Source: Marinoscillum sp. 108 (GTDB lineage Bacteria > Bacteroidota > Bacteroidia > Cytophagales > Cyclobacteriaceae). From it: a stretch of 64,000 nucleotides of DNA. Each line of letters begins with the position of its first letter. Position 1 is the stretch's first letter. Below are positions 1 through 64,000 of the stretch, piece after piece. Under the pieces are notes generated by a model. The model was given only the letters and a program-made list of their open reading frames with translations. It made no database searches and had not been told where the DNA came from. The translations under genes and the position numbers were made by a program. The stretch is taken from the NCBI RefSeq assembly GCF_902506655.1, contig NZ_LR734808.1, positions 2,602,501 through 2,666,500 on the forward strand, written 5' to 3'.

Positions 1-1302
<1,302 letters not shown>

Positions 1303-1436
1303 AGTGCGAGCGATAAACTTGCTTTATTTTTTTATTGAGAATGAATCTTTCACATATAATGTCAACTCTTAAGTTTGATGTAAATCAGACGAAGAGTTTA
1401 AAGAATAACCACTAAAAGAAGTGGTCAAGAATTTAT
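1303..1436 (+). other. 23S-5S intergenic spacer
   Basis: This AT-rich spacer lies between the 23S end and the first 5S-like sequence. It holds a small inverted repeat near 1408-1425 (accact..agtggt), which could be part of an rRNA processing stem. No tRNA is visible in it. Confidence 0.6.
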
Positions 1437-1500
1437 AGTGATTATTGCGGTGGGGTCCAGACTAGGCGTCCCCCCTCTTTCCATACCAAACAGAGAAGCT
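1436..1500 (+). pseudogene. Degenerate 5S rRNA remnant
   Basis: From about 1436 the sequence follows the intact 5S copy at 1543 (gtgattattgcggtggggtc), with the shared upstream context tcaaga..tttat. It then carries an insertion (agactaggcgtccc) and changed bases (ccataccaaacagagaag). After about 1500 it diverges completely, so the 3' half of a 5S molecule is missing. It is read as a decayed or partly deleted 5S copy. Whether it is still transcribed with the operon cannot be told from sequence. Confidence 0.75.
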
Positions 1501-1542
1501 GTTGATATGATTATAAAGGGAAAGTAATACACTCAAGACTTT

Positions 1543-1652
1543 ATGGTGATTATTGCGGTGGGGTCCACCTCTTTCCATTCCGAACAGAGAAGTTAAGCCC
1601 ACCAGCGCTGATGGTACTGCCGTAACAGGTGGGAGAGTAAGTCGTTGCCAGT
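1543..1652 (+). rRNA. rrf: 5S ribosomal RNA
   Basis: This is a complete 5S sequence of about 110 nt with the conserved core cattccgaacagagaag and the segment agcgctgatggtactgc. The 5' bases tggt pair with gcca near the 3' end to form helix I. It lies about 240 nt downstream of the 23S end and is followed directly by a terminator hairpin, as expected for the last gene of an rRNA operon. Confidence 0.93.
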
Positions 1653-1660
1653 CTTTTATT

Positions 1661-1693
1661 AACCCTTATCATTTACTTGGTAAGGGTTTTTTT
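1661..1693 (+). terminator. Rho-independent terminator after 5S
   Basis: The stem aaccctta pairs perfectly with taagggtt (8 bp) around a 12-nt loop and is followed by a run of T residues. It lies just after the intact 5S gene and would end the rRNA operon transcript. Confidence 0.85.
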
Positions 1694-1779
1694 ACCTCTT
1701 TCCATTCCGAACAGAGAAGTTAAGCCCACCAGCGCTGATGGTACTGCCGTAACAGGTGGGAGAGTAAGTCGTTGCCAGT
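1694..1779 (+). pseudogene. Truncated second 5S rRNA copy (3' part only)
   Basis: This is the 5S segment of the second 127-bp unit. It lacks the first 24 or so nucleotides of 5S, including the 5' strand of helix I, so it cannot fold as a normal 5S. It also lies downstream of the first terminator, which should reduce its transcription. Confidence 0.85.
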
Positions 1780-1787
1780 CTTTTATT

Positions 1788-1821
1788 AACCCTTATCATT
1801 TACTTGGTAAGGGTTTTTTTT
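1788..1821 (+). terminator. Duplicated rho-independent terminator
   Basis: This is the second copy of the aaccctta/taagggtt hairpin with an eight-T tail, from the 127-bp tandem duplication. It gives the operon two terminators in series. Confidence 0.8.
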
Positions 1822-2261
1822 ATGCTTAATCATAGGAACGTGAACCGAGGAGAGGACGCGACCAATCAAGAAAGTGGATCAAACTGAAGTTCTGTGGGGG
1901 GATTGCATTAAAGGTGGATGGTGAAGTTGTGATCTGATACCTTATGTGCCTCAATCTAGTTGATTGGCCACTTACCTTCATTTTCTTTGCTTGCCCCGGG
2001 CCGCGTAGGCATAGTAGGCAAATGGTGATGCGGCATAGAGGACATGAACCTACCTGATTGCATCCAAAAATTAATGCTAGCATATTGTGTGAGGTCTTTC
2101 GGTCGGCTACTCCTATTCCCCTTATGCTTGTTTGGATTTGCAGGTATTCTTAAAAAGATCAAGTGTTATTATCCTATGCTGCCACTAAAGAGGTCTCACT
2201 TTGTACCGAGGTGACGTGCAATGCCTTATTATGAATCTCGCGGCTTGTGAGGAGATCATCA
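1822..2261. other. Region without a recognisable gene
   Basis: These 440 bp lie between the rRNA operon terminator and the terminator of the convergent floA operon. Two overlapping minus-strand ORFs of 68 and 85 codons exist (1956-2162 and 1826-2083). Neither has a recognisable motif, a signal peptide or good codon use, and they share the same bases in different frames. I see no tRNA, no IS end and no promoter consensus. It could be decayed coding DNA. Confidence 0.5.
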
Positions 2262-2294
2262 TAAAAAAAGCTGCTTCACATTGTGAAGCAGCTT
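2262..2294 (-). terminator. Rho-independent terminator of the proS-nfeD-floA operon
   Basis: Read on the minus strand, aagctgcttcac and gtgaagcagctt form a perfect 12-bp stem with a 3-nt loop, followed by a run of T residues. It begins about 25 nt after the floA stop codon. Confidence 0.92.
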
Positions 2295-2318
2295 GGATTT
2301 CAATTAGGAGGTGTTTTC

Positions 2319-3344
2319 TTACTCTCCTTTTTTCTTGGTGCTAGATCCGCTTTTTTTGGTTCCTGATCCGGCAATTGATTCGCGCATATCAGTATCTGCC
2401 TGGATGTTTTGGAACTTGTAATAGTCCATCACTCCAAGGTTTCCACTTCTAAAGGCTTCAGCTATGGCCTTCGGGATTTCTGCTTCGGCCAAAATCACTT
2501 TGGCTCTTGCTTCCTGCGCCTTAGCGACCATTTCTTGCTCTTCGGCAACAGCCATTGCTCTTCTTTCCTCCGCTTTTGCTTCCGCTACCTTTAAGTCAGC
2601 GGATGCTTGATCTGTTTGTAGCTTGGCACCGATGTTAGCTCCTACGTCTACGTCTGCAATGTCAATAGAGAGTATCTCAAATGCAGTACCTGCATCCAGA
2701 CCCCTTGCAAGGACTAGTTTCGATATTTTATCTGGATTTTCCAGCACTTCTTTATGGCTGGCAGCAGAACCAACAGAGGTTACAATACCCTCTCCTACTC
2801 TAGCCAAGATAGTGTCTTCTCCGGCTCCACCAACCAATTGTTGAATGTTGGCTCGAATGGTAACTCGGGCTTTAGCGACAAGCTGAATGCCATCTGCTGC
2901 AACAGCAGCGACCGATGGAGTGTTGATTACTTTTGGGTTTACTGAGATTTGAACAGCTTCAAACACATCTCTTCCAGCCAAATCGATGGCAGTGGCTTGC
3001 TTAAAAGTAAGATTGATGTTGGCTTTGTCTGCTGAGATCAATGCTCTGATTACCTGAGGAACATTTCCACCTGCCAGATAGTGTGTTTCCAGATCCTGAG
3101 TCTTCAGTTTTCTTTTTAGTCCAGATTCATCCTCAGTAATGGTTAGCCCGGCCTTAGTAGCTGTGATCAAAGCATTTACCACGGCTGATGGTGGCACTTT
3201 CCGGATTCTCATAAAAACGAGCTCCAATAAGCCAACTCTAACTCCGGAGAAAATGGCCGTAATCCAGAGGTTGATTGGTACGAAATACAGAAAAACGAAG
3301 AAGGCTATTATGCCCGCAAATAGAATAATTACTGTGGTGATCAT
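2319..3344 (-). CDS. floA: Flotillin-like protein FloA
   Basis: The 341-aa product is a membrane-associated scaffold of the FloA (UPF0365) family. Family members form oligomers that organise functional membrane microdomains. A hydrophobic N-terminal hairpin (residues 1-40) is followed by an SPFH-like domain and an Ala/Glu/Lys-rich helical segment at about 245-295 with repeated AEA motifs, typical of flotillins. The C-terminal tail is Ser/Lys/Gly-rich. It is the last gene of an operon with proS and nfeD, starting 6 nt after the nfeD stop, and an NfeD-FloA pair is the standard arrangement of this family. Identification is firm. The cellular cargo in this organism is not known. Confidence 0.93.
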
Positions 3345-3350
3345 ATGATA

Positions 3351-3818
3351 CTAGTTAATGGGTTCTACAATTATTTTGTTAGGCTCAATACGAATGATTT
3401 TTATCTGTTGATTCTCATTAATGAATCCACCGTTTGATCTGACTTCCAGCTCTTTTTCATTAAACAATGCTTTTCCGCTTGGCTTTAGGGAGGAGATGGT
3501 TTGGCCCTGATCTCCTACCGAGAGGGTTACTTTAAAATCATCATTAAATCTCCCGGTATTTTCATCTTTCAGGGAGAAACGTTCCCATGCCCTGGATTTA
3601 AAGGCATAAATCATCACAACAAGCAAGAAACCGCTTGAGACTATGAGTATAGTAGTACCTGTGGCGCTGCCAAAGTAGTCATACCCAAGGTATACACCGA
3701 ATCCGGAACAAATGAACCCGGCGATACCAACGATGGTGGTTCCGGGTATAAATATCACCTCTATGATCAAAAGACCAATGCCAAATAATATTAATCCGAT
3801 GACGGTGATCCACTCCAT
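3351..3818 (-). CDS. NfeD family membrane protein
   Basis: The 155-aa protein has three to four hydrophobic segments in residues 1-75 and a small beta-rich C-terminal domain (about 90-155) of the NfeD OB-fold type. NfeD proteins accompany SPFH/flotillin proteins and are thought to assist their assembly in the membrane. This is the short form, without the N-terminal ClpP-like serine protease domain found in long NfeD proteins. It lies between proS (3-nt gap) and floA (6-nt gap), so the three genes should be co-transcribed. Partnership with FloA is inferred from context and family. Confidence 0.9.
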   Translation of the reverse strand: MEWITVIGLILFGIGLLIIEVIFIPGTTIVGIAGFICSGFGVYLGYDYFGSATGTTILIVSSGFLLVVMIYAFKSRAWERFSLKDENTGRFNDDFKVTLSVGDQGQTISSLKPSGKALFNEKELEVRSNGGFINENQQIKIIRIEPNKIIVEPIN

Positions 3819-3821
3819 GAT

Positions 3822-5297
3822 TTAGTACGCTTTTGCAAAGAGAACTCTTCCTTTGGAAGGTTTCCCACTATAGATGCAGGTTCCTTCTTCCTGGTTTGAA
3901 TTTAGTGGAATACAGCGAATTGTGGCTTTGGTTTCTTCTTTTATTTTCTCTTCCGTTTCGGAAGTTCCATCCCAATGTGCATACACAAAGCCACCTTTTT
4001 TCTCAATTACCTCTTTGAACTCTTCGTAGGAATCTGCCTGATGGGTATTTGCTTCCTTGAAGGAAGCAGCTTTTTGGTAGATGTTTTTTTGAATGTCATC
4101 CAACAGCGTTACAATATGTTCGACGGTTTCACCCTGCGCAACAAATTGCTTCTCTTTGGTATCCCTTCTCGCAATTTCTACGGTGCCTTTTTCCAAATCT
4201 TTTGGCCCGATCGCAATTCGCACTGGAACACCTTTGAGTTCATATTCCGCAAATTTCCATCCAGGCTTGTGGGTGTCTCTTTTATCGTATTGAACTGAGA
4301 TATTCTTGGCTCTTAGCTCTTTGGTAAACTTCTCAGCCACTTCTGATATTTTCTCCAATTCCTCATCCTTTCTATAGATAGGAACGATCACAACCTGAAT
4401 AGGGGCCAGGTTTGGAGGGAGAACAAGACCTTCATCATCCGAATGAGCCATGATCAGGGCTCCCATTAGTCTGGTGGATACACCCCAGGAAGTTCCCCAG
4501 ACATATTCTTCTTTACCTTCTTTATTGGCAAATTTTACATCAAAAGCTTTGGCAAAATTTTGACCCAAGAAGTGTGAAGTACCTGCTTGCAGTGCTTTGC
4601 CATCTTGCATCATTGCTTCGATGCAGTAGGTTTCCACAGCTCCCGCAAAACGTTCGTTTTCAGTTTTAATACCTTTGGTAACAGGAAGTGCCATGAAATT
4701 TTCAGCGAATTCTGCATACACGTTCAGCATCTGCACCGTTTCTTCTTCGGCTTCTTGTCTGGTGGCATGGGCTGTATGCCCTTCTTGCCACAAAAACTCA
4801 GCAGTTCTGAGGAAAAGTCTGGTACGCATCTCCCATCTCACAACGTTTGCCCACTGGTTGATCAACAACGGGAGGTCGCGATATGACTGAATCCAGTTTT
4901 TGTAGGAATCCCAGATTACCGTTTCCGAAGTGGGCCTAACGATCAATTCTTCTTCCAGTTTAGCATCCGGATCTACCATCACGCCGCCATTCACTTCATC
5001 ATTTTTCAAGCGATAGTGCGTCACCACAGCACACTCTTTTGCGAAGCCTTCTACGTGTGAAGCTTCTTTGCTAAAGAAGGATTTGGGGATAAAAAGTGGA
5101 AAGTAAGCATTAGAGTGGCCAGTCTCTTTGAACATTTTATCAAGCGTCTGCTGCATTTTTTCCCAGATGGCAAAACCATATGGTTTTATGACCATACAGC
5201 CTCTAACAGGGGAATTTTCGGCCAAACCGGCCTTCTTAACCAGCTCATTGTACCACAGAGAATAGTCTTCGGATCTGCTAGGTATTGCTTTACTCAT
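3822..5297 (-). CDS. proS: Prolyl-tRNA synthetase (archaeal/eukaryotic-type)
   Basis: This class II aminoacyl-tRNA synthetase charges tRNA-Pro with proline. At 491 aa it is the shorter type without the large editing insertion of the E. coli enzyme, and it ends in a C-terminal Tyr as in archaeal-like ProRS. Visible signatures include [12 protein letters not shown] in the catalytic core, [11 protein letters not shown], and a C-terminal anticodon-binding region from about 300 ([15 protein letters not shown]). The start ATG at 5297 is preceded by a good minus-strand promoter match. It heads the proS-nfeD-floA operon. Assignment is very secure. Confidence 0.97.
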
Positions 5298-5354
5298 GCT
5301 AGATTTAGTGTTTTGGTATAGTAATTGCTTATTTTTCTTCTGAAATCTGGGTCA

Positions 5355-5362
5355 CAAATATA
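5355..5362 (-). promoter_or_regulatory. Predicted -7 promoter element of proS
   Basis: On the minus strand the sequence is TATATTTG, an exact match to the Bacteroidota housekeeping -7 consensus TAnnTTTG. It lies about 58 nt upstream of the proS start codon, which implies a leader of about 50 nt. The -33 element is not clear. Confidence 0.6.
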
Positions 5363-5423
5363 GGTGGACAAAGCGGAAACTCAGACCCGGGTTTCATTGT
5401 AATAGTAATAAAACGTAGGAATT

Positions 5424-6785
5424 ATGGAAGCTTTTAAACAACTCTCTCGAATATCAGGCCTTTTGGTGATGATGGTAGTGTCTAGCGGGGCTTTAGCCCA
5501 GGAGTATGATGACCTGTACTTTACGTCCAAAGACAGAAAGCAGGTGAAGGAGGAGCCGAAGGTGGAGAACAAAAGCGCGAGCACCTATCAGTCCTACACC
5601 AACAACACCTACACAGATAACTATTCTGCTCATGAGGTGAATCCAGAATACATTGCGAGATATCAGGCTAGTAAGGACTATGGTACTGACAGTGACTATG
5701 TAGATCAGGTAGATGATAATGCCACCTACAGCGAGCCTTCCTATTCCAATATTTCCTATTACCCTGAATCTTATGTGGATGACCAGCCTGGTACCACAGT
5801 AATTAATAATTATTATAGCAACAGTGCCGGCGATGGCAATGGATGGAATAACAGGGGATGGAACTCTGGAGCTAGTCTATGGTATGATCCATGGTTTGGG
5901 TGGAACACCGGATTTAACATCTCATTTGGATATGGTAATGGGTGGGGAGGATACTATAGCCCCTGGTATAATTCATGGGGGTACCCGGGCTATGCGGGTG
6001 GATTTTATGATCCGTGGTATGGATGGTCTAGCCCATACTATGGCGGATGGGGCTGGAGCAGATGGAATCGATACAATTACGCATACACATCAGGATTTTA
6101 TCACGGTCTATATCATGGCGGGTATTACTCAGACAATGGATATGTATCGCCACGAGGCAGAGATGTAGTGGTGGGCAGCAGGTACTCCAGAGGTGGTACA
6201 GTGGCTAGTGGAACAAGAACCAACAGTAGAGTGAATGCGCCATCCTCAGCCAGTGGACGGGCTGACGTGTCAACTGCTGATCGCAGGGACTACAGCCGAA
6301 CCCAAAATGAGTATTTCTCCAGGTCGAGAGCTGGTGTATCCGGTACTAATGTCTCCAATTCATCTCCAACTTCGAGCCGAAGTAGGGTCACTACCGTTAC
6401 AAATGGGAATAGTCGAAGTACCCAGCCAACATATAGTTCTCGAAGTGGGAATAGTAACTCTGGAGGTACTTTGAGAAATTCGGGATCTACATCTGGCACA
6501 AGGAGGTATAACAGTGCTGCAGCGAGCAGCTCAAACAGTAACTCGAGCTATAGCCGATCAAGATCATCTGGTAGTAGTTCATCGTCATCCTATTCCTCAG
6601 GCTCTACCAGAAGCAGAAGTTCGAGTAGTTATACTCCAAGCAGAAGTAGTAGCTCATCGAGCAGGTCGTCTTTTTCTGGCTCTAGCAGCGGCGGATCTTC
6701 GAGATCCAGCAGTGGGGGAAGTAGTAGTGGACGTTCGTCCGGTGGTGGGTCCAGTTCTTCTCGTTCGAGAGGTGGTGGCAGATAA
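5424..6785 (+). CDS. Secreted low-complexity Tyr/Gly/Trp- and Ser-rich protein, function unknown
   Basis: The 453-aa protein has an N-terminal signal peptide ending near SGALAQ (residues 20-25), so it is exported. An acidic, Tyr-rich stretch follows (about 30-130). Next comes a region with repeated W-x-P-W and GGYY-like turns (about 140-240), then a C-terminal half made mostly of Ser, Arg and Gly that ends in SRGGGR. Proteins of this composition recur in Bacteroidota next to OmpP1-type porins and are often misnamed after eukaryotic matrix proteins. The porin gene follows 27 nt downstream. A structural or adhesive envelope role is possible but not shown, and no catalytic motif is visible. Confidence 0.75.
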   Translation: MEAFKQLSRISGLLVMMVVSSGALAQEYDDLYFTSKDRKQVKEEPKVENKSASTYQSYTNNTYTDNYSAHEVNPEYIARYQASKDYGTDSDYVDQVDDNATYSEPSYSNISYYPESYVDDQPGTTVINNYYSNSAGDGNGWNNRGWNSGASLWYDPWFGWNTGFNISFGYGNGWGGYYSPWYNSWGYPGYAGGFYDPWYGWSSPYYGGWGWSRWNRYNYAYTSGFYHGLYHGGYYSDNGYVSPRGRDVVVGSRYSRGGTVASGTRTNSRVNAPSSASGRADVSTADRRDYSRTQNEYFSRSRAGVSGTNVSNSSPTSSRSRVTTVTNGNSRSTQPTYSSRSGNSNSGGTLRNSGSTSGTRRYNSAAASSSNSNSSYSRSRSSGSSSSSSYSSGSTRSRSSSSYTPSRSSSSSSRSSFSGSSSGGSSRSSSGGSSSGRSSGGGSSSSRSRGGGR

Positions 6786-6812
6786 TACAGGCAGTTAAAA
6801 AATTCTAAATCT

Positions 6813-8411
6813 ATGAATCAGTTCAAATATATCATGTTTGCCGGGATAGCTATATCCGCATGGTCAGCCAGCGCGCAGGTGGCAGATGGGTCATTGGGTT
6901 ATTATCAGGATGCCAGAATCTTTAGCCAGACTAGTCCGGTTTATGGGAGCACTGCCAGGATGCAAGGGCTTGGAGGCACTCAAATTTCTTTAGGTGCAGA
7001 TATGAGTTCGGCCGGATCTAATCCGGCCGGGTTGGGATTTTTCAATAGGAGCGTTCTTTCGTTCACCCCCAGCATGACCTTCAATAATTCGGATGCGAGC
7101 TATTTTGGGAACACCATTTCTACTTATAAGAATAATTTCAATTTTGCGAATCTCGGGATGGTATTTAATTCCAATAAGGGTGATTATACCAATGAGAAAT
7201 TCAAAGGGGGATCTTTTGCGATTACGTTTAACAGGAGCAACAACTTCAACAGTGAGGTTTTTTATCAAGGAAGAAATACGTCCAATTCGATTGTGGATAG
7301 TTTTGTAGAGGGTGCAAACAACGATCTCTCTGATGCTTATATCGATTACGCCTTTGGTCAGTTTTTGATCGAAAATGCTGACGGATACCTCTATCAGAAG
7401 GGCGCTGATGGTCGAACATATATTTATCCGGATGGAGACTTTGATGGGTATACCTCCCTGGTGGGAGCTAATAGCTATGATGGGTATTTACCACGACAGA
7501 TTGAGCGTATTACTACCAAAGGAGGACAAAGCGCCCTGAATTTCGCCTGGGGCGGAAACTATGATGATCGGGTTTATTTTGGAGCAGGCTTGTCCTTTGA
7601 GTCAGTACGGTATAGCAGGATCAGGACTTATACGGAAGATTCGTTTCGGGATGTAGATGGAAACCAGGATGATCTCCTTTACAAAATTCAAATCCAGGAT
7701 GAACTCACCATAGATGGCAGTGGGGTGGGCTTCAGTGGTGGGCTTATAGTTCGTCCGGTGGATTTTGTGACATTGGGGCTGAGTTATAAATCCCCCACGT
7801 ACTATAGCCTGAACGATGAGAGTGGTTTCACTTTTGCTACCGACTGGAATGAGAATTACTCCTACTACAATGGTACCAATAGTGAGGGTGATTCAGTGTT
7901 TTATGACATGGGTTCCTATAAGGAAACCAGTGATCTTACCATGAGTCAATACAACCTGAAGACACCTGGAAAACTCTCTCTGGGAGCCACCTTCTTTCTG
8001 GGTAAAGTTGGTTTCATTTCCGGGGATGTGGAGTTTGTGGACTATACCAGGAGCCAGCTGAAATCCAATGATTTCTCTGTGGTAGCAGATAATCAGACCA
8101 TTAAAAATTTATATACCAACACTATGAACTTTCGCATCGGATCAGAATTTCGGTACGATGATTTCAGGTTTAGGGCAGGTTATGCCTTTTTCGGAGACGC
8201 CTTTGCCAACAATGATTCTTATGACGGTAGAAGTCAAAACGTATCGTTTGGGTTAGGATACAGATCCCGAGATTATTTCATCGATCTGGCAGTAGTGAAT
8301 CGAAAGTCTTTTGATGCCTACTCACCCTATCAGATCAGCACGGGTACTCCCATTGCTGATATAGAGCAGCGGACCAATACAGTCTCCGCAACGATTGGTT
8401 TCAACTTCTAA
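6813..8411 (+). CDS. OmpP1/FadL/TodX family outer membrane porin
   Basis: The 532-aa protein has a signal peptide ending near WSASAQ. Family features include the N-terminal region QTSPVYGSTARMQGLGG and a conserved GADMSSAGSNPAGLGF segment, followed by alternating beta-strand sequence ending in Phe (TVSATIGFNF), as in outer membrane beta-barrels. FadL-type channels carry hydrophobic compounds such as long-chain fatty acids across the outer membrane. The substrate here is unknown. It lies 27 nt after the low-complexity secreted protein and probably shares its transcript. Its stop codon overlaps the stop of the convergent aroK gene. Confidence 0.88.
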   Translation: MNQFKYIMFAGIAISAWSASAQVADGSLGYYQDARIFSQTSPVYGSTARMQGLGGTQISLGADMSSAGSNPAGLGFFNRSVLSFTPSMTFNNSDASYFGNTISTYKNNFNFANLGMVFNSNKGDYTNEKFKGGSFAITFNRSNNFNSEVFYQGRNTSNSIVDSFVEGANNDLSDAYIDYAFGQFLIENADGYLYQKGADGRTYIYPDGDFDGYTSLVGANSYDGYLPRQIERITTKGGQSALNFAWGGNYDDRVYFGAGLSFESVRYSRIRTYTEDSFRDVDGNQDDLLYKIQIQDELTIDGSGVGFSGGLIVRPVDFVTLGLSYKSPTYYSLNDESGFTFATDWNENYSYYNGTNSEGDSVFYDMGSYKETSDLTMSQYNLKTPGKLSLGATFFLGKVGFISGDVEFVDYTRSQLKSNDFSVVADNQTIKNLYTNTMNFRIGSEFRYDDFRFRAGYAFFGDAFANNDSYDGRSQNVSFGLGYRSRDYFIDLAVVNRKSFDAYSPYQISTGTPIADIEQRTNTVSATIGFNF

Positions 8412-8902
8412 AGTGCCTTAATCGCAGCTAATAAAAGGTCTATATCTCTATGTTCAATAGAGATGTGGGCGCTTCTATATATGGGGAGCCGGGCTTTTAA
8501 CAGTTCGTCCACCCTATTTTCAACATCGCCCTGCATGAGTGGCCGATGGTCTTTCCTGGCTATCCGCTCTATGAGCAGCTCTCTATCGGCTTCCAGAAAA
8601 ATGGTAATTCCATGATCCTTCATGTATTCCATTCCCTTATGAAAACAAGGAGTACCTCCCCCCGTGGAGATGATTGCTCCAGGATATTTTTCCGAAAGCG
8701 AGACAAGCATTTTGCTTTCTACTTTCCGAAAATGGGCCTCTCCTTTTTCGCTGAAAATAGCTGAAATCTCCTTACCTTCCTGTAGTTCTATTTCATGATC
8801 CAGGTCTACAAAAGGGAATTCTACAGAACTGGCCAGCTGCTTTCCAAAATAGGATTTTCCCGATCCGGGCATACCTATCAGATAGATTTTACCAAGCTTC
8901 AT
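8408..8902 (-). CDS. aroK: Shikimate kinase
   Basis: The 164-aa enzyme phosphorylates shikimate with ATP in the aromatic amino acid (chorismate) pathway. The P-loop GMPGSGKS is at residues 10-17. The shikimate-binding DLDHEIE segment follows near 33, and the STGGGT motif near 79 is typical of the family. The size is normal for AroK. The start ATG overlaps the stop of the upstream DoxX-like gene by 1 nt (TAATG), so translation may be coupled. Its 3' end overlaps that of the convergent porin gene by 4 nt. Confidence 0.95.
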   Translation of the reverse strand: MKLGKIYLIGMPGSGKSYFGKQLASSVEFPFVDLDHEIELQEGKEISAIFSEKGEAHFRKVESKMLVSLSEKYPGAIISTGGGTPCFHKGMEYMKDHGITIFLEADRELLIERIARKDHRPLMQGDVENRVDELLKARLPIYRSAHISIEHRDIDLLLAAIKAL

Positions 8903-9990
8903 TATGGCAATAATCCGTTGATTTCAGAAACATCTGGAGTGTCGTTGTGATGCCATTTTCCTACTACGGTGCCATTGGAAAGGAGCATCACTCCGGGATT
9001 TGACCGGATCATGGTTTTCAGCACAGTGGCGTCCGCATAGAAATAAGGTGCCGCCAGCTGTACATCATGCCTGAAGGCTTCAAATTCTTCGTATCCTGAT
9101 GCGGTGAGTACCCAAACATCAGCATTTTGAGTTTGAGAGCTTAGTGTCCTAATAGCTTCGATGTTTGTTCGTGAGGCTTTGGTGGCATCGTAAATGATGA
9201 TCAACAGTTTGTTTCCTCGCAACAACTCTTCAGTGAATTCTCCTTCATCATTCCACATACTCAGGTCGGTGATTTTGGGCTGGGCTTCGGGGTTGATCAG
9301 CTCCATGGCTTTGAAGGTGTAAGCTTTGTCAGTTGGGTATGTATCCAGGATTTCTTCCTTACCATCCTTCTCCATCACATACTGATAGCGCAACTCCTCA
9401 GAAGGCTCCATGAGTGAAGGCAGGTGGTTACCCACCGAATAGGCTCTAAAATCCAGAAATGGAAGATGGGCAATGGCATAGTAAGCCAAAAGCGTGAAAA
9501 CTATGGCTGATCCGACCACTTTGAAGAAGCCAAATTTTTCAGAAAACCAGCTACCATATTGATGTCTGTTTTTGAAAATGGCAATGATCAGAACCAGCAG
9601 TATGAGGTCTTTGTAAAATGACTGCCATGGCGTAAGCTTAATGGCGTCACCAAAGCATCCGCAATCAGTCACTTTATTAAAATAGGCTGAGTAAAAGGTA
9701 AGAAAAGTGAAAAAGACAATCATTAGCAGAAGTGCCCAGCTGGTTCTTGGCATTTTGAAACCAATAATCAGTGCAATGCCGAGTACTACCTCAAGCACAC
9801 TGAGCAGTACTGCCAAAAAGAGTGCTGCAGGCACAAACCACTCGAAAAAAGGAGCAAAATCATAAGCGAAGACTTCAAAGTACTCCTGAAGTTTGATGGC
9901 TGTGCCAATGGGATCATTGACTTTGATGACACCAGAAAAAATAAATAGTGCACCTACCAGGTATCTGGCGATATCGAATAAAATTTTCAT
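8902..9990 (-). CDS. DoxX/MauE-like membrane protein (BT_3928 type)
   Basis: This 362-aa protein starts at the ATG at 9990, whose ATGA overlaps the stop of the preceding DUF1599 gene. An earlier in-frame start is unlikely. The first half has four to five membrane helices and a DCGCFGD motif that resembles the paired cysteines of MauE/DoxX redox membrane proteins. The C-terminal third (about 250-362) looks like a soluble thioredoxin-like fold that lacks a CxxC motif. Proteins with this architecture are widespread in Bacteroidota without a proven role. A thiol-redox function in the envelope is inferred from the DoxX/MauE relationship only. Confidence 0.8.
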   Translation of the reverse strand: MKILFDIARYLVGALFIFSGVIKVNDPIGTAIKLQEYFEVFAYDFAPFFEWFVPAALFLAVLLSVLEVVLGIALIIGFKMPRTSWALLLMIVFFTFLTFYSAYFNKVTDCGCFGDAIKLTPWQSFYKDLILLVLIIAIFKNRHQYGSWFSEKFGFFKVVGSAIVFTLLAYYAIAHLPFLDFRAYSVGNHLPSLMEPSEELRYQYVMEKDGKEEILDTYPTDKAYTFKAMELINPEAQPKITDLSMWNDEGEFTEELLRGNKLLIIIYDATKASRTNIEAIRTLSSQTQNADVWVLTASGYEEFEAFRHDVQLAAPYFYADATVLKTMIRSNPGVMLLSNGTVVGKWHHNDTPDVSEINGLLP

Positions 9991-10535
9991 GCCTTTTCTT
10001 CTTTGAGTTTGATCATACAAAACACTGAGTAGTTTATCATATCCTGATAATTGGCGTCAATGCCCTCAGAGATAATTGTTTTACCCGCATTGTCCTCTAT
10101 TTGTTTCACGCGAAGGAGCTTCATCAGGATGATGTCTGTGATGGAGCTGATCCTCATTTCCCTCCAGGCCTCTCCATAGTCATGATTTTTGTTGGCCAGT
10201 AGCTGAAGCGTGGCATCAGCCGCCTGATCATACTTTGGCTCCAGCACCTCATAGCTGATTTCCATTGGGTCATCCTTGGACAGCTCCATTTGTATCAAGG
10301 CTATGATGCAGTAATTTATGATACCGATAAACTCTGATTGAATATCCTCCCCTACTTTCTGGGATCCCTTTTCCTGAATGGAACGGATGCGCTGGGCTTT
10401 GATAAAAATCTGATCAGTGATCGATGGAAGCCTGAGAATCCTCCAGGCAGTACCGTAATCTTTGGTCTTTTTTGCAAATATTTCTTTGCAGGATGCGATA
10501 ATTTCGCGGTATTGATGGATCGTACGGTCTTTCAA
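9987..10535 (-). CDS. DUF1599 domain protein
   Basis: The sequence contains two tandem copies of a helical unit with the family signature: KTKDYGTAWR near the start and NKNHDYGEAWREMR about 90 residues later. This is the DUF1599 (nucleotide-modification-associated) family, of unknown biochemical role and common in Bacteroidota. I place the start at the TTG at 10535 (182 aa). An exact minus-strand promoter element lies at 10578-10585, so the further-upstream GTG at 10589 would lie before the transcript begins. The stop overlaps the next gene's start (ATGA). Confidence 0.78.
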   Translation of the reverse strand: MKDRTIHQYREIIASCKEIFAKKTKDYGTAWRILRLPSITDQIFIKAQRIRSIQEKGSQKVGEDIQSEFIGIINYCIIALIQMELSKDDPMEISYEVLEPKYDQAADATLQLLANKNHDYGEAWREMRISSITDIILMKLLRVKQIEDNAGKTIISEGIDANYQDMINYSVFCMIKLKEEKA

Positions 10536-10557
10536 TTTCTGAAATAAGTTATATTGT

Positions 10558-11427
10558 ATGCTGACGTTCGTTCGCGACAAATCTAACACATTGACTGCTC
10601 AAAAATCTATAAATATCAAGGGAACCCTGCTGGACTTGTCTGTGCCGAAAGTGATGGGAATTCTCAATGTAACGCCAGACTCTTTTTATGGGGGTAGCCG
10701 ACAGCAGACAATGGCTGACTTGCTACATTCAGCGGACAAGATGCTCAATGAAGGTGCCACTTTTTTGGATATAGGTGGGTACTCCACACGGCCAGGAGCA
10801 GAGGATATTGACATAAAGGATGAGATCAAAAGGGTATTGGAACCTATCAGGCAGGTAGCATCCAGATTTCCGGAGGCGATTATTTCTATAGACACTTTTC
10901 GCTCAGAAGTAGCCAGTGAGGCCATCGGTGCCGGGGCACATATCGTTAATGATATTTCTGCGGGAATGCTGGATGATCGGATGTTAGAAAGAGTGGGCAG
11001 GATGGGAGTGCCTTATATTGCCATGCATATGCGGGGGACGCCCCAGAATATGAAGCAAAAGACCGGATATGAAGACCTGCTTGGAGAGATGACCCACTAT
11101 TTTTCAGAGCGCATCTTAGCGGCAAAGACCGCCGGAATCAAGGACGTGATCATCGATCCTGGTTTTGGATTTGCCAAGACTGTGGAGCAGAATTTTTATC
11201 TGTTGAATCGCGTTGAGTACTTGAAACATCTCGGGCATCCCCTTTTGATTGGGGTATCCCGCAAGTCGATGGTTTATAAAACACTAAATATTGAAGCAGA
11301 AGCCGCGTTAAATGGCACAACTGTATTAAATACCGTAGCTTTGTTGAAAGGCACTTCAATACTCCGAGTACATGATGTGAAGGAGGCGGTAGAAGCAGTA
11401 AAACTCGTTAATCAAATTATAAATTGA
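10558..11427 (+). CDS. folP: Dihydropteroate synthase
   Basis: FolP condenses para-aminobenzoate with 6-hydroxymethyl-dihydropterin diphosphate in folate synthesis and is the target of sulfonamides. All family motifs are present in order: GILNVTPDSF, DIGGYSTRPG, SIDTFR, NDISAG, MHMRGTPQNM, DPGFGFAK and GVSRKS. The length of 289 aa is normal. The start is taken as the ATG at 10558. An in-frame TTG at 10591 is an alternative that would remove 11 poorly conserved residues. The stop overlaps the dacA start (TTGA), so the two are translated together. Confidence 0.96.
   Translation: MLTFVRDKSNTLTAQKSINIKGTLLDLSVPKVMGILNVTPDSFYGGSRQQTMADLLHSADKMLNEGATFLDIGGYSTRPGAEDIDIKDEIKRVLEPIRQVASRFPEAIISIDTFRSEVASEAIGAGAHIVNDISAGMLDDRMLERVGRMGVPYIAMHMRGTPQNMKQKTGYEDLLGEMTHYFSERILAAKTAGIKDVIIDPGFGFAKTVEQNFYLLNRVEYLKHLGHPLLIGVSRKSMVYKTLNIEAEAALNGTTVLNTVALLKGTSILRVHDVKEAVEAVKLVNQIIN
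10578..10585 (-). promoter_or_regulatory. Predicted -7 element for the DUF1599-DoxX-aroK operon
   Basis: The minus-strand sequence TAGATTTG matches TAnnTTTG exactly. It lies inside the 5' end of the divergent folP reading frame, about 45 nt before the TTG chosen for the DUF1599 gene, so the two divergent genes overlap their control regions. Confidence 0.5.
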
Positions 11428-12365
11428 TCTTAGGTTTTTATATCGGATTTCTGGAAATAGGCTGGGTGGATATCATCGATATCTTCCTGTTTGCCATTTT
11501 GCTATATCAGGTATACAAACTGATGAAGGGCAGCGTGGCCATCAAGGTTTTTTTGGGCTTTCTGGTGCTTTATCTTATTTACCTGATGGTAAAAGCTGCC
11601 GAGATGGAGCTGATCAGCAATGTGCTGGGACAGTTTATGGGTGTGGGAGTTTTGGCTGCCATCATTCTCTTTCAGCAGGAGATTCGAAAGTTCCTACTCT
11701 TGCTCGGGCGTACGTCCATTTTTAATGAAGGGAATCTGTTTGATAATTTCAAGTCCATCTGGTCCAGTAAAGGGAATTATCAGAAGGCAGATGTAACCCC
11801 ACTGATAGAAGCGGCTAAAACCCTTGGAGGTACAAATACGGGAGCGCTTATCGTGATTTCAAAAAACTCCGAGTTGAAATTTTTTGCAGAGTCCGGTGAT
11901 CGGCTGGATGCTGTGATCTCGAAGCGACTGCTAATGGCCATTTTCAATAAGTATAGCCCGCTGCACGATGGTGCCGTGATTATTTATAACAATAAAATCA
12001 TTGCAGCACGCTGTATTTTACCAGTGACAGAGCGGGAAGTTCCTGCCCAGTTTGGTCTGAGGCACCGCGCGGGTATTGGAATGTCCGAGAACACCGATGC
12101 GCTGGTAGTAGCGGTGTCTGAGGAGACAGGCCAGATTTCTACCATGCGAAATGGCGAGATTTTTCATAACCTCTCCACTCAGGAACTTCGTAAGACCATC
12201 AATGAATACCTATATGAGGATGCCAAGGAAACGACGAGCTCCGAGAGTGTATTGAAGAAGGCCAAACAAGAAGGCTCCACCAAAAAGGAGGAGCCCAAAA
12301 AAAAGGAAGATTCCAAGAAGGAAGAGCCAAAGCCCCCGGTGAAAGAATCAGCTAAGGCTAGCTGA
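11424..12365 (+). CDS. dacA: Membrane diadenylate cyclase (c-di-AMP synthase)
   Basis: The 313-aa protein makes cyclic di-AMP from two ATP. Three N-terminal membrane helices (about 8-100) precede a DisA_N catalytic domain with the two key motifs: DGA in [10 protein letters not shown] and RHR in [12 protein letters not shown]. This order is that of CdaA/DacA. A highly charged Lys/Glu/Pro tail of about 45 residues follows the domain. The TTG start overlaps the folP stop, and the folP-dacA pairing is common in Bacteroidota. Its 3' end overlaps the convergent kbl stop by 8 nt. No regulator such as CdaR is next to it. Confidence 0.94.
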
Positions 12366-13548
12366 TTACTCCAAGTTCTTTTCCTACCTCCGTAAAAGCT
12401 TTGACTGCCTTATCGAGATGTGTCCTGTCATGTACCGCAGACATTTGCACTCTGATCCTGGCTTGTCCTTTGGGCACTACCGGGAAGTAAAATCCAATGA
12501 CATAGATTCCTTTCTCGAGGAGTTTCCGAGCCATTTCCTGAGACAGCACAGCGTCGTACAGCATGATGGGTACTATGGCATGCTCCCCTGGCTTGATGTC
12601 AAAACCGGCAGCGGTCATTTGTTCTCTAAAATAGTGGGTATTGGCTTCCAGCTTATCTCGCAATTCGGTGGTCTCTGAGAGCATGTCGATTACCGCTATC
12701 GATGCCCCCACTATGGACGGTGCCAGCGTGTTTGAAAACAGATATGGTCTGGACCTTTGTCTCAGGAGCTCTATGATTTCCTTTTTTCCCGAGGTGAAGC
12801 CTCCCGATGCACCACCCAGTGCTTTCCCCAGCGTGCCTGTGATAATATCTACCTTGCCCATGACACCTCTGTGTTCATGCACTCCACGTCCGGTTTTGCC
12901 CATAAACCCGGTGGAGTGACATTCATCGGTCATGACCACAGCATCATATTTTTCTGCCAGCTCGCATATCTTGTCCAACTGGGCAATGGTACCGTCCATA
13001 GAGAACACGCCGTCCGTGACGATCACTTTCACCTTAGCCTCTGATGCCGCAATTAGCTGGGCCTCCAGGTCTGCCATGTCATTGTTTGCATAGCGATATC
13101 TTGCCGCCTTGCAGAGCCTTACACCATCGATGATGGAGGCATGGTTGAGCGCATCCGAGATGATGGCATCTTCTGGCCCCAAAAGAGGCTCGAATACTCC
13201 GCCATTTGCATCAAAGGCTGCCGCATACAGGATGGTGTCCTCGGTGCCCAGAAAGGCGGAGATTTTTTCCTCCAACTCCTTGTGGATATCCTGAGTACCA
13301 CAGATGAAACGTACTGAAGACATTCCAAATCCATGCGTATCAATGGTTTTTTTAGCGGCTTCTATGACCTTGGGGTGCGAAGACAGCCCCAGATAGTTGT
13401 TTGCACAGAAGTTGATGACCTCCTGCCCATTCTGGAGTTTGATGACGGCATCTTGTGGGGTAGTGATGATTCGCTCTTCTTTATAGAGCCCGGCTGCTTT
13501 TATTTCTGCTAGTTCGCTTTCGAGTTTAGTTTTGAGTGCGTTGTACAT
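12358..13548 (-). CDS. kbl: Glycine C-acetyltransferase (2-amino-3-ketobutyrate CoA ligase)
   Basis: This PLP enzyme of the alpha-oxoamine synthase family splits 2-amino-3-ketobutyrate with CoA into glycine and acetyl-CoA. It is the second step of threonine breakdown. The length of 396 aa is typical. The PLP lysine lies in [13 protein letters not shown]. Other family features are [12 protein letters not shown] near the N-terminus and [11 protein letters not shown] in the cofactor site. The first-step enzyme, an epimerase-type threonine dehydrogenase, is encoded divergently at 13895, which supports a shared role. The start is ATG, 9 nt after the small upstream gene. Confidence 0.95.
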
Positions 13549-13557
13549 TGGGGTTGT

Positions 13558-13803
13558 TTATTTTAATCTAGGAACAATCTTTGGCTTCACCTTTTTCACC
13601 TGCTTTACGGCGTTTTCTTCCGGTTCTTTTTCCAGCCTATATTTTCTTCTCAATTTATTAATCAAAAAGAGCTTTTGCGCCGTGAAGCTATCTGGATGCA
13701 TCTGCGAGAAAATGATGTTGAATGACTTATAAAGGTCACTTTCATTGCTTTTCAGACGATCCGGATCTATTTTTTTGCCGATGAGGTAAGCTCTTAAATT
13801 CAT
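13558..13803 (-). CDS. Small conserved-type protein of unknown function
   Basis: This 81-aa basic protein has no signal peptide or membrane segment. It contains SFNIIFSQMHPDSFTAQKLF in the middle and a Lys-rich C-terminus (KQVKKVKPKIVPRLK). I do not recognise the family. It lies 9 nt upstream of kbl on the same strand, and an exact TAnnTTTG element ends only 7 nt before its ATG. The coding reading is supported by position, the promoter and a compact operon-like spacing. Confidence 0.65.
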   Translation of the reverse strand: MNLRAYLIGKKIDPDRLKSNESDLYKSFNIIFSQMHPDSFTAQKLFLINKLRRKYRLEKEPEENAVKQVKKVKPKIVPRLK

Positions 13804-13810
13804 GAGAAAA

Positions 13811-13818
13811 CAAATTTA
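13811..13818 (-). promoter_or_regulatory. Predicted -7 element, possibly leaderless
   Basis: The minus-strand TAAATTTG is an exact TAnnTTTG match that ends 7 nt before the ATG of the 81-aa gene. Transcription would begin at or within a few bases of the start codon. Confidence 0.5.
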
Positions 13819-13858
13819 GAAGGATTCGAGGTTATAGTGGCGAGAAATATCAAATTAC

Positions 13859-13866
13859 TACTTTTG
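13859..13866 (+). promoter_or_regulatory. Predicted -7 element of the threonine dehydrogenase-like gene
   Basis: TACTTTTG matches TAnnTTTG exactly and lies 28 nt before the ATG at 13895. Together with the minus-strand element at 13811-13818 it forms a divergent promoter pair within 91 bp. Confidence 0.6.
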
Positions 13867-13894
13867 CCCAGAATAAACGACATAACCCCCTTCG

Positions 13895-14845
13895 ATGAAA
13901 AAAATACTTGTCATAGGTGCCTGTGGGCAGCTTGGTACGGAGTTGACCCTGAAACTCCGTGATCTGTTTGGTATTGAAAATGTGGTAGCATCTGATCTTC
14001 GCGAGGCGGTAGATCTGATCAAGGATGGACCTTATGAGCAACTGGACGTGATGGATAAGTCCCGGCTGGATGAGGTGATCTCTACCCACAATATTGATCA
14101 GATTTATCATTTAGCAGCTATTCTTTCTGCTCGGGGCGAGCAAAACCCAATGCTTGCCTGGGACCTGAACATGACCAGCCTGCTCAATGTACTGGAAACA
14201 GGAAGGGACAGGATTTCAAAGATTTATTGGCCTAGCTCCATTGCGGTATTTGGCCCGGATACACCGATGGTGCAGACCCCACAAACTACCGTCATGAACC
14301 CCAACACGGTTTATGGCATCAGTAAACTTGCTGGTGAGCGGTGGTGTGAGTATTACTTTCAAAAATACAAAGTGGACGTTCGTTCTATGAGATACCCAGG
14401 GCTCATAGGATATAAGGCCAAGCCAGGGGGTGGCACCACCGACTATGCGGTGGATATTTTTTGGAAGGCTATCCTCGACAACAGCTATGAATGTTTTCTG
14501 AAGCCTGATACCCTGCTACCGATGATGTATATGGATGATGCCGTGAAGGCGACCATTGACCTGATGCAGGCAGATCCCACCGCGCTGAAAGTGAGATCCA
14601 GCTACAATATCTCGGCTATGAGCTTTTCGCCGGATATGATTTATAGGGAGATATGTAAACGATATCCGGATTTTCAAATAGAATACAATCCCGATTTTAG
14701 ACAACAGATAGCAGATAGCTGGCCTGATAGCATAGCTGATGATCAGGCACGTGAAGACTGGAATTGGAGCCCTTCATTTGATTTGGCAAAAATGACGGAG
14801 ACCATGCTGGACAATCTTGAAGTACAATTGGTTTCCACAAAATAA
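13895..14845 (+). CDS. NAD-dependent epimerase-type L-threonine 3-dehydrogenase
   Basis: The 316-aa protein is of the short-chain (extended SDR) NAD-dependent epimerase/dehydratase family. It has a Rossmann GACGQLGTEL motif at the N-terminus and the catalytic Tyr-Lys in TVYGISKLAGE near residue 147. Several bacteria use an SDR-type threonine dehydrogenase of this kind in place of the zinc enzyme to oxidise threonine to 2-amino-3-ketobutyrate. The divergent neighbour kbl carries out the next step, which makes this assignment more likely than a sugar epimerase. Family membership is certain. Substrate is inferred from context. Confidence 0.82.
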   Translation: MKKILVIGACGQLGTELTLKLRDLFGIENVVASDLREAVDLIKDGPYEQLDVMDKSRLDEVISTHNIDQIYHLAAILSARGEQNPMLAWDLNMTSLLNVLETGRDRISKIYWPSSIAVFGPDTPMVQTPQTTVMNPNTVYGISKLAGERWCEYYFQKYKVDVRSMRYPGLIGYKAKPGGGTTDYAVDIFWKAILDNSYECFLKPDTLLPMMYMDDAVKATIDLMQADPTALKVRSSYNISAMSFSPDMIYREICKRYPDFQIEYNPDFRQQIADSWPDSIADDQAREDWNWSPSFDLAKMTETMLDNLEVQLVSTK

Positions 14846-14976
14846 TATCGAAGCAAAATGGGCTTTAATAGAATAAGCATTCAAATGCCATTTGAAAATC
14901 GTCCTTATTGCGTAAATTGTTTGACTTAATCTGATTTTTAATTTTTCTTTCGACTTCATTAGAAATCAATCAACCT

Positions 14977-15762
14977 ATGGCAGACCTGCAAAATCTTTCT
15001 CTATCGACCAACGGGAGTATTCTCACCGTGACCATCAATAGGGAAAGTAAACTCAACGCACTCAATACTGATACCATAGCCGAACTGAAAGAAGTGATTC
15101 AGTCTGTCTATGATGACAAGGATATTAGTGGTGTCATTATCACTGGTGCCGGAGAAAAGGCCTTTGTGGCCGGTGCGGATATTGGTGAATTCTCCGAACT
15201 GAATGAGATGAACGCCCGAAAATTCTCTGAGGAGGGCCAGGAGGTCTTTCAACTGATCGAGAACTGTCATACTCCTGTCATTGCTTTGGTGAATGGATTC
15301 GCCCTTGGTGGGGGCTGTGAGCTGGCGATGGCCTGTCATATGCGTGTGGCCACGGCCAATGCCAGATTCGGGCAGCCAGAGGTGAATCTTGGCATTCTTC
15401 CGGGATATGGTGGCACACAGCGTCTTACACATCTTATTGGTAAGGGCAGAGCCTTTGAGTACCTCATGACCGGAGACATGATGGATGCCAACCAGGCCCT
15501 GAGCTATGGACTGGTGAACTATACGGAAGTGGATAAGGAAGCCGCGATGGCTAAGGCCAATGATATTTTAGAAAAAATTTCTTCAAAAGCCCCGATCGCT
15601 ATAGGGTTGGTCGTAGATTGTGTGAATGCGGTTTTCAATCAGGATGAAAATGGCTATCAGACAGAGGCCAATGCTTTTGCGAGATGTTGTGGCACCGACG
15701 ACTTCAAGGAAGGTGCTGCTGCGTTTATGGAAAAAAGAAAACCTGAGTTTAAGGGAGAATAG
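14977..15762 (+). CDS. Enoyl-CoA hydratase/isomerase family protein (crotonase)
   Basis: The 261-aa crotonase-fold enzyme has the oxyanion-hole segments AGEKAFVAGADIGEF (about residue 60) and GFALGGGCELAMACHMRVA. It also has PEVNLGILPGYGGTQRL, which carries the second catalytic glutamate of typical hydratases. Such enzymes hydrate trans-2-enoyl-CoA in fatty acid or butanoate-type metabolism. The natural substrate cannot be fixed from sequence. Its TAG stop overlaps the GTG start of the next gene by one base. Confidence 0.88.
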   Translation: MADLQNLSLSTNGSILTVTINRESKLNALNTDTIAELKEVIQSVYDDKDISGVIITGAGEKAFVAGADIGEFSELNEMNARKFSEEGQEVFQLIENCHTPVIALVNGFALGGGCELAMACHMRVATANARFGQPEVNLGILPGYGGTQRLTHLIGKGRAFEYLMTGDMMDANQALSYGLVNYTEVDKEAAMAKANDILEKISSKAPIAIGLVVDCVNAVFNQDENGYQTEANAFARCCGTDDFKEGAAAFMEKRKPEFKGE

Positions 15763-17240
15763 TGGGGCAACTCAGGCAGCTTGCCAGCCAAACGGTGGTT
15801 TACGGAGCCAGCAGTGTGCTGGGGAGGGTATTGAATTACCTTCTGGTACCACTTTATACAGCAGTTTTTTCACCAGAGGATTATGGAGTGGTTACGGAGC
15901 TGTATGCTTTCGTGGCCTTTCTCAATATTGTGTACACCTATGGGTTTGAAACTGCTTACTTCCGGTTTGCTACTAAAAGCAACGATGCCCGGCATTACTT
16001 CAATGTAGCCCAGACCTCACTCATTATTACTTCTGTCCTGTTCAGTGGTACACTTGTGCTGTTTTCGCAGGATATTGCCTCTCTTTTGGAATACCCGGGG
16101 CAGGGCAAATATGTGGTGTGGTTGGCGCTGGTGCTGGCCATAGACGCGGTAGTAGCTGTACCTTTTGCACGCCTCAGATTGGAGGGAAAGGCGTTGAGAT
16201 TTGCCACATTCAAGCTGAGCAACATTGGGTTAAACATTGCTCTTAATATCTTCTTCCTGGTTTTTTGTCCCTGGTGGCTGGCTCAGTTTCCCGCTTCCTG
16301 GGTAGGGCTGGTATATTTTCCTGAGCTGGGTGTGGGGTATGTTTTTATATCCAATCTCATAGCCAATGGATTTTATCTGCTGTTTTTCGCGCCGTGGCTG
16401 GTCCGATTAAAACTGTCGATGGGGCGGGACTGGAAACTGATGATGCTTTATGCGACCCCACTTCTGGTGATGGGTTTTGCAGGGGTCACCAATGAAATGC
16501 TCTCTCGGGTGCTTTTGAAATACTGGCTTCCAGAAAATTTCTATCCGGGACAGAGCAATCAGGAAATTCTGGGGGTATTCGGGGCTTGCTATAAGCTTTC
16601 GGTATTCATGACGTTGGCTGTTCAGGCGTTCAGATATGCTTTTGAGCCTTTCTTTTTCTCGAAATCTGCCGACAAAAACTCCCCGGAACTTTTTGCTAAG
16701 GTGATGCATGGCTTCATCATTTTCGGATCATTCTCCTGGTTGGTCATATCTCTGGTCTTACAGGATTTGGCGCCCATTTTTCTGAGGCAGCCAGGCTATT
16801 TGTCTGCATTGGATATTGTCCCCTGGCTGCTAGGCGGGGGGCTATTTCTCGGGGTATACTTTAACCTTTCTGTATGGTACAAACTCACCGACCAGACCAA
16901 ATATGGGGCGTGGATTACGATCATCGGTTCTTTGGTGACTATCGGGCTCAACTTTGCACTGATCCCTGTGCTAGGCTATATGGGGAGTGCTATGACCACC
17001 TTTTTTAGCTATCTGCTCATGGTATGCCTGAGCTATGTCATCGGGCAAAAGCATTACTTCGTCCCTTATAAAACCGGGAAAGGGCTTTTTTATATGGCTT
17101 TGGCTGGCCTTTCCATATTAGCGTTTTATTTTTGCGACCTTTGTCAGGAATATAAGTATTTCAGTGCCACTGGGTTAATCGCTTTGTATGTGGTGCTGGT
17201 ATGGTTATTGGATTTCCGAAAACAGACTTTCAACAAGTAG
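15762..17240 (+). CDS. Polysaccharide flippase-type membrane protein (MATE/MOP superfamily)
   Basis: The 492-aa protein is very hydrophobic, with about 12-14 membrane helices. Its N-terminal segment LASQTVVYGASSVLGRVLNY is the usual opening of Wzx/oligosaccharide flippase-like proteins. Such proteins move lipid-linked glycans across the inner membrane. There is no glycan cluster around it, only a sugar nucleotidyltransferase immediately downstream. A role in lipid-linked sugar export is therefore plausible but the substrate is unknown. The GTG start overlaps the crotonase stop. Confidence 0.85.
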   Translation: MGQLRQLASQTVVYGASSVLGRVLNYLLVPLYTAVFSPEDYGVVTELYAFVAFLNIVYTYGFETAYFRFATKSNDARHYFNVAQTSLIITSVLFSGTLVLFSQDIASLLEYPGQGKYVVWLALVLAIDAVVAVPFARLRLEGKALRFATFKLSNIGLNIALNIFFLVFCPWWLAQFPASWVGLVYFPELGVGYVFISNLIANGFYLLFFAPWLVRLKLSMGRDWKLMMLYATPLLVMGFAGVTNEMLSRVLLKYWLPENFYPGQSNQEILGVFGACYKLSVFMTLAVQAFRYAFEPFFFSKSADKNSPELFAKVMHGFIIFGSFSWLVISLVLQDLAPIFLRQPGYLSALDIVPWLLGGGLFLGVYFNLSVWYKLTDQTKYGAWITIIGSLVTIGLNFALIPVLGYMGSAMTTFFSYLLMVCLSYVIGQKHYFVPYKTGKGLFYMALAGLSILAFYFCDLCQEYKYFSATGLIALYVVLVWLLDFRKQTFNK

Positions 17241-17245
17241 AATAT

Positions 17246-18247
17246 ATGAACCTCATCGTACCCATGGCAGGTATGGGCAAGCGGCTCAGGCCACATACCC
17301 TTACCACCCCGAAACCGCTTATTCCGATCGCCGGTAAGCCCATCGTGCAGCGGCTGGTGGAGGATATTGCGGCGGTCACACCGGAGAAGATTGAGCACAT
17401 TGGGTTTGTTGTTGGGGATTTTGGTCCGGAGACCGAAGCACAGCTTTTGCAAATAGCACAGGCTGTGGGAGCCACTGGTCACATTTTCTATCAGCAGGAA
17501 GCTCTGGGCACGGCTCATGCAGTGCACTGTGCTCGTGAAGTACTTCAGGGTCGGGTGACGGTAGCCTTTTCTGATACCTTGTTCAAGGCGAATTTCACAC
17601 TGAACACCGAGGATGATGGGATTATTTGGGTGAAGCGTGTGGAGGACCCGAGTGCGTATGGAGTGGTCAATCTGGACATAGAGGGAGTAATCACGGAGTT
17701 TGTGGAGAAACCAAAGAACCCTGTTTCGGATCTGGCCATCATCGGCATTTACTACTTCAAGGAGGGCGAGAAGCTCCGGGATCAGCTGGATTACATCATC
17801 GAGCATGACATCCGAGCCTCGGGTGAATTTCAGCTTACAACGGCGCTGGAAAATCTCAAAAAAGAAGGGATACGTTTTACCACAGGTGCTGTAGACGAAT
17901 GGCTTGACTGTGGTAATAAAAAGGTCACCGTACAGTCTAATAGTCGTTATCTTGGTTTTCTTGCCGAGAACATCATTTCAGATTCTGCTGTGATAGAAGG
18001 CACCGTGATCATACCGCCTGTATATATAGGTGATGGGGTCAAAATAACTTCATCGGTCATCGGACCAAATGTCTCAGTAGGCGCGGGATCTGAGATTCGG
18101 GATAGTCGTATTAAGGATTCGTTGATCCAGAACCATGTCAATTTAAAAGACATTAATTTAGTTAACTCCATGATTGGAAACTTCGTTATCATGGAAGCAA
18201 AACCAGCTGAGGTTAGCCTGGGTGACTTTACGGAATGGAAGGGATAA
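17246..18247 (+). CDS. Sugar-phosphate nucleotidyltransferase
   Basis: The 333-aa protein activates a sugar phosphate with an NTP. The N-terminal signature MAGMGKRLRPHTLTTPKP is the nucleotide-binding loop of glucose-1-phosphate thymidylyl/uridylyltransferase-type enzymes. VDEWLDCGNKK is a conserved acceptor-site segment. After about residue 240 the sequence has hexapeptide-repeat character (IGDGVKITSSVIGPNVSVG), as in left-handed beta-helix domains. The ATG at 17246, 5 nt after the flippase stop, is chosen as start. A longer in-frame upstream start would overlap the flippase gene. Confidence 0.9.
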   Translation: MNLIVPMAGMGKRLRPHTLTTPKPLIPIAGKPIVQRLVEDIAAVTPEKIEHIGFVVGDFGPETEAQLLQIAQAVGATGHIFYQQEALGTAHAVHCAREVLQGRVTVAFSDTLFKANFTLNTEDDGIIWVKRVEDPSAYGVVNLDIEGVITEFVEKPKNPVSDLAIIGIYYFKEGEKLRDQLDYIIEHDIRASGEFQLTTALENLKKEGIRFTTGAVDEWLDCGNKKVTVQSNSRYLGFLAENIISDSAVIEGTVIIPPVYIGDGVKITSSVIGPNVSVGAGSEIRDSRIKDSLIQNHVNLKDINLVNSMIGNFVIMEAKPAEVSLGDFTEWKG

Positions 18248-18248
18248 T

Positions 18249-19964
18249 ATGAGAGCTCATTATTTTTTGTGGATAGGGATGTTGTTGTGCTCACTGCTGG
18301 GCTACAGTCAGAAAAACAATCAGGGTGGAGATTTTGCGCCACTTGATGTTACTGAGCTGTCAGAAGGAGAGGCACTCAAAGCTGAGACCATGCTGATAGA
18401 TGCTGAGCGCGAGCTCATCCTGGATAATGAATACAAAGCTTTGGAACTCTTCAAGGCTGTGCTGGAGATTGCCCCCAATAACCCTGTCGTCAATTTTAAA
18501 ATAGCCGAAATACTCATAAAAAATGGAGAGAGTCGCGAGGCGCTTCCATACGCCACCAAAGCGATGAACCTCGACAAATCCAATAAATACTACATTCTGC
18601 TTGCTGCAGAGGTGCACAAAGCTTTGTCTGATTTTGACGAAGCAGCTCGGTTGTACCAGCAGATGATAGATGAAATACCCGGCACAGAAAGCTACCTGTT
18701 TGATCTGGCCATCATCTATCAATACCAGGGAAAAAACGAAAAGGCTTTAGCTACTTATCGGCAGGCCGAGGAGATTTTTGGCATGAATGAGATGGTGTTG
18801 CGCGAAAAACAGAAAATATATCTCAAGAAGCGCGATTACCCGTCACTCATTGCGGACTGGGATAAGCTGATCAAAGAAAATGCAGATAACGACCGGTACG
18901 CTATCGAACTTTGTGAATTTTTGATCTCTCAGAACCTGATGGATGAGGCCAAGGAGCGACTGCAAAACCTGAAGAACAACAAGCACGCAGATTTGCTAAT
19001 GAGCGAAATCGCACTGAGCGAGGGTAATACTGCATTGGCCATGGACCTGGCCGAAAGCACAATGGGCTCTTCGGATGTTGACTTTCAGGCAAAACTTCAG
19101 GTATTGAATCGATTTTTGGATTTTGTGATCACTTCTGAGGAGTTTGACAAGGTGAGCCAAATGGCCATGAGTCTGGCGGCAGATTATCCCAATCAGTATG
19201 AAGTCCAGGCCTTCACCGGAGATGTGATGTATCGACTGGAGAAAAAAGAGGAGGCCAGAAAGTTTTACCTGAAAGCGATCAAATTGGATCCGACCAACTA
19301 CGGGGTATGGCAAAATATCCTCAGTGTAGAATCGGACCTCAATCAGTTTGACAGTGTGATTGTGCATGCCGAGCAGGCCATGGAGTACTTTCCAAATCAG
19401 GCAGCGCTCTATTATTTTGCTGGCACAGGATACCTCATCACCAAAAACTTCAAAAGATCAGTGCAAGTGTTGGATCAGGGCAAGAAATATGCTACTGATC
19501 CTAAACTTCTAACCATTTTTTATGGGCAGCTGGGTGATGCTTACAATGGCATGAAGCAGTTTGACAAGTCCTATAGCGCTTATGATGACGCCCTGAAGGC
19601 CGATCCTCAAAATGATCATGTGCTGAATAACTACAGCTATTTTTTGAGCCTTCGCAATGAAAAACTGGACAAGGCACTTGCCATGTCCACCAGGCTGGCA
19701 ACGATGCATCCGGATAATCCTACCTACCTCGATACCCACGGGTGGGTGCTGTATACCCTAGGACGATACGAGGAGGCACTGATTTATCTAAGAAAAGCAG
19801 CTAATTTGCAGGATGATGGGACGGTCATTGAGCACTATGGTGATGTATTGTATAAATTGGGACGGATAGATGAGGCCATCGACCAGTGGAAACGCGCCAG
19901 CCAGTATGAGGATGCCTCCAAAAACATTGAGAAGAAAATTGCAGACAGGAAACTATACGAATAG
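18249..19964 (+). CDS. TPR-repeat exported protein
   Basis: The 571-aa protein has a signal peptide (MRAHYFLWIGMLLCSLLGYSQ) and then many tetratricopeptide repeats from about residue 40 to the C-terminus. Clear examples are ARLYQQMIDEIPG, ARKFYLKAIKLDP and SYSAYDDALKADP. TPR arrays bind other proteins, and a periplasmic or envelope-associated scaffold is likely. The start is the ATG at 18249, one base after the nucleotidyltransferase TAA. A longer in-frame reading would overlap that gene by 74 bp and hide the signal peptide. The following lipoprotein gene overlaps its 3' end. Confidence 0.88.
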   Translation: MRAHYFLWIGMLLCSLLGYSQKNNQGGDFAPLDVTELSEGEALKAETMLIDAERELILDNEYKALELFKAVLEIAPNNPVVNFKIAEILIKNGESREALPYATKAMNLDKSNKYYILLAAEVHKALSDFDEAARLYQQMIDEIPGTESYLFDLAIIYQYQGKNEKALATYRQAEEIFGMNEMVLREKQKIYLKKRDYPSLIADWDKLIKENADNDRYAIELCEFLISQNLMDEAKERLQNLKNNKHADLLMSEIALSEGNTALAMDLAESTMGSSDVDFQAKLQVLNRFLDFVITSEEFDKVSQMAMSLAADYPNQYEVQAFTGDVMYRLEKKEEARKFYLKAIKLDPTNYGVWQNILSVESDLNQFDSVIVHAEQAMEYFPNQAALYYFAGTGYLITKNFKRSVQVLDQGKKYATDPKLLTIFYGQLGDAYNGMKQFDKSYSAYDDALKADPQNDHVLNNYSYFLSLRNEKLDKALAMSTRLATMHPDNPTYLDTHGWVLYTLGRYEEALIYLRKAANLQDDGTVIEHYGDVLYKLGRIDEAIDQWKRASQYEDASKNIEKKIADRKLYE

Positions 19965-20700
19965 CTGGTTAGGTGTATTATTGATAACACTCATTCTACT
20001 TACTGGCTGTAACAAGAAATTCTCAGGTATTTTTGATCGAAACAGCACCAGGTTAGTGGTGAATGACGCCAAGTTTGATTTTTTGTCTTCCAAAGCAAAA
20101 ATCAATTTTGAGTCCGAAAAGAACAATGTATCCGGTTCGGCAAACATCCGCATTCGGAAGGATAGTATTATATGGGTCTCCCTGTCTCCCGGCTTGGGCA
20201 TAGAGGCCGCCAGGGTACTCATTACTACCGATTCTGTGACCGTACTAGACAAAATCAATAAAGTATACATGAAGTATAGCTTTGCTGAATTGAGTAAAAA
20301 ACTTGATTTTGATCTGAACTACAGCCTGGTAGAATCAGCCATGCTGGGCAATTTGGTGTACCCCTACGATCGGGAGCGGCTCGTCAGAACCGCAAGTACC
20401 TATGCCTATAGCCAGCAACACAGTAGCTACCTCTTCGAAAACTTCATTGGTACAGAGTCTATGAAGTTGGAAAAGATCCAGGTGTTGGATACGCTTTCGC
20501 GAAATACAATTTCTGTAAATTACACTGATTTTCAGCTCGTTGACCAGGAGGTTTTCCCCTTTCAGATCAGTGCTATTTTGGAATATGCCAAAAAGGGGAC
20601 TGATCCGGTGAAGGTGATCATCGAGTTTAAGCAGACTGAAATCGAGAAAAAACCGTTAAAATTTCCCTTTAACATCCCACAGCGATATGATCGTAAGTAA
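19906..20700 (+). CDS. DUF4292 family lipoprotein
   Basis: The protein has a hydrophobic N-terminal segment ending in the lipobox LILLTGC, so it is probably lipid-anchored. A beta-rich domain follows that resembles LolA/LolB-like DUF4292 proteins of Bacteroidota (FESEKNNVSGSANIRIRKD, ending NIPQRYDRK). A role in lipid or lipoprotein trafficking is suggested by the fold family only. The start is uncertain: ATG 19906 is used here (264 aa), but TTG 19927 or 19939 would overlap the TPR gene less. The C-terminal end overlaps the start of the next gene. Confidence 0.82.
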   Translation: MRMPPKTLRRKLQTGNYTNSWLGVLLITLILLTGCNKKFSGIFDRNSTRLVVNDAKFDFLSSKAKINFESEKNNVSGSANIRIRKDSIIWVSLSPGLGIEAARVLITTDSVTVLDKINKVYMKYSFAELSKKLDFDLNYSLVESAMLGNLVYPYDRERLVRTASTYAYSQQHSSYLFENFIGTESMKLEKIQVLDTLSRNTISVNYTDFQLVDQEVFPFQISAILEYAKKGTDPVKVIIEFKQTEIEKKPLKFPFNIPQRYDRK

Positions 20701-21880
20701 GCGATTGGCATTTTTTGGCTTTTTTGTTTTGCTGTTGGCATCTGGGGTTTATGCTCAAAAAACCAAATCTCAGCTGGAGCAGGAAAAGCGGGAGAACCTG
20801 AGCAAAATCGCTGAAGCAGAGAAAATCCTCAGTGATACTGAATCAGAGAAAAAAGCCACACTTGGTCAACTCAGAGCGCTCAATCAGCAGATAGAAGCCC
20901 GCGAGGGGCTCATCAGTGCCCTGAATCAGGAGGTGGGACTCCTTAATGGAGAGATCAATGATTTGAGCATTGTGGTCAATGCCCTTCAGAGTGATTTGAA
21001 AAACCTGAAACAAGAATACGCCGCCATGATCTACAGCAGCTATAAGGCTAATCATGGCTATTCCAAGCTGACTTTTCTGTTTTCTGCCCGCACCTTCAAT
21101 CAGCTCTACATGCGATTGAAATACCTCGAACAATATGCCGATGCCAGGAAAATTCAGGCGCGGCAAATAGAGGAGGTCTCCAGGGAATTGGATGCTCAAA
21201 GAAATCAGGTAGAGATCAAAAGGTCCGAACAAAAGACACTCCTCAATCAGCAACTGGCCGAAAACCGAAAACTGATTAACCTGAAAACCAAACAAAGTGG
21301 TTTGGTGCAGGAGCTTACCAAAAAGGAAAAAGAGCTCAAAAAAGAGTTGGCAGACAGAAAACAGGCAGTTGACCGATTGGATAATCTAATTGCTGAAATT
21401 GTGCGAAAAGAACTGGAGCGATCCAAAACTCTTTCTTCCACGGCCATAGCCAACGAGGATGAAATTTCTGCTTCGTTTGAGTCCAATAAGAATAAACTGG
21501 CGTGGCCAGTTAGTTCAGGCTTTATTTCTTCGAAATTCGGGAAGCACCCACACCCGGTCATGAAAGGCATCATGCAGGACAATCCTGGCGTGGATATTCA
21601 AACCCAAAAAGATGAATCCGTCAAAAGTGTATACGATGGGAAAGTCATTCAAATTGCCTACGTACCCGGTATGTACAATGTGGTAATTCTACAGCATGGT
21701 GAGTACTATACCGTTTATTCTCGCCTGAAAGAAGTGAATGTAAAGAAAGGAACTCTTGTTAAAAGAGCACAACCATTGGGAGCAGTGCATACAGATACCA
21801 ATGGTGTATCAGAAGTACATTTTGAAGTTTGGAAAAACTACGCGAAACTTAATCCGGAGCAATGGCTTTCTCCCAAATGA
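20687..21880 (+). CDS. EnvC-like murein hydrolase activator (M23/LytM domain)
   Basis: The 397-aa protein has a signal peptide (ending SGVYAQ), a long coiled coil from about residue 25 to 255 rich in Lys, Glu and Gln, and a C-terminal LytM/M23 domain (about 270-397). In active M23 peptidases the first metal motif is HxxxD. Here the corresponding stretch reads NPGVD, so the His appears replaced by Asn. This fits EnvC-type activators, which stimulate amidases during cell separation instead of cutting peptidoglycan themselves. The 5' end overlaps the DUF4292 gene by 14 nt. Confidence 0.88.
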   Translation: MIVSKRLAFFGFFVLLLASGVYAQKTKSQLEQEKRENLSKIAEAEKILSDTESEKKATLGQLRALNQQIEAREGLISALNQEVGLLNGEINDLSIVVNALQSDLKNLKQEYAAMIYSSYKANHGYSKLTFLFSARTFNQLYMRLKYLEQYADARKIQARQIEEVSRELDAQRNQVEIKRSEQKTLLNQQLAENRKLINLKTKQSGLVQELTKKEKELKKELADRKQAVDRLDNLIAEIVRKELERSKTLSSTAIANEDEISASFESNKNKLAWPVSSGFISSKFGKHPHPVMKGIMQDNPGVDIQTQKDESVKSVYDGKVIQIAYVPGMYNVVILQHGEYYTVYSRLKEVNVKKGTLVKRAQPLGAVHTDTNGVSEVHFEVWKNYAKLNPEQWLSPK

Positions 21881-21905
21881 TTTTTTGGTAGGCCGGTTTT
21901 ATAGC

Positions 21906-21913
21906 TATCTTTG
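21906..21913 (+). promoter_or_regulatory. Predicted promoter of tatA
   Basis: TATCTTTG matches TAnnTTTG exactly. A TTG lies about 19 bp upstream (within ttttttggta), giving the usual spacing of a Bacteroidota -33/-7 pair. It is located 25 nt before the tatA ATG. Confidence 0.65.
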
Positions 21914-21937
21914 GAGTCAATTTTAAACACAACCACT

Positions 21938-22150
21938 ATGAATACGGTGTTAGCATTTGGAATGCCAGGAGGATGGGAACTCATTGTGATCATTTTATTT
22001 GTGATCATATTTTTCGGAGCAAAGAAGATACCGGAGATTGCCAGAGGAATGGGAAAAGGGATCAGAGAATTTAAAGATGCCACCAAGGAGATCAAAAACG
22101 AGATCGACGAGAGCGCAAAAGCAAGCCCTAGCGAGAAGAAAACAGATTAA
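21938..22150 (+). CDS. tatA: Sec-independent protein translocase TatA
   Basis: The 70-aa protein has one N-terminal membrane helix (WELIVIILFVIIFFGAKKIP) ending in the conserved FGxKKIPE hinge. An amphipathic helix (ARGMGKGIREFKDATKEI) and a charged tail follow, which is the classic TatA/E plan. It forms the pore component for export of folded proteins. The ATG at 21938 is chosen. The in-frame upstream extension overlaps the predicted promoter. The gatA gene begins 3 nt after its stop. No tatC is seen in the window. Confidence 0.93.
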   Translation: MNTVLAFGMPGGWELIVIILFVIIFFGAKKIPEIARGMGKGIREFKDATKEIKNEIDESAKASPSEKKTD

Positions 22151-22153
22151 GAT

Positions 22154-23578
22154 TTGCGTGCTCAATCCTCCTTTTCAGAAATCAGGCAGCAACTTGATGC
22201 AGGTAAAATATCTTGTGGTCAGATAGTTGACCATTACCTGAAGAACATCCGGGAGAAAAATGGCAAGTTGAATGCCCTCCTGTCTGTATATGATCAGGAA
22301 GCCAAGGAGCAAGCTCATCTGATCGATCAAAAGATCAAGTCCGGTAGTGCAGGCAAACTGGCCGGACTTGTCGTTACCATCAAAGACGTACTTTGCTACA
22401 AAGATCACCCGCTACAATGTGGGAGTAAGATTCTTGATGGATTTCAATCACAATTTACTGCCACCGCGGTACAGCGGCTGCTAGATGCCGATGCCATCAT
22501 CATAGGGAGAAATAACTGTGATGAATTTGCTATGGGATCTTCCAACGAGAATTCGGCTTTCAGTCCTGTAGTCAATGCCGACGGGCACAATCGGGTGCCG
22601 GGGGGCTCATCAGGAGGCTCCGCAGTGGCTGTGCAGGCAGATATGTGTGCAGTGTCCCTGGGTACCGACACAGGTGGATCTGTGAGGCAGCCCGCATCAT
22701 TCTGTGGAATCGTCGGGCTCAAGCCCACTTACTCCAGAATATCAAGACACGGATTAGCGGCCTATGCGAGCACCTTCGATTGTATCGGTATTTTTTCCAA
22801 CAACGTTAAAGACAGTGCCCTCGTGCTGGAAGTGATCTCCGGAGAGGATGAGTATGACAGTACTGTTTCCCAAAAGGAGGTCCCTGCTTATAGTGAGCAT
22901 CTTGAGGCAGGTAAGCGATATAAGATTGGATACCTCAAAGAGACTATGGACAATGAGGCCCTTAACTCAGAGGTCAAGGCGGCGTTTGCCCAGCAGATTG
23001 ATGAATTGAGAGCACAGGGACATCAGGTGGAAGAGATTTCTTTTCCATTGATGGAATACACTTTACCTACCTACTACATTCTCACCACTGCAGAGGCCAG
23101 TTCCAATCTATCCAGATATGATGGCGTGAGGTACGGTCACCGTACCACTGAAGCTGGTAACCTGGAGGAAATGTATAAAAAGTCGCGCTCCGAAGGGTTC
23201 GGAGAGGAAGTCATCAAGCGAATATTGCTGGGGACTGCTGTGCTTTCTGCCAGTTATCACGATGCCTATTACATCAAGGCGCAAAAGGCGCGAAGAATGA
23301 TTCAGAACGAATTGAATGAGCTTCTGGAGCGTTTTGACTTTATCATTATGCCCACGGCGCCTACCACAGCGTTTGAACTTGGGTCGAAAACGGAGAACTC
23401 TATGGAGATGTATCTCGCGGACTTATTCACCGTACAGGCGTCTGTGGCCGGTGTTCCAGCTATATCCATACCTATGGGTAGAGATCGTCAAGGCATGTCC
23501 ATTGGCTTGCAGATTTTGTCCAAAGCATTCGAAGAGCAAAAATTATTGGCCTTCTCAAATTACCTTTTAGATAATTAA
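22154..23578 (+). CDS. gatA: Asp/Glu-tRNA amidotransferase subunit A
   Basis: GatA is the amidase subunit that frees ammonia from glutamine for conversion of Glu-tRNA-Gln or Asp-tRNA-Asn. The 474-aa sequence carries the Ser-cisSer-Lys triad of the amidase signature family: Lys in LVVTIKDVLC (about 77), the GGSSGGSAVAV glycine-serine block, and TDTGGSVRQPASFCG with the nucleophilic Ser. The start is a TTG 3 nt after the tatA stop. The partner gatC is 22 kb away (45845-46132), and gatB is not in the window. Confidence 0.95.
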   Translation: MRAQSSFSEIRQQLDAGKISCGQIVDHYLKNIREKNGKLNALLSVYDQEAKEQAHLIDQKIKSGSAGKLAGLVVTIKDVLCYKDHPLQCGSKILDGFQSQFTATAVQRLLDADAIIIGRNNCDEFAMGSSNENSAFSPVVNADGHNRVPGGSSGGSAVAVQADMCAVSLGTDTGGSVRQPASFCGIVGLKPTYSRISRHGLAAYASTFDCIGIFSNNVKDSALVLEVISGEDEYDSTVSQKEVPAYSEHLEAGKRYKIGYLKETMDNEALNSEVKAAFAQQIDELRAQGHQVEEISFPLMEYTLPTYYILTTAEASSNLSRYDGVRYGHRTTEAGNLEEMYKKSRSEGFGEEVIKRILLGTAVLSASYHDAYYIKAQKARRMIQNELNELLERFDFIIMPTAPTTAFELGSKTENSMEMYLADLFTVQASVAGVPAISIPMGRDRQGMSIGLQILSKAFEEQKLLAFSNYLLDN

Positions 23579-23596
23579 TCTGATAGATTTACCGTT

Positions 23597-24955
23597 ATGA
23601 AGCGTATGAGGATATTTTTCCTTGGATTGTTTGTATTCAGTGTGGTAGTCGCCACGGCTCAGTCTGACTTTGGTTACGACTATATACCTGATGCCTCCTA
23701 TGAGGAAATTGCAGATCGTATTTCGTGTATTGAGTCGGAGGTTTCTCTGGAATATAATGAAAAGGTGAAGTCATTCATTGATTACTTCACCGTGCGCGAC
23801 AGGCCGTACACCCAGGAGGTACTCAACAAAACAGCTCTTTTCTTCCCCATTTTTGAAGAGACGTTGGCCAAATACAATCTACCCGATGAACTGAAATTTT
23901 TGTCCATTGTAGAGTCCGGGTTGCGACCAAACGCCATTTCTCGGGCCAATGCCGTTGGTTTATGGCAGTTCATGTCCTCTACCGGAAAAATGTATGGTCT
24001 CAACAACGACTGGTATCTGGATGACCGGATGGATCCTTATGCCTCTACTGACGCTGCTGCCAGGCACCTTCGTGATCTTTACAGCATGTTTGATGACTGG
24101 GAGCTGGCTCTGGCTGCATACAACTGCGGCCCCGGCAATGTACGGAAGGCCATTCGAAGAAGTGGATACAAGAAGAAATTTTGGGAGATTTATCCCTATC
24201 TCCCGAGAGAGACCAGGTCTTATGTCCCGCAGTTTGTGGCCATTTGTTATACTTTCAACTATGCACCGGAGCACAATCTTTTTCCAGAATCGCATCAGAT
24301 TTTCCCTCGCTTCGACACCATCATGATCAGTCAGTACTTCCATCTGGAGACTTTTGCTAAACAAGTGAACGTTTGCCTGGATGATCTTCTAAACCTCAAC
24401 CCTAACATCAAAAGGGGAGCCATACCCGAGGGGACCAAAAATTTTGCATTGAGAATTCCCGCAGACCTGAAAGATACGGTCGTTAGTAATCGTGCTTTTT
24501 TCTATGACGCAGCAGGGAAGGTGGGCAAGGAGCAGCTGGAGTACCTGGCCAGAAATACTCCGGGGAGCACCTATGGTCGGGAAAAGCAGGTATATCGCGT
24601 TCGAAGTGGCGACGTGTTGGGTACTATCGCTAACAGGTATGGCGTGCGCGTGACTGATATTAAGTCATGGAATAACCTGAACAGCAACATGATCCGAGTA
24701 GGTCAGTACCTTCAGATATGGGTATTGCCTACTTACAATAGCTCCACGAAAGATCTATATGCCAGCTCGGCACGAACTGAAAATAAAGCGGTCGTTCTGG
24801 AAGGAAAGAAGGTACATTATGTGCAAAATGGGGATACCCTGTGGGAAATAGCCAATACTTACGCTGGTCTTTCCATCGAAAAAATCAAGGCGCTGAATAA
24901 CCTGACCTCCAATACCATCAAGCCCGGGCAGCAGCTCATCATATCTTCCGAATAG
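23597..24955 (+). CDS. Lytic transglycosylase with two LysM domains (MltD-like)
   Basis: The 452-aa exported protein has a signal peptide (VVVATAQ). A transglycosylase SLT domain follows with the catalytic Glu in SIVESGLRPNAISRANAVGL, then GLWQFMSSTGKMYGL and ALAAYNCGPGNV. The C-terminal part has two LysM peptidoglycan-binding modules (about 333-378, YRVRSGDVLGTIANRYGV, and about 405-450, HYVQNGDTLWEIANTYAG). It cleaves glycan strands of murein to form anhydro-muropeptides. It follows gatA by 18 nt and precedes a lipoprotein gene. Confidence 0.93.
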   Translation: MKRMRIFFLGLFVFSVVVATAQSDFGYDYIPDASYEEIADRISCIESEVSLEYNEKVKSFIDYFTVRDRPYTQEVLNKTALFFPIFEETLAKYNLPDELKFLSIVESGLRPNAISRANAVGLWQFMSSTGKMYGLNNDWYLDDRMDPYASTDAAARHLRDLYSMFDDWELALAAYNCGPGNVRKAIRRSGYKKKFWEIYPYLPRETRSYVPQFVAICYTFNYAPEHNLFPESHQIFPRFDTIMISQYFHLETFAKQVNVCLDDLLNLNPNIKRGAIPEGTKNFALRIPADLKDTVVSNRAFFYDAAGKVGKEQLEYLARNTPGSTYGREKQVYRVRSGDVLGTIANRYGVRVTDIKSWNNLNSNMIRVGQYLQIWVLPTYNSSTKDLYASSARTENKAVVLEGKKVHYVQNGDTLWEIANTYAGLSIEKIKALNNLTSNTIKPGQQLIISSE

Positions 24956-24977
24956 TTTCGTTAGTAGTGTAATCTTC

Positions 24978-24985
24978 TATTTTTG
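24978..24985 (+). promoter_or_regulatory. Predicted -7 element of the DUF4837 gene
   Basis: TATTTTTG matches TAnnTTTG exactly and lies 25 nt before the ATG at 25011. A TTCG about 19 bp upstream may serve as the -33 element. Confidence 0.55.
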
Positions 24986-25010
24986 TAGGAGTCCCAAAAC
25001 CTAAAAAGTT

Positions 25011-26087
25011 ATGAGAACATTATTTCTATTTTTCCTTGCCTCAATCTTAATTTTTACCAGTTGCAAAAGTGCCACAGATAAGGTGAAGGAAGATTTTATG
25101 CCACTGGCACGAGGAGAAGCAGATGAGATCATCCTGGTCATAGACTCTGCACAGTGGGAAAGCGAACTAGGCAATACACTTCGGGACATGTATCAGCAGT
25201 ATATGCGGGTACTCAATCAGGATGAGTATGAGTTTTCACTCAATAAGGTGAATCCAAGAAAACTCAATTCTGTACTCAAGCACGCCCGCAATATGATTTT
25301 CGTGATGACGCTGGACTCACGAACGCTTGAGAGCAAAACGATCAGGGAAAATTTTACAGACAATTCTCTGAAAATGATCCAGCAGGACAGTTCACTCTTT
25401 TATACAGTACGGAAAGATGAATTTGCCAAGGGGCAGATAGTACTCTATCTCTTTGGTCAAAGTGAAGAGCAGCTGGTGGAGCAATTGAAGGATAATAAAT
25501 CCAGTCTGGTTGCACTGTTTGAGTCCGCGGTGAGAGAAAGAACCCGGGAGAAAACACTCAAGAAAACCAAGCCTGAAATGATGGCTGCTATTACTGAGAA
25601 TCATGGGTACAGCATTCAGGTACCTTTCGGTTGGGACCTTGCCAAGGATGTCAAAGATTTCATCTGGCTGAGGAGGCTGGAGGCAGATTCTGAGCTGAAT
25701 GTCTTCGTCTACGAAGGAGATTATAAGGATCGCAAAGTATTTGAGCATGTGGATGAGCTCAGAGATGAGATTACAGGCACCTACCTCAGAGACTCTGAAA
25801 AGCCGGACCTTTATATCCAGCGGCAGGATATCATTCCCGTGTATACAGAGCGGGTTACCTTCAATGGTAAATTTGCCGTGGAGGCTCGCGGGCTGTGGAA
25901 GATTAACAACAACTCAGCCGGAGGTCCCTTTGTCAGCTACACCTTTGTGGACGAGAAAACCCAAAAACTTTACTACATAGAGGGGTACGTGTATGCTCCC
26001 GGTACTAAAAAGAAACCTTTGGTACGGGAAGTAGATGCGATCTTGTCTACCTTTAGGACTTCTTCCGAGGTGGGAGATCCAACCTAA
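25011..26087 (+). CDS. DUF4837 family lipoprotein
   Basis: The 358-aa protein starts with a short lipoprotein signal ([12 protein letters not shown], Cys at residue 19). The body fits the DUF4837 family of Bacteroidota: [17 protein letters not shown] near the N-terminus and a conserved second half with [10 protein letters not shown] and an [18 protein letters not shown] segment. The function is unknown. An envelope location is expected from the lipobox. The end overlaps upstream extensions of the maeB frame, but the true maeB start is 35 nt downstream. Confidence 0.85.
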
Positions 26088-26121
26088 AAATTTATCCCCA
26101 AGTAAAAACAACTACCGACCT

Positions 26122-28413
26122 ATGTGTGCCAAAATAAGAAGACAAGAGGCGCTGGACTTTCATGAGTCGAAGCCTGCCGGAAAAATAGAAGTAACTCCCA
26201 CCAAACCCCTTAGCAGCCAACATGATCTTGCGCTGGCTTATTCTCCCGGAGTGGCTGAGCCATGTCTGGAGATTGCTGCCAACAAAGAAGATGTATACCG
26301 TTACACAGCCAAGGGGAATCTGGTGGGTGTCATCTCCAATGGTACTGCGGTACTTGGGTTGGGAAATATCGGCCCGGAGGCTTCTAAGCCTGTGATGGAA
26401 GGAAAGGGAGTTTTGTTCAAAAAATTTGCGGGGATCGATGTGTTTGACATTGAAATAGATGAAACCGATCCTGATAAATTCATTCAGATTGTCAAAAGCC
26501 TTGAGCCGACATTTGGAGGGATCAACCTGGAAGACATCAAGGCACCTGAAAGTTTCAAAATAGAAAAGGAACTACGGGAAAAAATGAGCATCCCTGTGAT
26601 GCATGATGATCAGCATGGCACTGCCATTATTTCCTCTGCAGCGCTTATCAACGCCTTGGAGGTCTGTGGTAAAAAGATAGAAGAGGTGACCATCGTGGTG
26701 AGTGGAGCGGGAGCAGCGGCTATTGCCTGTACAGATTTATATACCTCTCTTGGTGCGAGGAAGGAAAATATCCTGATGACTGATAGCAAGGGGGTCGTGA
26801 AGAAATCACGTGGTAATCTGGACGAAAGTAAGGCGCGCTATGCGACTGACCGTGAGGATGTGGATACCCTTGAGGATGCTCTTGTGGGAGCCGATGTTTT
26901 TCTCGGGCTCTCTATAGGGAACATTCTGAAACCCGCCACTTTGAAGAAGATGGCCAAAGATCCGATTGTTTTTGCTTTGGCCAATCCCGATCCGGAAATA
27001 GCCTACGACCTGGCCATGAAGACCCGGAAAGATATTCTGATGGCAACTGGCCGATCCGATCACCCCAATCAGGTGAACAATGTATTGGGCTTTCCCTACA
27101 TTTTCAGGGGAGCACTGGATGTACGTGCCACAGCCATCAATGAAGAAATGAAATTGGCCGCCGTGAAAGCAATTGCCAACCTGGCTAAGCAAACGGTGCC
27201 AGAGATGGTGCTCAAGGCCTATGGCCAGAGCAACTTGAAATTTGGCAGAGAGTACCTGATACCGAAACCTTTGGATCCAAGATTGATCACCACCATCTCG
27301 CCGGCTGTGGCAAAGGCGGCTATAGGCAGTGGAGTTGCACGAATTGAGATTACAGATTGGGAGAAATATGAGTTGGAACTCCAGGAAAGAATAGGTATCG
27401 ATCAGCGCCTGATTTCACGTATTGTGACAAGGGCCAGGAGAAACCCCAAAAAGGTGGTCTTTGCAGAAGCGGATGACGTGAACATTCTAAAAGCTGCTCA
27501 AATGTCCATGGACGAAGGAGTGGCCATCCCTATTCTCCTGGGCAACGAAGAAAAAATCATCTCTCTGATCAAAGAAAATGAGCTTGAGGGCTTACTGGAT
27601 TGTAAAATAACTGATCCCTATAAGGAGGAATCCAGGGTAAATCAGTACGCAGAGGTTTTTTACAAAATGCGTCAGCGCAAGGGGATGACCCTGAAGATGG
27701 CCCAGAAATCCATGATGAGGAGCCGCAACCACTTTGGAGCCATGATGGTGCAGTTGGGTGAGGGTGATGCTCTTATCTCGGGATTGTCCAATGACTACCC
27801 TAAAACGATCCTGCCTGCACTCCAGATTATAGGGGTGGAGCCTGGTATCAATCGGGTGGCGGGCATGTACATCATCAGCAATAACAAGGGTAATTTCTTT
27901 TTTGCTGACACCACGGTCAACCTCAACCCTACGGCAGAGGAGCTGGTAGACATCATCGGGCTTACAGCCAGGGTGGTAAAGTTTTTTGATACCGAGCCTC
28001 GCATTGCCATGTTATCCTACTCCAACTTTGGGTCTGCCCGTGGCGAGGTGCCCGAAAAGGCCGCCAAAGCAGTGAAACTGGCCAAGGAAAAATGGCCGCA
28101 GCTGGTCATTGATGGAGACATCCAGGCGAACGTTGCCTTAAATAAGGACCTACTTCGTGAGAATTATCCTTTCAGTGAACTGGCCAAAAATCCAGCCAAT
28201 ACCCTTATTTTTCCTGATCTTGACTCAGGTAACATCGCTTATAAATTGTTGATGGAACTGGGAGGTGCTGAGGCCATTGGTCCTGTACTTATGGGAATGA
28301 ATAAATCTGTACATGTACTGCAAGTAGGTAGTTCAGTGCGGGATATATTCAACATGGTGGCCATAGCGGTAGTGGATGCTCAACTGAACGAAAAAAGAGA
28401 AAAAGTAAAATGA
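26122..28413 (+). CDS. maeB: NADP-dependent malic enzyme with phosphotransacetylase-like domain
   Basis: The 763-aa protein converts malate to pyruvate and CO2 with NADP. The N-terminal malic enzyme domain (1-420) has [10 protein letters not shown], the metal-site [10 protein letters not shown], and the Rossmann loop [11 protein letters not shown]. The C-terminal part (430-763) resembles phosphate acetyl/butyryltransferase and in MaeB proteins acts mainly in regulation. The ATG at 26122 gives the expected length and N-terminus, and an upstream extension would overlap the DUF4837 gene. The stop overlaps the ruvA start (ATGA). Confidence 0.95.
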
Positions 28414-29003
28414 TCAATTACCTGGAGGGCAAACTGGCTGTAAAAGACCCGACCTACGTGGTGGTGGATATCAACGGCATTGGTTATGAGGCAAAAATCA
28501 GCCTTATCACCTTTGCAGCAATCAAAAATCTTACAGAGACTAAGCTTTACACGCATCTGCACATCAAGGAGGATGCCCATACTCTGTTTGGGTTTTCTGA
28601 GGAGTCTGAGAAGCGCAGGTTTTTGGAACTCATCTCTATCTCTGGTGTGGGGCCGAGTACCGGGCTCATGATATTATCGTCTTTGTCGCCACAGGAACTA
28701 CAGCAGGCCATTTTGAGCGACGATGTACGCACCATTCAGTCGGTAAAAGGAATCGGGCTGAAAACAGCCCAGCGCATTATTCTTGAGTTGAAAGACAAGA
28801 TGAAGAAGGAAGGTCTTTTGGAAAAAGGTTTGGATTTTGTGCCTTCTGCGAGCAATAGTTTGAGGAGTGAGGCGTTATCCGCCTTGACCACATTGGGGAT
28901 AGGCAAGCCCGCAGCAGAAAAAAGTATTGATTTAATTTTGAAACAAAACGGACAGCAAATTAAACTTGAAGAGTTGATTAAGCTGGCTCTGAAGAGAGCA
29001 TAG
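28410..29003 (+). CDS. ruvA: Holliday junction helicase subunit RuvA
   Basis: The 197-aa protein has the three-domain RuvA plan: an N-terminal OB fold ([20 protein letters not shown]), two helix-hairpin-helix motifs ([14 protein letters not shown] near 79 and [16 protein letters not shown] near 113), and a C-terminal helical domain that contacts RuvB ([20 protein letters not shown]). It recognises Holliday junctions for branch migration. The ATGA overlap with maeB suggests coupled translation. Placement just before sprA is usual in Bacteroidota. Confidence 0.96.
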
Positions 29004-29016
29004 GTATTATTCTTGT

Positions 29017-29052
29017 TTGAAGAGGAAAACGTATTTGAAGAGGAAAACTTAC
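29017..29052 (+). repeat. 18-bp tandem repeat carrying duplicated TTG start codons of sprA
   Basis: The units ttgaagaggaaaacgtat and ttgaagaggaaaacttac (29017-29034 and 29035-29052) differ at two or three positions. Each begins with an in-frame TTG, so the gene has two equivalent candidate starts six codons apart, both encoding a KRKTY basic segment before the signal peptide. Confidence 0.75.
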
Positions 29053-32000
29053 ATAAAACATTTGGTAAGTGTGATATCGCTTTGCCTTTGGGTATCCCTA
29101 CCTGAAGCAACGTTTGTATCAGCTTCTTCGAGCGTCCTTATTTTTCAGGATACCTCTCGTCAGGACACCGTCCGTACAGACACTATTCCTCCTTATACGC
29201 CAACAAAGGCTCCAACGTTTCAGCCAGCCTATCGTTTTGGTGATCCTTTTTCAAATAGAATTAGTCCGTCACCCCTTTTGCTGGCTGACCCTTCTTCTAT
29301 AGACCTGGAAGTTGACTTTGACTCCACAGTGAACTACTCAGTTTCAGAGCGGATCGGAGATGTTAATTTCCGACCCGTCACCACCATGACTTTTGAGGAG
29401 TATGACCGGTACAACGATAAGCAGATTACCAAGGAGTATTTTCAGGAGCGATCCGCAGGCCTGGATGGGGAGAGTGCCATTAGTGGGCGTTCACTGATCC
29501 CGAGGCTTTATATCAGTCCGGTATTTGACAGACTGTTTGGTGGGAGTTACGTAGATATTCAGCCCAATGGATTTGTCAATCTTGATTTTGGCGGTCGATT
29601 TCAGCGGGTAGACAACCCGGCCATCCCCATTCGGCAGCAGCGCAACGGAGGGTTCAATTTTGATCAGCAAATCTCACTCAATCTGGTGGGTAAAATTGGT
29701 GAGAAGCTGGCCGTGACGGCCAATTTTGACAACAATAACACCTTCGATTTTCAGAACAACCTTAAGGTAGAGTATACCGGGTATGAGGAGGATATTGTCA
29801 AGAAAATAGAGATAGGAAACGTAAGCATGCCCGTTTCCAATAGCCTCATGACGGGCGCACAGTCACTGTTTGGGTTGAAAACCCAGCTTCAGTTTGGTAA
29901 GTTGTATTTAACCGGAGTGGTCTCACGCCAACAAGGCAAAAGTGATGTCATCACAGTGGAAAGTGGCTTTCAGGGAAAAGAATTTGAAGTACGAGCCTCG
30001 AATTACGATGAGAACCGCCATTTCTTCCTGGGACACTTCTTTCGTGAAAACTACGAAAAGTGGCTGAAGACCTTACCCCAGATTACCTCGGGGGTCAATG
30101 TAAACAGGGTGGAAGTCTATGTGATCAACAGAAACAATGATACCAAATCAACAAGAGAAGTTTTAGGACTGATGGATTTGGGAGAAGGTCAGCGGATATA
30201 CCAAAAAGGCAATCCAAAAGTGGGGTCTGGAGACGGCAATGTGCCAACAGATAACGGAGCGAACGATCTGTTTCAGTCCATTACCAATACTCCTAATTTC
30301 AGAAGTAGCGACCAGGTAACCAATACCCTTGAAAATGACTTTGGATTTGTTAATAGCACTGATTTTGTAAAAGTGGGGACTGCCAGGCGGTTGGACCAGG
30401 ACGAGTTTGTGATCAATACCCGTCTGGGGTATATCACTCTTCTGAGAAAGCTGCAGAATGATGAGATGCTCGGTGTGTCCTATACCTATAGCTACGATGG
30501 AAAGACCTACCGGGTAGGAGAGCTCACAGAAGACTACTCGGGTCTGGCAGATGATCAGGTGATTCTCCTGAAGATGCTCCGGCCCAATAAGATCAACACC
30601 AAGGTGCCAACCTGGGACCTGATGATGAAGAACATTTACAACCTCAACGCAAGCCAGATCGAACGCGAGGGATTCACGCTGAGGGTGCACTATCGGGATG
30701 ATGCCACGGGGATTGATAACCCCTCCCTGCATGAAGGTAGGTTTACCAAGGATCAACCTTTGGTTGAATTGCTGGGCTTAGACCAACTCAACCAAAACAA
30801 CGACCGTCAGCGAGATGGAAATTTTGACTTTATCGATGGAGTCACAATAGACGTAAGGAATGGCAATATCATTTTTCCGGTACTTGAGCCTTTCGGAGCC
30901 ACACTGGAGAGCAAGTTTGCAAGTGATGAAGTTTCACTAAAGGAGAAGTATGTCTACGATACACTGTATCACACCACCAAGGCAGATGCGGAGCAAGTAG
31001 CCTCTAAAAACAAGTTTTTTATCCTGGGTAAGTTCAATGCCGGATCATCCAACGAAATAGCCCTGCCAGGGATCAATATTGCCGAAAACTCTGTCATTGT
31101 TACAGCGGGTAATACACCCCTCACGGAAGGCCTTGACTACACGGTAGATTATAACCTGGGTCGGGTTCGCATTCTGAATGAAGGAATTTTAAGCTCGGGC
31201 AAGACCATCAACATTGCCTATGAGAAGGCGGACCTCTTCAACTTCCAGTCGCGATGGCTCTATGGTGCACGGGCAGATTATAAGTTCAGTGAAAACTTTA
31301 ACATAGGAGCCACCATCCTTCAGCTGAATGAACAGCCAGGTGGTGTTTCCAGATACACGATCGGAGATGAACCCACACGAAACACTAAGTACGGGTTTGA
31401 TCTCAACTTTCAGGATGAGGTTCCCTTTCTTACCAAATTCATGGATTTTCTCCCACTGGTGAGCACTAAGGCACCGTCTTCCATCACTGTGAATGCAGAG
31501 TTTGCCCAGATGATTCCTGGTACTTCCAATCTTGTGGATGGGAAGGGAACTTCCTACATCGATGATTTCGAAAGTGCCGTTACACCGATCAACCTGGGAG
31601 GCTGGGCGGGGTGGGACCTGGCCGCTACACCAAAGACTACCGATCGAAAGTTTGACAAGAGTACGGAAGCGGGTTCCACACTCGGATTGAACTATAAGCG
31701 GGCCAAAATAGCCTGGTATACAGTAGATCAATCTGTTTTTTACAGAACAGGAGGGCCCAATAAACCAACCAACATTACCGACGAAGATTTGCAAAATCAC
31801 TATGTGCGTCCGGTTCTTCCCCAGGAGATTTTCAGGCAGCAATCCAGAAACCTGATCGTCACCCCGGAAACGCTTTTTGATATCGCCTACTTCCCCAGCG
31901 AAAGAGGACAATATAATTATAACCCCAACCTGACAAGAGATGGATTACTACCAGACCCAAAATCCAACTATGGGGGGATTACCCGAGCCATTACCAACGA

Positions 32001-35000
32001 GGTAGATTTTGACAAGACCAACATCGAGTACCTTGAATTCTGGATGCTTGATCCTTTTATTGATACTCCCAGGGGCCGGGTGATGGATGGAAAATTCAAT
32101 ACCAATAATACTACAGGAGGTGATCTGGTTTTCAACCTTGGTAGTGTTTCTGAGGATGTGGTTCCTGATGGGCGTCACGCTTTTGAAAGTGGCCTTCCGG
32201 CAAATGGTGACCCTGCGCAGACCATTGCCAATGAGTGGGGCCGGGTACCTTCAGAGCCATTTCTTACCAATTACTTTGAGAATTCAGGATCAGCCAGGGC
32301 CAATCAGGATATTGGACTGGAGGGATTAAAGGATGAAGAAGAACTTACCTATTTTGCTGATTTCATCAATCGTGTATCTGTCTCCACAGAAGTATTGGAT
32401 CAGCTAAAGAGCGACCCTTCGGGTGACAATTTTCAATATTTCCTGGGCAGTGATCTGGACAATCAGGATTTGAAGATACTGGAGCGATACAAGAACTATA
32501 ATGGGCTGGACGGAAACTCGCCAGTGAATAGTGGTAATAGCATTACCAGAGCCTCTACTACCACCCCGGACAACGAAGATCTTAATCAGGACAATACCAT
32601 TTCCGACCTGGAGGAGTATTATGAATACCGCCTTTCACTAAAGCCAGGGGAACTTGAGGTAGGCAAAAATCACATCGTGGATGCGGTGACTGATGATAGT
32701 AGAGAGGCCACCTGGTATCTCTTCAGAATCCCGATCAGAAATCCTGACAGGGTGTATGGAGGGATTAGTGGGTTCAAGACGGTAAGGTACCTGCGTATGT
32801 ATGCTACCAATTTTCAGCAGCCCGTGGTTTTCAGGATGACCAAACTACAGCTGGTAGGCAGCCAATGGCGTAAGTATCAGGAAGCACTCAATGAGCCAGG
32901 GCTGAATGAAATTCCGGAAACCTCCTATTCTGATTTCAATGTATCGGTGGTCAATATAGAAGAGAATAGCATGGGTGGAGAGAATAAGTCACCGTACGTG
33001 GTACCCCCGGGAATCAACCGCGACAGAGATAATACTACCATAATCAATCGACAGCTCAACGAGCAATCTCTGCAGGTCTGTGTGGATAATCTTGAAGATA
33101 AGGATGCCCGGGCAGTCTACAAAAATGTCACCTTTGACCTGATCAACTACGGGCGTCTACAGATGTTTTTACATGCTGAGGCTCACAATGGGGAAATGCT
33201 GCTGGATAATGAGATCAATGCGTTTATAAGGTTTGGTACGGACTTCACAGAGCACTACTATGAGATAGAGGTGCCGATGAAAGTAACCCCTACGGGACTT
33301 GATGCAAATGGTGGCGATAATATCGCCCGTCTTGTATGGCCCCTCGAGAATGAGATTGATTTGTCCATTGATGAGTTACTGGGGATAAAATCCGAACGGA
33401 ATAGAAATGATTTTGATGAAAACGTTCCTTACAGCACTCCTTCCAACAATGGACAATATAAGTTGACCATCAAAGGGCGGCCCGATATCAGTTCTGTGCA
33501 GGTTCTGATGCTGGGAGTTAGAAATCCGGAGTCCGACGACCGAGCTACAAAATCTGTTTGTCTTTGGGCTAATGAACTTCGGGTCACGGACTTTGATACC
33601 AAAAAAGGTTGGGCAGCCAATGCCCGGGTAAGTACTAAACTGGCCGATGTGGCTACCGTTTCCGCTTCCACGAGGTATACGTCTATTGGATTTGGAAATA
33701 TCCAGCAAACGATCCAGCAGCGCACACGAAACGAGACTATCCAGTATGATATTTCAGCTAATGTCAACGTGGACAAGTTTCTCCTTCCAGAGAAAACAGG
33801 CCTAAAAGTGCCCATGTTCGTGAGTTATGAAAAATCCAGAATTACTCCGCAATTTGACCCACTGGATCCAGATGTGCCATTGGAGGCTTCCTTGGCTACC
33901 ATGGATTCTGACGAAGAACGGGAGCGATACCGAAGGATCGTGGAAGATCGAACGGAAAGGCGCAGTATAAACTTCACCAATGTGCACAAGGAAAAAGTAA
34001 ACCCTGAGGCCAACAGCCATTTCTTCGATGTGGAGAATCTCTCCTTTTCCTATGCCTATAGCGATGTGATGACCAGCAATGTGAATACAGAGACTTATTT
34101 GCAGAAAAAAGTAAGTGGTGGTGTGGCTTATAACTATGCACCCCGAACCATCTCTCTGGAGCCGTTTGCCAAAATGGAAGCCCTCAAAAGTCCCTATCTG
34201 AAATTGATCAAGGACGTTAACCTGTCACTTCTTCCGAGTAGTTTGGCATTTAGAGCCGATTTGGACCGGAGTTTCCGAATGACGCAGCTCTATAATGATA
34301 AACTTGAGGTGTCTCCCGATTTGGCCCCTTATTACGAGCGACTTTTCACCTTCAATAGAAACTATAACCTCCGCTGGAATCTTTTCAAAAGCCTGAACCT
34401 CGACTATACCGCCCGGGTGAATGCAGTGATTGATGAGCCCGATGGGATCATAGAGGGGGACATTACCACCCAGGAGGAGCGTCAGTATGTCTGGGAAGAA
34501 ATCAAGGACCTTGGCAGGATGAAAAATTTTGCTCAGGACATATCCGCCACCTATAAAACCCCACTGGATAAACTCCCTCTGACCGACTGGCTGAGTGCAG
34601 ATATCAAGTACGCTACAGGATATACCTGGACGGCCGGATCACAGGTGGAGCATGATTCCCTGTTTTTTGGAAATACGATTGAAAACAGAAGAGAGCAGGG
34701 ACTTTCAGGTAAGGTGGACCTGGTGAAGCTGTACAACAAAGTCACCTTTTTGAAGGAAATCAATTCCCCACCGCGGGCCAAGGCCGGAGAAGAGGCACCC
34801 GGATTCAACATTGGCAAGAGTTTTTTGAGGACGGTGATGTCCTTGCGTAATATCAATGTGACCTACAGCGTGAGAGAGGGCACAACCCTCTCCGGCTATT
34901 CGCCGCGGGCCTTCCTGATGGGAATGGACAGTGGTTTCAATGCACCAGGTTGGGGGTTTATCCTGGGGAGTCAGGATCCTGATATTCGATTCAGGGCTGC

Positions 35001-36201
35001 TGACAATGACTGGCTCAATAAAAATCCGGACTTGTCATCACCATTCATGCAAACCTACACTACCGACCTTGGTCTGAGAGCCTCCATTGAGCCCGCCAAG
35101 GATTTGAAAATCCAGCTGGATGCCAAGCGAACCAATAATGCCACATACGAGGAGCTTTTCAGGTATTCAGACGAACAAACAGAGAATAACGGATTCAGCT
35201 CTCTCACACCCTCCAGGAAAGGAAGTTACAATATCTCATTTATGTCTATCAGTACTGCATTTGACAAGCGGGGCCCTGGCAACACGTCAGAAGCCTTCGA
35301 TACTTTTGCAGAAAATATCGAGAAAATCCGAATCAGACAGACCGCCCTGAACAATGAAATTGGTTTTTACGACTCCTTGTCTCAGGATGTGCTGATACCA
35401 GCATTTATCTCTGCTTATTCAGGTCAGAGTTCCTCAGAGGTGAGCCTTTCGCCGTTCCCCAAAATTCCATTGCCGGGATGGCGGGTGGATTATAACGGAC
35501 TGTCCAAAATCCCAGTGTTGGCCGAACTCTTTTCGTCCATCACCCTTACCCATGGTTATCGTTCATTGTACAATGTGAATGATTACAACTTTGACAATGA
35601 TACTTATGGGGACCTGCTGGGGAATGACTTAAGCGTGACCCTCAACAGCAACGTGCTGGACTATCCTCAGGCTACCGACACCACAGGTACCGGGCGATAT
35701 GCACCGGTCTATATCCTCAACCAGGTGACCATTTCGGAGCAGTTTGCTCCGTTGATCGGAATCAATTTCAGGACCAAGAGTAATATTTCCACACGTCTGG
35801 AATATAAAAAGGACCGAAACCTTTCCCTGAGCCTGGCCAATGCTCAAATCACCGAGACCACCAGCAATGATGTGACACTGGATTTTGGATACACCAAGGA
35901 GGAGTTTAAGCTGCCTTTTAAAATACAAGGGCGTACCATTACACTGGACAATGCCGTGACCATGCGCATAAGTATGACCATAAGAGATGCTGAGACGATC
36001 CAGCGTAAGCTGGAGGGTGAAAACAAGGTGACCACTGGTAATACTAACTTTCAGTTGCGGCCCTCATTTACCTATAAACTCAACGACCAACTGGATCTGA
36101 CTATGTATTTTGAACGCAGTGTAACGGAACCAAAAGTCAGTTCATTCAAGACAGCTACCACAGCTTTCGGAACGCAGCTAAGATTTAGTCTTGCGCAATA
36201 G
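29017..36201 (+). CDS. sprA: Type IX secretion translocon protein SprA
   Basis: At 2394 aa this is the giant outer membrane beta-barrel that exports T9SS cargo proteins in Bacteroidota. Its size, its position after ruvA and before gcvH, and its composition of repeated beta-strands identify it. Examples are an N-terminal segment ASFVS..SSVLIFQDTS, a mid-region DFESAVTPINLGGW, and a C-terminal end FGTQLRFSLAQ. In gliding species it is also needed for surface adhesin export. No ATG fits the N-terminus. Candidate TTG starts at 29017 and 29035 lie in an 18-bp tandem repeat. No other T9SS gene is in the window. Confidence 0.93.
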   Translation: MKRKTYLKRKTYIKHLVSVISLCLWVSLPEATFVSASSSVLIFQDTSRQDTVRTDTIPPYTPTKAPTFQPAYRFGDPFSNRISPSPLLLADPSSIDLEVDFDSTVNYSVSERIGDVNFRPVTTMTFEEYDRYNDKQITKEYFQERSAGLDGESAISGRSLIPRLYISPVFDRLFGGSYVDIQPNGFVNLDFGGRFQRVDNPAIPIRQQRNGGFNFDQQISLNLVGKIGEKLAVTANFDNNNTFDFQNNLKVEYTGYEEDIVKKIEIGNVSMPVSNSLMTGAQSLFGLKTQLQFGKLYLTGVVSRQQGKSDVITVESGFQGKEFEVRASNYDENRHFFLGHFFRENYEKWLKTLPQITSGVNVNRVEVYVINRNNDTKSTREVLGLMDLGEGQRIYQKGNPKVGSGDGNVPTDNGANDLFQSITNTPNFRSSDQVTNTLENDFGFVNSTDFVKVGTARRLDQDEFVINTRLGYITLLRKLQNDEMLGVSYTYSYDGKTYRVGELTEDYSGLADDQVILLKMLRPNKINTKVPTWDLMMKNIYNLNASQIEREGFTLRVHYRDDATGIDNPSLHEGRFTKDQPLVELLGLDQLNQNNDRQRDGNFDFIDGVTIDVRNGNIIFPVLEPFGATLESKFASDEVSLKEKYVYDTLYHTTKADAEQVASKNKFFILGKFNAGSSNEIALPGINIAENSVIVTAGNTPLTEGLDYTVDYNLGRVRILNEGILSSGKTINIAYEKADLFNFQSRWLYGARADYKFSENFNIGATILQLNEQPGGVSRYTIGDEPTRNTKYGFDLNFQDEVPFLTKFMDFLPLVSTKAPSSITVNAEFAQMIPGTSNLVDGKGTSYIDDFESAVTPINLGGWAGWDLAATPKTTDRKFDKSTEAGSTLGLNYKRAKIAWYTVDQSVFYRTGGPNKPTNITDEDLQNHYVRPVLPQEIFRQQSRNLIVTPETLFDIAYFPSERGQYNYNPNLTRDGLLPDPKSNYGGITRAITNEVDFDKTNIEYLEFWMLDPFIDTPRGRVMDGKFNTNNTTGGDLVFNLGSVSEDVVPDGRHAFESGLPANGDPAQTIANEWGRVPSEPFLTNYFENSGSARANQDIGLEGLKDEEELTYFADFINRVSVSTEVLDQLKSDPSGDNFQYFLGSDLDNQDLKILERYKNYNGLDGNSPVNSGNSITRASTTTPDNEDLNQDNTISDLEEYYEYRLSLKPGELEVGKNHIVDAVTDDSREATWYLFRIPIRNPDRVYGGISGFKTVRYLRMYATNFQQPVVFRMTKLQLVGSQWRKYQEALNEPGLNEIPETSYSDFNVSVVNIEENSMGGENKSPYVVPPGINRDRDNTTIINRQLNEQSLQVCVDNLEDKDARAVYKNVTFDLINYGRLQMFLHAEAHNGEMLLDNEINAFIRFGTDFTEHYYEIEVPMKVTPTGLDANGGDNIARLVWPLENEIDLSIDELLGIKSERNRNDFDENVPYSTPSNNGQYKLTIKGRPDISSVQVLMLGVRNPESDDRATKSVCLWANELRVTDFDTKKGWAANARVSTKLADVATVSASTRYTSIGFGNIQQTIQQRTRNETIQYDISANVNVDKFLLPEKTGLKVPMFVSYEKSRITPQFDPLDPDVPLEASLATMDSDEERERYRRIVEDRTERRSINFTNVHKEKVNPEANSHFFDVENLSFSYAYSDVMTSNVNTETYLQKKVSGGVAYNYAPRTISLEPFAKMEALKSPYLKLIKDVNLSLLPSSLAFRADLDRSFRMTQLYNDKLEVSPDLAPYYERLFTFNRNYNLRWNLFKSLNLDYTARVNAVIDEPDGIIEGDITTQEERQYVWEEIKDLGRMKNFAQDISATYKTPLDKLPLTDWLSADIKYATGYTWTAGSQVEHDSLFFGNTIENRREQGLSGKVDLVKLYNKVTFLKEINSPPRAKAGEEAPGFNIGKSFLRTVMSLRNINVTYSVREGTTLSGYSPRAFLMGMDSGFNAPGWGFILGSQDPDIRFRAADNDWLNKNPDLSSPFMQTYTTDLGLRASIEPAKDLKIQLDAKRTNNATYEELFRYSDEQTENNGFSSLTPSRKGSYNISFMSISTAFDKRGPGNTSEAFDTFAENIEKIRIRQTALNNEIGFYDSLSQDVLIPAFISAYSGQSSSEVSLSPFPKIPLPGWRVDYNGLSKIPVLAELFSSITLTHGYRSLYNVNDYNFDNDTYGDLLGNDLSVTLNSNVLDYPQATDTTGTGRYAPVYILNQVTISEQFAPLIGINFRTKSNISTRLEYKKDRNLSLSLANAQITETTSNDVTLDFGYTKEEFKLPFKIQGRTITLDNAVTMRISMTIRDAETIQRKLEGENKVTTGNTNFQLRPSFTYKLNDQLDLTMYFERSVTEPKVSSFKTATTAFGTQLRFSLAQ

Positions 36202-36221
36202 TGCAAAGTCTGAGTTTTAAG

Positions 36222-36229
36222 TAATTTTG
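36222..36229 (+). promoter_or_regulatory. Predicted -7 element of gcvH
   Basis: TAATTTTG matches TAnnTTTG exactly in the 48-bp gap between sprA and gcvH, 20 nt before the gcvH ATG. It would let gcvH be transcribed apart from sprA. Confidence 0.55.
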
Positions 36230-36249
36230 GGCGTCAAAAAAATAACAAC

Positions 36250-36624
36250 ATGAACATTCCAGAAAATTTACGCTATACAGAAGATCACGAATGGGTGAGA
36301 ATAGAGGGTGATGAAGCCATCATTGGCATCACTGATTTTGCCCAGGGTGAACTCGGAGATATCGTCTATGTAGAAATTGAGACCGAGGGGGAATCATTGA
36401 ATTCAACAGATGTCTTCGGTTCTGTGGAGGCTGTTAAGACGGTTTCTGACCTTTTTATGCCACTTTCAGGCGAGATTATTGAAGTCAACCCCAAATTGGA
36501 AGCCAACCCCGAGCTCATTAATTCAGATCCTTATGGAGAGGGTTGGATGATCAAAGTGAAGATCAGCGATCAGGGAGATAGTTTGCTTTCGGCCGAATCT
36601 TATCAGGAACTAATCGGAGGTTAA
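36250..36624 (+). CDS. gcvH: Glycine cleavage system H protein
   Basis: The 124-aa lipoyl carrier shuttles the aminomethyl group between the P, T and L proteins of glycine cleavage. The lipoylated lysine lies in FGSVEAVKTVSDLF (about residue 63), and YTEDHEWVRIEG is the conserved N-terminal segment. The length is normal. The P and T genes are not in the window. The order sprA-gcvH-vanZ is common in Bacteroidota. Confidence 0.97.
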   Translation: MNIPENLRYTEDHEWVRIEGDEAIIGITDFAQGELGDIVYVEIETEGESLNSTDVFGSVEAVKTVSDLFMPLSGEIIEVNPKLEANPELINSDPYGEGWMIKVKISDQGDSLLSAESYQELIGG

Positions 36625-36625
36625 T

Positions 36626-37018
36626 CTGAAACCAGGAACCACTTTCATCAAGGCAATTTGCCTGATATGGTCAGGGGTGATGTTATTTCTTTTTCTCTCC
36701 CCTGGGAGCTCCAAGGCTGATACTTGGTTTTTTGTGGGGGAAGATAAGGTGGCACACTTGGGTATATTTCTGATTTGGAGCTTTCTGGTCGTGTGGAGTT
36801 TTGAACGCTCACATCTTAGTTTGAAGGCTTTTTTTTGGGTATTTTCAGGTGCTTTGATTTTTGGCCTTATGACCGAATGGATACAAGGATATGTCCCTTA
36901 TCGGTCTTCAGATCTGATGGATTTTATGTTTGATGCAGCAGGTGCGGTATTGGGCTTATTTCTGGCTTATTTTATGAAAAAGGAACTAAACCTTGCTGAT
37001 AAAAAGTTTGATAAGTAA
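36626..37018 (+). CDS. VanZ-like membrane protein
   Basis: The protein has four hydrophobic helices and the VanZ family signatures DKVAHLGIFLIWSFL and TEWIQGYVPYRSSDLMDFMFDAAGAVLG. Its role is unknown; VanZ itself gives low-level teicoplanin resistance. The start is unusual. The first standard codon in frame, GTG at 36677 (113 aa), would cut the first membrane helix. The open frame upstream reads LKPGTTFIKAICLIWSGV and fits a full helix. A CTG at 36626, one base after the gcvH stop, is the probable start and is used here (130 aa). Confidence 0.8.
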   Translation: MKPGTTFIKAICLIWSGVMLFLFLSPGSSKADTWFFVGEDKVAHLGIFLIWSFLVVWSFERSHLSLKAFFWVFSGALIFGLMTEWIQGYVPYRSSDLMDFMFDAAGAVLGLFLAYFMKKELNLADKKFDK

Positions 37019-37026
37019 TATATTTG
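37019..37026 (+). promoter_or_regulatory. Predicted -7 element of the tonB gene
   Basis: TATATTTG is an exact TAnnTTTG match directly after the vanZ stop codon and 36 nt before the tonB ATG. TTG triplets lie upstream at roughly suitable distances. Confidence 0.55.
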
Positions 37027-37061
37027 AGATTACTCTTGATTTAAGGATTAAAACATAATTT

Positions 37062-37739
37062 ATGGAACCAAAGAAAAACCCTAATGTAGACTTGACCAGG
37101 AAGTCCGGATTGTTCATGAACATCGGATTCACTGTGAGTTTGCTGTTGGTTATCCTGGCGTTCGAGTGGAGAACATACGACGACTCTGGTCTTGTAGACC
37201 TTGGTCAAGTAACGGATGACTTTGAAGATATCATGGAGATACCTCCTACAGAGCAGCCACCGCCGCCACCACCGAAAATTCAACTTCCTCAGATCATTGA
37301 GGTTCCCGATGAGGAAGAAATCGAAGAGGATATTGAGGTGGAGTTAGATGTGGAAGTAACGGAAGAAACTGTTATTGAAGACATTATTTTCGAAGAAGCA
37401 CCTGAGGAAGAGGAGATCGAAGAGGTTTTCACCATTGTGGAAAACCAGCCTGAGTTTCCCGGAGGGATGGCAGCATTCTACAAGTATGTTGGAGATAACA
37501 TGGACTACCCTTCTCAGGCCCGAAGAATGGGTATAGAAGGAAGAGTATACGTTCAGTTTGTGGTTGATAAAGACGGTACGGTTACAGAAGTAAAAGCTGT
37601 AAAAGGTATCGGTGCAGGATGTGATGAAGAAGCAGAACGAGTACTGAGACAAGCACCAAAATTCAAGCCGGGTAAGCAAAGAGGCCGGGCTGTGAAAGTA
37701 AGAATGGTGCTGCCTATTATCTTTAAATTGAGCAATTAA
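37062..37739 (+). CDS. TonB family energy-transducing protein
   Basis: The 225-aa protein has one N-terminal membrane helix (about 17-36). A periplasmic linker follows, with QPPPPPPKIQLP and then a strongly acidic stretch rich in Glu, Ile and Val (about 85-125). It ends in a C-terminal TonB domain (about 135-225: PEFPGGMAAFYKYVGDNMDY, YPSQARRMGIEGRVYVQFVV). TonB passes the energy of the inner membrane proton gradient to outer membrane receptors. Bacteroidota usually have several TonB genes. No exbB or exbD is nearby. A strong terminator follows. Confidence 0.92.
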   Translation: MEPKKNPNVDLTRKSGLFMNIGFTVSLLLVILAFEWRTYDDSGLVDLGQVTDDFEDIMEIPPTEQPPPPPPKIQLPQIIEVPDEEEIEEDIEVELDVEVTEETVIEDIIFEEAPEEEEIEEVFTIVENQPEFPGGMAAFYKYVGDNMDYPSQARRMGIEGRVYVQFVVDKDGTVTEVKAVKGIGAGCDEEAERVLRQAPKFKPGKQRGRAVKVRMVLPIIFKLSN

Positions 37740-37762
37740 TTAACAATCTTATTCTATAAGTG

Positions 37763-37796
37763 AAAGCCCTTCAAATTTTTTGAAGGGCTTTTTTTG
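37763..37796 (+). terminator. Rho-independent terminator after tonB
   Basis: The stem agcccttcaaa pairs with tttgaagggct around a short T-rich loop and is followed by a run of seven T residues, about 25 nt after the tonB stop codon. Confidence 0.93.
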
Positions 37797-37811
37797 TATC
37801 ATTGAGGCGAT

Positions 37812-38996
37812 ATGCTATTGAGATCAGGGCTTATTGGGGCCATCACCTTTTGTATCGTCTGCTTTTTGGGTTGTCAGTCTGGGGACAAGCCGAAGGGTAC
37901 AGTATCGGTGCCTGGTGAGGATGCCTGGACATTTGTCAGCATCCCTGATTTCCTGAATGTGGACACCGAGTACCCACAACCTGGCTGGGAAGAATCTCTC
38001 GGAATGATCCTAAATGAAGTGAAAAGTGAAAATCCTGATTTCGTATTGGTGCCGGGCGATCTGGTGATGGGCCACTGGGACGCTCCTTCGTGGCAGAGTG
38101 CAGATTCAATCGCGAAATATTCCGGGCTGTACTACTCTGCCTGGAAAGCCAGAATGCAAGCCCATGAGCTGAAGTTTTATGTTGCCATCGGGGATCATGA
38201 AATAGGGGACAACCCTTGGATTGATTCAGCGAAAGTTGCTGTGATTCCGGCCTATAAGGAGGCTTTTGCTACCCATCTCCAGATGCCCCAAAATGGCCCT
38301 GCTCATATGCGGGGAACAGCCTACTGGTGGCGTCACAAAAATGTCTTGTTTGTATCGGTGGATGTCTTTGAAGAGGGCGAAAGTGATGAAGGCAGCATCA
38401 AACCCGGGGTGTCCGGAGAGCAGTTGGCCTGGTTGGAGAGTGTACTTCTGGAAAACAGAGATGCACGCCACAAAATCATCATGGGGCATACCCCCGTGCT
38501 CGGACCTGTCCGTAGGTGGAGTACCAGTGGTCTCAAAGTAGCTGAAGGGCGCCAGTCAGGATTTTGGCAAACCATGAGCAAACATGAGGTAGACCTGTAC
38601 CTGTGTGGGGAGATGCATGCCATTACCTGCACCAGCCGCGATGGTGTGATGCAGGTGGTACATGGAGGCCTCATAGGGTATAACCGGCGCACTAGCTATC
38701 TGATGGTACGGGTGACTGATGATCAGCTATATCTCACGCTAAAAGAGTTAGAAATGTACCCTTCAGGCGATCACCTATGGCAAACAGGTGATAACAGACC
38801 TTTGGAGAACCTCTCTGTGGGTACGGATGGATTTGACGTGGTAGGTAAGGTAGTTATGGATAAATCGCGGGGGCGGTCGCTTTTGGAACCCAAGGGATAT
38901 TTTAAGAAGAAGTTTGAAAAGAGTGATGAGTGGGCCGCCGCAGTTTTCCGAGAGGGCGTATCTACCGAAATGACTAAAATTTCATTGGATGACTGA
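37812..38996 (+). CDS. Metallophosphoesterase-like lipoprotein with altered metal motifs
   Basis: The 394-aa protein has a lipobox (CFLGC, Cys21). The body shows the calcineurin-like phosphoesterase order: a first strand with SIPDFLN, then VPGDLVMGHWD, AIGDHEIG, KIIMGHTPVLG and LCGEMHAI. The usual metal ligands are partly changed. The first motif has D46 but no His at the DxH position, GNH[DE] reads GDHE, and GHxH reads GEMH. It may bind metals differently or have lost hydrolase activity. The stop region overlaps the next gene by 8 nt. The substrate is unknown. Confidence 0.78.
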   Translation: MLLRSGLIGAITFCIVCFLGCQSGDKPKGTVSVPGEDAWTFVSIPDFLNVDTEYPQPGWEESLGMILNEVKSENPDFVLVPGDLVMGHWDAPSWQSADSIAKYSGLYYSAWKARMQAHELKFYVAIGDHEIGDNPWIDSAKVAVIPAYKEAFATHLQMPQNGPAHMRGTAYWWRHKNVLFVSVDVFEEGESDEGSIKPGVSGEQLAWLESVLLENRDARHKIIMGHTPVLGPVRRWSTSGLKVAEGRQSGFWQTMSKHEVDLYLCGEMHAITCTSRDGVMQVVHGGLIGYNRRTSYLMVRVTDDQLYLTLKELEMYPSGDHLWQTGDNRPLENLSVGTDGFDVVGKVVMDKSRGRSLLEPKGYFKKKFEKSDEWAAAVFREGVSTEMTKISLDD

Positions 38997-39708
38997 TGTT
39001 ATCGTAGCCATCAAGCGGATTATCAAGCGCCTTATTACGAGACGTTCAGATCCTCAATTTAAAAGGGCTAACCATCAGGATTACCTGAATGCCTATGCGG
39101 AATTCGTAAACAAGCGAGTGGCCAGGGACCCCCATGAAGCCATCGGCGGATATTGGGAAGAACTGGGCGCACTACAACTTCAGTTCTTGAAGGCCAAGGG
39201 ACTACAGGCATCTCATACCGTACTGGATATAGGGTGTGGTACATTGAGAGGTGGCAGACTTCTGATTGATTTTTTGGAACCGAAAAAATACACGGGCTAT
39301 GACATTTCTCAAGCTGCCGTATCCTTTGCGCGGGAATTGATAGCGAGTGAGGGACTTGAAAATAAGGACCCGAGGGTGTTTTGGAGTATGAAGGGATTAG
39401 CAGATCCCGAGCTGAGGAGGATGAAATTTGATGTGCTCTGGGCACAATCGGTTTTCACGCATTTGGAACCAGACTATATTGAGCAACACATGGCCCAGTG
39501 TGGCGCGCTTATGCATGAGGAGAGTAAGTTTTTCTTTACCTATGAGGAGGCTGATCAGTTCAGGGTAGAGCGGGAGGTAGACTTTGCCTATCCCTATTCA
39601 TTCTTTGAAGAGTTGGCCAAACAGTATGGTTTCCAGCTCAGGGATTTATCAGCCCAATATCCCCACCCCAGAGGGCAGCGGATATTGGAGCTTAGACGAT
39701 CTAAATGA
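38989..39708 (+). CDS. Class I SAM-dependent methyltransferase
   Basis: The 239-aa protein has the SAM-binding glycine motif [15 protein letters not shown] (about residue 76) followed by the acidic residue in YTGYDIS, the standard class I Rossmann fold. [16 protein letters not shown] is a typical motif-IV-like segment. The acceptor substrate cannot be predicted. It overlaps the preceding phosphoesterase gene by 8 nt, so the two are probably co-translated. Its stop overlaps that of the convergent hutU by 8 nt. Confidence 0.87.
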
Positions 39709-41371
39709 TCAACCCGAAATCTTCACCCACCTTAGTGGCTTCTTCATATCCGGCATCATGGTGTCTGAACACGCCCATGGCAGGATCATTGTACAACACC
39801 CGCTTCAGGCACTTTTCTGCTCTGCTAGAGCCATCTGCCAGTACCACCATGCCTGCATGCTGTGAATAGCCCATACCTACCCCGCCACCATGATGGAAGG
39901 ATACCCAAGTGGCACCACCAGAGGCATTGGACAGTAAATTGAGCAGTGGCCAATCAGAAACCGCATCGCTGCCATCCTTCATGCCTTCTGTTTCCCTGTT
40001 CGGTGAGGCCACTGAGCCACAGTCCAGATGGTCTCTGCCTATCACAATCGGGGCTTTTACTTTTCCTGTTTTGACCAGGTCATTGAAAATGAGGCCTGCT
40101 TTTTCGCGCTCGCCCATACCCAGCCAGCAGATCCTGCATGGCAGACCCTGGAAGGCGATTTTTTCACGGGCCTGAGTGAGCCAGTTGATCAGGTGTGTGT
40201 TTTCAGGAAAGGCCTCCATCAATGCCTTGTCCGTGGTATAAATGTCCTCCGGGTCTCCGGAAAGCGCAGCCCATCTGAATGGGCCTTTGCCTTCGCAAAA
40301 GAGTGGCCGGATGTACTCGGGCACAAAACCTTTGAAGTCAAAAGCATTGGGCTCTCCCCCCTGACGGGCAAACTCACGAAGGTTGTTGCCATAGTCAAAG
40401 GTAATGGCACCCTGTTTTTGCAGATCCAACATCAGCCTTACGTGCCGGGCCATGCTTTTGAGCGATAGGTCTTTGTAGGTCACCGCATCGGACTTTCTAA
40501 GGGCCTCTGCCTCTGCCAGAGACATCCCGTTGGGTACGTATCCAAATACCGGGTCGTGTGCTGAGGTTTGATCGGTCAGAACATCCGGTACAATGCCATC
40601 TCTTTGCAGGTTGGCCAAAAGGTCACCTATGTCACTTACTAGTCCTATGGACAGGTTCTCGCCTTTCTCTTTGGCTTCCAATGCCCAATCTCGTGCCTCT
40701 TCATAGCTATGGGTCATCTTATCGATGTAGCGTGTCTGAAGTCTTTTTTCTATTCTTTTTGGGTCCACATCTGCGCCCAGGAAGGTGGCTCCGGCCATGG
40801 TAGCCGCCAGTGGCTGAGCGCCACCCATTCCTCCCAGGCCACCAGTTACCAGTAGCTTGTGTTTCAATGTACCTCCAAAATGTTGCCTCGCACACTCTGC
40901 AAATGTTTCGTAGGTTCCCTGAAGTATTCCCTGGGATCCTATATAGATCCAACTACCGGCGGTCATCTGACCATACATCATCAGTCCGCGTGACTTGAGG
41001 TCCTCAAAATGTTCCCAATTAGCCCAGGCAGGTACCAGATTCGAGTTGGCTATTAACACACGTGGTGCTTCGGCGTGCGTACGCACGATGCCTACGGGCT
41101 TGCCGGACTGCACGAGCAGGCTCTGGTCATTTTCCAGTTCCAGTAAAATCTTAATGATTTTCTCCAGGGATTCACGATTTCGGGCGGCCTGTCCGGTGCC
41201 TCCATACACCACCAGTTCGGCCGGGTCTTCCGCCACTTCGTCATCCAGGTTATTGAGGAGCATTCTCAGTGGCGCCTCTGTTTGCCAGGACTTAGCGTGA
41301 AGTTGTGACCCGGTTGGGGCTTTGTAATGGGGGTGTTTAGCGTACTTTTCAAGAAATTGAGAATAATTCAT
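39701..41371 (-). CDS. hutU: Urocanate hydratase
   Basis: HutU adds water to urocanate using tightly bound NAD+ in the second step of histidine breakdown. The 556-aa length is standard. Family segments include [15 protein letters not shown], which binds NAD, and [15 protein letters not shown], which has the conserved Cys of the active site. The start is the ATG at 41371 ([13 protein letters not shown]). A longer in-frame start would lie further inside hutH. It overlaps the 3' end of hutH by 23 nt, consistent with one operon. The later genes hutI and a formimidoyl hydrolase are not in the window. Confidence 0.96.
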
Positions 41372-42926
41372 ACAAATCTCCTTTAAGGTTAATGTTGTTT
41401 TGTTGGGCGGTTTGATAGGCAGCGTCAATGATCGATTCATTGACGATCATGTCATGGGCTTTTTCAATGTCATCGGCAAAAATCCGATCTTCCTCAGCAT
41501 GGTCGATCCTGCCGCGAATGACCTCATGACAGGCGTCCAGAATCTTGCTGGATTTCATGGGTTTGCGATAGTCAAAGGCCTGCGCTGCGCAGATAAGCTC
41601 TACAGCCAGGATATTTTCCAGGTTGTCGATGACCTGATTCAACTTGCGCCCACTGATGGAGCCCATACTGACATGATCTTCCTGACCCAGAGATGTTGGG
41701 ATGCTATCGGCACTGGCCGGGAAACAAAGCGACTTATTCTCACTCACCAGGGCTGCTGAGGTGTATTGGGGGATCATAAACCCGGAATTGATGCCGGTAT
41801 TTTTCATCAGGAGCTTGGGTAGCCCTTCAATATCGCCTTCCAGCAGCAGGTAAGTTCTTCGGTCAGAAATATTTCCTAATTCAGCCGCCGCCAGCGTGGC
41901 ATAGTCCAGAGGCATGGCTAAGGGTTGTCCATGGAAATTTCCACCGCTGATGGTGTCCGTACTGCTAAACACGATAGGGTTGTCGGTCACACTGTTTAGC
42001 TCTACGTTCACCAACTCCTTCAGGTGATGCCAGGCGTTTCTGCTACTCCCGTGAACCTGCGGCATACATCGGATAGAATAAGGATCCTGTACCCGGCCAC
42101 AGTTTTCGTGAGATTCTACCATCTGAGAATTTTTCAGTAAGGTTCTCAGACGATGCGCGACATGGAGCGAACCCTGAAAAGGCCTTAATGCATGGAGTTT
42201 TTCCTGAAAAGGAGAAGCGGAACCCAAAATTCCCTCGAGTGACATGGCGCCAATGATATCGGCCAGCTCCAGGCAGTTGTGAAGTCTGACAAGACCCCTT
42301 ACAGCATAGGCCAGTATAAACTGTGTACCATTGATCAGGGCTAGCCCTTCTTTGGGACCTAGTGCAATGGGTGCTTTACCAAGCTGCTGCAATACGTCAC
42401 CTGAGTCTTGTATTTTACCTTTATAAGTCACCTTTCCCAGACCGATCAGGGGAAGAAAAAGATGTGCTAATGGGGCCAGGTCACCCGATGCACCGACCGA
42501 ACCCTGTGTGGGCACCATCGGAGTGATGTCCATTTCCAAGTGCCATTTGATTCTTTCCAGGGTTTCCAGAGCGATGCCAGAGTAGCCAAAGCTCAATGCC
42601 TGCAGTTTGGTCACGAGCATCAGTTTGGCGATCTCCAATGGCACATAAGCTCCAACTCCTACACTGTGGCTTCTGAGGATGTTTTCCTGAAGCTTGCGGG
42701 TTTGTTCTTTGGAAATAATGGTGGTGCAAAGTGGGCCAAAACCAGTATTGATGCCATAGACCACTCGATCGCCATTGGCAATCTCAGCCACGTCTGCATG
42801 ACTCTTTTTGATTTTGTTAATGGTGTCATCAGCAAATGTACCAGTTTGCTGGCCACGTGCTATTCTCAGTGCGATGCCCGGGGTGAGGGTATCCTTACCG
42901 AATTGAAAGGGGTGTTTCATATCCAT
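41349..42926 (-). CDS. hutH: Histidine ammonia-lyase
   Basis: HutH removes ammonia from histidine to give urocanate. The 525-aa sequence has [15 protein letters not shown], in which Ala-Ser-Gly forms the MIO electrophile. Family motifs GLALINGTQ and [12 protein letters not shown] are also present. The ATG at 42926 is used. A second ATG at 42920 (MKHPFQFG) is equally possible. It sits 45 nt after the large TPR membrane protein gene on the same strand and overlaps hutU, its pathway partner. Confidence 0.96.
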
Positions 42927-42934
42927 AAAAGCGC

Positions 42935-42955
42935 TTGCAGGGTTTAATCCTGCAA
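42935..42955 (-). other. Short inverted repeat upstream of hutH
   Basis: A 7-bp inverted repeat (ttgcagg..cctgcaa) lies in the 45-bp gap before hutH. On the minus strand it is followed by only a weak T-run. It could be a weak terminator for the gene upstream or an operator for hutH. Confidence 0.35.
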
Positions 42956-42971
42956 AATCTAAAAAATCATC

Positions 42972-45839
42972 CTACCAGGGGCCGGAAGCCTCCAGTGCTT
43001 TTTTCTTATCCAGATATTGCTGGTAGAAAAGCTGGTAGTCATTTTGGGTTGTTAATGTTGTTAGTTTCTGCAGGGCATCATTGGCATAATTTTCAAGTCC
43101 CATTTCCAGGGCTGCCATGATGTACTGCTGATGCAAAGCTACACTTCTTGGGTTGAAATTGATGGCATTGACCAATACATCATAGGATTCGGAGAGGTGC
43201 GTGGTGCTGAGAATCCTGCTGATGGCCAGCACCAGTGGTTCGTTCAGCGAGTTCATGCCTGCCAGGTTTACCAATGCGGCTGTCTGCTCGTTTTGGTCTT
43301 TGAGTGCCAAAATTTCTGAAAGATAATGACCATTCTGAGGCACCCCCCCATCCACCAGGGTCAACAAGGCATCTGGTTCTTCAAAATATTCAGGAGGCAG
43401 AAGGGAATTGAAAACCGCACGATAGGTCTTGAGCTGGTCATAGTTTTGTTCTTCCAGTTGCTCATTGGCTACTTTGGCCCATAGGGATCGTATGTATTGT
43501 TCATCGGCCTGAGACAGCAGGGCGTTGATCTCTCCCGCACTGTAAGTTCGATAGAGGTAGTACAGCCGGAAAAGTTGTTGGTCAGGCGTGAGGCTTTCAG
43601 TGTTGCTGATGTTGGTGATATCCTTTTTGAGTGCAGCATAACTGGAATCCAGAGTGACCAGGTAAGTAGCCCACTCCGTGGCTTTTGAGAATTCACCCAG
43701 TTCCAGCAAGCAGGCGGCTTTGTTCAGCAGGGCATCTTCAAATCCGGCCTGTGTGGCTTGGTCAAAGTAATCAAGGGCTACCTTCGGAGCATGCTGAGAA
43801 AGCGCAATTAGCCCCATTTGGTTCAGGTATTTGCCAGACTCCCGGGTAGGTACTTCAGTCTTCAGGTAATCCAGTGCCTGCAGTGCATTGTTGACCTGGC
43901 CGGCTTTGAAGTAGCTCATGACCATGGCGTTTTTGCCAGCCCAGTACATGCGTTCATCCAGCTGACCTGAAAGTGACTGATCCAGCCATAGCGCTACCTT
44001 TGCATCTTCAAAATACCAGGCGGCATTAATAAGGAAGGCCAGCCTGTGAAGGGGGTAGGATGGGAAAAGACTAGCTGAATCAAAGGACAGTGAAGTCTGC
44101 ACGTTCGCATCCATCAGGGCGCTGAGTATATTGGCTTTTACTGCCAGATTACCCGCTTCATAGTCTTGCTCGGCTTGCGCCGAATCGACTTCCCGTACTT
44201 TCCACAGGTTGACCAGGGCGGCGTTTGTCCATTGACTTTTGGGTTGCGCCTGTTGTAGCGTATTCACAGCCTCGTGGGTTTTGCCCATGTCTGCATAGGT
44301 AAGCCCCAGGTTATTGAGCAATTGATTGTTGTCGGGGAATGCCCTCAGTCCGTTTTGTAAGCTGATCAGGGAGGGCGTGGTTTCACTGCTCATGGCCGCC
44401 GTGGCAGATTGATTCACAAAAGTCTGAGGCGATGGGTACCGCAGCGCCGCTCTCCCAAACCGATAGTTGGCTTCTGAGATATCCCCTTTTTGGAGTTCCC
44501 GGTAGCCAATTTTGTAGTTGGAAAAATGGTTGTCATAGCCATAAATACTGCCTTCGCGATAGTACTCCGCAGCCAGTCTGTCCTGGCCCTGTGCTTCGGC
44601 TTGTGCACCCAGGTAGTTGTAGTGGCCTGCTCTGAAGAGCAAGAAGGGCTCCTTATTGGCCAGGAAAAAGAAGGCCGCAATGGCGGCAAGTCCGGCAAGC
44701 CGGGCACTTACGTATGGAAAGCTCTGCGATTTATAGGCGATTTTATAGACCTGCATTCCCTGACCCAGTGGTGAGACGAAGTTCCAGAACAGGTAGAGGA
44801 AAAACATGGTGCCGAAGGCCATGTGCGTATAAATGATGAAGTAATGCAGCCCTTCGTACACGGAATCATTGCCGCGGGAAAAAGCGAGCGTAATAAACCC
44901 GATCACCACCATCCCCAAGCTGCAATAGAGTATCTGAGCATATCCCACCGAGATGAACCCTTCGAAGAGTGATCTTTTATATTTCAAACTCCACAATGCG
45001 ACCAGGGCACTCAGTGCCAGCAGCAGATAGGGACTGAAAAAGGCAATGTCCAGGTTCCAAAAGGCGGCTTTTTTACCATAGTGGGCAAGGAGAATGCCCA
45101 AATAGACAAAAGAAAACACGGAGAAATGGACGTGATTGCTCCGCCCACCCTTGGACTGTGTGATCAGGAATAAAATGCCAAAAACATTCTCCTCGGCTAT
45201 GAGAAACAGAAAAACAAGCGTCAGGGCGATCATACCAAAATAACTACCGGCAATAAATTGCTCCTGCAAGGCAACCGTTTCTACTCCGGAGAAAAAGACA
45301 ATACCGGCGGATAGCAATACAAAGGATAGCAGGCGCCAGCCAAAATCTACATCTTTGATAAAGGCATGGAAAAGGTAGGCCGGAAGCAGGTAAATGATCA
45401 GCACGATCACCACAGCTACCGATGATCGCTCCCCAAACCCAAAGAGCCTTACTTCAGGCAGGTGTAGGGTCATGATGAAAAAAATGAACAGCCCCATGAT
45501 ACCGATAAACCACATTCTGGACAGGTAGGTGGTCACGGTGAGGATCAGGCACAAGCCTAATAAAATGACAGAAAGGATGATGGCATCCGTGGTGAAATGA
45601 CGTTCAATGGGTCCTGCTGAGAAATTTTCAGCCAGCGTATATTTTTCACCCTGGAAGCTAAACTGGAAAGGGCCTTTTTTAAAGGGAAGGGTATAGAATG
45701 CTTCTGATTCGGCTGTAGTGGTCACATTCCACCCAATGCTGGAATCGTAGCCCTGAGAATAGGCGAAAATAAAAGCGAGGACAACAGCTATAAATAGCGC
45801 AACAAGTGCTTTGGGTAAATACTGAGTCATGCGATCCAT
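42972..45839 (-). CDS. Large polytopic membrane protein with C-terminal TPR repeats
   Basis: This 955-aa protein is not assigned to a named family. Residues 1-420 contain about a dozen hydrophobic helices. From about 420 the sequence is soluble and TPR-like, for example LGAQAEAQGQDRLAAEYYREG and NNLGLTYADMGKTHEAVNTL. A tetratricopeptide region in the periplasm or cytoplasm would mediate protein contacts. It follows gatC by a few bases. Start ATG 45839 is chosen; TTG 45848, which overlaps the gatC stop, and ATG 45830 are alternatives. The segment at 42972-43020 ends it with EASGPW. Confidence 0.8.
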   Translation of the reverse strand: MDRMTQYLPKALVALFIAVVLAFIFAYSQGYDSSIGWNVTTTAESEAFYTLPFKKGPFQFSFQGEKYTLAENFSAGPIERHFTTDAIILSVILLGLCLILTVTTYLSRMWFIGIMGLFIFFIMTLHLPEVRLFGFGERSSVAVVIVLIIYLLPAYLFHAFIKDVDFGWRLLSFVLLSAGIVFFSGVETVALQEQFIAGSYFGMIALTLVFLFLIAEENVFGILFLITQSKGGRSNHVHFSVFSFVYLGILLAHYGKKAAFWNLDIAFFSPYLLLALSALVALWSLKYKRSLFEGFISVGYAQILYCSLGMVVIGFITLAFSRGNDSVYEGLHYFIIYTHMAFGTMFFLYLFWNFVSPLGQGMQVYKIAYKSQSFPYVSARLAGLAAIAAFFFLANKEPFLLFRAGHYNYLGAQAEAQGQDRLAAEYYREGSIYGYDNHFSNYKIGYRELQKGDISEANYRFGRAALRYPSPQTFVNQSATAAMSSETTPSLISLQNGLRAFPDNNQLLNNLGLTYADMGKTHEAVNTLQQAQPKSQWTNAALVNLWKVREVDSAQAEQDYEAGNLAVKANILSALMDANVQTSLSFDSASLFPSYPLHRLAFLINAAWYFEDAKVALWLDQSLSGQLDERMYWAGKNAMVMSYFKAGQVNNALQALDYLKTEVPTRESGKYLNQMGLIALSQHAPKVALDYFDQATQAGFEDALLNKAACLLELGEFSKATEWATYLVTLDSSYAALKKDITNISNTESLTPDQQLFRLYYLYRTYSAGEINALLSQADEQYIRSLWAKVANEQLEEQNYDQLKTYRAVFNSLLPPEYFEEPDALLTLVDGGVPQNGHYLSEILALKDQNEQTAALVNLAGMNSLNEPLVLAISRILSTTHLSESYDVLVNAINFNPRSVALHQQYIMAALEMGLENYANDALQKLTTLTTQNDYQLFYQQYLDKKKALEASGPW

Positions 45840-45844
45840 GGGAA

Positions 45845-46132
45845 TCAATCAAGCACTTTAGGTACTCTGAAATAATCATCATCCTTTTTCGGAGCATTTT
45901 TCAGGGCACGCTCGTGATCCAGCGGCGCCTTCTTGACGTCTTCCCGCAGGGCATTCTCTTCAAAGGACATATTAGTGAGTGGTTCCACTCCTTCGGTGTC
46001 CAGTTCATTGAGTTTTTCTACCCAGGTGAGGATTTCCTCCATGTCTTTGATGTAGCCATCGGCTTTGTCCGGGTGGATCTCCAGACGGGCCAGATGAGCG
46101 ATTTTTTCAAGCGTTTGATGGTCTATTTTCAT
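45845..46132 (-). CDS. gatC: Asp/Glu-tRNA amidotransferase subunit C
   Basis: The 95-aa protein fits GatC: the N-terminal MKIDHQTLEKIAHLARLEI helix, a central EILTWVEKLNELDTEGVEPL and a C-terminal ALREDVKKAPLDHERALKNAPK segment with the final DYFRVPKVLD. GatC stabilises the GatA-GatB complex. It is separated from gatA by more than 22 kb, as is common in Bacteroidota. It lies 24 nt after plsC and just before the large TPR membrane protein gene. Confidence 0.94.
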   Translation of the reverse strand: MKIDHQTLEKIAHLARLEIHPDKADGYIKDMEEILTWVEKLNELDTEGVEPLTNMSFEENALREDVKKAPLDHERALKNAPKKDDDYFRVPKVLD

Positions 46133-46156
46133 AGAAATACTTTATTCAAAGCAATA

Positions 46157-46909
46157 TTAGCCAACCGTCCTGACTTTATCGGGATGATGTGCCAGAAGTT
46201 CGGCCTGGATAATGGCAAAGGTTTCTGCCTTCAATCTTTTCACTTCCTCGTCATCACTTGTTTTAGGGAAAATGGGTTTGTGTACAATTATTTTGCACCT
46301 ATGATGATGAAACCGGACGGGGGTTTTGTCGGGAAGCAGCAAAAAATTGTAGGGCATGGTGACCGGGATGATGGGAATGCCTTTTTCGATGGCCAGTTTG
46401 AATGCGCCATCCTTGAAAGAAACCATATAAGGGAGGTTTTCTTCCTTTACAAGCACACCTCCTTCCGGGAAGAAACAAAGATTGAAACCATCATCAATAG
46501 CCTCTTTGGACATCTTCAAGCTTCCGGCACGACTCCTCATGCTGGACCTGTTCACGGGGATGTGCATATTCCGGAAGAAAAACCCGAAGAGGGGGATTTT
46601 AGCGAGCGAGCTTTTTCCAATGAATTTGGCAGAATAGAGCAAGCAAAAAGCAGGAATGTCGAAGAACGAGAAGTGATTGCAACAAAAGATGTATTGTTGA
46701 TCTGATCTGAGGTGTTCTTTGCCCTCAATGACCACCCGGATGAATGCCATCCGGCAAAAACTCCAGGCCCAATACCAGTGAAGTTTCAGGGCCAGTCGAT
46801 GACATTTTTTGTAAGGAGACAGCAAGGCGATGAGTGGCACAAACACCAGACTGGTCATCAGAAAAATGAAAAGCGCGTAGAGGGTATAAGGTAGAGGTGA
46901 ATGCTTCAA
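46157..46909 (-). CDS. plsC: 1-acyl-glycerol-3-phosphate acyltransferase family protein
   Basis: The 250-aa membrane-bound enzyme transfers an acyl chain to lysophosphatidic acid in phospholipid synthesis. The catalytic HX4D motif is CNHFSFFDIPAF (about residue 79) and the substrate-binding motif FPEGG lies near 149. There is a hydrophobic N-terminus (about 8-32). The first gene of a minus-strand block ending with hutU, it starts at the ATG at 46909. A 299-codon plus-strand ORF covers it but is a shadow. The plsC symbol is given for family; acyl specificity is not known. Confidence 0.9.
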   Translation of the reverse strand: MKHSPLPYTLYALFIFLMTSLVFVPLIALLSPYKKCHRLALKLHWYWAWSFCRMAFIRVVIEGKEHLRSDQQYIFCCNHFSFFDIPAFCLLYSAKFIGKSSLAKIPLFGFFFRNMHIPVNRSSMRSRAGSLKMSKEAIDDGFNLCFFPEGGVLVKEENLPYMVSFKDGAFKLAIEKGIPIIPVTMPYNFLLLPDKTPVRFHHHRCKIIVHKPIFPKTSDDEEVKRLKAETFAIIQAELLAHHPDKVRTVG

Positions 46910-47011
46910 TGGGATAGAATATTTATAATTTGCGGCAGAAACTTCTCATCAAGTGTAATAAATTCAGGTTAATAAAGACTAAATCACCGTAAACTAAAAA
47001 AGTTAAGAATA

Positions 47012-47923
47012 TTGGAACTACTACGTGTTGAAAACATCAGTAAATCCTACAGCAGTCACCAGGCCTTAAGCAATGTGAGCATTTCTATCCCGAAAGGGAG
47101 CATTTTTGGTCTTCTGGGCCCCAACGGAGCGGGCAAAACTACGCTGATCAGGATTATCACCAGAATCATCGAGCAGGACAGTGGCGAGGTGTATCTGGGC
47201 GGCGAGAAAATCACCCCGGAGCTCGTGCGTAAGATTGGATATCTGCCGGAAGAGCGGGGGCTTTACAAAAAAATGAAGGTGGGGGAGCAATTGCTTTACC
47301 TGGCCAGACTCAAAGGTCTCTCCAAGGCCGATGCCACTACCAAAATCAAAGCCTGGCTGAAAAGACTGGAGCTGACCGGATGGAGTGGCAAAACCATAGA
47401 GGACTTGTCTAAAGGAATGGCCCAGAAGGTGCAGTTCATCGCTACAGTGATGCATGAGCCGGAATTGATCATTTTGGATGAGCCTTTTTCCGGATTTGAT
47501 CCGGTGAATGCCAACCTGATCAAGGATGAAATTTTCAGACTCAGAGAAGCCGGCGCTACGGTCATCTTCTCTACCCACCGAATGGAGTCTGTGGAGGAGT
47601 TGTGTGACCATATTGCGCTGATCAATAAGTCGGAGAAGATTTTGGATGGACTGAAACTAGACATCAAAAATGACCACAAGGATGGCACATACATCGTGAC
47701 CCATGAGGGCCCTCTGGCCTCCACAGACCACTACGATCTTTTGAGCACGGGTACTACGGAGGATGGGCTTACCGAATCGATCCTCAAGGACAAAACGGAG
47801 GGTGGCCCCAATAACCTGCTGAAGGTGCTGATCGGGGCTGTGGAGATTCATTCGTTCATAGAAAAGATCCCCTCCATCAATGAAATATTCATCAGTAAAG
47901 TGAAAGGAGACAGCCATGCATAA
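47012..47923 (+). CDS. ABC transporter ATP-binding protein (NatA type)
   Basis: The 303-aa ATPase has a Walker A GPNGAGKTT (about residue 36), the signature LSKGMAQKVQ and Walker B LIILDEPFSGFDP, plus a C-terminal extension of about 80 residues as in NatA/YhaQ-type exporters. It powers the permease encoded next, whose gene overlaps it by 8 nt. The TTG at 47012 gives the expected N-terminus ELLRVENISKSY. NatA-NatB pairs export Na+ or are linked to envelope stress; the substrate here is unknown. Confidence 0.93.
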   Translation: MELLRVENISKSYSSHQALSNVSISIPKGSIFGLLGPNGAGKTTLIRIITRIIEQDSGEVYLGGEKITPELVRKIGYLPEERGLYKKMKVGEQLLYLARLKGLSKADATTKIKAWLKRLELTGWSGKTIEDLSKGMAQKVQFIATVMHEPELIILDEPFSGFDPVNANLIKDEIFRLREAGATVIFSTHRMESVEELCDHIALINKSEKILDGLKLDIKNDHKDGTYIVTHEGPLASTDHYDLLSTGTTEDGLTESILKDKTEGGPNNLLKVLIGAVEIHSFIEKIPSINEIFISKVKGDSHA

Positions 47924-49241
47924 CATCGGATTGATCATTGCGAGAGAGTACTTATCCCGGGTGAAGAAGAAGTCGTTTATCGTAATGACCCTTTTGGCAC
48001 CCTTGCTTTTCGGAGGCTTCTTTTTCTTCATTGCCTGGACCGCCACCAAGGATGTGGACACCAAAACCATACAGGTGGTGGACAAGAGCGGCATGTTCAG
48101 TGAGATATTCATCGATGACAGCCAGATGGAGTTTAGTTATTCTGACAAGTCGTTGGATGCGGCCAAAGAAGATGTGCTGAATGGGGACTTTGACGGGCTG
48201 CTTTATATTCCTGATATCGATGTGGCTGCCCCAGCAGGGGTGGTGTTTTACTCCCCCAATAACCCCAGCGTTTCCATGGTGCATGACCTGAGTCGTAAGC
48301 TGGAAGGTGAGATTGAAAACATCAAACTTCGGCAGTCCGGGATTCAAAAGGAAGTGCTCGAAAGCCTGAAGGCCAATGTAGACATCAGCACCATCAACCT
48401 CTCCGGATCGGGTGACGAAAAGGAGAGCAGCTCCATAGGAGCAACCGTGGTGGGCTACGTGGCGTCATTCCTGATATACATTTTCATCTTCGTCTACGGT
48501 ACCCAGTGTATGCGTGGCGTGGTGGAGGAGAAGACCAGCCGGATTGTGGAGGTGATCATCGCATCGGTGAAGCCTTTTGAGCTGATGATGGGCAAAGTGA
48601 TAGGCATAGCCGGTGTGGGCTTGTCGCAGTTTATCCTTTGGATCGTGCTCACTACCACCATCAGCACGGCTGTAGGTGGGATCTTCGCCAATCAGGCCAT
48701 GGACGCACAAAAACAGCAGACTGAGCAGATGGATGCGATGAATTTACCTCAGGATGAAACAGCCCAGCAGATGGAGGAGAGCCTTCTAGGCAGTATCAGC
48801 TCGGCGGTAGAGTCTATCAACATGCCCATGGTCATCGTGGCCTTTTTGTTTTTCTTCCTCACCGGGTACCTGCTCTACGGAGCGCTGTTTGCGGCCATCG
48901 GTTCTGCGGTGGACAGCGATGCAGATGCCCAGCAGTTTATGTTTCCGGTCACCATGCCGCTGATTCTGGCCATTGTCATGCTCAGCGCCGTGCTGAACGA
49001 CCCCAATGGGTCACTGGCGTTTTGGATGTCCATGATCCCGTTCACCTCCCCGGTGGTGATGATGATGCGCGTGCCTTTTGGGGTGCCTGTATGGGAGCTG
49101 GCCCTTTCTATGGTGCTGATGATTGGCGGGTTCGTGTTCACCATCTGGTTTGCCAGCAGGATTTATAGGATTGGGATCCTGATGCACGGCACCAAAGTGA
49201 ATTACAAGGTGCTGGCCAAGTGGATCATGATGAAGAATTGA
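47916..49241 (+). CDS. ABC-2 type permease (NatB type)
   Basis: The 441-aa permease has an N-terminal helix after IIAREYLSRVKKKSF, a large extracytoplasmic loop (about 50-180), and then five or more helices. It includes the conserved RGVVEEKTSRIVEVIIASVKP segment typical of NatB and related exporters. It partners the ATPase encoded just upstream. A hairpin of nine base pairs lies a few bases after its stop codon. A Gln/Met-rich insert (about 265-290) interrupts the membrane domain. Confidence 0.92.
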   Translation: MHNIGLIIAREYLSRVKKKSFIVMTLLAPLLFGGFFFFIAWTATKDVDTKTIQVVDKSGMFSEIFIDDSQMEFSYSDKSLDAAKEDVLNGDFDGLLYIPDIDVAAPAGVVFYSPNNPSVSMVHDLSRKLEGEIENIKLRQSGIQKEVLESLKANVDISTINLSGSGDEKESSSIGATVVGYVASFLIYIFIFVYGTQCMRGVVEEKTSRIVEVIIASVKPFELMMGKVIGIAGVGLSQFILWIVLTTTISTAVGGIFANQAMDAQKQQTEQMDAMNLPQDETAQQMEESLLGSISSAVESINMPMVIVAFLFFFLTGYLLYGALFAAIGSAVDSDADAQQFMFPVTMPLILAIVMLSAVLNDPNGSLAFWMSMIPFTSPVVMMMRVPFGVPVWELALSMVLMIGGFVFTIWFASRIYRIGILMHGTKVNYKVLAKWIMMKN

Positions 49242-49244
49242 TTG

Positions 49245-49286
49245 GAAAAAGAAAGCCCACCCAGGATGTGAATGCCGGGTGGGCTC
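49245..49286 (-). terminator. Hairpin between natB-type gene and the island genes
   Basis: The stem agcccaccc pairs with gggtgggct (9 bp) around a 14-nt loop. On the minus strand it is followed by a T-rich run (tttctttttcc), so it would end transcription of the minus-strand gene whose stop codon overlaps it. On the plus strand it has no T-run and would be at best a weak stop for the ABC operon. Confidence 0.7.
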
Positions 49287-49751
49287 AATACTCTACGTAG
49301 TTGCAATTAAAAACATGAAGGATTTCTGCTGTTTGTTTGAGACTGTCTGGAATAACCAGAAAAAACTCTGTAGAATCTATTTTAAGCAGATCTTCACATA
49401 GTTTCATATACTCTGATTCATCGCCTGGGTCATCGTACAGATAGTAATTGTCACGGACCCATTGATAGTCCCGGATATCTAAGGATGTCAATTCCTCCAT
49501 TGGGATCAGTTTTCGATATGAATTGCCCTCATATATGCTATTCCCGAAGCAAAGATCAATACCAGTACCCATTTTAATGATGAAATAGTAGGCCTGAATT
49601 TCCTGGTCATCGATAGTATAAGAATCGGGATTCTGGACTTCATTGTAAATACTCTCAGGGTTAAAATGAATGAAAACAGAGTCGGGTTTAATCTGAGCGC
49701 GACTTGAATATGATATCAGTGTGAAAAAAGTAAAGCATTGATCGTTTTCAT
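49285..49751 (-). pseudogene. Secreted protein of unknown function, broken by a frameshift in a T-tract
   Basis: The 3' part reads as a 95-codon ORF (49285-49572), but the gene starts upstream. From the ATG at 49751 the frame reads MKTINALLF and then stops after a six-T run (plus-strand A run 49724-49729). One more T would restore a complete signal peptide (FFTLISYSSRAQ) and a continuous 155-aa protein. It would be close in length and sequence to the 157-aa neighbour at 49837. Shared blocks are GIDLCF, S.TEFFLV.PDS and AEI.HVFNCN. It may be a recent pseudogene, a phase-variable gene or a sequencing error. Confidence 0.75.
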
Positions 49752-49836
49752 AGGCAACTAATTACAACTATTTCAACCCTTGAGTAATTGCTCAATATTT
49801 TCTGACATAGGTACTAAGGTTGTCCATTGACTTTTC

Positions 49837-50310
49837 TCAATGATCATATTCCAGCACATGACTGGAGTTATTACAGTTAAACACATGCCATATTTCGGCT
49901 ATTTGTTGTGCGCTATCAGGAACCACCAGGAAGAAATCAGTACTCCCCCAATTGAGCTTTTCCAGCAAACGATCCATACCCATGTCTTGATACAACCACC
50001 AGTAGTCCCTTACCTCTAAATTTACTATGGAATCGAGTGGCAGTTTGTTTTTATAAATGCTCTCAGGGTAGTAGTTGTTGGTGAAACAAAGATCGATTCC
50101 CAGCGCCATTGGGATAAAATACTGAATGCCCAGATTTCCTTCGATGAGGCTCCTTTCAGAAATAAAGTATCGGGTACTGTCGGGTACAAAATAAATGTAG
50201 ATCGAATCCTGTATAGGATTGAGGAAGTTGTAATAGTCACTGTCCTGACAGAAGCTACGAAAGCAGGCTGCTGATAAGAGCAGTGACAAAATGATCGTTT
50301 TTACTTGCAT
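49837..50310 (-). CDS. Secreted protein of unknown function, intact paralogue
   Basis: The 157-aa protein has a signal peptide (MQVKTIILSLLLSAACFRSFCQ). The mature part is Tyr- and Asp-rich and contains PIQDSIYIYFVPDST, GIDLCFTNNYYPESIY and STDFFLVVPDSAQQIAEIWH. The related frameshifted copy lies 85 bp downstream on the same strand, so these are tandem duplicates that have since diverged strongly. I do not recognise a family or catalytic motif. The surrounding DNA is richer in AT than the ABC transporter genes next to it. Confidence 0.75.
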   Translation of the reverse strand: MQVKTIILSLLLSAACFRSFCQDSDYYNFLNPIQDSIYIYFVPDSTRYFISERSLIEGNLGIQYFIPMALGIDLCFTNNYYPESIYKNKLPLDSIVNLEVRDYWWLYQDMGMDRLLEKLNWGSTDFFLVVPDSAQQIAEIWHVFNCNNSSHVLEYDH

Positions 50311-50344
50311 GGTTTTTTAAACGCCATTTTACTAACCCACGGCA

Positions 50345-50704
50345 TCACCGATCCAAATTGAGCAGCGAATCTGTCTTTATATTAAGATAAACCCAGATAT
50401 TGTCAATGCCATTGTTGTCACTGAAGTGGGATTTTACGACTTCATTATAACAATCCAACGAACTTTGATGACTTGCGTGTGCCAACCTTATGCCCATGCT
50501 TCGGGCCAATGAGTCAATCTTAATGTGAAACTGACTGTTATTGCGAAAATCACCAAAATGGAAATAATTAATTGTATCTCCTTTTAATTCTTCTTTCGCC
50601 AATTCCCGTGCAATAGCGCATGTAGGGTACTTAATGAGTGCGGGTGTTTGGCACATTGATTCAAAAGATACCAGAACAAATAATGTTAAAATGACTCTGT
50701 TCAT
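50345..50704 (-). CDS. Small secreted protein of unknown function
   Basis: With the start at the ATG at 50704 this is a 119-aa protein whose N-terminus is a signal peptide (NRVILTLFVLVSFESMCQ). A longer ORF start at 50764 would place 20 charged residues before the signal and is less likely. The mature part has two cysteines (YPTCAIARELAKEEL and SSLDCYNEVVKSHF) that could form a disulfide. No family is recognised. It lies 34 nt upstream of the paralogue pair on the same strand. Confidence 0.65.
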   Translation of the reverse strand: MNRVILTLFVLVSFESMCQTPALIKYPTCAIARELAKEELKGDTINYFHFGDFRNNSQFHIKIDSLARSMGIRLAHASHQSSLDCYNEVVKSHFSDNNGIDNIWVYLNIKTDSLLNLDR

Positions 50705-50859
50705 TGCACTTGCATTCCTCGTTGGATTGGGTTTTATGAATGTTTTTATAATTCGTCTTTTCAATCCGCGGCGGAATTGGAAGTGGCCATATTTAAAGAA
50801 TCCGTGATAGAGATCTTGGCTGCAGGCGAAAACTCATCCTTTAGTGGCCCGTATGGGGT

Positions 50860-51527
50860 TCAAAATTTTGTGTTTTTATTAAGCTCCTTTATTTTCCATA
50901 ATCGGATGGGGATGAATTTCCTTTTGTTCTTGTCCCGATCAATAAAATCAGAACCCAAGAGGGTAGTTTGACTAAAATATAGATCGTCATTTAAGAGAGC
51001 CAATGTTGAAATTTTGAATTCCTTTCCGATGCTCTTTTCATCAATAAAAAGAGCATCATTGGATACGTGAATGTCTCCCTCAGAGCCAGATACGATTGAG
51101 AAGTTTAATGCATTATCCATACGACTCTCATCATACAACCAATCAATTGTGAGTCACGAAATGTGATTTTCTCATTCTCGAAAAGCCATTCGGCACCTTC
51201 GAGAATGAATTCGGAGTTAGATTTTTCCCTTTTGATTTTTCGTTTCTTTAAGAAGTAGGTGCTTCTTGACTTTTCATAATAGGAATAATTAAAGTCCCCA
51301 TTCAGGTGACACTGGTTCATGAATTCACGATTTAAGTCAGAAGCTGAAATTGGGTTGATTTTTATTGAAAGTCCATCATAGGAAGTGTGGCTCGACTGTG
51401 GAATCAGTTTCAGTTGAACATTATAGCCGCTTTCCTGAATTTCAATTTTTTTGATTTTACGTTGAGAATTGGCATCTGTACCAAAAGCAAAAAATGCGAT
51501 TAAAACTGCTGCTTTAAAAAAATTCAT
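50860..51527 (-). pseudogene. Secreted protein of unknown function, probably frameshifted
   Basis: Two minus-strand ORFs overlap by 34 bp in different frames. The first (51105-51527, 140 codons) begins with a signal peptide (KAAVLIAFFAFGTDANSQ) and runs to FRDSQLIG. The second (50860-51138, 92 codons) starts without an ATG and has the same style of sequence. One added T in ggttg near 51132 would join them as SQLIG-LYDESRMDNA into a single protein of about 220 aa. A deletion of one base is therefore the simplest account. The family is not recognised. Confidence 0.6.
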
Positions 51528-51688
51528 TTTGAACCTCCAATCATAGTCTTCAATTATTTCTCAAAATACGGCAATTCTATTGATCAACCAATATTTATCT
51601 TTCGTACACTGGTTTTTCCCTGGCTTCGTGTTTGCTCAATGAACTGTATTTCACACACTTCTTTGCAAAAAAGACTTTCCTTCCCTGC

Positions 51689-51696
51689 TAAATTTG
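51689..51696 (+). promoter_or_regulatory. Predicted -7 element of the histidine kinase gene
   Basis: TAAATTTG matches TAnnTTTG exactly, with a TTTG about 23 bp upstream. The predicted transcript starts near 51703 and includes the mini-ORF at 51717-51743. Confidence 0.55.
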
Positions 51697-51716
51697 ATTT
51701 TCTGCTAAATTACCGA

Positions 51717-51743
51717 ATGGAACAACCTCGTTTCTGGCAGTGA
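51717..51743 (+). CDS. Candidate 8-codon leader ORF overlapping the kinase start
   Basis: ATG at 51717 opens a frame MEQPRFWQ and stops at TGA 51741-51743. That TGA overlaps the GTG start of the kinase at 51740 by two bases. It could couple kinase translation to reading of the leader, or be the original kinase start separated by a one-base indel. There is no independent evidence that it is translated. Confidence 0.3.
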   Translation: MEQPRFWQ

Positions 51744-52954
51744 GTGCATACCGAGAAGAACCTACCATCAGTCTTTATTCCAATCGCTCCAGCTTCAAGT
51801 GGGTGGTGCTGGGTGTGGCCCTGATCATCAGTGCCGGGTCCATCGTCTATACCAATGAGCTGGTGAAGCAAATCCGCGACCGGGAGCGGAAGCAGATAGA
51901 CCTCTATGCCAGTACACTAGAGTACCTGGCCAATGAAAATGATGCGCCCAACCTCATCTTCGTCATGGAGGAGATTATCCAGGCCAACAACACCATCCCC
52001 GTGATTCTCACTGATGAGTTTGGCAAGCCGGAGCACTACCGCAATATCCCGGCAGCAGACAAAATAGACAATGACCGGGTCCGGAAGCGGTTTCTCCTCA
52101 ATGAGATCAAGGACATGATGACGGAGCGGGAGCCCATCATGGTCACCCTGACCGATGACAACAACCAGATCTATGGTTACAAGAACATTTACTACCGCAA
52201 TTCATTCCTGCTCACGCAGCTGAAGTATTATCCCTATGTGCAGTTGTCCATCATCGCCATCTTTGGGCTCATCATCTTCGCGGTGTTCAACTACTCGCGT
52301 ACCGCAGAGCAAAACCGGGTGTGGGTGGGTCTGGCCAAAGAAACTGCTCATCAGCTGGGTACTCCTTTGTCTTCCCTGATCGCCTGGGTGGAGTATTTCA
52401 AGGAGACCTTCCCCGATCAGAAAGATGTATTTATAGAGCTGCAAAAGGATGTGGATCGGCTGGAGATGATCACCGAGCGCTTTTCGAATATCGGGAGTGT
52501 GCCGCAGTTGCGTCAGGAGCGGGTCTTTGATCTGGTGTCTGAGGTGGTGAAGTACCTGGAAAAAAGAATATCTACCAAAGTGAGCATGACGGTGCAGGCC
52601 TTCCCCAATGAGGAGATCACCTGTAGCATCAACCGGCCGCTGTTTGCCTGGGTGGTGGAGAATATTGTCAAAAACGCCGTGGACGCCATGGTGGGCAAAG
52701 GTGCCATTACCATCAAAATCATGAAAGTGAGTGACGGCAGGGTGGCCGTGGACATTTCCGATACCGGAAAAGGAATCGCGAAAAATCGCCTCACGCAGGT
52801 TTTCAAACCCGGGTACACCACCAAGAAGAGAGGCTGGGGGCTGGGACTGGCACTCACCAAGCGAATTGTAGAGAATTACCATGGTGGAAGGATTTTTGTG
52901 AAGGACTCTGAGCTCAATAAAGGGACTACCTTCAGAATATTACTGAAATCGTGA
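51740..52954 (+). CDS. Sensor histidine kinase
   Basis: The 404-aa membrane kinase has two hydrophobic helices: about 20-40 and 160-180. Between them is an extracytoplasmic sensing loop of about 120 residues. The H-box ETAHQLGTPLSSLIAW carries the phosphorylated His, followed by a dimerisation helix and an HATPase_c domain with N box ENIVKNAVDAM, G1 DISDTGKGIA and G2 GWGLGLALTKRIV. No response regulator is adjacent, so its partner is unknown. The GTG start is the first after the mini-ORF. It is transcribed away from the accessory island. Confidence 0.9.
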   Translation: MSAYREEPTISLYSNRSSFKWVVLGVALIISAGSIVYTNELVKQIRDRERKQIDLYASTLEYLANENDAPNLIFVMEEIIQANNTIPVILTDEFGKPEHYRNIPAADKIDNDRVRKRFLLNEIKDMMTEREPIMVTLTDDNNQIYGYKNIYYRNSFLLTQLKYYPYVQLSIIAIFGLIIFAVFNYSRTAEQNRVWVGLAKETAHQLGTPLSSLIAWVEYFKETFPDQKDVFIELQKDVDRLEMITERFSNIGSVPQLRQERVFDLVSEVVKYLEKRISTKVSMTVQAFPNEEITCSINRPLFAWVVENIVKNAVDAMVGKGAITIKIMKVSDGRVAVDISDTGKGIAKNRLTQVFKPGYTTKKRGWGLGLALTKRIVENYHGGRIFVKDSELNKGTTFRILLKS

Positions 52955-53042
52955 GCAGTTTTCGACTACCTGCTTTTTCTCTTAACCAATTTTAGATTAA
53001 TTTCGCACTCGATTCGAGATACGCTTATTTAAATCAAATTGA

Positions 53043-54554
<1,512 letters not shown>

Positions 54555-54558
54555 GCGC

Positions 54559-54819
54559 ATGTTTTTAGAAATAGTAACTCCAGACGAAAAGGTATTTGAA
54601 GGGGAAGTAGAAAGTGCTACTTTTCCGGGAAGCGACGGGTCATTTCAGGTGTTGAGTGATCATGCCGCTATGATTTCCACCTTGGGAGATGGGGACATCA
54701 AATTTACCAGAGAGGTCAACAAGAAGCCTGAGGAAACACACATCGCTGTAAGTGGCGGAGTGGTAGAAGTACTCAACAATAAGGTGACCGTACTGGCTGA
54801 GAAGATCATCAAGGAGTAA
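54559..54819 (+). CDS. atpC: ATP synthase F1 subunit epsilon (short form)
   Basis: The 86-aa protein is the beta-sandwich half of AtpC: MFLEIVTPDEKVFEGEVES, then GSFQVLSDHAAMISTLGDG. The C-terminal helical hairpin that regulates E. coli ATP synthase is absent, which is usual for Bacteroidota and likely reduces this form of inhibition. It follows atpD by 4 nt and is ended by a strong terminator. Confidence 0.95.
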   Translation: MFLEIVTPDEKVFEGEVESATFPGSDGSFQVLSDHAAMISTLGDGDIKFTREVNKKPEETHIAVSGGVVEVLNNKVTVLAEKIIKE

Positions 54820-54840
54820 TCCTTAGATATATGAAAATAG

Positions 54841-54869
54841 AAAAGGGAGCATGAGCTCCCTTTTTTTAT
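54841..54869 (+). terminator. Rho-independent terminator after atpC
   Basis: The stem aaagggagc pairs with gctcccttt around a 4-nt loop and is followed by T residues, about 20 nt after the atpC stop codon. Confidence 0.93.
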
Positions 54870-54920
54870 TTTAGACCTCCAGTAGGATTCAAGAAATAGG
54901 ATCAAGATCCACCCTTACCT

Positions 54921-57380
54921 TTACTCCTCCTTCAGATAATCCACCGGATTCATTCGGGAGGCTTTGAGGGTCTGAAAGCTCATGGTGATGACCGCAATTA
55001 GCAACATGAGCACGCCAGAGGCTACCAAGGTAAATACCGAAATAGTGGTGCGCATAGGGAAGCTCTCCAGCCATTGAGCCATCAGGTACCAGCTGAGTGG
55101 TGTAGCGATCACAAAACCAATCAGCAGCAGCCTGCCGAAGTTGCCCGAAAGGAGTATCCAGATGTTGGTAACCGAGGCACCGAGGACTTTTCTGATCCCG
55201 ATCTCCTTGTTGCGTTTCTCTATCACAAAAGCGACCAAACCGATCAGTCCCAGGCAGGCAATAAATATGGCCAGGGAAGCCAGGGCTTTCAGGATGTGGC
55301 TAAACCGAATGGTTTCCTTGAAGAACTGGAGAAATTCCTGATCCATAAAGGTGTAGTCAAAAGGTGCAGATGACTGAATGAGGTTCCAGTTGGATTCAAA
55401 GTCTGATAATAAGTCCATGGTCTCATCTGCGGTGAGGTCTCTCACCAGGCTCACCGTAAGCTCTGTAGAGGGATCTCTGAAGATAGGTGCGCTGGCGTCG
55501 AAAATGGCCGTAGGATAAATCTGATCAGAAAGGTTGCTGTTGAAATCGCGGACAATGCCAATGATCTTATAGTCCACCTCATTGTAAGTGATGGGTTGAT
55601 TCAGCGCATCCTCAGGGGTGTCAAACCCAAAGGATTTGGTCAGGGATTCATTGACGATGATGTGATGTGTTTCGGTGAACTCACGTGAGAAGTTTCTGCC
55701 CATCATGAGACTGAGTCCGTACACCTCCAGAAAGTGCTCGTCGCTGGTCAGGTAGTTGACGGAGATGTTTCTTTGCTCCTCTCCGTTCCGCACAAAGTTG
55801 TCAAAATCAAAGATCATGGGTGGGGTATCGGAGGAGTGTGAGACACGCTCCACCAGTGGGTGCTGCAATAGCATGTTTTCGTAAGCCTCCACTGAGGTGC
55901 CCAGTCGCTCGGCATGCTCAATGATGATTTTGTTTTCCCGATCGAAACCCAGGTCAGCGTTTTTCCAGAACTCTACCTGGTCCCGCACGATCAGCGTGCA
56001 GGTGATCATGGCGATGGAGATGGCAAACTGAGCAGTCACCAATGTATTTCTTGTGCGGGTACCACCGAGTCCCTGCATGTTTTTGCCTTTGAGTACCAGT
56101 GCGGGCCTGAATGAAGACAGATAAAAGGCAGGATAGAGTCCACTTAACAGACCGATCACCAGCGTGAGCACGAAGAGGACGAGAATAAAATCCGGGGAGA
56201 ATAACTGGGTAATGGAAATGCTTTTTGCGGTGATGCCATTGAAGGCAGGCAGGAGAAACTCTACCAGAAACAAAGAGACGATCACCGCGCCTATCACGTA
56301 AATGAATGACTCTACCAGAAACTGAACAATCAACTGTTTTCTTGCCGAGCCGATGACTTTTCTTATTCCCACTTCCTTGGCTCTGGTGGTGGCCTTTGCG
56401 GTGGATAGGTTCACAAAATTGATCATGGACAGGGTGAGGATGAGCCCGGCGATCAACCACAGTATATAGAGGGTATTGATGTCTGAGACTTCATTTAACC
56501 TGGAATACACGTGCGTGGAGCGCAGGTGAGTATCCAGAAAGGGCTGGATGTAGAGGTTCCATTCCTCGCCAGAGGCCAGAAACTCCTCATAGCTGATCCC
56601 TCTGTACTTTTGTAGAAAAGCCTCCAGGTATTTGCCGGGCACGGCTGCCACTTTCTGAGCCACCACGCCTGGGTCTGCATCTGCCCGGAGTAGCCCAAAG
56701 GTCACAAAGGTGGTCCACATCCAGGAGTCATCCGATTTTTTAACCCTGGGGAAGGACGACATGGAGAGGAGGAAGTCAAACTGAATGTGAGAATTGGCAG
56801 GAACATCCGCTGCCACACCCGTGATCAGGTAAGACTGCTTATTGGGTTGCTCGCCGAGTTCTAGCTGCTTGCCAAGGGCGTTTTCATTACCAAAGTATTT
56901 CTGAGCCATGCTGGCTGTCAGCACAATGCTCTTAGGGTTGATGAGGGCAGTCTTTGGGTTACCCTGGAGCAGCGGGAAGGTAAAGATTTCCAGAAAATTG
57001 GAGTCCACGGCCAAAAGGTGCTCTTCTTCGAAGACCTGTGGCTCACCCAGAGCATTGCTATGTGAGATCAAAAAATTACCCGGTGTGTGCACGCGGGTCA
57101 TGCTTTCAAACTCTGGCACCTCGCGCCAGAGCGCGCCCATCACCGCAGGGCCGGTGGAACCGAAAAGGGCATCGTCATCACCCCAGATAAAGGTCTGATT
57201 GATCCTATAAATCCGATCTCCCTGCTCATGAAATTGATCAAAGCTGAGCTCCTCATTGGAGTAAAGCCATACGAATATGCAGGACATCAGGCCGATGGAG
57301 AGCCCCAGGATATGGAGTAGGGTGAGAGAGCGCTGTCTTTTCACTCGTCTGAGTGCAATAGTAAGCAGGTTGCGGATCAT
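54921..57380 (-). CDS. FtsX-like ABC transporter permease (large two-domain form)
   Basis: The 819-aa protein has an N-terminal helix (about 20-41), a MacB-type periplasmic domain, three helices with the FtsX signature RAKEVGIRKVIGSARKQLI at about 340, then a second periplasmic domain. A final three-helix FtsX domain follows, with RNKEIGIRKVLGASVTNIW. This duplicated design is typical of the many MacB-like permeases of Cytophagales. No ATPase gene is adjacent, so the ATP-binding partner is elsewhere. The substrate is unknown. It is convergent with atpDC. Confidence 0.92.
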   Translation of the reverse strand: MIRNLLTIALRRVKRQRSLTLLHILGLSIGLMSCIFVWLYSNEELSFDQFHEQGDRIYRINQTFIWGDDDALFGSTGPAVMGALWREVPEFESMTRVHTPGNFLISHSNALGEPQVFEEEHLLAVDSNFLEIFTFPLLQGNPKTALINPKSIVLTASMAQKYFGNENALGKQLELGEQPNKQSYLITGVAADVPANSHIQFDFLLSMSSFPRVKKSDDSWMWTTFVTFGLLRADADPGVVAQKVAAVPGKYLEAFLQKYRGISYEEFLASGEEWNLYIQPFLDTHLRSTHVYSRLNEVSDINTLYILWLIAGLILTLSMINFVNLSTAKATTRAKEVGIRKVIGSARKQLIVQFLVESFIYVIGAVIVSLFLVEFLLPAFNGITAKSISITQLFSPDFILVLFVLTLVIGLLSGLYPAFYLSSFRPALVLKGKNMQGLGGTRTRNTLVTAQFAISIAMITCTLIVRDQVEFWKNADLGFDRENKIIIEHAERLGTSVEAYENMLLQHPLVERVSHSSDTPPMIFDFDNFVRNGEEQRNISVNYLTSDEHFLEVYGLSLMMGRNFSREFTETHHIIVNESLTKSFGFDTPEDALNQPITYNEVDYKIIGIVRDFNSNLSDQIYPTAIFDASAPIFRDPSTELTVSLVRDLTADETMDLLSDFESNWNLIQSSAPFDYTFMDQEFLQFFKETIRFSHILKALASLAIFIACLGLIGLVAFVIEKRNKEIGIRKVLGASVTNIWILLSGNFGRLLLIGFVIATPLSWYLMAQWLESFPMRTTISVFTLVASGVLMLLIAVITMSFQTLKASRMNPVDYLKEE

Positions 57381-57772
57381 AGGTTGTTCGGTTTGTGGCT
57401 ATTGGTGCCAAATGCTTGCCAGAAAGGGTAAGTTATTGAAAATAAGCAGATTGCTTTTTACCTGTACCTCAAAAATGGTCGGTGACGGACACTCTCTGTT
57501 CGCTCCTGACTGTGTAGTCACTCGGAAAAACCACACCGTTGCGTGTTTCACGCAAAGTTTAAAATACGGATATCACTCTAATATAACGGAATGCTATTGA
57601 GCAAATTTGTATAGCCATAAAACTAAAGAATGAAATGAAAACTTAAATCCAACAGATGACGAATGCCTGAATGTCTCCCACTGCCAGATTACAGCTATGA
57701 TCTGACAGCCAACTCACCGGGAGGGTCAAGGGCTAAACGTCATCTTAACACTCACAAATTAATATTAAGAAC
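57381..57772. other. Intergenic region between the permease and the first SiaC-like gene
   Basis: This 392-bp region contains the divergent control area. The first 190 bp must hold the minus-strand permease promoter, for which I see no exact TAnnTTTG match. The 57575-57614 stretch is the promoter-like block of the SiaC-like gene, followed by a 150-nt leader (57615-57772). An inverted repeat gtgtttcac near 57544 is also visible. No ORF or RNA gene is recognised. Confidence 0.6.
57575..57614 (+). promoter_or_regulatory. Promoter-like block, SiaC-like copy A
   Basis: This 40-bp block aligns without gaps to blocks before copies B and C (about 29 of 40 identical to C). It has CTCTAATAT near its start and a -7-like CAAATTTG at 57602-57609, followed by TATAG. 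The same spacing in all three copies points to shared regulation. Confidence 0.6.
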
Positions 57773-58201
57773 ATGATTACTCACTACGCTACAGACACCA
57801 CTCACCTCCATGGGTTTATTCCCAAATGGACCTCAAACCTGATGCTGGATTCCACAGGGGCCACTCCCTTTGTCAGCTATGATAAGGAGACAAAATTCCT
57901 GATTATCAAGGGACATGCCAGCGATCCTCATATACAGGAGTTTTTTGATCCTATCTTCTCGGCTGTAAAAAGAGATACTGTTGACTCCAAAAACCTGAGG
58001 GTCTACTTCTACTTCAAGTCGATGAACACGGGTACGGTAAGGGTTTTATTTGACCTGTTCAAATATTTGCGGGTGCGAGTGGCAGCAGGCACCAAAGTAC
58101 AGGTGGTTTGGGGTGCTGATGCCTGTGATCATGAAATGATGGAAACCGGGCGCGAGCTCTCAGAGCTATATGATTTGAATTTCAGATATTTGGCAGCCTA
58201 G
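57773..58201 (+). CDS. DUF1987/SiaC-family regulatory phosphoprotein, copy A
   Basis: The 142-aa soluble protein shows the DUF1987 (SiaC) plan: TPFVSYDKETKFLIIKG strand pair, the strand NLRVYFYFKSMNTGTVRVLFDLFKYL, then TKVQVVWGADACDHEMMETGRELSEL. In SiaC a Thr in the conserved NTS loop is phosphorylated by SiaB and dephosphorylated by SiaA, and unphosphorylated SiaC activates a diguanylate cyclase. Here the equivalent loop is NTGT at residues 85-88, with Thr86 or Thr88 as candidate. No siaA, siaB or siaD homologue is nearby. A terminator follows. Confidence 0.85.
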   Translation: MITHYATDTTHLHGFIPKWTSNLMLDSTGATPFVSYDKETKFLIIKGHASDPHIQEFFDPIFSAVKRDTVDSKNLRVYFYFKSMNTGTVRVLFDLFKYLRVRVAAGTKVQVVWGADACDHEMMETGRELSELYDLNFRYLAA

Positions 58202-58230
58202 GCGGTTAGGAAATTGGCGGCCAACAGGTG

Positions 58231-58261
58231 AAAGGTGACTCGGGATGGGTCACCTTTTTTT
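58231..58261 (+). terminator. Rho-independent terminator after copy A
   Basis: The stem aaggtgac pairs with gtcacctt around a loop and is followed by at least seven T residues, about 30 nt after the copy A stop codon. Each SiaC-like copy is thus its own transcription unit. Confidence 0.88.
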
Positions 58262-58526
58262 GTGTCTTTTAGAAAAAATCCTGCTAAACCGTTGCTCTGG
58301 AGATCGCCCAGTGCGTGATTCACAGAGTGACTCTACGCATATCTGACTCGAGCGGATCGCACTGTCCGAAATGCGCATAAAAGCTATTCCAATAGATCAT
58401 AGGCCTTATTTTCACCAGATTGAAAAGGGTTTTTCCTCCCTGTTGACTGATGGCATATTGCGGATATCCGCAGAGATGGAAGGAGAATGTTGCGCAAATC
58501 ACCCATTTTATCTAAATACTTGATTC
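58262..58526. other. Spacer between copies A and B
   Basis: No gene is recognised in these 265 bp. Parts resemble the spacer before copy C (59099-59350): both have taaaccgtt, a ttcacrgag-like stretch and aggcc-ttatttt in the same order. This suggests the duplication included whole spacers that have since decayed. An inverted repeat gcggatatccgc lies near 58459. Confidence 0.5.
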
Positions 58527-58566
58527 CCTCTTATATGGGGTCAGCAGGTATGGCATCTTTGTATTG
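58527..58566 (+). promoter_or_regulatory. Promoter-like block, SiaC-like copy B
   Basis: The 40-bp block has cctcttatat at its start and tggcatctttgtat at its end, the same as before copy C with equal spacing. The -7-like element is CATCTTTG (58554-58561), one mismatch from TAnnTTTG. The ATG at 58601 would lie about 33 nt after the start point. Confidence 0.65.
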
Positions 58567-58600
58567 TAGTTATTTGATAAGCACCCTAAAATTAAGAGCC

Positions 58601-59035
58601 ATGACAGTAAATCAGCATTCCTCTCGACCTTACAACCTTGACAGTCTTTCACTCATGGTGTCTCACTTCGGAACACGGGTGATAGAGCCTACTCCCAAAA
58701 CACCTTTCGTTTGTTATGATGAGTTCAACCAGGTGTTGATGGTGAAGGGAAATTCGACAAACCCGGATATGCAGAAGTTTTATCATGAGATACTGACTGA
58801 TGTGAAAGCCAACCTGGAGGAGACCGACCAACTGACCGTGAGCTTTTACTTTCAAAACATTAATACGAGTACGGCCAAAGTACTCTTTGATTTTTTCAAA
58901 TACCTGAGAAGTATGCGCGCTGTGGGTAAGCGTATACACGTCATCTGGAGTGCCGAAGCTGATAATGAGATGATGGAGACAGGTAGAGACTTTGCGGAGA
59001 TTTATGACATGGATTTTCACTACCTGGCTGCCTAA
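58601..59035 (+). CDS. DUF1987/SiaC-family regulatory phosphoprotein, copy B
   Basis: From the ATG at 58601 the protein is 144 aa. A longer in-frame reading from 58487 would run across the promoter block, so it is rejected. It shows the family plan: TPFVCYDEFNQVLMVKG, SFYFQNINTSTAKVLFDFFKYL, with NTST at residues 88-91, and the C-terminal EMMETGRDFAEIYDMDFHYLAA. Its N-terminal 25 residues differ from copies A and C. The candidate phospho-acceptors are Thr89 and Thr91. A terminator follows. Confidence 0.85.
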   Translation: MTVNQHSSRPYNLDSLSLMVSHFGTRVIEPTPKTPFVCYDEFNQVLMVKGNSTNPDMQKFYHEILTDVKANLEETDQLTVSFYFQNINTSTAKVLFDFFKYLRSMRAVGKRIHVIWSAEADNEMMETGRDFAEIYDMDFHYLAA

Positions 59036-59066
59036 GCAATAACAACCAGTTAATAGACCAACCAGC

Positions 59067-59098
59067 AAGGTGGTTCCTCTCAGGGGCCACTTTTTTTA
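59067..59098 (+). terminator. Rho-independent terminator after copy B
   Basis: The stem gtggttcc pairs with ggggccac (with two G-U pairs) around a tctca loop and is followed by seven T residues. It lies about 35 nt after the copy B stop codon. Confidence 0.85.
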
Positions 59099-59350
59099 TG
59101 CATTTTGGCCAATAGTCACCATTAAACCGTTTGATGGGAAGAGGGCTGCCTACGTAATTCACGGAGAAGAAATCCAACGATGCTCCTTTGTGCCCACTTT
59201 CCCATAAAGGCCCTTATTTTGACTATAATGGCCGATTTATGTACCAAATTGAGATTGAGCACTGAATTAATTTGATCCTGAATAGGTGCTGTCCGCCTGT
59301 CGAAAGTGAGCGCCTACGCAAAACACCTATTTTTCCCAATTGGTGGTTTC
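59099..59350. other. Spacer between copies B and C
   Basis: No gene is recognised in these 252 bp. The sequence shares scattered blocks with the A-B spacer (58262-58526), as expected if each duplication unit included its upstream DNA. An RNA or extra regulatory site cannot be excluded. Confidence 0.45.
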
Positions 59351-59390
59351 CCTCTTATATGACGGAAGGATGTATGGCATCTTTGTATAG
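59351..59390 (+). promoter_or_regulatory. Promoter-like block, SiaC-like copy C
   Basis: The block begins cctcttatat and ends tatggcatctttgtatag. It aligns without gaps to the blocks before copies A and B. The -7-like element is CATCTTTG at 59378-59385. The transcript leader to the ATG at 59539 would be about 145 nt, as for copy A. Confidence 0.65.
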
Positions 59391-59406
59391 TATTAGAAAC
59401 CAAACA

Positions 59407-59476
59407 ATAAAATGAAAACCTAAATCCATCAGATGACCAATGCCAGACGCCTCCCTTTGCAAAATCCAGCTATGAT
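59407..59476 (+). repeat. Leader block shared with copy A (57628-57700)
   Basis: The leader of copy C aligns with that of copy A through aatgaaaac-taaatcca, cagatgac-aatgcc, a cctccc/tctccc stretch and ccagctatgat. In both, an ATG (59412 and 57635) starts a three-codon frame MKT followed by TAA. Copy B lacks this leader. Confidence 0.65.
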
Positions 59477-59538
59477 TGAGCACTCTGAAAGTATCACCAA
59501 AGGCATTGCATCACTTAGATTTTAAAAACATTAAGAAC

Positions 59539-59973
59539 ATGATTACTCACTACGCCACAAATGCCGCCCTTGCCCACCAGTTCATCTCCAAAAGATCAGA
59601 ACTAACCATTGAACCTACCGTCAATACCCCGTTTTTGCGATACAGCAGTGCACATCAGCTGCTGATGATCAAAGGCAGCTCTGTGAAGCCAGACATGCAC
59701 GAGTTCTACAGTAATGCACTGGAAACTTTCAAAACCGAGCTTCGCGATAGCGACAGACTCAAAGTTTATCTGTGTTTCAAAGACCTGAATACCAGTACCG
59801 CTAAAGTATTGTTTGACCTTTTCAAATACCTGAGAACGCGTGCCCTGCGAGGTACGGATGTACAGGTGGTGTGGGGTGCGGAAGTCACCAACCAAGAAAT
59901 GATAGAAACCGGAAGAGACTTTTCAGAAATTTATGAATTGAAATTCAGGTTTCTGACGGATTTAGATTTTTAA
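59539..59973 (+). CDS. DUF1987/SiaC-family regulatory phosphoprotein, copy C
   Basis: The 144-aa protein begins at the ATG at 59539, where 26 bp spanning the start (59530-59555) are identical to copy A (57764-57789). Both therefore start MITHYAT. The family plan is intact: TPFLRYSSAHQLLMIKG, KDLNTSTAKVLFDLFKYLRTR with NTST at 84-87, and VVWGAEVTNQEMIETGRDFSEIY. Copies B and C keep NTST where A has NTGT. It converges on the pabC-like gene, with only a weak hairpin near 60000 between them. Confidence 0.85.
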   Translation: MITHYATNAALAHQFISKRSELTIEPTVNTPFLRYSSAHQLLMIKGSSVKPDMHEFYSNALETFKTELRDSDRLKVYLCFKDLNTSTAKVLFDLFKYLRTRALRGTDVQVVWGAEVTNQEMIETGRDFSEIYELKFRFLTDLDF

Positions 59974-60017
59974 CCAGCGTAGACAAATAACAGCGGGGTG
60001 GCCCAAATGGGGTCATC

Positions 60018-60617
60018 TCAGCTGTTTATCCCACGGACTTCACTCACGGGAAGCTCACTTTCCCCCAGGTCTACCATGGCATTGACCAGACTTACCTTTT
60101 CAAACGACCTGAGGTCGTCTATGGTCATTTCTACCTCCTTTATTTTACCCATACTGATCAGCTGCTGCCTTCTCACCCCATTGAGCAAATACGTCTTGGG
60201 TGTCCACCAGGCCTCTCCATCCCAGAAGACCACATTGGCAAAGTAGCTGTCGGTCAGGGCTCCCTTTTTCACTATCAATATTTCGTCTGCTGATCCGCGC
60301 TGCTCAAAGAGTTTCGTGAGCGCCTTGCGGTTTTCATACTTGTAAGTGTAGCTGATGGAGTCATCATGCACGAGCTGAATGCGCTTCAACGGGCGGAGTG
60401 TATACTGAGAAAACTCCACTTCGGTCAGCTCGCCATCATACACCACGCGCACCTTGTAGCGCTCCTCAAACGACAGTGCCGGCAAAGCGTCAGTGAGCTG
60501 ATGAGGGGGCATACCCGGAAAGTGTTTCTTGAATGTTCTGTCGACCCGCTGCTGGTGCCATGCCAGCATGGGATAAATTCCATTTTCAAAACAGATGGTT
60601 TCAATGAATCGGCTCAT
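60018..60617 (-). CDS. pabC: Aminotransferase class IV, probable aminodeoxychorismate lyase
   Basis: The 199-aa PLP protein resembles short Bacteroidota PabC proteins. The PLP Lys is likely in YTYKYENRKAL, and EILIVKKGALTDSYFANVVFW and PKTYLLNGVRRQQLI form the cofactor-binding half. It would convert aminodeoxychorismate to para-aminobenzoate. The pabB gene lies just upstream on the same strand (132-bp gap), which supports this over a branched-chain aminotransferase. Its product feeds FolP, encoded 50 kb away. Confidence 0.87.
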   Translation of the reverse strand: MSRFIETICFENGIYPMLAWHQQRVDRTFKKHFPGMPPHQLTDALPALSFEERYKVRVVYDGELTEVEFSQYTLRPLKRIQLVHDDSISYTYKYENRKALTKLFEQRGSADEILIVKKGALTDSYFANVVFWDGEAWWTPKTYLLNGVRRQQLISMGKIKEVEMTIDDLRSFEKVSLVNAMVDLGESELPVSEVRGINS

Positions 60618-60749
60618 TGGGTACAGTACATCGCGATTGGTTTGAGCGGGTTAATTTAAATGAAGATTGAGGAAAATTTATGCAATGAGGCAACAAACAC
60701 CCGGGCATCGCCTCTGCGGAGACAGAGGGTGCATCCGGAAAGCGCTCCA

Positions 60750-61709
60750 TCAAATAGGCAGATAGATCTTATCAATGATCTCCTGGTACTCCCGGGCTTC
60801 ATCGCTAAAGGAGGTGATGCCGCCGCCACTTTTGTAGTAGAGCTGGTCGCCTTCTTTCTCAATAAACCGGATCATCACACCAGTGTCCAGGTCTTTGCCA
60901 TCAAACAGGCCACACACCCCGGTGTAGAAGCCGCGATCATAAGTCTCGGCAGTCTCTATAATGTGGACGGTCTCTTTCTTAGGAGCTCCAGAGATACTGC
61001 CAGCGGGTAGCAGCTGAAAGAACATGCTTCCCAGAGTTTGGTGATAGTCGGCAGGGAGCTTTCCGGTGATCTCGGAGCTCACCTGCAGGAGTTTCTTTTC
61101 GTGGGTTTTCACTTCTGAGATAAACCTAAACCGTGACACCTGCACCTCACTGGCGATCTGGCTGAGGTCGTTTCTGATCAGGTCCACGATGGTCACATGC
61201 TCGGCCGTTTCTTTCGGGTCGTTGAGGATTTGCGCCTCGGCATTGGGCAGGGAAGCGTCTATCGTTCCCTTCATGGGGTAGCTGTAGATGCGCCCATCTG
61301 CTATTTTCACGAAAGTTTCGGGAGAAAAAACCACAAACTGGTCTTGATAAAGGAGTTTGTATTTGGCCCTGCTAAGCTCGTAGATGTCGGCAAGAGAGAG
61401 GTTGGTTTCTATGGTCGTTTTGAAAGTGAGGTTCACCAGGTAGGAGTTGCCATAGTTGATCTGCTCCACCACATAGCGAAACGGCCCGTGAAACTGCGCT
61501 TGTGTCAGGGGGTGTTTTTTGAAATGAAAAGCGGGCTTCCGGTCTTTGGCGGCAGGTTGGTCGATGGCAAACCTCAACACTGATGGGTTGATTTCGTCCA
61601 ATGGCTGGATGAGGCAGCGGTGACCCAGAAAGTCGGTGAAAAAGAAAAAGGGGATGCCACGGGCACCCAGTTCATTCATCCGCGCTATCGCTTCTTCCCG
61701 TTCAAGCAT
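60750..61709 (-). CDS. pabB: Aminodeoxychorismate synthase component I
   Basis: The 319-aa chorismate-binding enzyme is a short PabB. Its catalytic half is complete: RIYSYPMKGTIDASL, VDLIRNDLSQIASEVQV, LPAGSISGAPKKETVHII and GFYTGVCGLFDG. The N-terminal part is shorter than in E. coli PabB (about 450 aa), which is usual in Bacteroidota. It makes aminodeoxychorismate with glutamine amidotransferase PabA, which is not in the window. Its start overlaps the end of the preceding membrane protein gene. Confidence 0.93.
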   Translation of the reverse strand: MLEREEAIARMNELGARGIPFFFFTDFLGHRCLIQPLDEINPSVLRFAIDQPAAKDRKPAFHFKKHPLTQAQFHGPFRYVVEQINYGNSYLVNLTFKTTIETNLSLADIYELSRAKYKLLYQDQFVVFSPETFVKIADGRIYSYPMKGTIDASLPNAEAQILNDPKETAEHVTIVDLIRNDLSQIASEVQVSRFRFISEVKTHEKKLLQVSSEITGKLPADYHQTLGSMFFQLLPAGSISGAPKKETVHIIETAETYDRGFYTGVCGLFDGKDLDTGVMIRFIEKEGDQLYYKSGGGITSFSDEAREYQEIIDKIYLPI

Positions 61710-62007
61710 TGTCTTTTTTGCCTGTCAGTCGTCTAAACATGCGTTTTTCAAATGCCCAGAAAAAGCGGAACTGGCCGAATACAAATCCATAAAATAGCAG
61801 AATGAGATTGTAAATGGGCAGGATGAGAATGTAGTAAGCCAGCGAAAACCAGATGTTTTGCTCACCATCAGCAGTGAAAAAGGAAACCACAGGCCGCTTG
61901 AGGAAGAGCACCGTGAAGCCGGTGCAGGCAAAAACGATGAGCACGATGAACACATGAAAGCTGCTTTTTAAGTTCCAGCGGGCTTGCAGTCGGTCAAGCC
62001 AACTCAT
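61702..62007 (-). CDS. Small membrane protein (DUF6787-like)
   Basis: From the ATG at 62007 the protein is 101 aa. An in-frame ATG at 62028 would add 7 residues and overlap the pseudouridine synthase gene more. The N-terminal MSWLDRLQARWNLKS is followed by two hydrophobic helices (about 17-38 and 54-78) and a basic end (RMFRRLTGKK). It resembles short Bacteroidota membrane proteins with the same opening. The function is unknown. It overlaps both neighbours and is part of the same operon. Confidence 0.75.
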   Translation of the reverse strand: MSWLDRLQARWNLKSSFHVFIVLIVFACTGFTVLFLKRPVVSFFTADGEQNIWFSLAYYILILPIYNLILLFYGFVFGQFRFFWAFEKRMFRRLTGKKDNA

Positions 62008-62677
62008 GGATGATGGATTTGAATTCATTCCAATGGGGTAATGAAGTGAAAGTAACAGGCTCTTTTTTTACAGGGTGCACAAAACTAATCTGAAAGGCGT
62101 GTAAGTGAATGCTTTTGTCGGTATTTGGGTCAGCGTAGCCATATTTTAAATCTCCCTTGATGGGGCAGCCCATTTTGGAGAGCTGCACACGGATCTGGTG
62201 TGGGCGTCCGGTTTTGGGGAGAACTTTCAGCAGCGAATGTGCTTTTTCGTTGGCCAGGAGCTGATAGTCCAGCTCCGCTTCTTTGGCCCCCCCTTTGGCT
62301 TTGGTATAAGCCTTCACCATGTTTTTAGCTCCGTCTTTCTCTAGCCAGTGGATGAGCTTGCCGGATTCGTGTTCAGGCTTGCCTTGTACCACAGCGAGGT
62401 AGGTTTTTTGGATGTTATCCTCACGGAAAAGCTTATTCATGCGCTCCAGTGCTTTGGATGTACGCGCAAAAACGGTGATGCCGCTCACGGGCCTATCCAG
62501 CCGGTGACACGGGTGTAGAAAAACGTCCCCGGGTTTCTGATATTTCTCCTTGATGTATTCACGCCCCCAATCCGTGAGCGTTTTATCCCCGGTTTTATCT
62601 CCCTGTACCAGCCAGCTGGTGGGTTTGCTGAGGATCAGCAGGTGATTGTCTTCAAATAATACGAATGGTTTACTCAA
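61994..62677 (-). CDS. RluA-family pseudouridine synthase
   Basis: The 227-aa enzyme converts specific uridines in RNA to pseudouridine. The catalytic Asp is in the family motif HRLDRPVSGI (about residue 61). PKTGRPHQIRVQLS is a further RluA signature. There is no N-terminal S4 domain, so it resembles the short single-domain RluA/YqcB forms. The target RNA position is unknown. Confidence 0.92.
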   Translation of the reverse strand: MSKPFVLFEDNHLLILSKPTSWLVQGDKTGDKTLTDWGREYIKEKYQKPGDVFLHPCHRLDRPVSGITVFARTSKALERMNKLFREDNIQKTYLAVVQGKPEHESGKLIHWLEKDGAKNMVKAYTKAKGGAKEAELDYQLLANEKAHSLLKVLPKTGRPHQIRVQLSKMGCPIKGDLKYGYADPNTDKSIHLHAFQISFVHPVKKEPVTFTSLPHWNEFKSIIHELA

Positions 62678-62761
62678 GTTCGTTAAGGTTTTTTACCAAA
62701 GGCATCCATCCAAAAGGTGGACAAAATACAAACAATAGAGCCCCAGTAGGAAGAACCTCCC

Positions 62762-64000
62762 TTAAAACTCACTGATAAAGTGAAACTCTACCTCCGGGAA
62801 GTTATCCTGCACCATCTGCAACCAGGCTTTTGACTCGGCCATAAACACCAGTTTGCCTTCTTTGTCTTTGGCAATGTGTCGGTACTTGTCCTTGATAAAG
62901 GCATCCAGCTTAGCTTCGTTTTTACTGCTGATCCAGCAGGCTTTGTAGATGTTGACATGGTCAAACCGGGCCTTGGCGTTGTACTCATTGAGGAGACGGT
63001 ACTGCAATACCTCAAACTGCAGTGCACCCACGGTGCCCACCACTTTTCGGGCACCCATCTCGAAGGTAAAGAGCTGAGCCACGCCCTCATCCATGAGCTG
63101 ATTGAGTCCTTTTTCTAACTGCTTGGACTTCATAGCATCCAGGTTGATCACCTCTCTGAAAAGCTCAGGCGAGAAGGAAGGAATTCCTTTGTACAGTCCT
63201 TTTTCCCCCTCGGTGAGGGTGTCCCCGATCTTCAGGTTGCCGGTATCGTAGAGTCCTACGATATCTCCCGGGAAGGCCTCATCCACGGTTTCCTTCTGCT
63301 GGGCCATGAAGGCCGTGGCATTGGAAAACCTAAATTGTTTGTCGTGGCGCACATTGTAGTAGCTGGTGCCGCGATGAAAGGTGCCTGAGCAGATTCGTGC
63401 AAAGGCGATACGGTTTCGGTGCTTAGGGTCCATGTTGGCATGGATCTTAAAGATAAACCCTGAAAACTTGCGTTCGTTGGGTTCGATCTTCCGCTCCTCT
63501 GTTTCTCGTGCCACAGGCGGAGGAGCTATCTGTATGAAGCAATCAAGCAACTCACGCACCCCGAAGTTATTGACCGCACTACCAAAGAAGACAGGAGCTA
63601 CTTCACCATTGAGGTATTTTTGGACATCCAGCGGATCATACACGCCATTCACCAGCTCTATTTCCTCACGCAGGGTTTTCACAGCAGAGGCTGGGAGTCG
63701 CTTGTCCAGTTCAGGATCATCGATGCCTTTGATCTCGACCACATCCGTGACTTTCTTCGTTTTGCTGGGTTCGTACAGGTTCAGGTTGTTTTCAAAAATA
63801 TTGAATACGCCACGTAGGGATTTACCCATACCTATGGGCCAGCTCATTGGCCGCACATTAATCCCCAGCTTTTCTTCTATTTCGTCCAGGAGTTCGAAGG
63901 CATCCCGGCCTTCACGGTCCAGCTTATTGATGAAGCAGAGTACCGGGGTGTTTCGCATCCGGCATACTTCCATCAGCTTTTCTGTCTGGCGCTCCACACC
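62762..64000 (-). CDS. prfC: Peptide chain release factor 3, 5'-truncated by the window edge
   Basis: The visible 413 residues are the C-terminal four fifths of RF3, the GTPase that recycles RF1 and RF2 after termination. FINKLDREGRD is the G4 NKxD motif of the GTPase domain; the P-loop lies beyond 64000. Later segments include GSAVNNFGVRELLD, HRNRIAFARICSGTF and GALQFEVLQYRLLNEY. The frame continues to the last base of the window (Gly-Val before ERQTEKL), so the GTG at 63997 is an internal Val, not a start. Confidence 0.95.
   Translation of the reverse strand, partial: GVERQTEKLMEVCRMRNTPVLCFINKLDREGRDAFELLDEIEEKLGINVRPMSWPIGMGKSLRGVFNIFENNLNLYEPSKTKKVTDVVEIKGIDDPELDKRLPASAVKTLREEIELVNGVYDPLDVQKYLNGEVAPVFFGSAVNNFGVRELLDCFIQIAPPPVARETEERKIEPNERKFSGFIFKIHANMDPKHRNRIAFARICSGTFHRGTSYYNVRHDKQFRFSNATAFMAQQKETVDEAFPGDIVGLYDTGNLKIGDTLTEGEKGLYKGIPSFSPELFREVINLDAMKSKQLEKGLNQLMDEGVAQLFTFEMGARKVVGTVGALQFEVLQYRLLNEYNAKARFDHVNIYKACWISSKNEAKLDAFIKDKYRHIAKDKEGKLVFMAESKAWLQMVQDNFPEVEFHFISEF

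Follow-up and report, generated by a model that had tools for sequence, protein, structure and literature searches.

How might three neighbouring SiaC-like genes act at a site that encodes neither SiaA, SiaB nor SiaD? The genes, here called A, B and C, lie in a 64,000-nucleotide stretch of the Marinoscillum sp. 108 genome (the window, meaning the whole stretch analysed; Table 1). The original prediction of three such genes between an FtsX permease and pabC is borne out: all are intact and lie on the plus strand where it placed them, and they are flanked on the left by a gene for a MacB/FtsX permease and on the right by one for a class IV aminotransferase of the pabC type. It also described the genes as lacking siaA, siaB and siaD; none of these is found in the window, but SiaB and SpoIIE genes exist elsewhere in the genome. 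Our preferred answer, to which we give a little less than an even chance, is that A, B and C are inducible SiaC paralogues, with SiaB probably supplied in trans, that act on coiled-coil partners and not on a diguanylate cyclase.

Table 1. Features of the SiaC site and its flanks (positions in the window)
Feature	Position	Strand	Description
MacB/FtsX permease	54921..57380	-	left flank of the SiaC site, conserved in the genus
Promoter element of A	57576..57609	+	CTCTAATAT-N21-TTTG, exact pattern match
Long leader of A	57610..57772	+	51 nt in common with the C leader at 86%
SiaC-like gene A	57773..58201	+	142 aa; N-T-G at the T68 site; PF09345 71.1 bits
Terminator of A	58230..58258	+	13-pair stem then T run; fold z -4.6
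Promoter element of B	58528..58561	+	CTCTTATAT-N21-TTTG
SiaC-like gene B	58601..59035	+	144 aa; N-T-S at the T68 site; PF09345 82.2 bits
Terminator of B	59067..59093	+	12-pair stem then T run; fold z -3.0
Promoter element of C	59352..59385	+	CTCTTATAT-N21-TTTG
Long leader of C	59386..59538	+	51 nt in common with the A leader at 86%
SiaC-like gene C	59539..59973	+	144 aa; N-T-S at the T68 site; PF09345 73.4 bits
Hairpin after C, before convergent pabC	59995..60019	+	possible terminator, without a good T run
pabC-type aminotransferase	60018..60617	-	PF01063; right flank, conserved

Family, fold and descent of A, B and C

All three proteins exceed the curated cut-off of 24.5 bits of the Pfam SiaC profile, PF09345 (formerly DUF1987), and all fall below the cut-off of 150 bits of the NCBIfam SiaC equivalog NF038265, with 46.5, 45.7 and 51.7 bits for A, B and C. 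The conserved core that had been described is present, with small departures among the copies: TPF, IIKG, NTGT and EMMETGRE in A; TPF, MVKG, NTST and EMMETGRD in B; and TPF, MIKG, NTST and EMIETGRD in C. The longest open reading frame of B begins at 58487 and would include the promoter element of the gene, so translation probably starts at ATG 58601. The length of C given in Table 1 assumes ATG 59539; from TTG 59476 the protein would have 165 residues.

The fold was checked on B alone among the three. A phmmer search of the PDB with its sequence gave no match up to E 0.1, and a fold comparison was thus needed to see the likeness. With an AlphaFold2 model of B (pLDDT 88), all eight PDB matches at E≤0.001 were chains of Pseudomonas aeruginosa SiaC, for which PDB 6K4F, 6KKP, 6KKO and 7E6G served as reference structures; the model resembles chain 7e6g_D with E 5e-8, TM scores of 0.78/0.89 and 21% identity. 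It also bears a distant likeness to the STAS anti-sigma-factor antagonists SpoIIAA and RsbS (1h4y_A, E 0.04), and passages in PMC7647112 and PMC8457831 indicate that SiaC and these antagonists share a partner-switch logic. The trio differs from them in that no STAS domain appears among its Pfam matches up to E 1, and neither an anti-sigma kinase nor a sigma factor was seen beside it. A search with B of a collection of genome contigs returned 40 stretches that fit a pattern, none of them a relative.

In each of the six genus genomes sampled there are 8–12 SiaC matches; the present genome has eight SiaC genes, and SiaC was found in 130 of the 196 family genomes. A second array in the present genome, of four copies, was not part of the original prediction. 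In the tree, A, B and C lie outside the canonical SiaC clade (26 rows, support 100/99), in a divergent class marked by fast evolution and long branches. SiaC genes occupy the same FtsX/pabC site in four of the five sister genomes sampled (G133, G180, G161 and G007); in the fifth, G088, FtsX and pabC are directly adjacent with no SiaC between them. Gene A groups with the same-site copies of the sister genomes (support 81/82), which argues that the trio did not arise by one local triplication.

It is highly improbable that A, B and C are drifting duplicates without function, a reading already disfavoured, even though the divergent class evolves fast on long branches. Pairwise differences at codon positions 1/2/3 number 54/26/81 for A and B, 49/36/93 for A and C, and 48/31/75 for B and C, a pattern that looks like that of selected coding sequence. 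The persistence of SiaC at the site in four of five sister genomes, and the retention of promoter, reading frame and acceptor threonine in all three genes, likewise speak against drift.

One promoter element and its gene class

Each copy had been predicted to possess its own promoter-like block, and this proves correct, but the three blocks are copies of one element, CTCTwAyAT-N21-TTTr, first recognised by eye when upstream regions were compared. The pattern occurs three times in the window (0.02 expected), solely at A, B and C. The whole genome holds five matches, each 5' of a small gene of this sort. Besides A, B and C these are an outer-membrane-barrel gene that is the first gene of a SiaC operon, and a receiver-like gene. 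The element is characteristic of this SiaC/barrel gene class. A matrix was trained on sites picked at SiaC and barrel loci themselves, and each genome was scored without its own sites. In the six genus genomes, 34 of the 42 genes that head divergent-SiaC or barrel operons exceed the 99th percentile set by 417 other genes; the sites are in part duplication copies and thus not all independent. None of the 26 canonical-clade SiaC genes in these genomes, and none of the 15 SiaC genes directly behind a barrel gene, reaches the threshold. These scores take in more of the reading frame than a scoring in which B, with its start set at 58487, came out low. Of the bare pattern's 31 matches across the genus, 17 fall elsewhere than at these loci, which weighs against our preferred reading. 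A scan for sigma-70 promoters gave two sites against 4.8 in shuffled sequence, neither at the A, B or C elements, and a sigma-54 (-24/-12) reading of the element was dropped, the spacing, judged by eye, being unfit.

The upstream box, CTCTwAyAT, lies at the usual position of the -33 box. The protein that recognises it is probably a response regulator of the NarL/LuxR type, a proposal based on neighbourhood and on likeness of the helix-turn-helix. Regulators of the NarL type, each a receiver joined to a LuxR-type helix-turn-helix (by Pfam, in 4/4 scanned), lie directly 5' of a barrel or SiaC gene at locus L018, in sister genera and in other genera. Nine linked regulators were compared; the motif LLEKTGCKN.AGLV is exact in three, near-exact in four and divergent in two (L215 and L218). 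No such regulator stands beside the trio in the window, nor beside many of the genus loci. A promoter element shared among operon heads, as a NarL/LuxR-regulated regulon would have, is what the 34 of 42 scores display. For the fifth promoter-linked gene and its G133 relative, a receiver domain is not detected by Pfam, whereas single pairwise BLAST comparisons with a receiver protein of L018 give 24–25% identity (E 8e-11 and 3e-12). The fifth gene, which by eye had looked like a degenerate receiver, is therefore called receiver-like here.

The terminators predicted for A and B are present as stems with T runs, and the region after C (59985-60030) folds with z -6.1. The three genes thus look like separate transcription units. 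The distance from element to start codon is 197 nt for A, 187 nt for C and 73 nt for B. The long leaders of A and C each contain a Met-Lys-Thr-stop frame, ATGAAAACTTAA at 57635 in A and ATGAAAACCTAA at 59412 in C; counted from where the element begins, these lie 59 and 60 nt further 3'. The A leader folds with z -3.1 (57610-57755), and the C leader shows no unusual fold (59386-59530, z -0.5). It had been suggested that the copies are used at different levels; because one element precedes all three, and other SiaC operons as well, nothing favours this suggestion beyond the unequal leader lengths.

The leader frames also bear on an alternative in which an outer-membrane barrel and a cytoplasmic SiaC-like protein function as one unit, controlled by a two-component regulator, and in which the trio is a side branch that has shed its barrel genes. 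Barrel genes elsewhere start mostly 60–75 nt after the beginning of the element, close to the position of the Met-Lys-Thr-stop frames; of the 17 barrel genes in the genus, 15 have a divergent SiaC gene immediately downstream; G007, G133 and G180 carry barrel genes at the SiaC site or adjacent to it; and the encoded protein has a barrel fold. We nevertheless consider this alternative unlikely. A tblastn search of 53–62 kb with 16 barrel proteins found no convincing remnant in the leaders (best E 0.019, on the opposite strand), and outside the genus SiaC directly follows just 7 of the 34 barrel genes examined. We know of no pathway common to an outer-membrane barrel and a cytoplasmic SiaC, which also counts against it.

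Kinases, acceptor threonine and docking

The trio differs from the SiaABCD system of P. aeruginosa in having no linked siaA, siaB or siaD, a promoter for each gene and tandem paralogues, and in a genome where no GGDEF (diguanylate cyclase) match was found. None was found in any of the six genus genomes, and the same search was positive in 8 of 14 controls. Kinases and phosphatases are encoded elsewhere in the genome: two SiaB genes (PF19788), both with an ExxQN box and, as judged by eye, a C-terminal glycine-rich box, and six SpoIIE/PP2C matches above the PF07228 cut-off. A canonical Bacteroidota siaB-siaC pair is among the loci of this genome (L017). Among the best 80 such loci, SiaC was called in 79; the gene immediately before it is SiaB in 73 of these, and in four more SiaC stands at the very start of the stretch. 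Unlike that pair, the trio falls outside the canonical clade, lacks siaB and carries the CTCTwAyAT promoter.

The presence of these enzymes elsewhere makes the distributed kinases of the original prediction possible, but there are two SiaB genes for eight SiaC genes. That prediction's full form, three phospho-switches each with a dedicated distributed kinase and partner and with independently set levels, is therefore quite unlikely, the three promoters being one element, even though the transcription units are separate and the proteins only 46–49% identical. On our preferred reading, A, B and C would instead share the SiaB kinases and SpoIIE/PP2C phosphatases of the genome in trans; against this, in G007 one SiaB accompanies ten SiaC matches.

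The threonine phosphorylated by SiaB in Pseudomonas, T68, lies in an N-T-[SG] loop and is kept in A, B and C as in P. aeruginosa SiaC. It is kept in all 27 canonical copies. Of the 41 divergent copies, 15 keep it and 26 have lost it, one of these to serine, which argues that a large part of the class can do without phosphorylation; the second array has lost it in all four copies, with serine in one and A or P in others. The original phospho-switch description may apply to A, B and C, which keep the threonine, but it cannot be taken for granted across the divergent class. The same contrast, 26 of 41 against none of 27, supports an alternative in which divergent SiaC proteins, A, B and C included, are phosphorylation-independent adaptors whose binding partners are sensor kinases, through their coiled-coil linkers, or other proteins, with shared-promoter dosage as the sole control and the threonine a relic under relaxed constraint. 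Some divergent genes indeed lie among two-component genes (L117, L123 and L125). We regard this alternative as doubtful yet worth serious attention; it is opposed by the threonine of A (N-T-G), of B and C (N-T-S) and of the 15 divergent copies overall, and by the two SiaB genes with their ExxQN box.

A candidate target lies beside the canonical siaC gene. Directly after it is encoded a coiled-coil protein, found in 40 of the 196 family genomes against 130 with SiaC, which weighs against it as the general target, whose RVSDRLQ motif resembles the SiaC-binding RISDRYQ of SiaD; section 8 of PMC8457831 lists R80, I81, S82, D83, R84, Y85 and Q86 as the SiaD residues that contact SiaC. On the other side of that interface, of the 14 SiaD-contacting residues of SiaC, the canonical protein of this genome keeps Y65, N67, T68 and S69 only, A keeps N67, T68 and E110, and B and C keep N67, T68 and S69. 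With so few of them kept, docking on the RVSDRLQ protein can only be proposed. A phmmer search for relatives of this protein in the PDB gave three weak matches (E 0.36 or worse), taken as chance.

SiaC in genus genomes without a GGDEF match

We propose that the trio encodes inducible switch proteins with the SiaC fold, each expressed from a separate copy of a single conserved promoter. In the unphosphorylated state they would bind parallel coiled coils in the way that SiaC docks on the SiaD stalk, the best candidate being the RVSDRLQ protein or else another coiled-coil signalling protein. In this role they would, once induced, link a two-component pathway to the SiaB/SiaC phospho-switch; the mechanism as a whole is inferred. 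A broader and more speculative generalisation, slightly less probable than the adaptor alternative, is that in GGDEF-less Cytophagales SiaC proteins are promoter-defined, response-regulator-induced connectors, some phospho-regulated and some phospho-blind, that compete for R-[IV]-S-D-R-x-Q coiled coils, with coupling to an outer-membrane barrel of small size. The barrel partner, the link to NarL-type regulators and the absence of GGDEF all lie beyond the original prediction.

Such a transcription-to-phospho-switch circuit was not met in the literature searched. Neither NCBI product name gave a match, and among the papers listed on SiaC, Bacteroidetes and partner switching the titles and opening abstract lines revealed none on this protein. 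Within the papers searched, the word DUF1987 was found only in the SiaC–SiaD structure paper, a passage of which suggests that this domain commonly modulates adjacent proteins.

Since the six sampled genomes of the genus have 8–12 SiaC matches each and no GGDEF match, a SiaD-type cyclase cannot be the effector. The promoter element delimits a small regulon that is open to testing, and in the RVSDRLQ protein there is a concrete candidate binding partner. Copies with and without the threonine in one genome constitute a natural experiment on phospho-control. Together, the evidence suggests that the SiaC family has been rewired here into a signalling network without cyclic-di-GMP.

Three tandem SiaC copies and their descent

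The original prediction placed the three tandem genes A, B and C in the SiaC (formerly DUF1987) family, and profile searches bear this out: each scores above the Pfam cut-off for PF09345, and all three fall far below the score that the NCBIfam SiaC equivalog requires. B, the only member of the trio to be modelled (AlphaFold2, 44-row alignment, pLDDT 88), matches eight PDB chains at E ≤ 0.001, and all eight are Pseudomonas aeruginosa SiaC. Pairwise identity among the copies is 46–49%. Their differences fall most often at codon position 3 and least often at position 2, so none of the three looks decayed.

Coordinates of the trio and related features. Positions are those of the window for A–C and otherwise of the named locus (L) or of the Marinoscillum sp. 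108 assembly (C1).
Feature	Position	Strand	Description
Gene A	57773-58201	+	Pfam SiaC PF09345
Gene B	58601-59035	+	Pfam SiaC PF09345
Gene C	59539-59973	+	Pfam SiaC PF09345
Array 2, SiaC matches	C1:1845735-1849252		own genome, four copies
Array 2 with barrels	L018 (C1:1840000-1856000), 5177-9295		order barrel-SiaC, barrel-SiaC, SiaC, barrel-SiaC
Second SiaB gene	L019:6682-7296 (C1:3388858)		own genome; no SiaC nearby
RVSDRLQ protein	L017:12389-12898		own genome; 3' of canonical siaC; coiled coil by eye
Receiver-like protein	L230:3240-3593	-	own genome; element upstream; directly 3' of NarL-type regulator
Receiver-like protein	L132:1571-1969		G133; same promoter element upstream

The trio is flanked by a MacB/FtsX permease gene on one side and a pabC-type aminotransferase gene on the other. 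SiaC genes occupy this site too, either between FtsX and pabC or next to them, in the sister genomes G007, G133, G180 and G161; in G088 FtsX directly adjoins pabC, with no SiaC between them. For a tree, 69 SiaC proteins were assembled: all 60 matches found in this genome and its five sisters (42 divergent and 18 canonical) and nine canonical proteins of four other genera. After removal of two partial rows, canonical SiaC forms a single clade of 26 of the 67 rows (support 100/99), A clusters with the same-site copies of G133, G180 and G161 (81/82), and B and C fall in no resolved grouping; several long-branch rows, flagged by the program, make finer placings unsure. The trio is an old array with copy turnover, not the product of one local triplication.

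Divergent SiaC genes occur in other settings as well. Between genes for FAD-dependent and haemolysin-III-related proteins they stand in the same order in four sister genomes (L092, L096, L098, L101); L092 has two, and the Pfam assignments come from its proteins only. At L118, L121 and L124, in three sister genomes, one directly precedes an M16 peptidase of about 945 residues (Pfam), and the promoter element described below is absent from these three. G007 carries two near-identical copies on separate contigs (L102 and L103), and next to one of them, where the contig ends, there is part of a further copy; this may reflect recent duplication or an assembly effect.

A promoter element shared with barrel operons

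Comparison of upstream regions yielded the element CTCTwAyAT, followed after exactly 21 bases by TTTG or TTTA. Three matches occur in the window, at 57576, 58528 and 59352 (0.02 expected), and five in the whole genome: three before A, B and C, one before a barrel gene heading a SiaC operon of array 2 (the genome's second, four-copy cluster), and one before a small receiver-like gene directly 3' of a NarL-type regulator. Of 31 matches across the six genomes of the genus, 12 precede divergent SiaC or barrel genes, two precede receiver-like genes (41% identical to each other), and the remaining 17 lie elsewhere, many inside genes; the pattern read backward gave 15 matches in all. TTTG agrees with the -7 box TAnnTTTG that PMC9723704 gives for the primary sigma factor of Flavobacterium psychrophilum, another member of this phylum, except that C or G replaces the first T. 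CTCTwAyAT lies roughly where one would expect a -33 box. Either an alternative sigma factor or a binding site for an activator could account for this.

Each genome was also scored with a weight matrix built from the sites of the remaining genomes; those sites had been chosen at the loci under study, and some are copies of each other. Of 42 operon heads of the genus (26 divergent SiaC and 16 barrel genes), 34 scored beyond the 99th percentile set by 417 other genes from the same loci, and 27 outscored all 417. Among the eight heads below that mark are three barrel genes of G133 in which a CTCTCGTTT variant can be seen, its spacing unchanged. Above that percentile stood none of 15 SiaC genes directly 3' of a barrel gene, and none of 26 canonical SiaC genes (17 of the genus, nine of four other genera).

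The barrel protein, of about 150 residues with a start resembling a signal peptide by eye, is often encoded 5' of divergent SiaC. It is modelled as an eight-stranded barrel (pLDDT 84) resembling NspA, OmpA and OmpX; among four scanned with Pfam, three had no match to E 0.1 and one a sub-cut-off match. The gene was found in 26 of 196 genomes of the family. Within the genus, 15 of 17 copies directly precede divergent SiaC, one precedes another barrel gene and SiaC, and one a different protein. Outside it, SiaC is directly 3' in 7 of 34 examined (of 39), and several others are followed by a protein of about 190 residues, lipoprotein-like by eye; neither of the two scanned gave a Pfam match. The trio has no barrel gene. 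At 57635 and 59412, the leaders of A and C contain ATGAAAAC[TC]TAA, at roughly the place where other operons have the start of their barrel gene; this may be left over from a barrel gene since lost, or may be chance. The leader of A folds better than shuffles (z -3.1), and that of C no better (z -0.5).

A NarL-type regulator gene lies directly 5' of a barrel or SiaC gene at L018, the array 2 locus, and likewise at L093, L125, L202, L215, L217, L218, L220 and L235. Its HTH end, LLEKTGCKN.AGLV, is exact in three of the nine (L018, L217, L220) and nearly so in four (L093, L125, L202, L235); L215 and L218 diverge. Pfam confirmed a receiver and a LuxR-type HTH in all four regulators scanned (L018, L230, L202, L217). 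It found no receiver domain in the small receiver-like proteins of L230 and L132, which are 24–25% identical to a receiver of L018. Array 2 itself lies directly 3' of sensor kinase genes and the NarL-type regulator.

A putative phosphorylation site, switch genes and a candidate target

At the position of T68, the P. aeruginosa SiaC threonine phosphorylated by SiaB, A, B and C all have threonine, in the context N-T-G in A and N-T-S in B and C. The main alternative to the connector reading given below is that proteins of the divergent class act without being phosphorylated: the threonine is kept in 27 of 27 canonical proteins and in 15 of 41 divergent ones (one more is gapped), one of the 26 losses being to serine, and array 2 has lost it in all four copies (A, A, P, S). 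Kinase and phosphatase genes are present in the genome. In the assembly (5.2 Mb, 12 contigs, 99.7% complete) SiaC is matched eight times, by the canonical gene, by A, B and C, and by the four copies of array 2. SpoIIE is matched six times, and two of the genes concerned end 2.4 and 3.9 kb before siaB. There are two SiaB (PF19788) genes, one immediately 5' of canonical siaC; the second may encode the kinase that serves standalone SiaC proteins. The five sister genomes sampled have 8–12 SiaC matches; G007 has one SiaB gene, and G088, G133, G161 and G180 each have two, the second on a contig without a SiaC match. SiaC is present in 130 of 196 sampled genomes of the family, and close relatives of the canonical protein among the matches listed include those of Ekhidna, Marinoscillum and Reichenbachiella.

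A profile search for GGDEF found no match anywhere in this genome or in its five sisters (0/6; control genomes were positive in 8 of 14). A gene for a protein holding KVITRVSDRLQKKLD, by eye a coiled coil with membrane-spanning stretches, comes after canonical siaC in five of the six genomes; in G161 the contig ends inside siaC. A search of 196 genomes of the family turned up a relative of this RVSDRLQ protein in 40. In 54 loci, 32 matches represent 28 genes (four were fetched twice), of which 21 have [RK]xSD[RK]xQ, six SDRLH and one, a partial match, no motif; other gene calls have [RK]xSD[RK]xQ in 1 of 511 and 2 of 798 cases. The residues of the diguanylate cyclase SiaD that touch SiaC, according to PMC8457831, are R80, I81, S82, D83, R84, Y85 and Q86; this RISDRYQ is identical to RVSDRLQ at five of seven positions. 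The resemblance suggests that the RVSDRLQ protein may be a SiaC target in place of SiaD. Against this, canonical SiaC here keeps only 4 of the 14 SiaD-contacting residues compared, and the motif protein is 3' of SiaC in only 9 of the best 80 loci listed.

In the literature searched, where subscription journals are little covered and absence is weak evidence, the word DUF1987 occurred in one paper, the SiaC searches otherwise brought up work on Pseudomonas SiaABCD or unrelated papers, and a search with two NCBI product names found no mention. On the leading reading, a NarL-type regulator would control expression of A, B and C, SiaB would phosphorylate their products in trans, and these would dock on coiled coils. 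A–C would then be induced connectors through which two-component signalling reaches the SiaB/SiaC switch.
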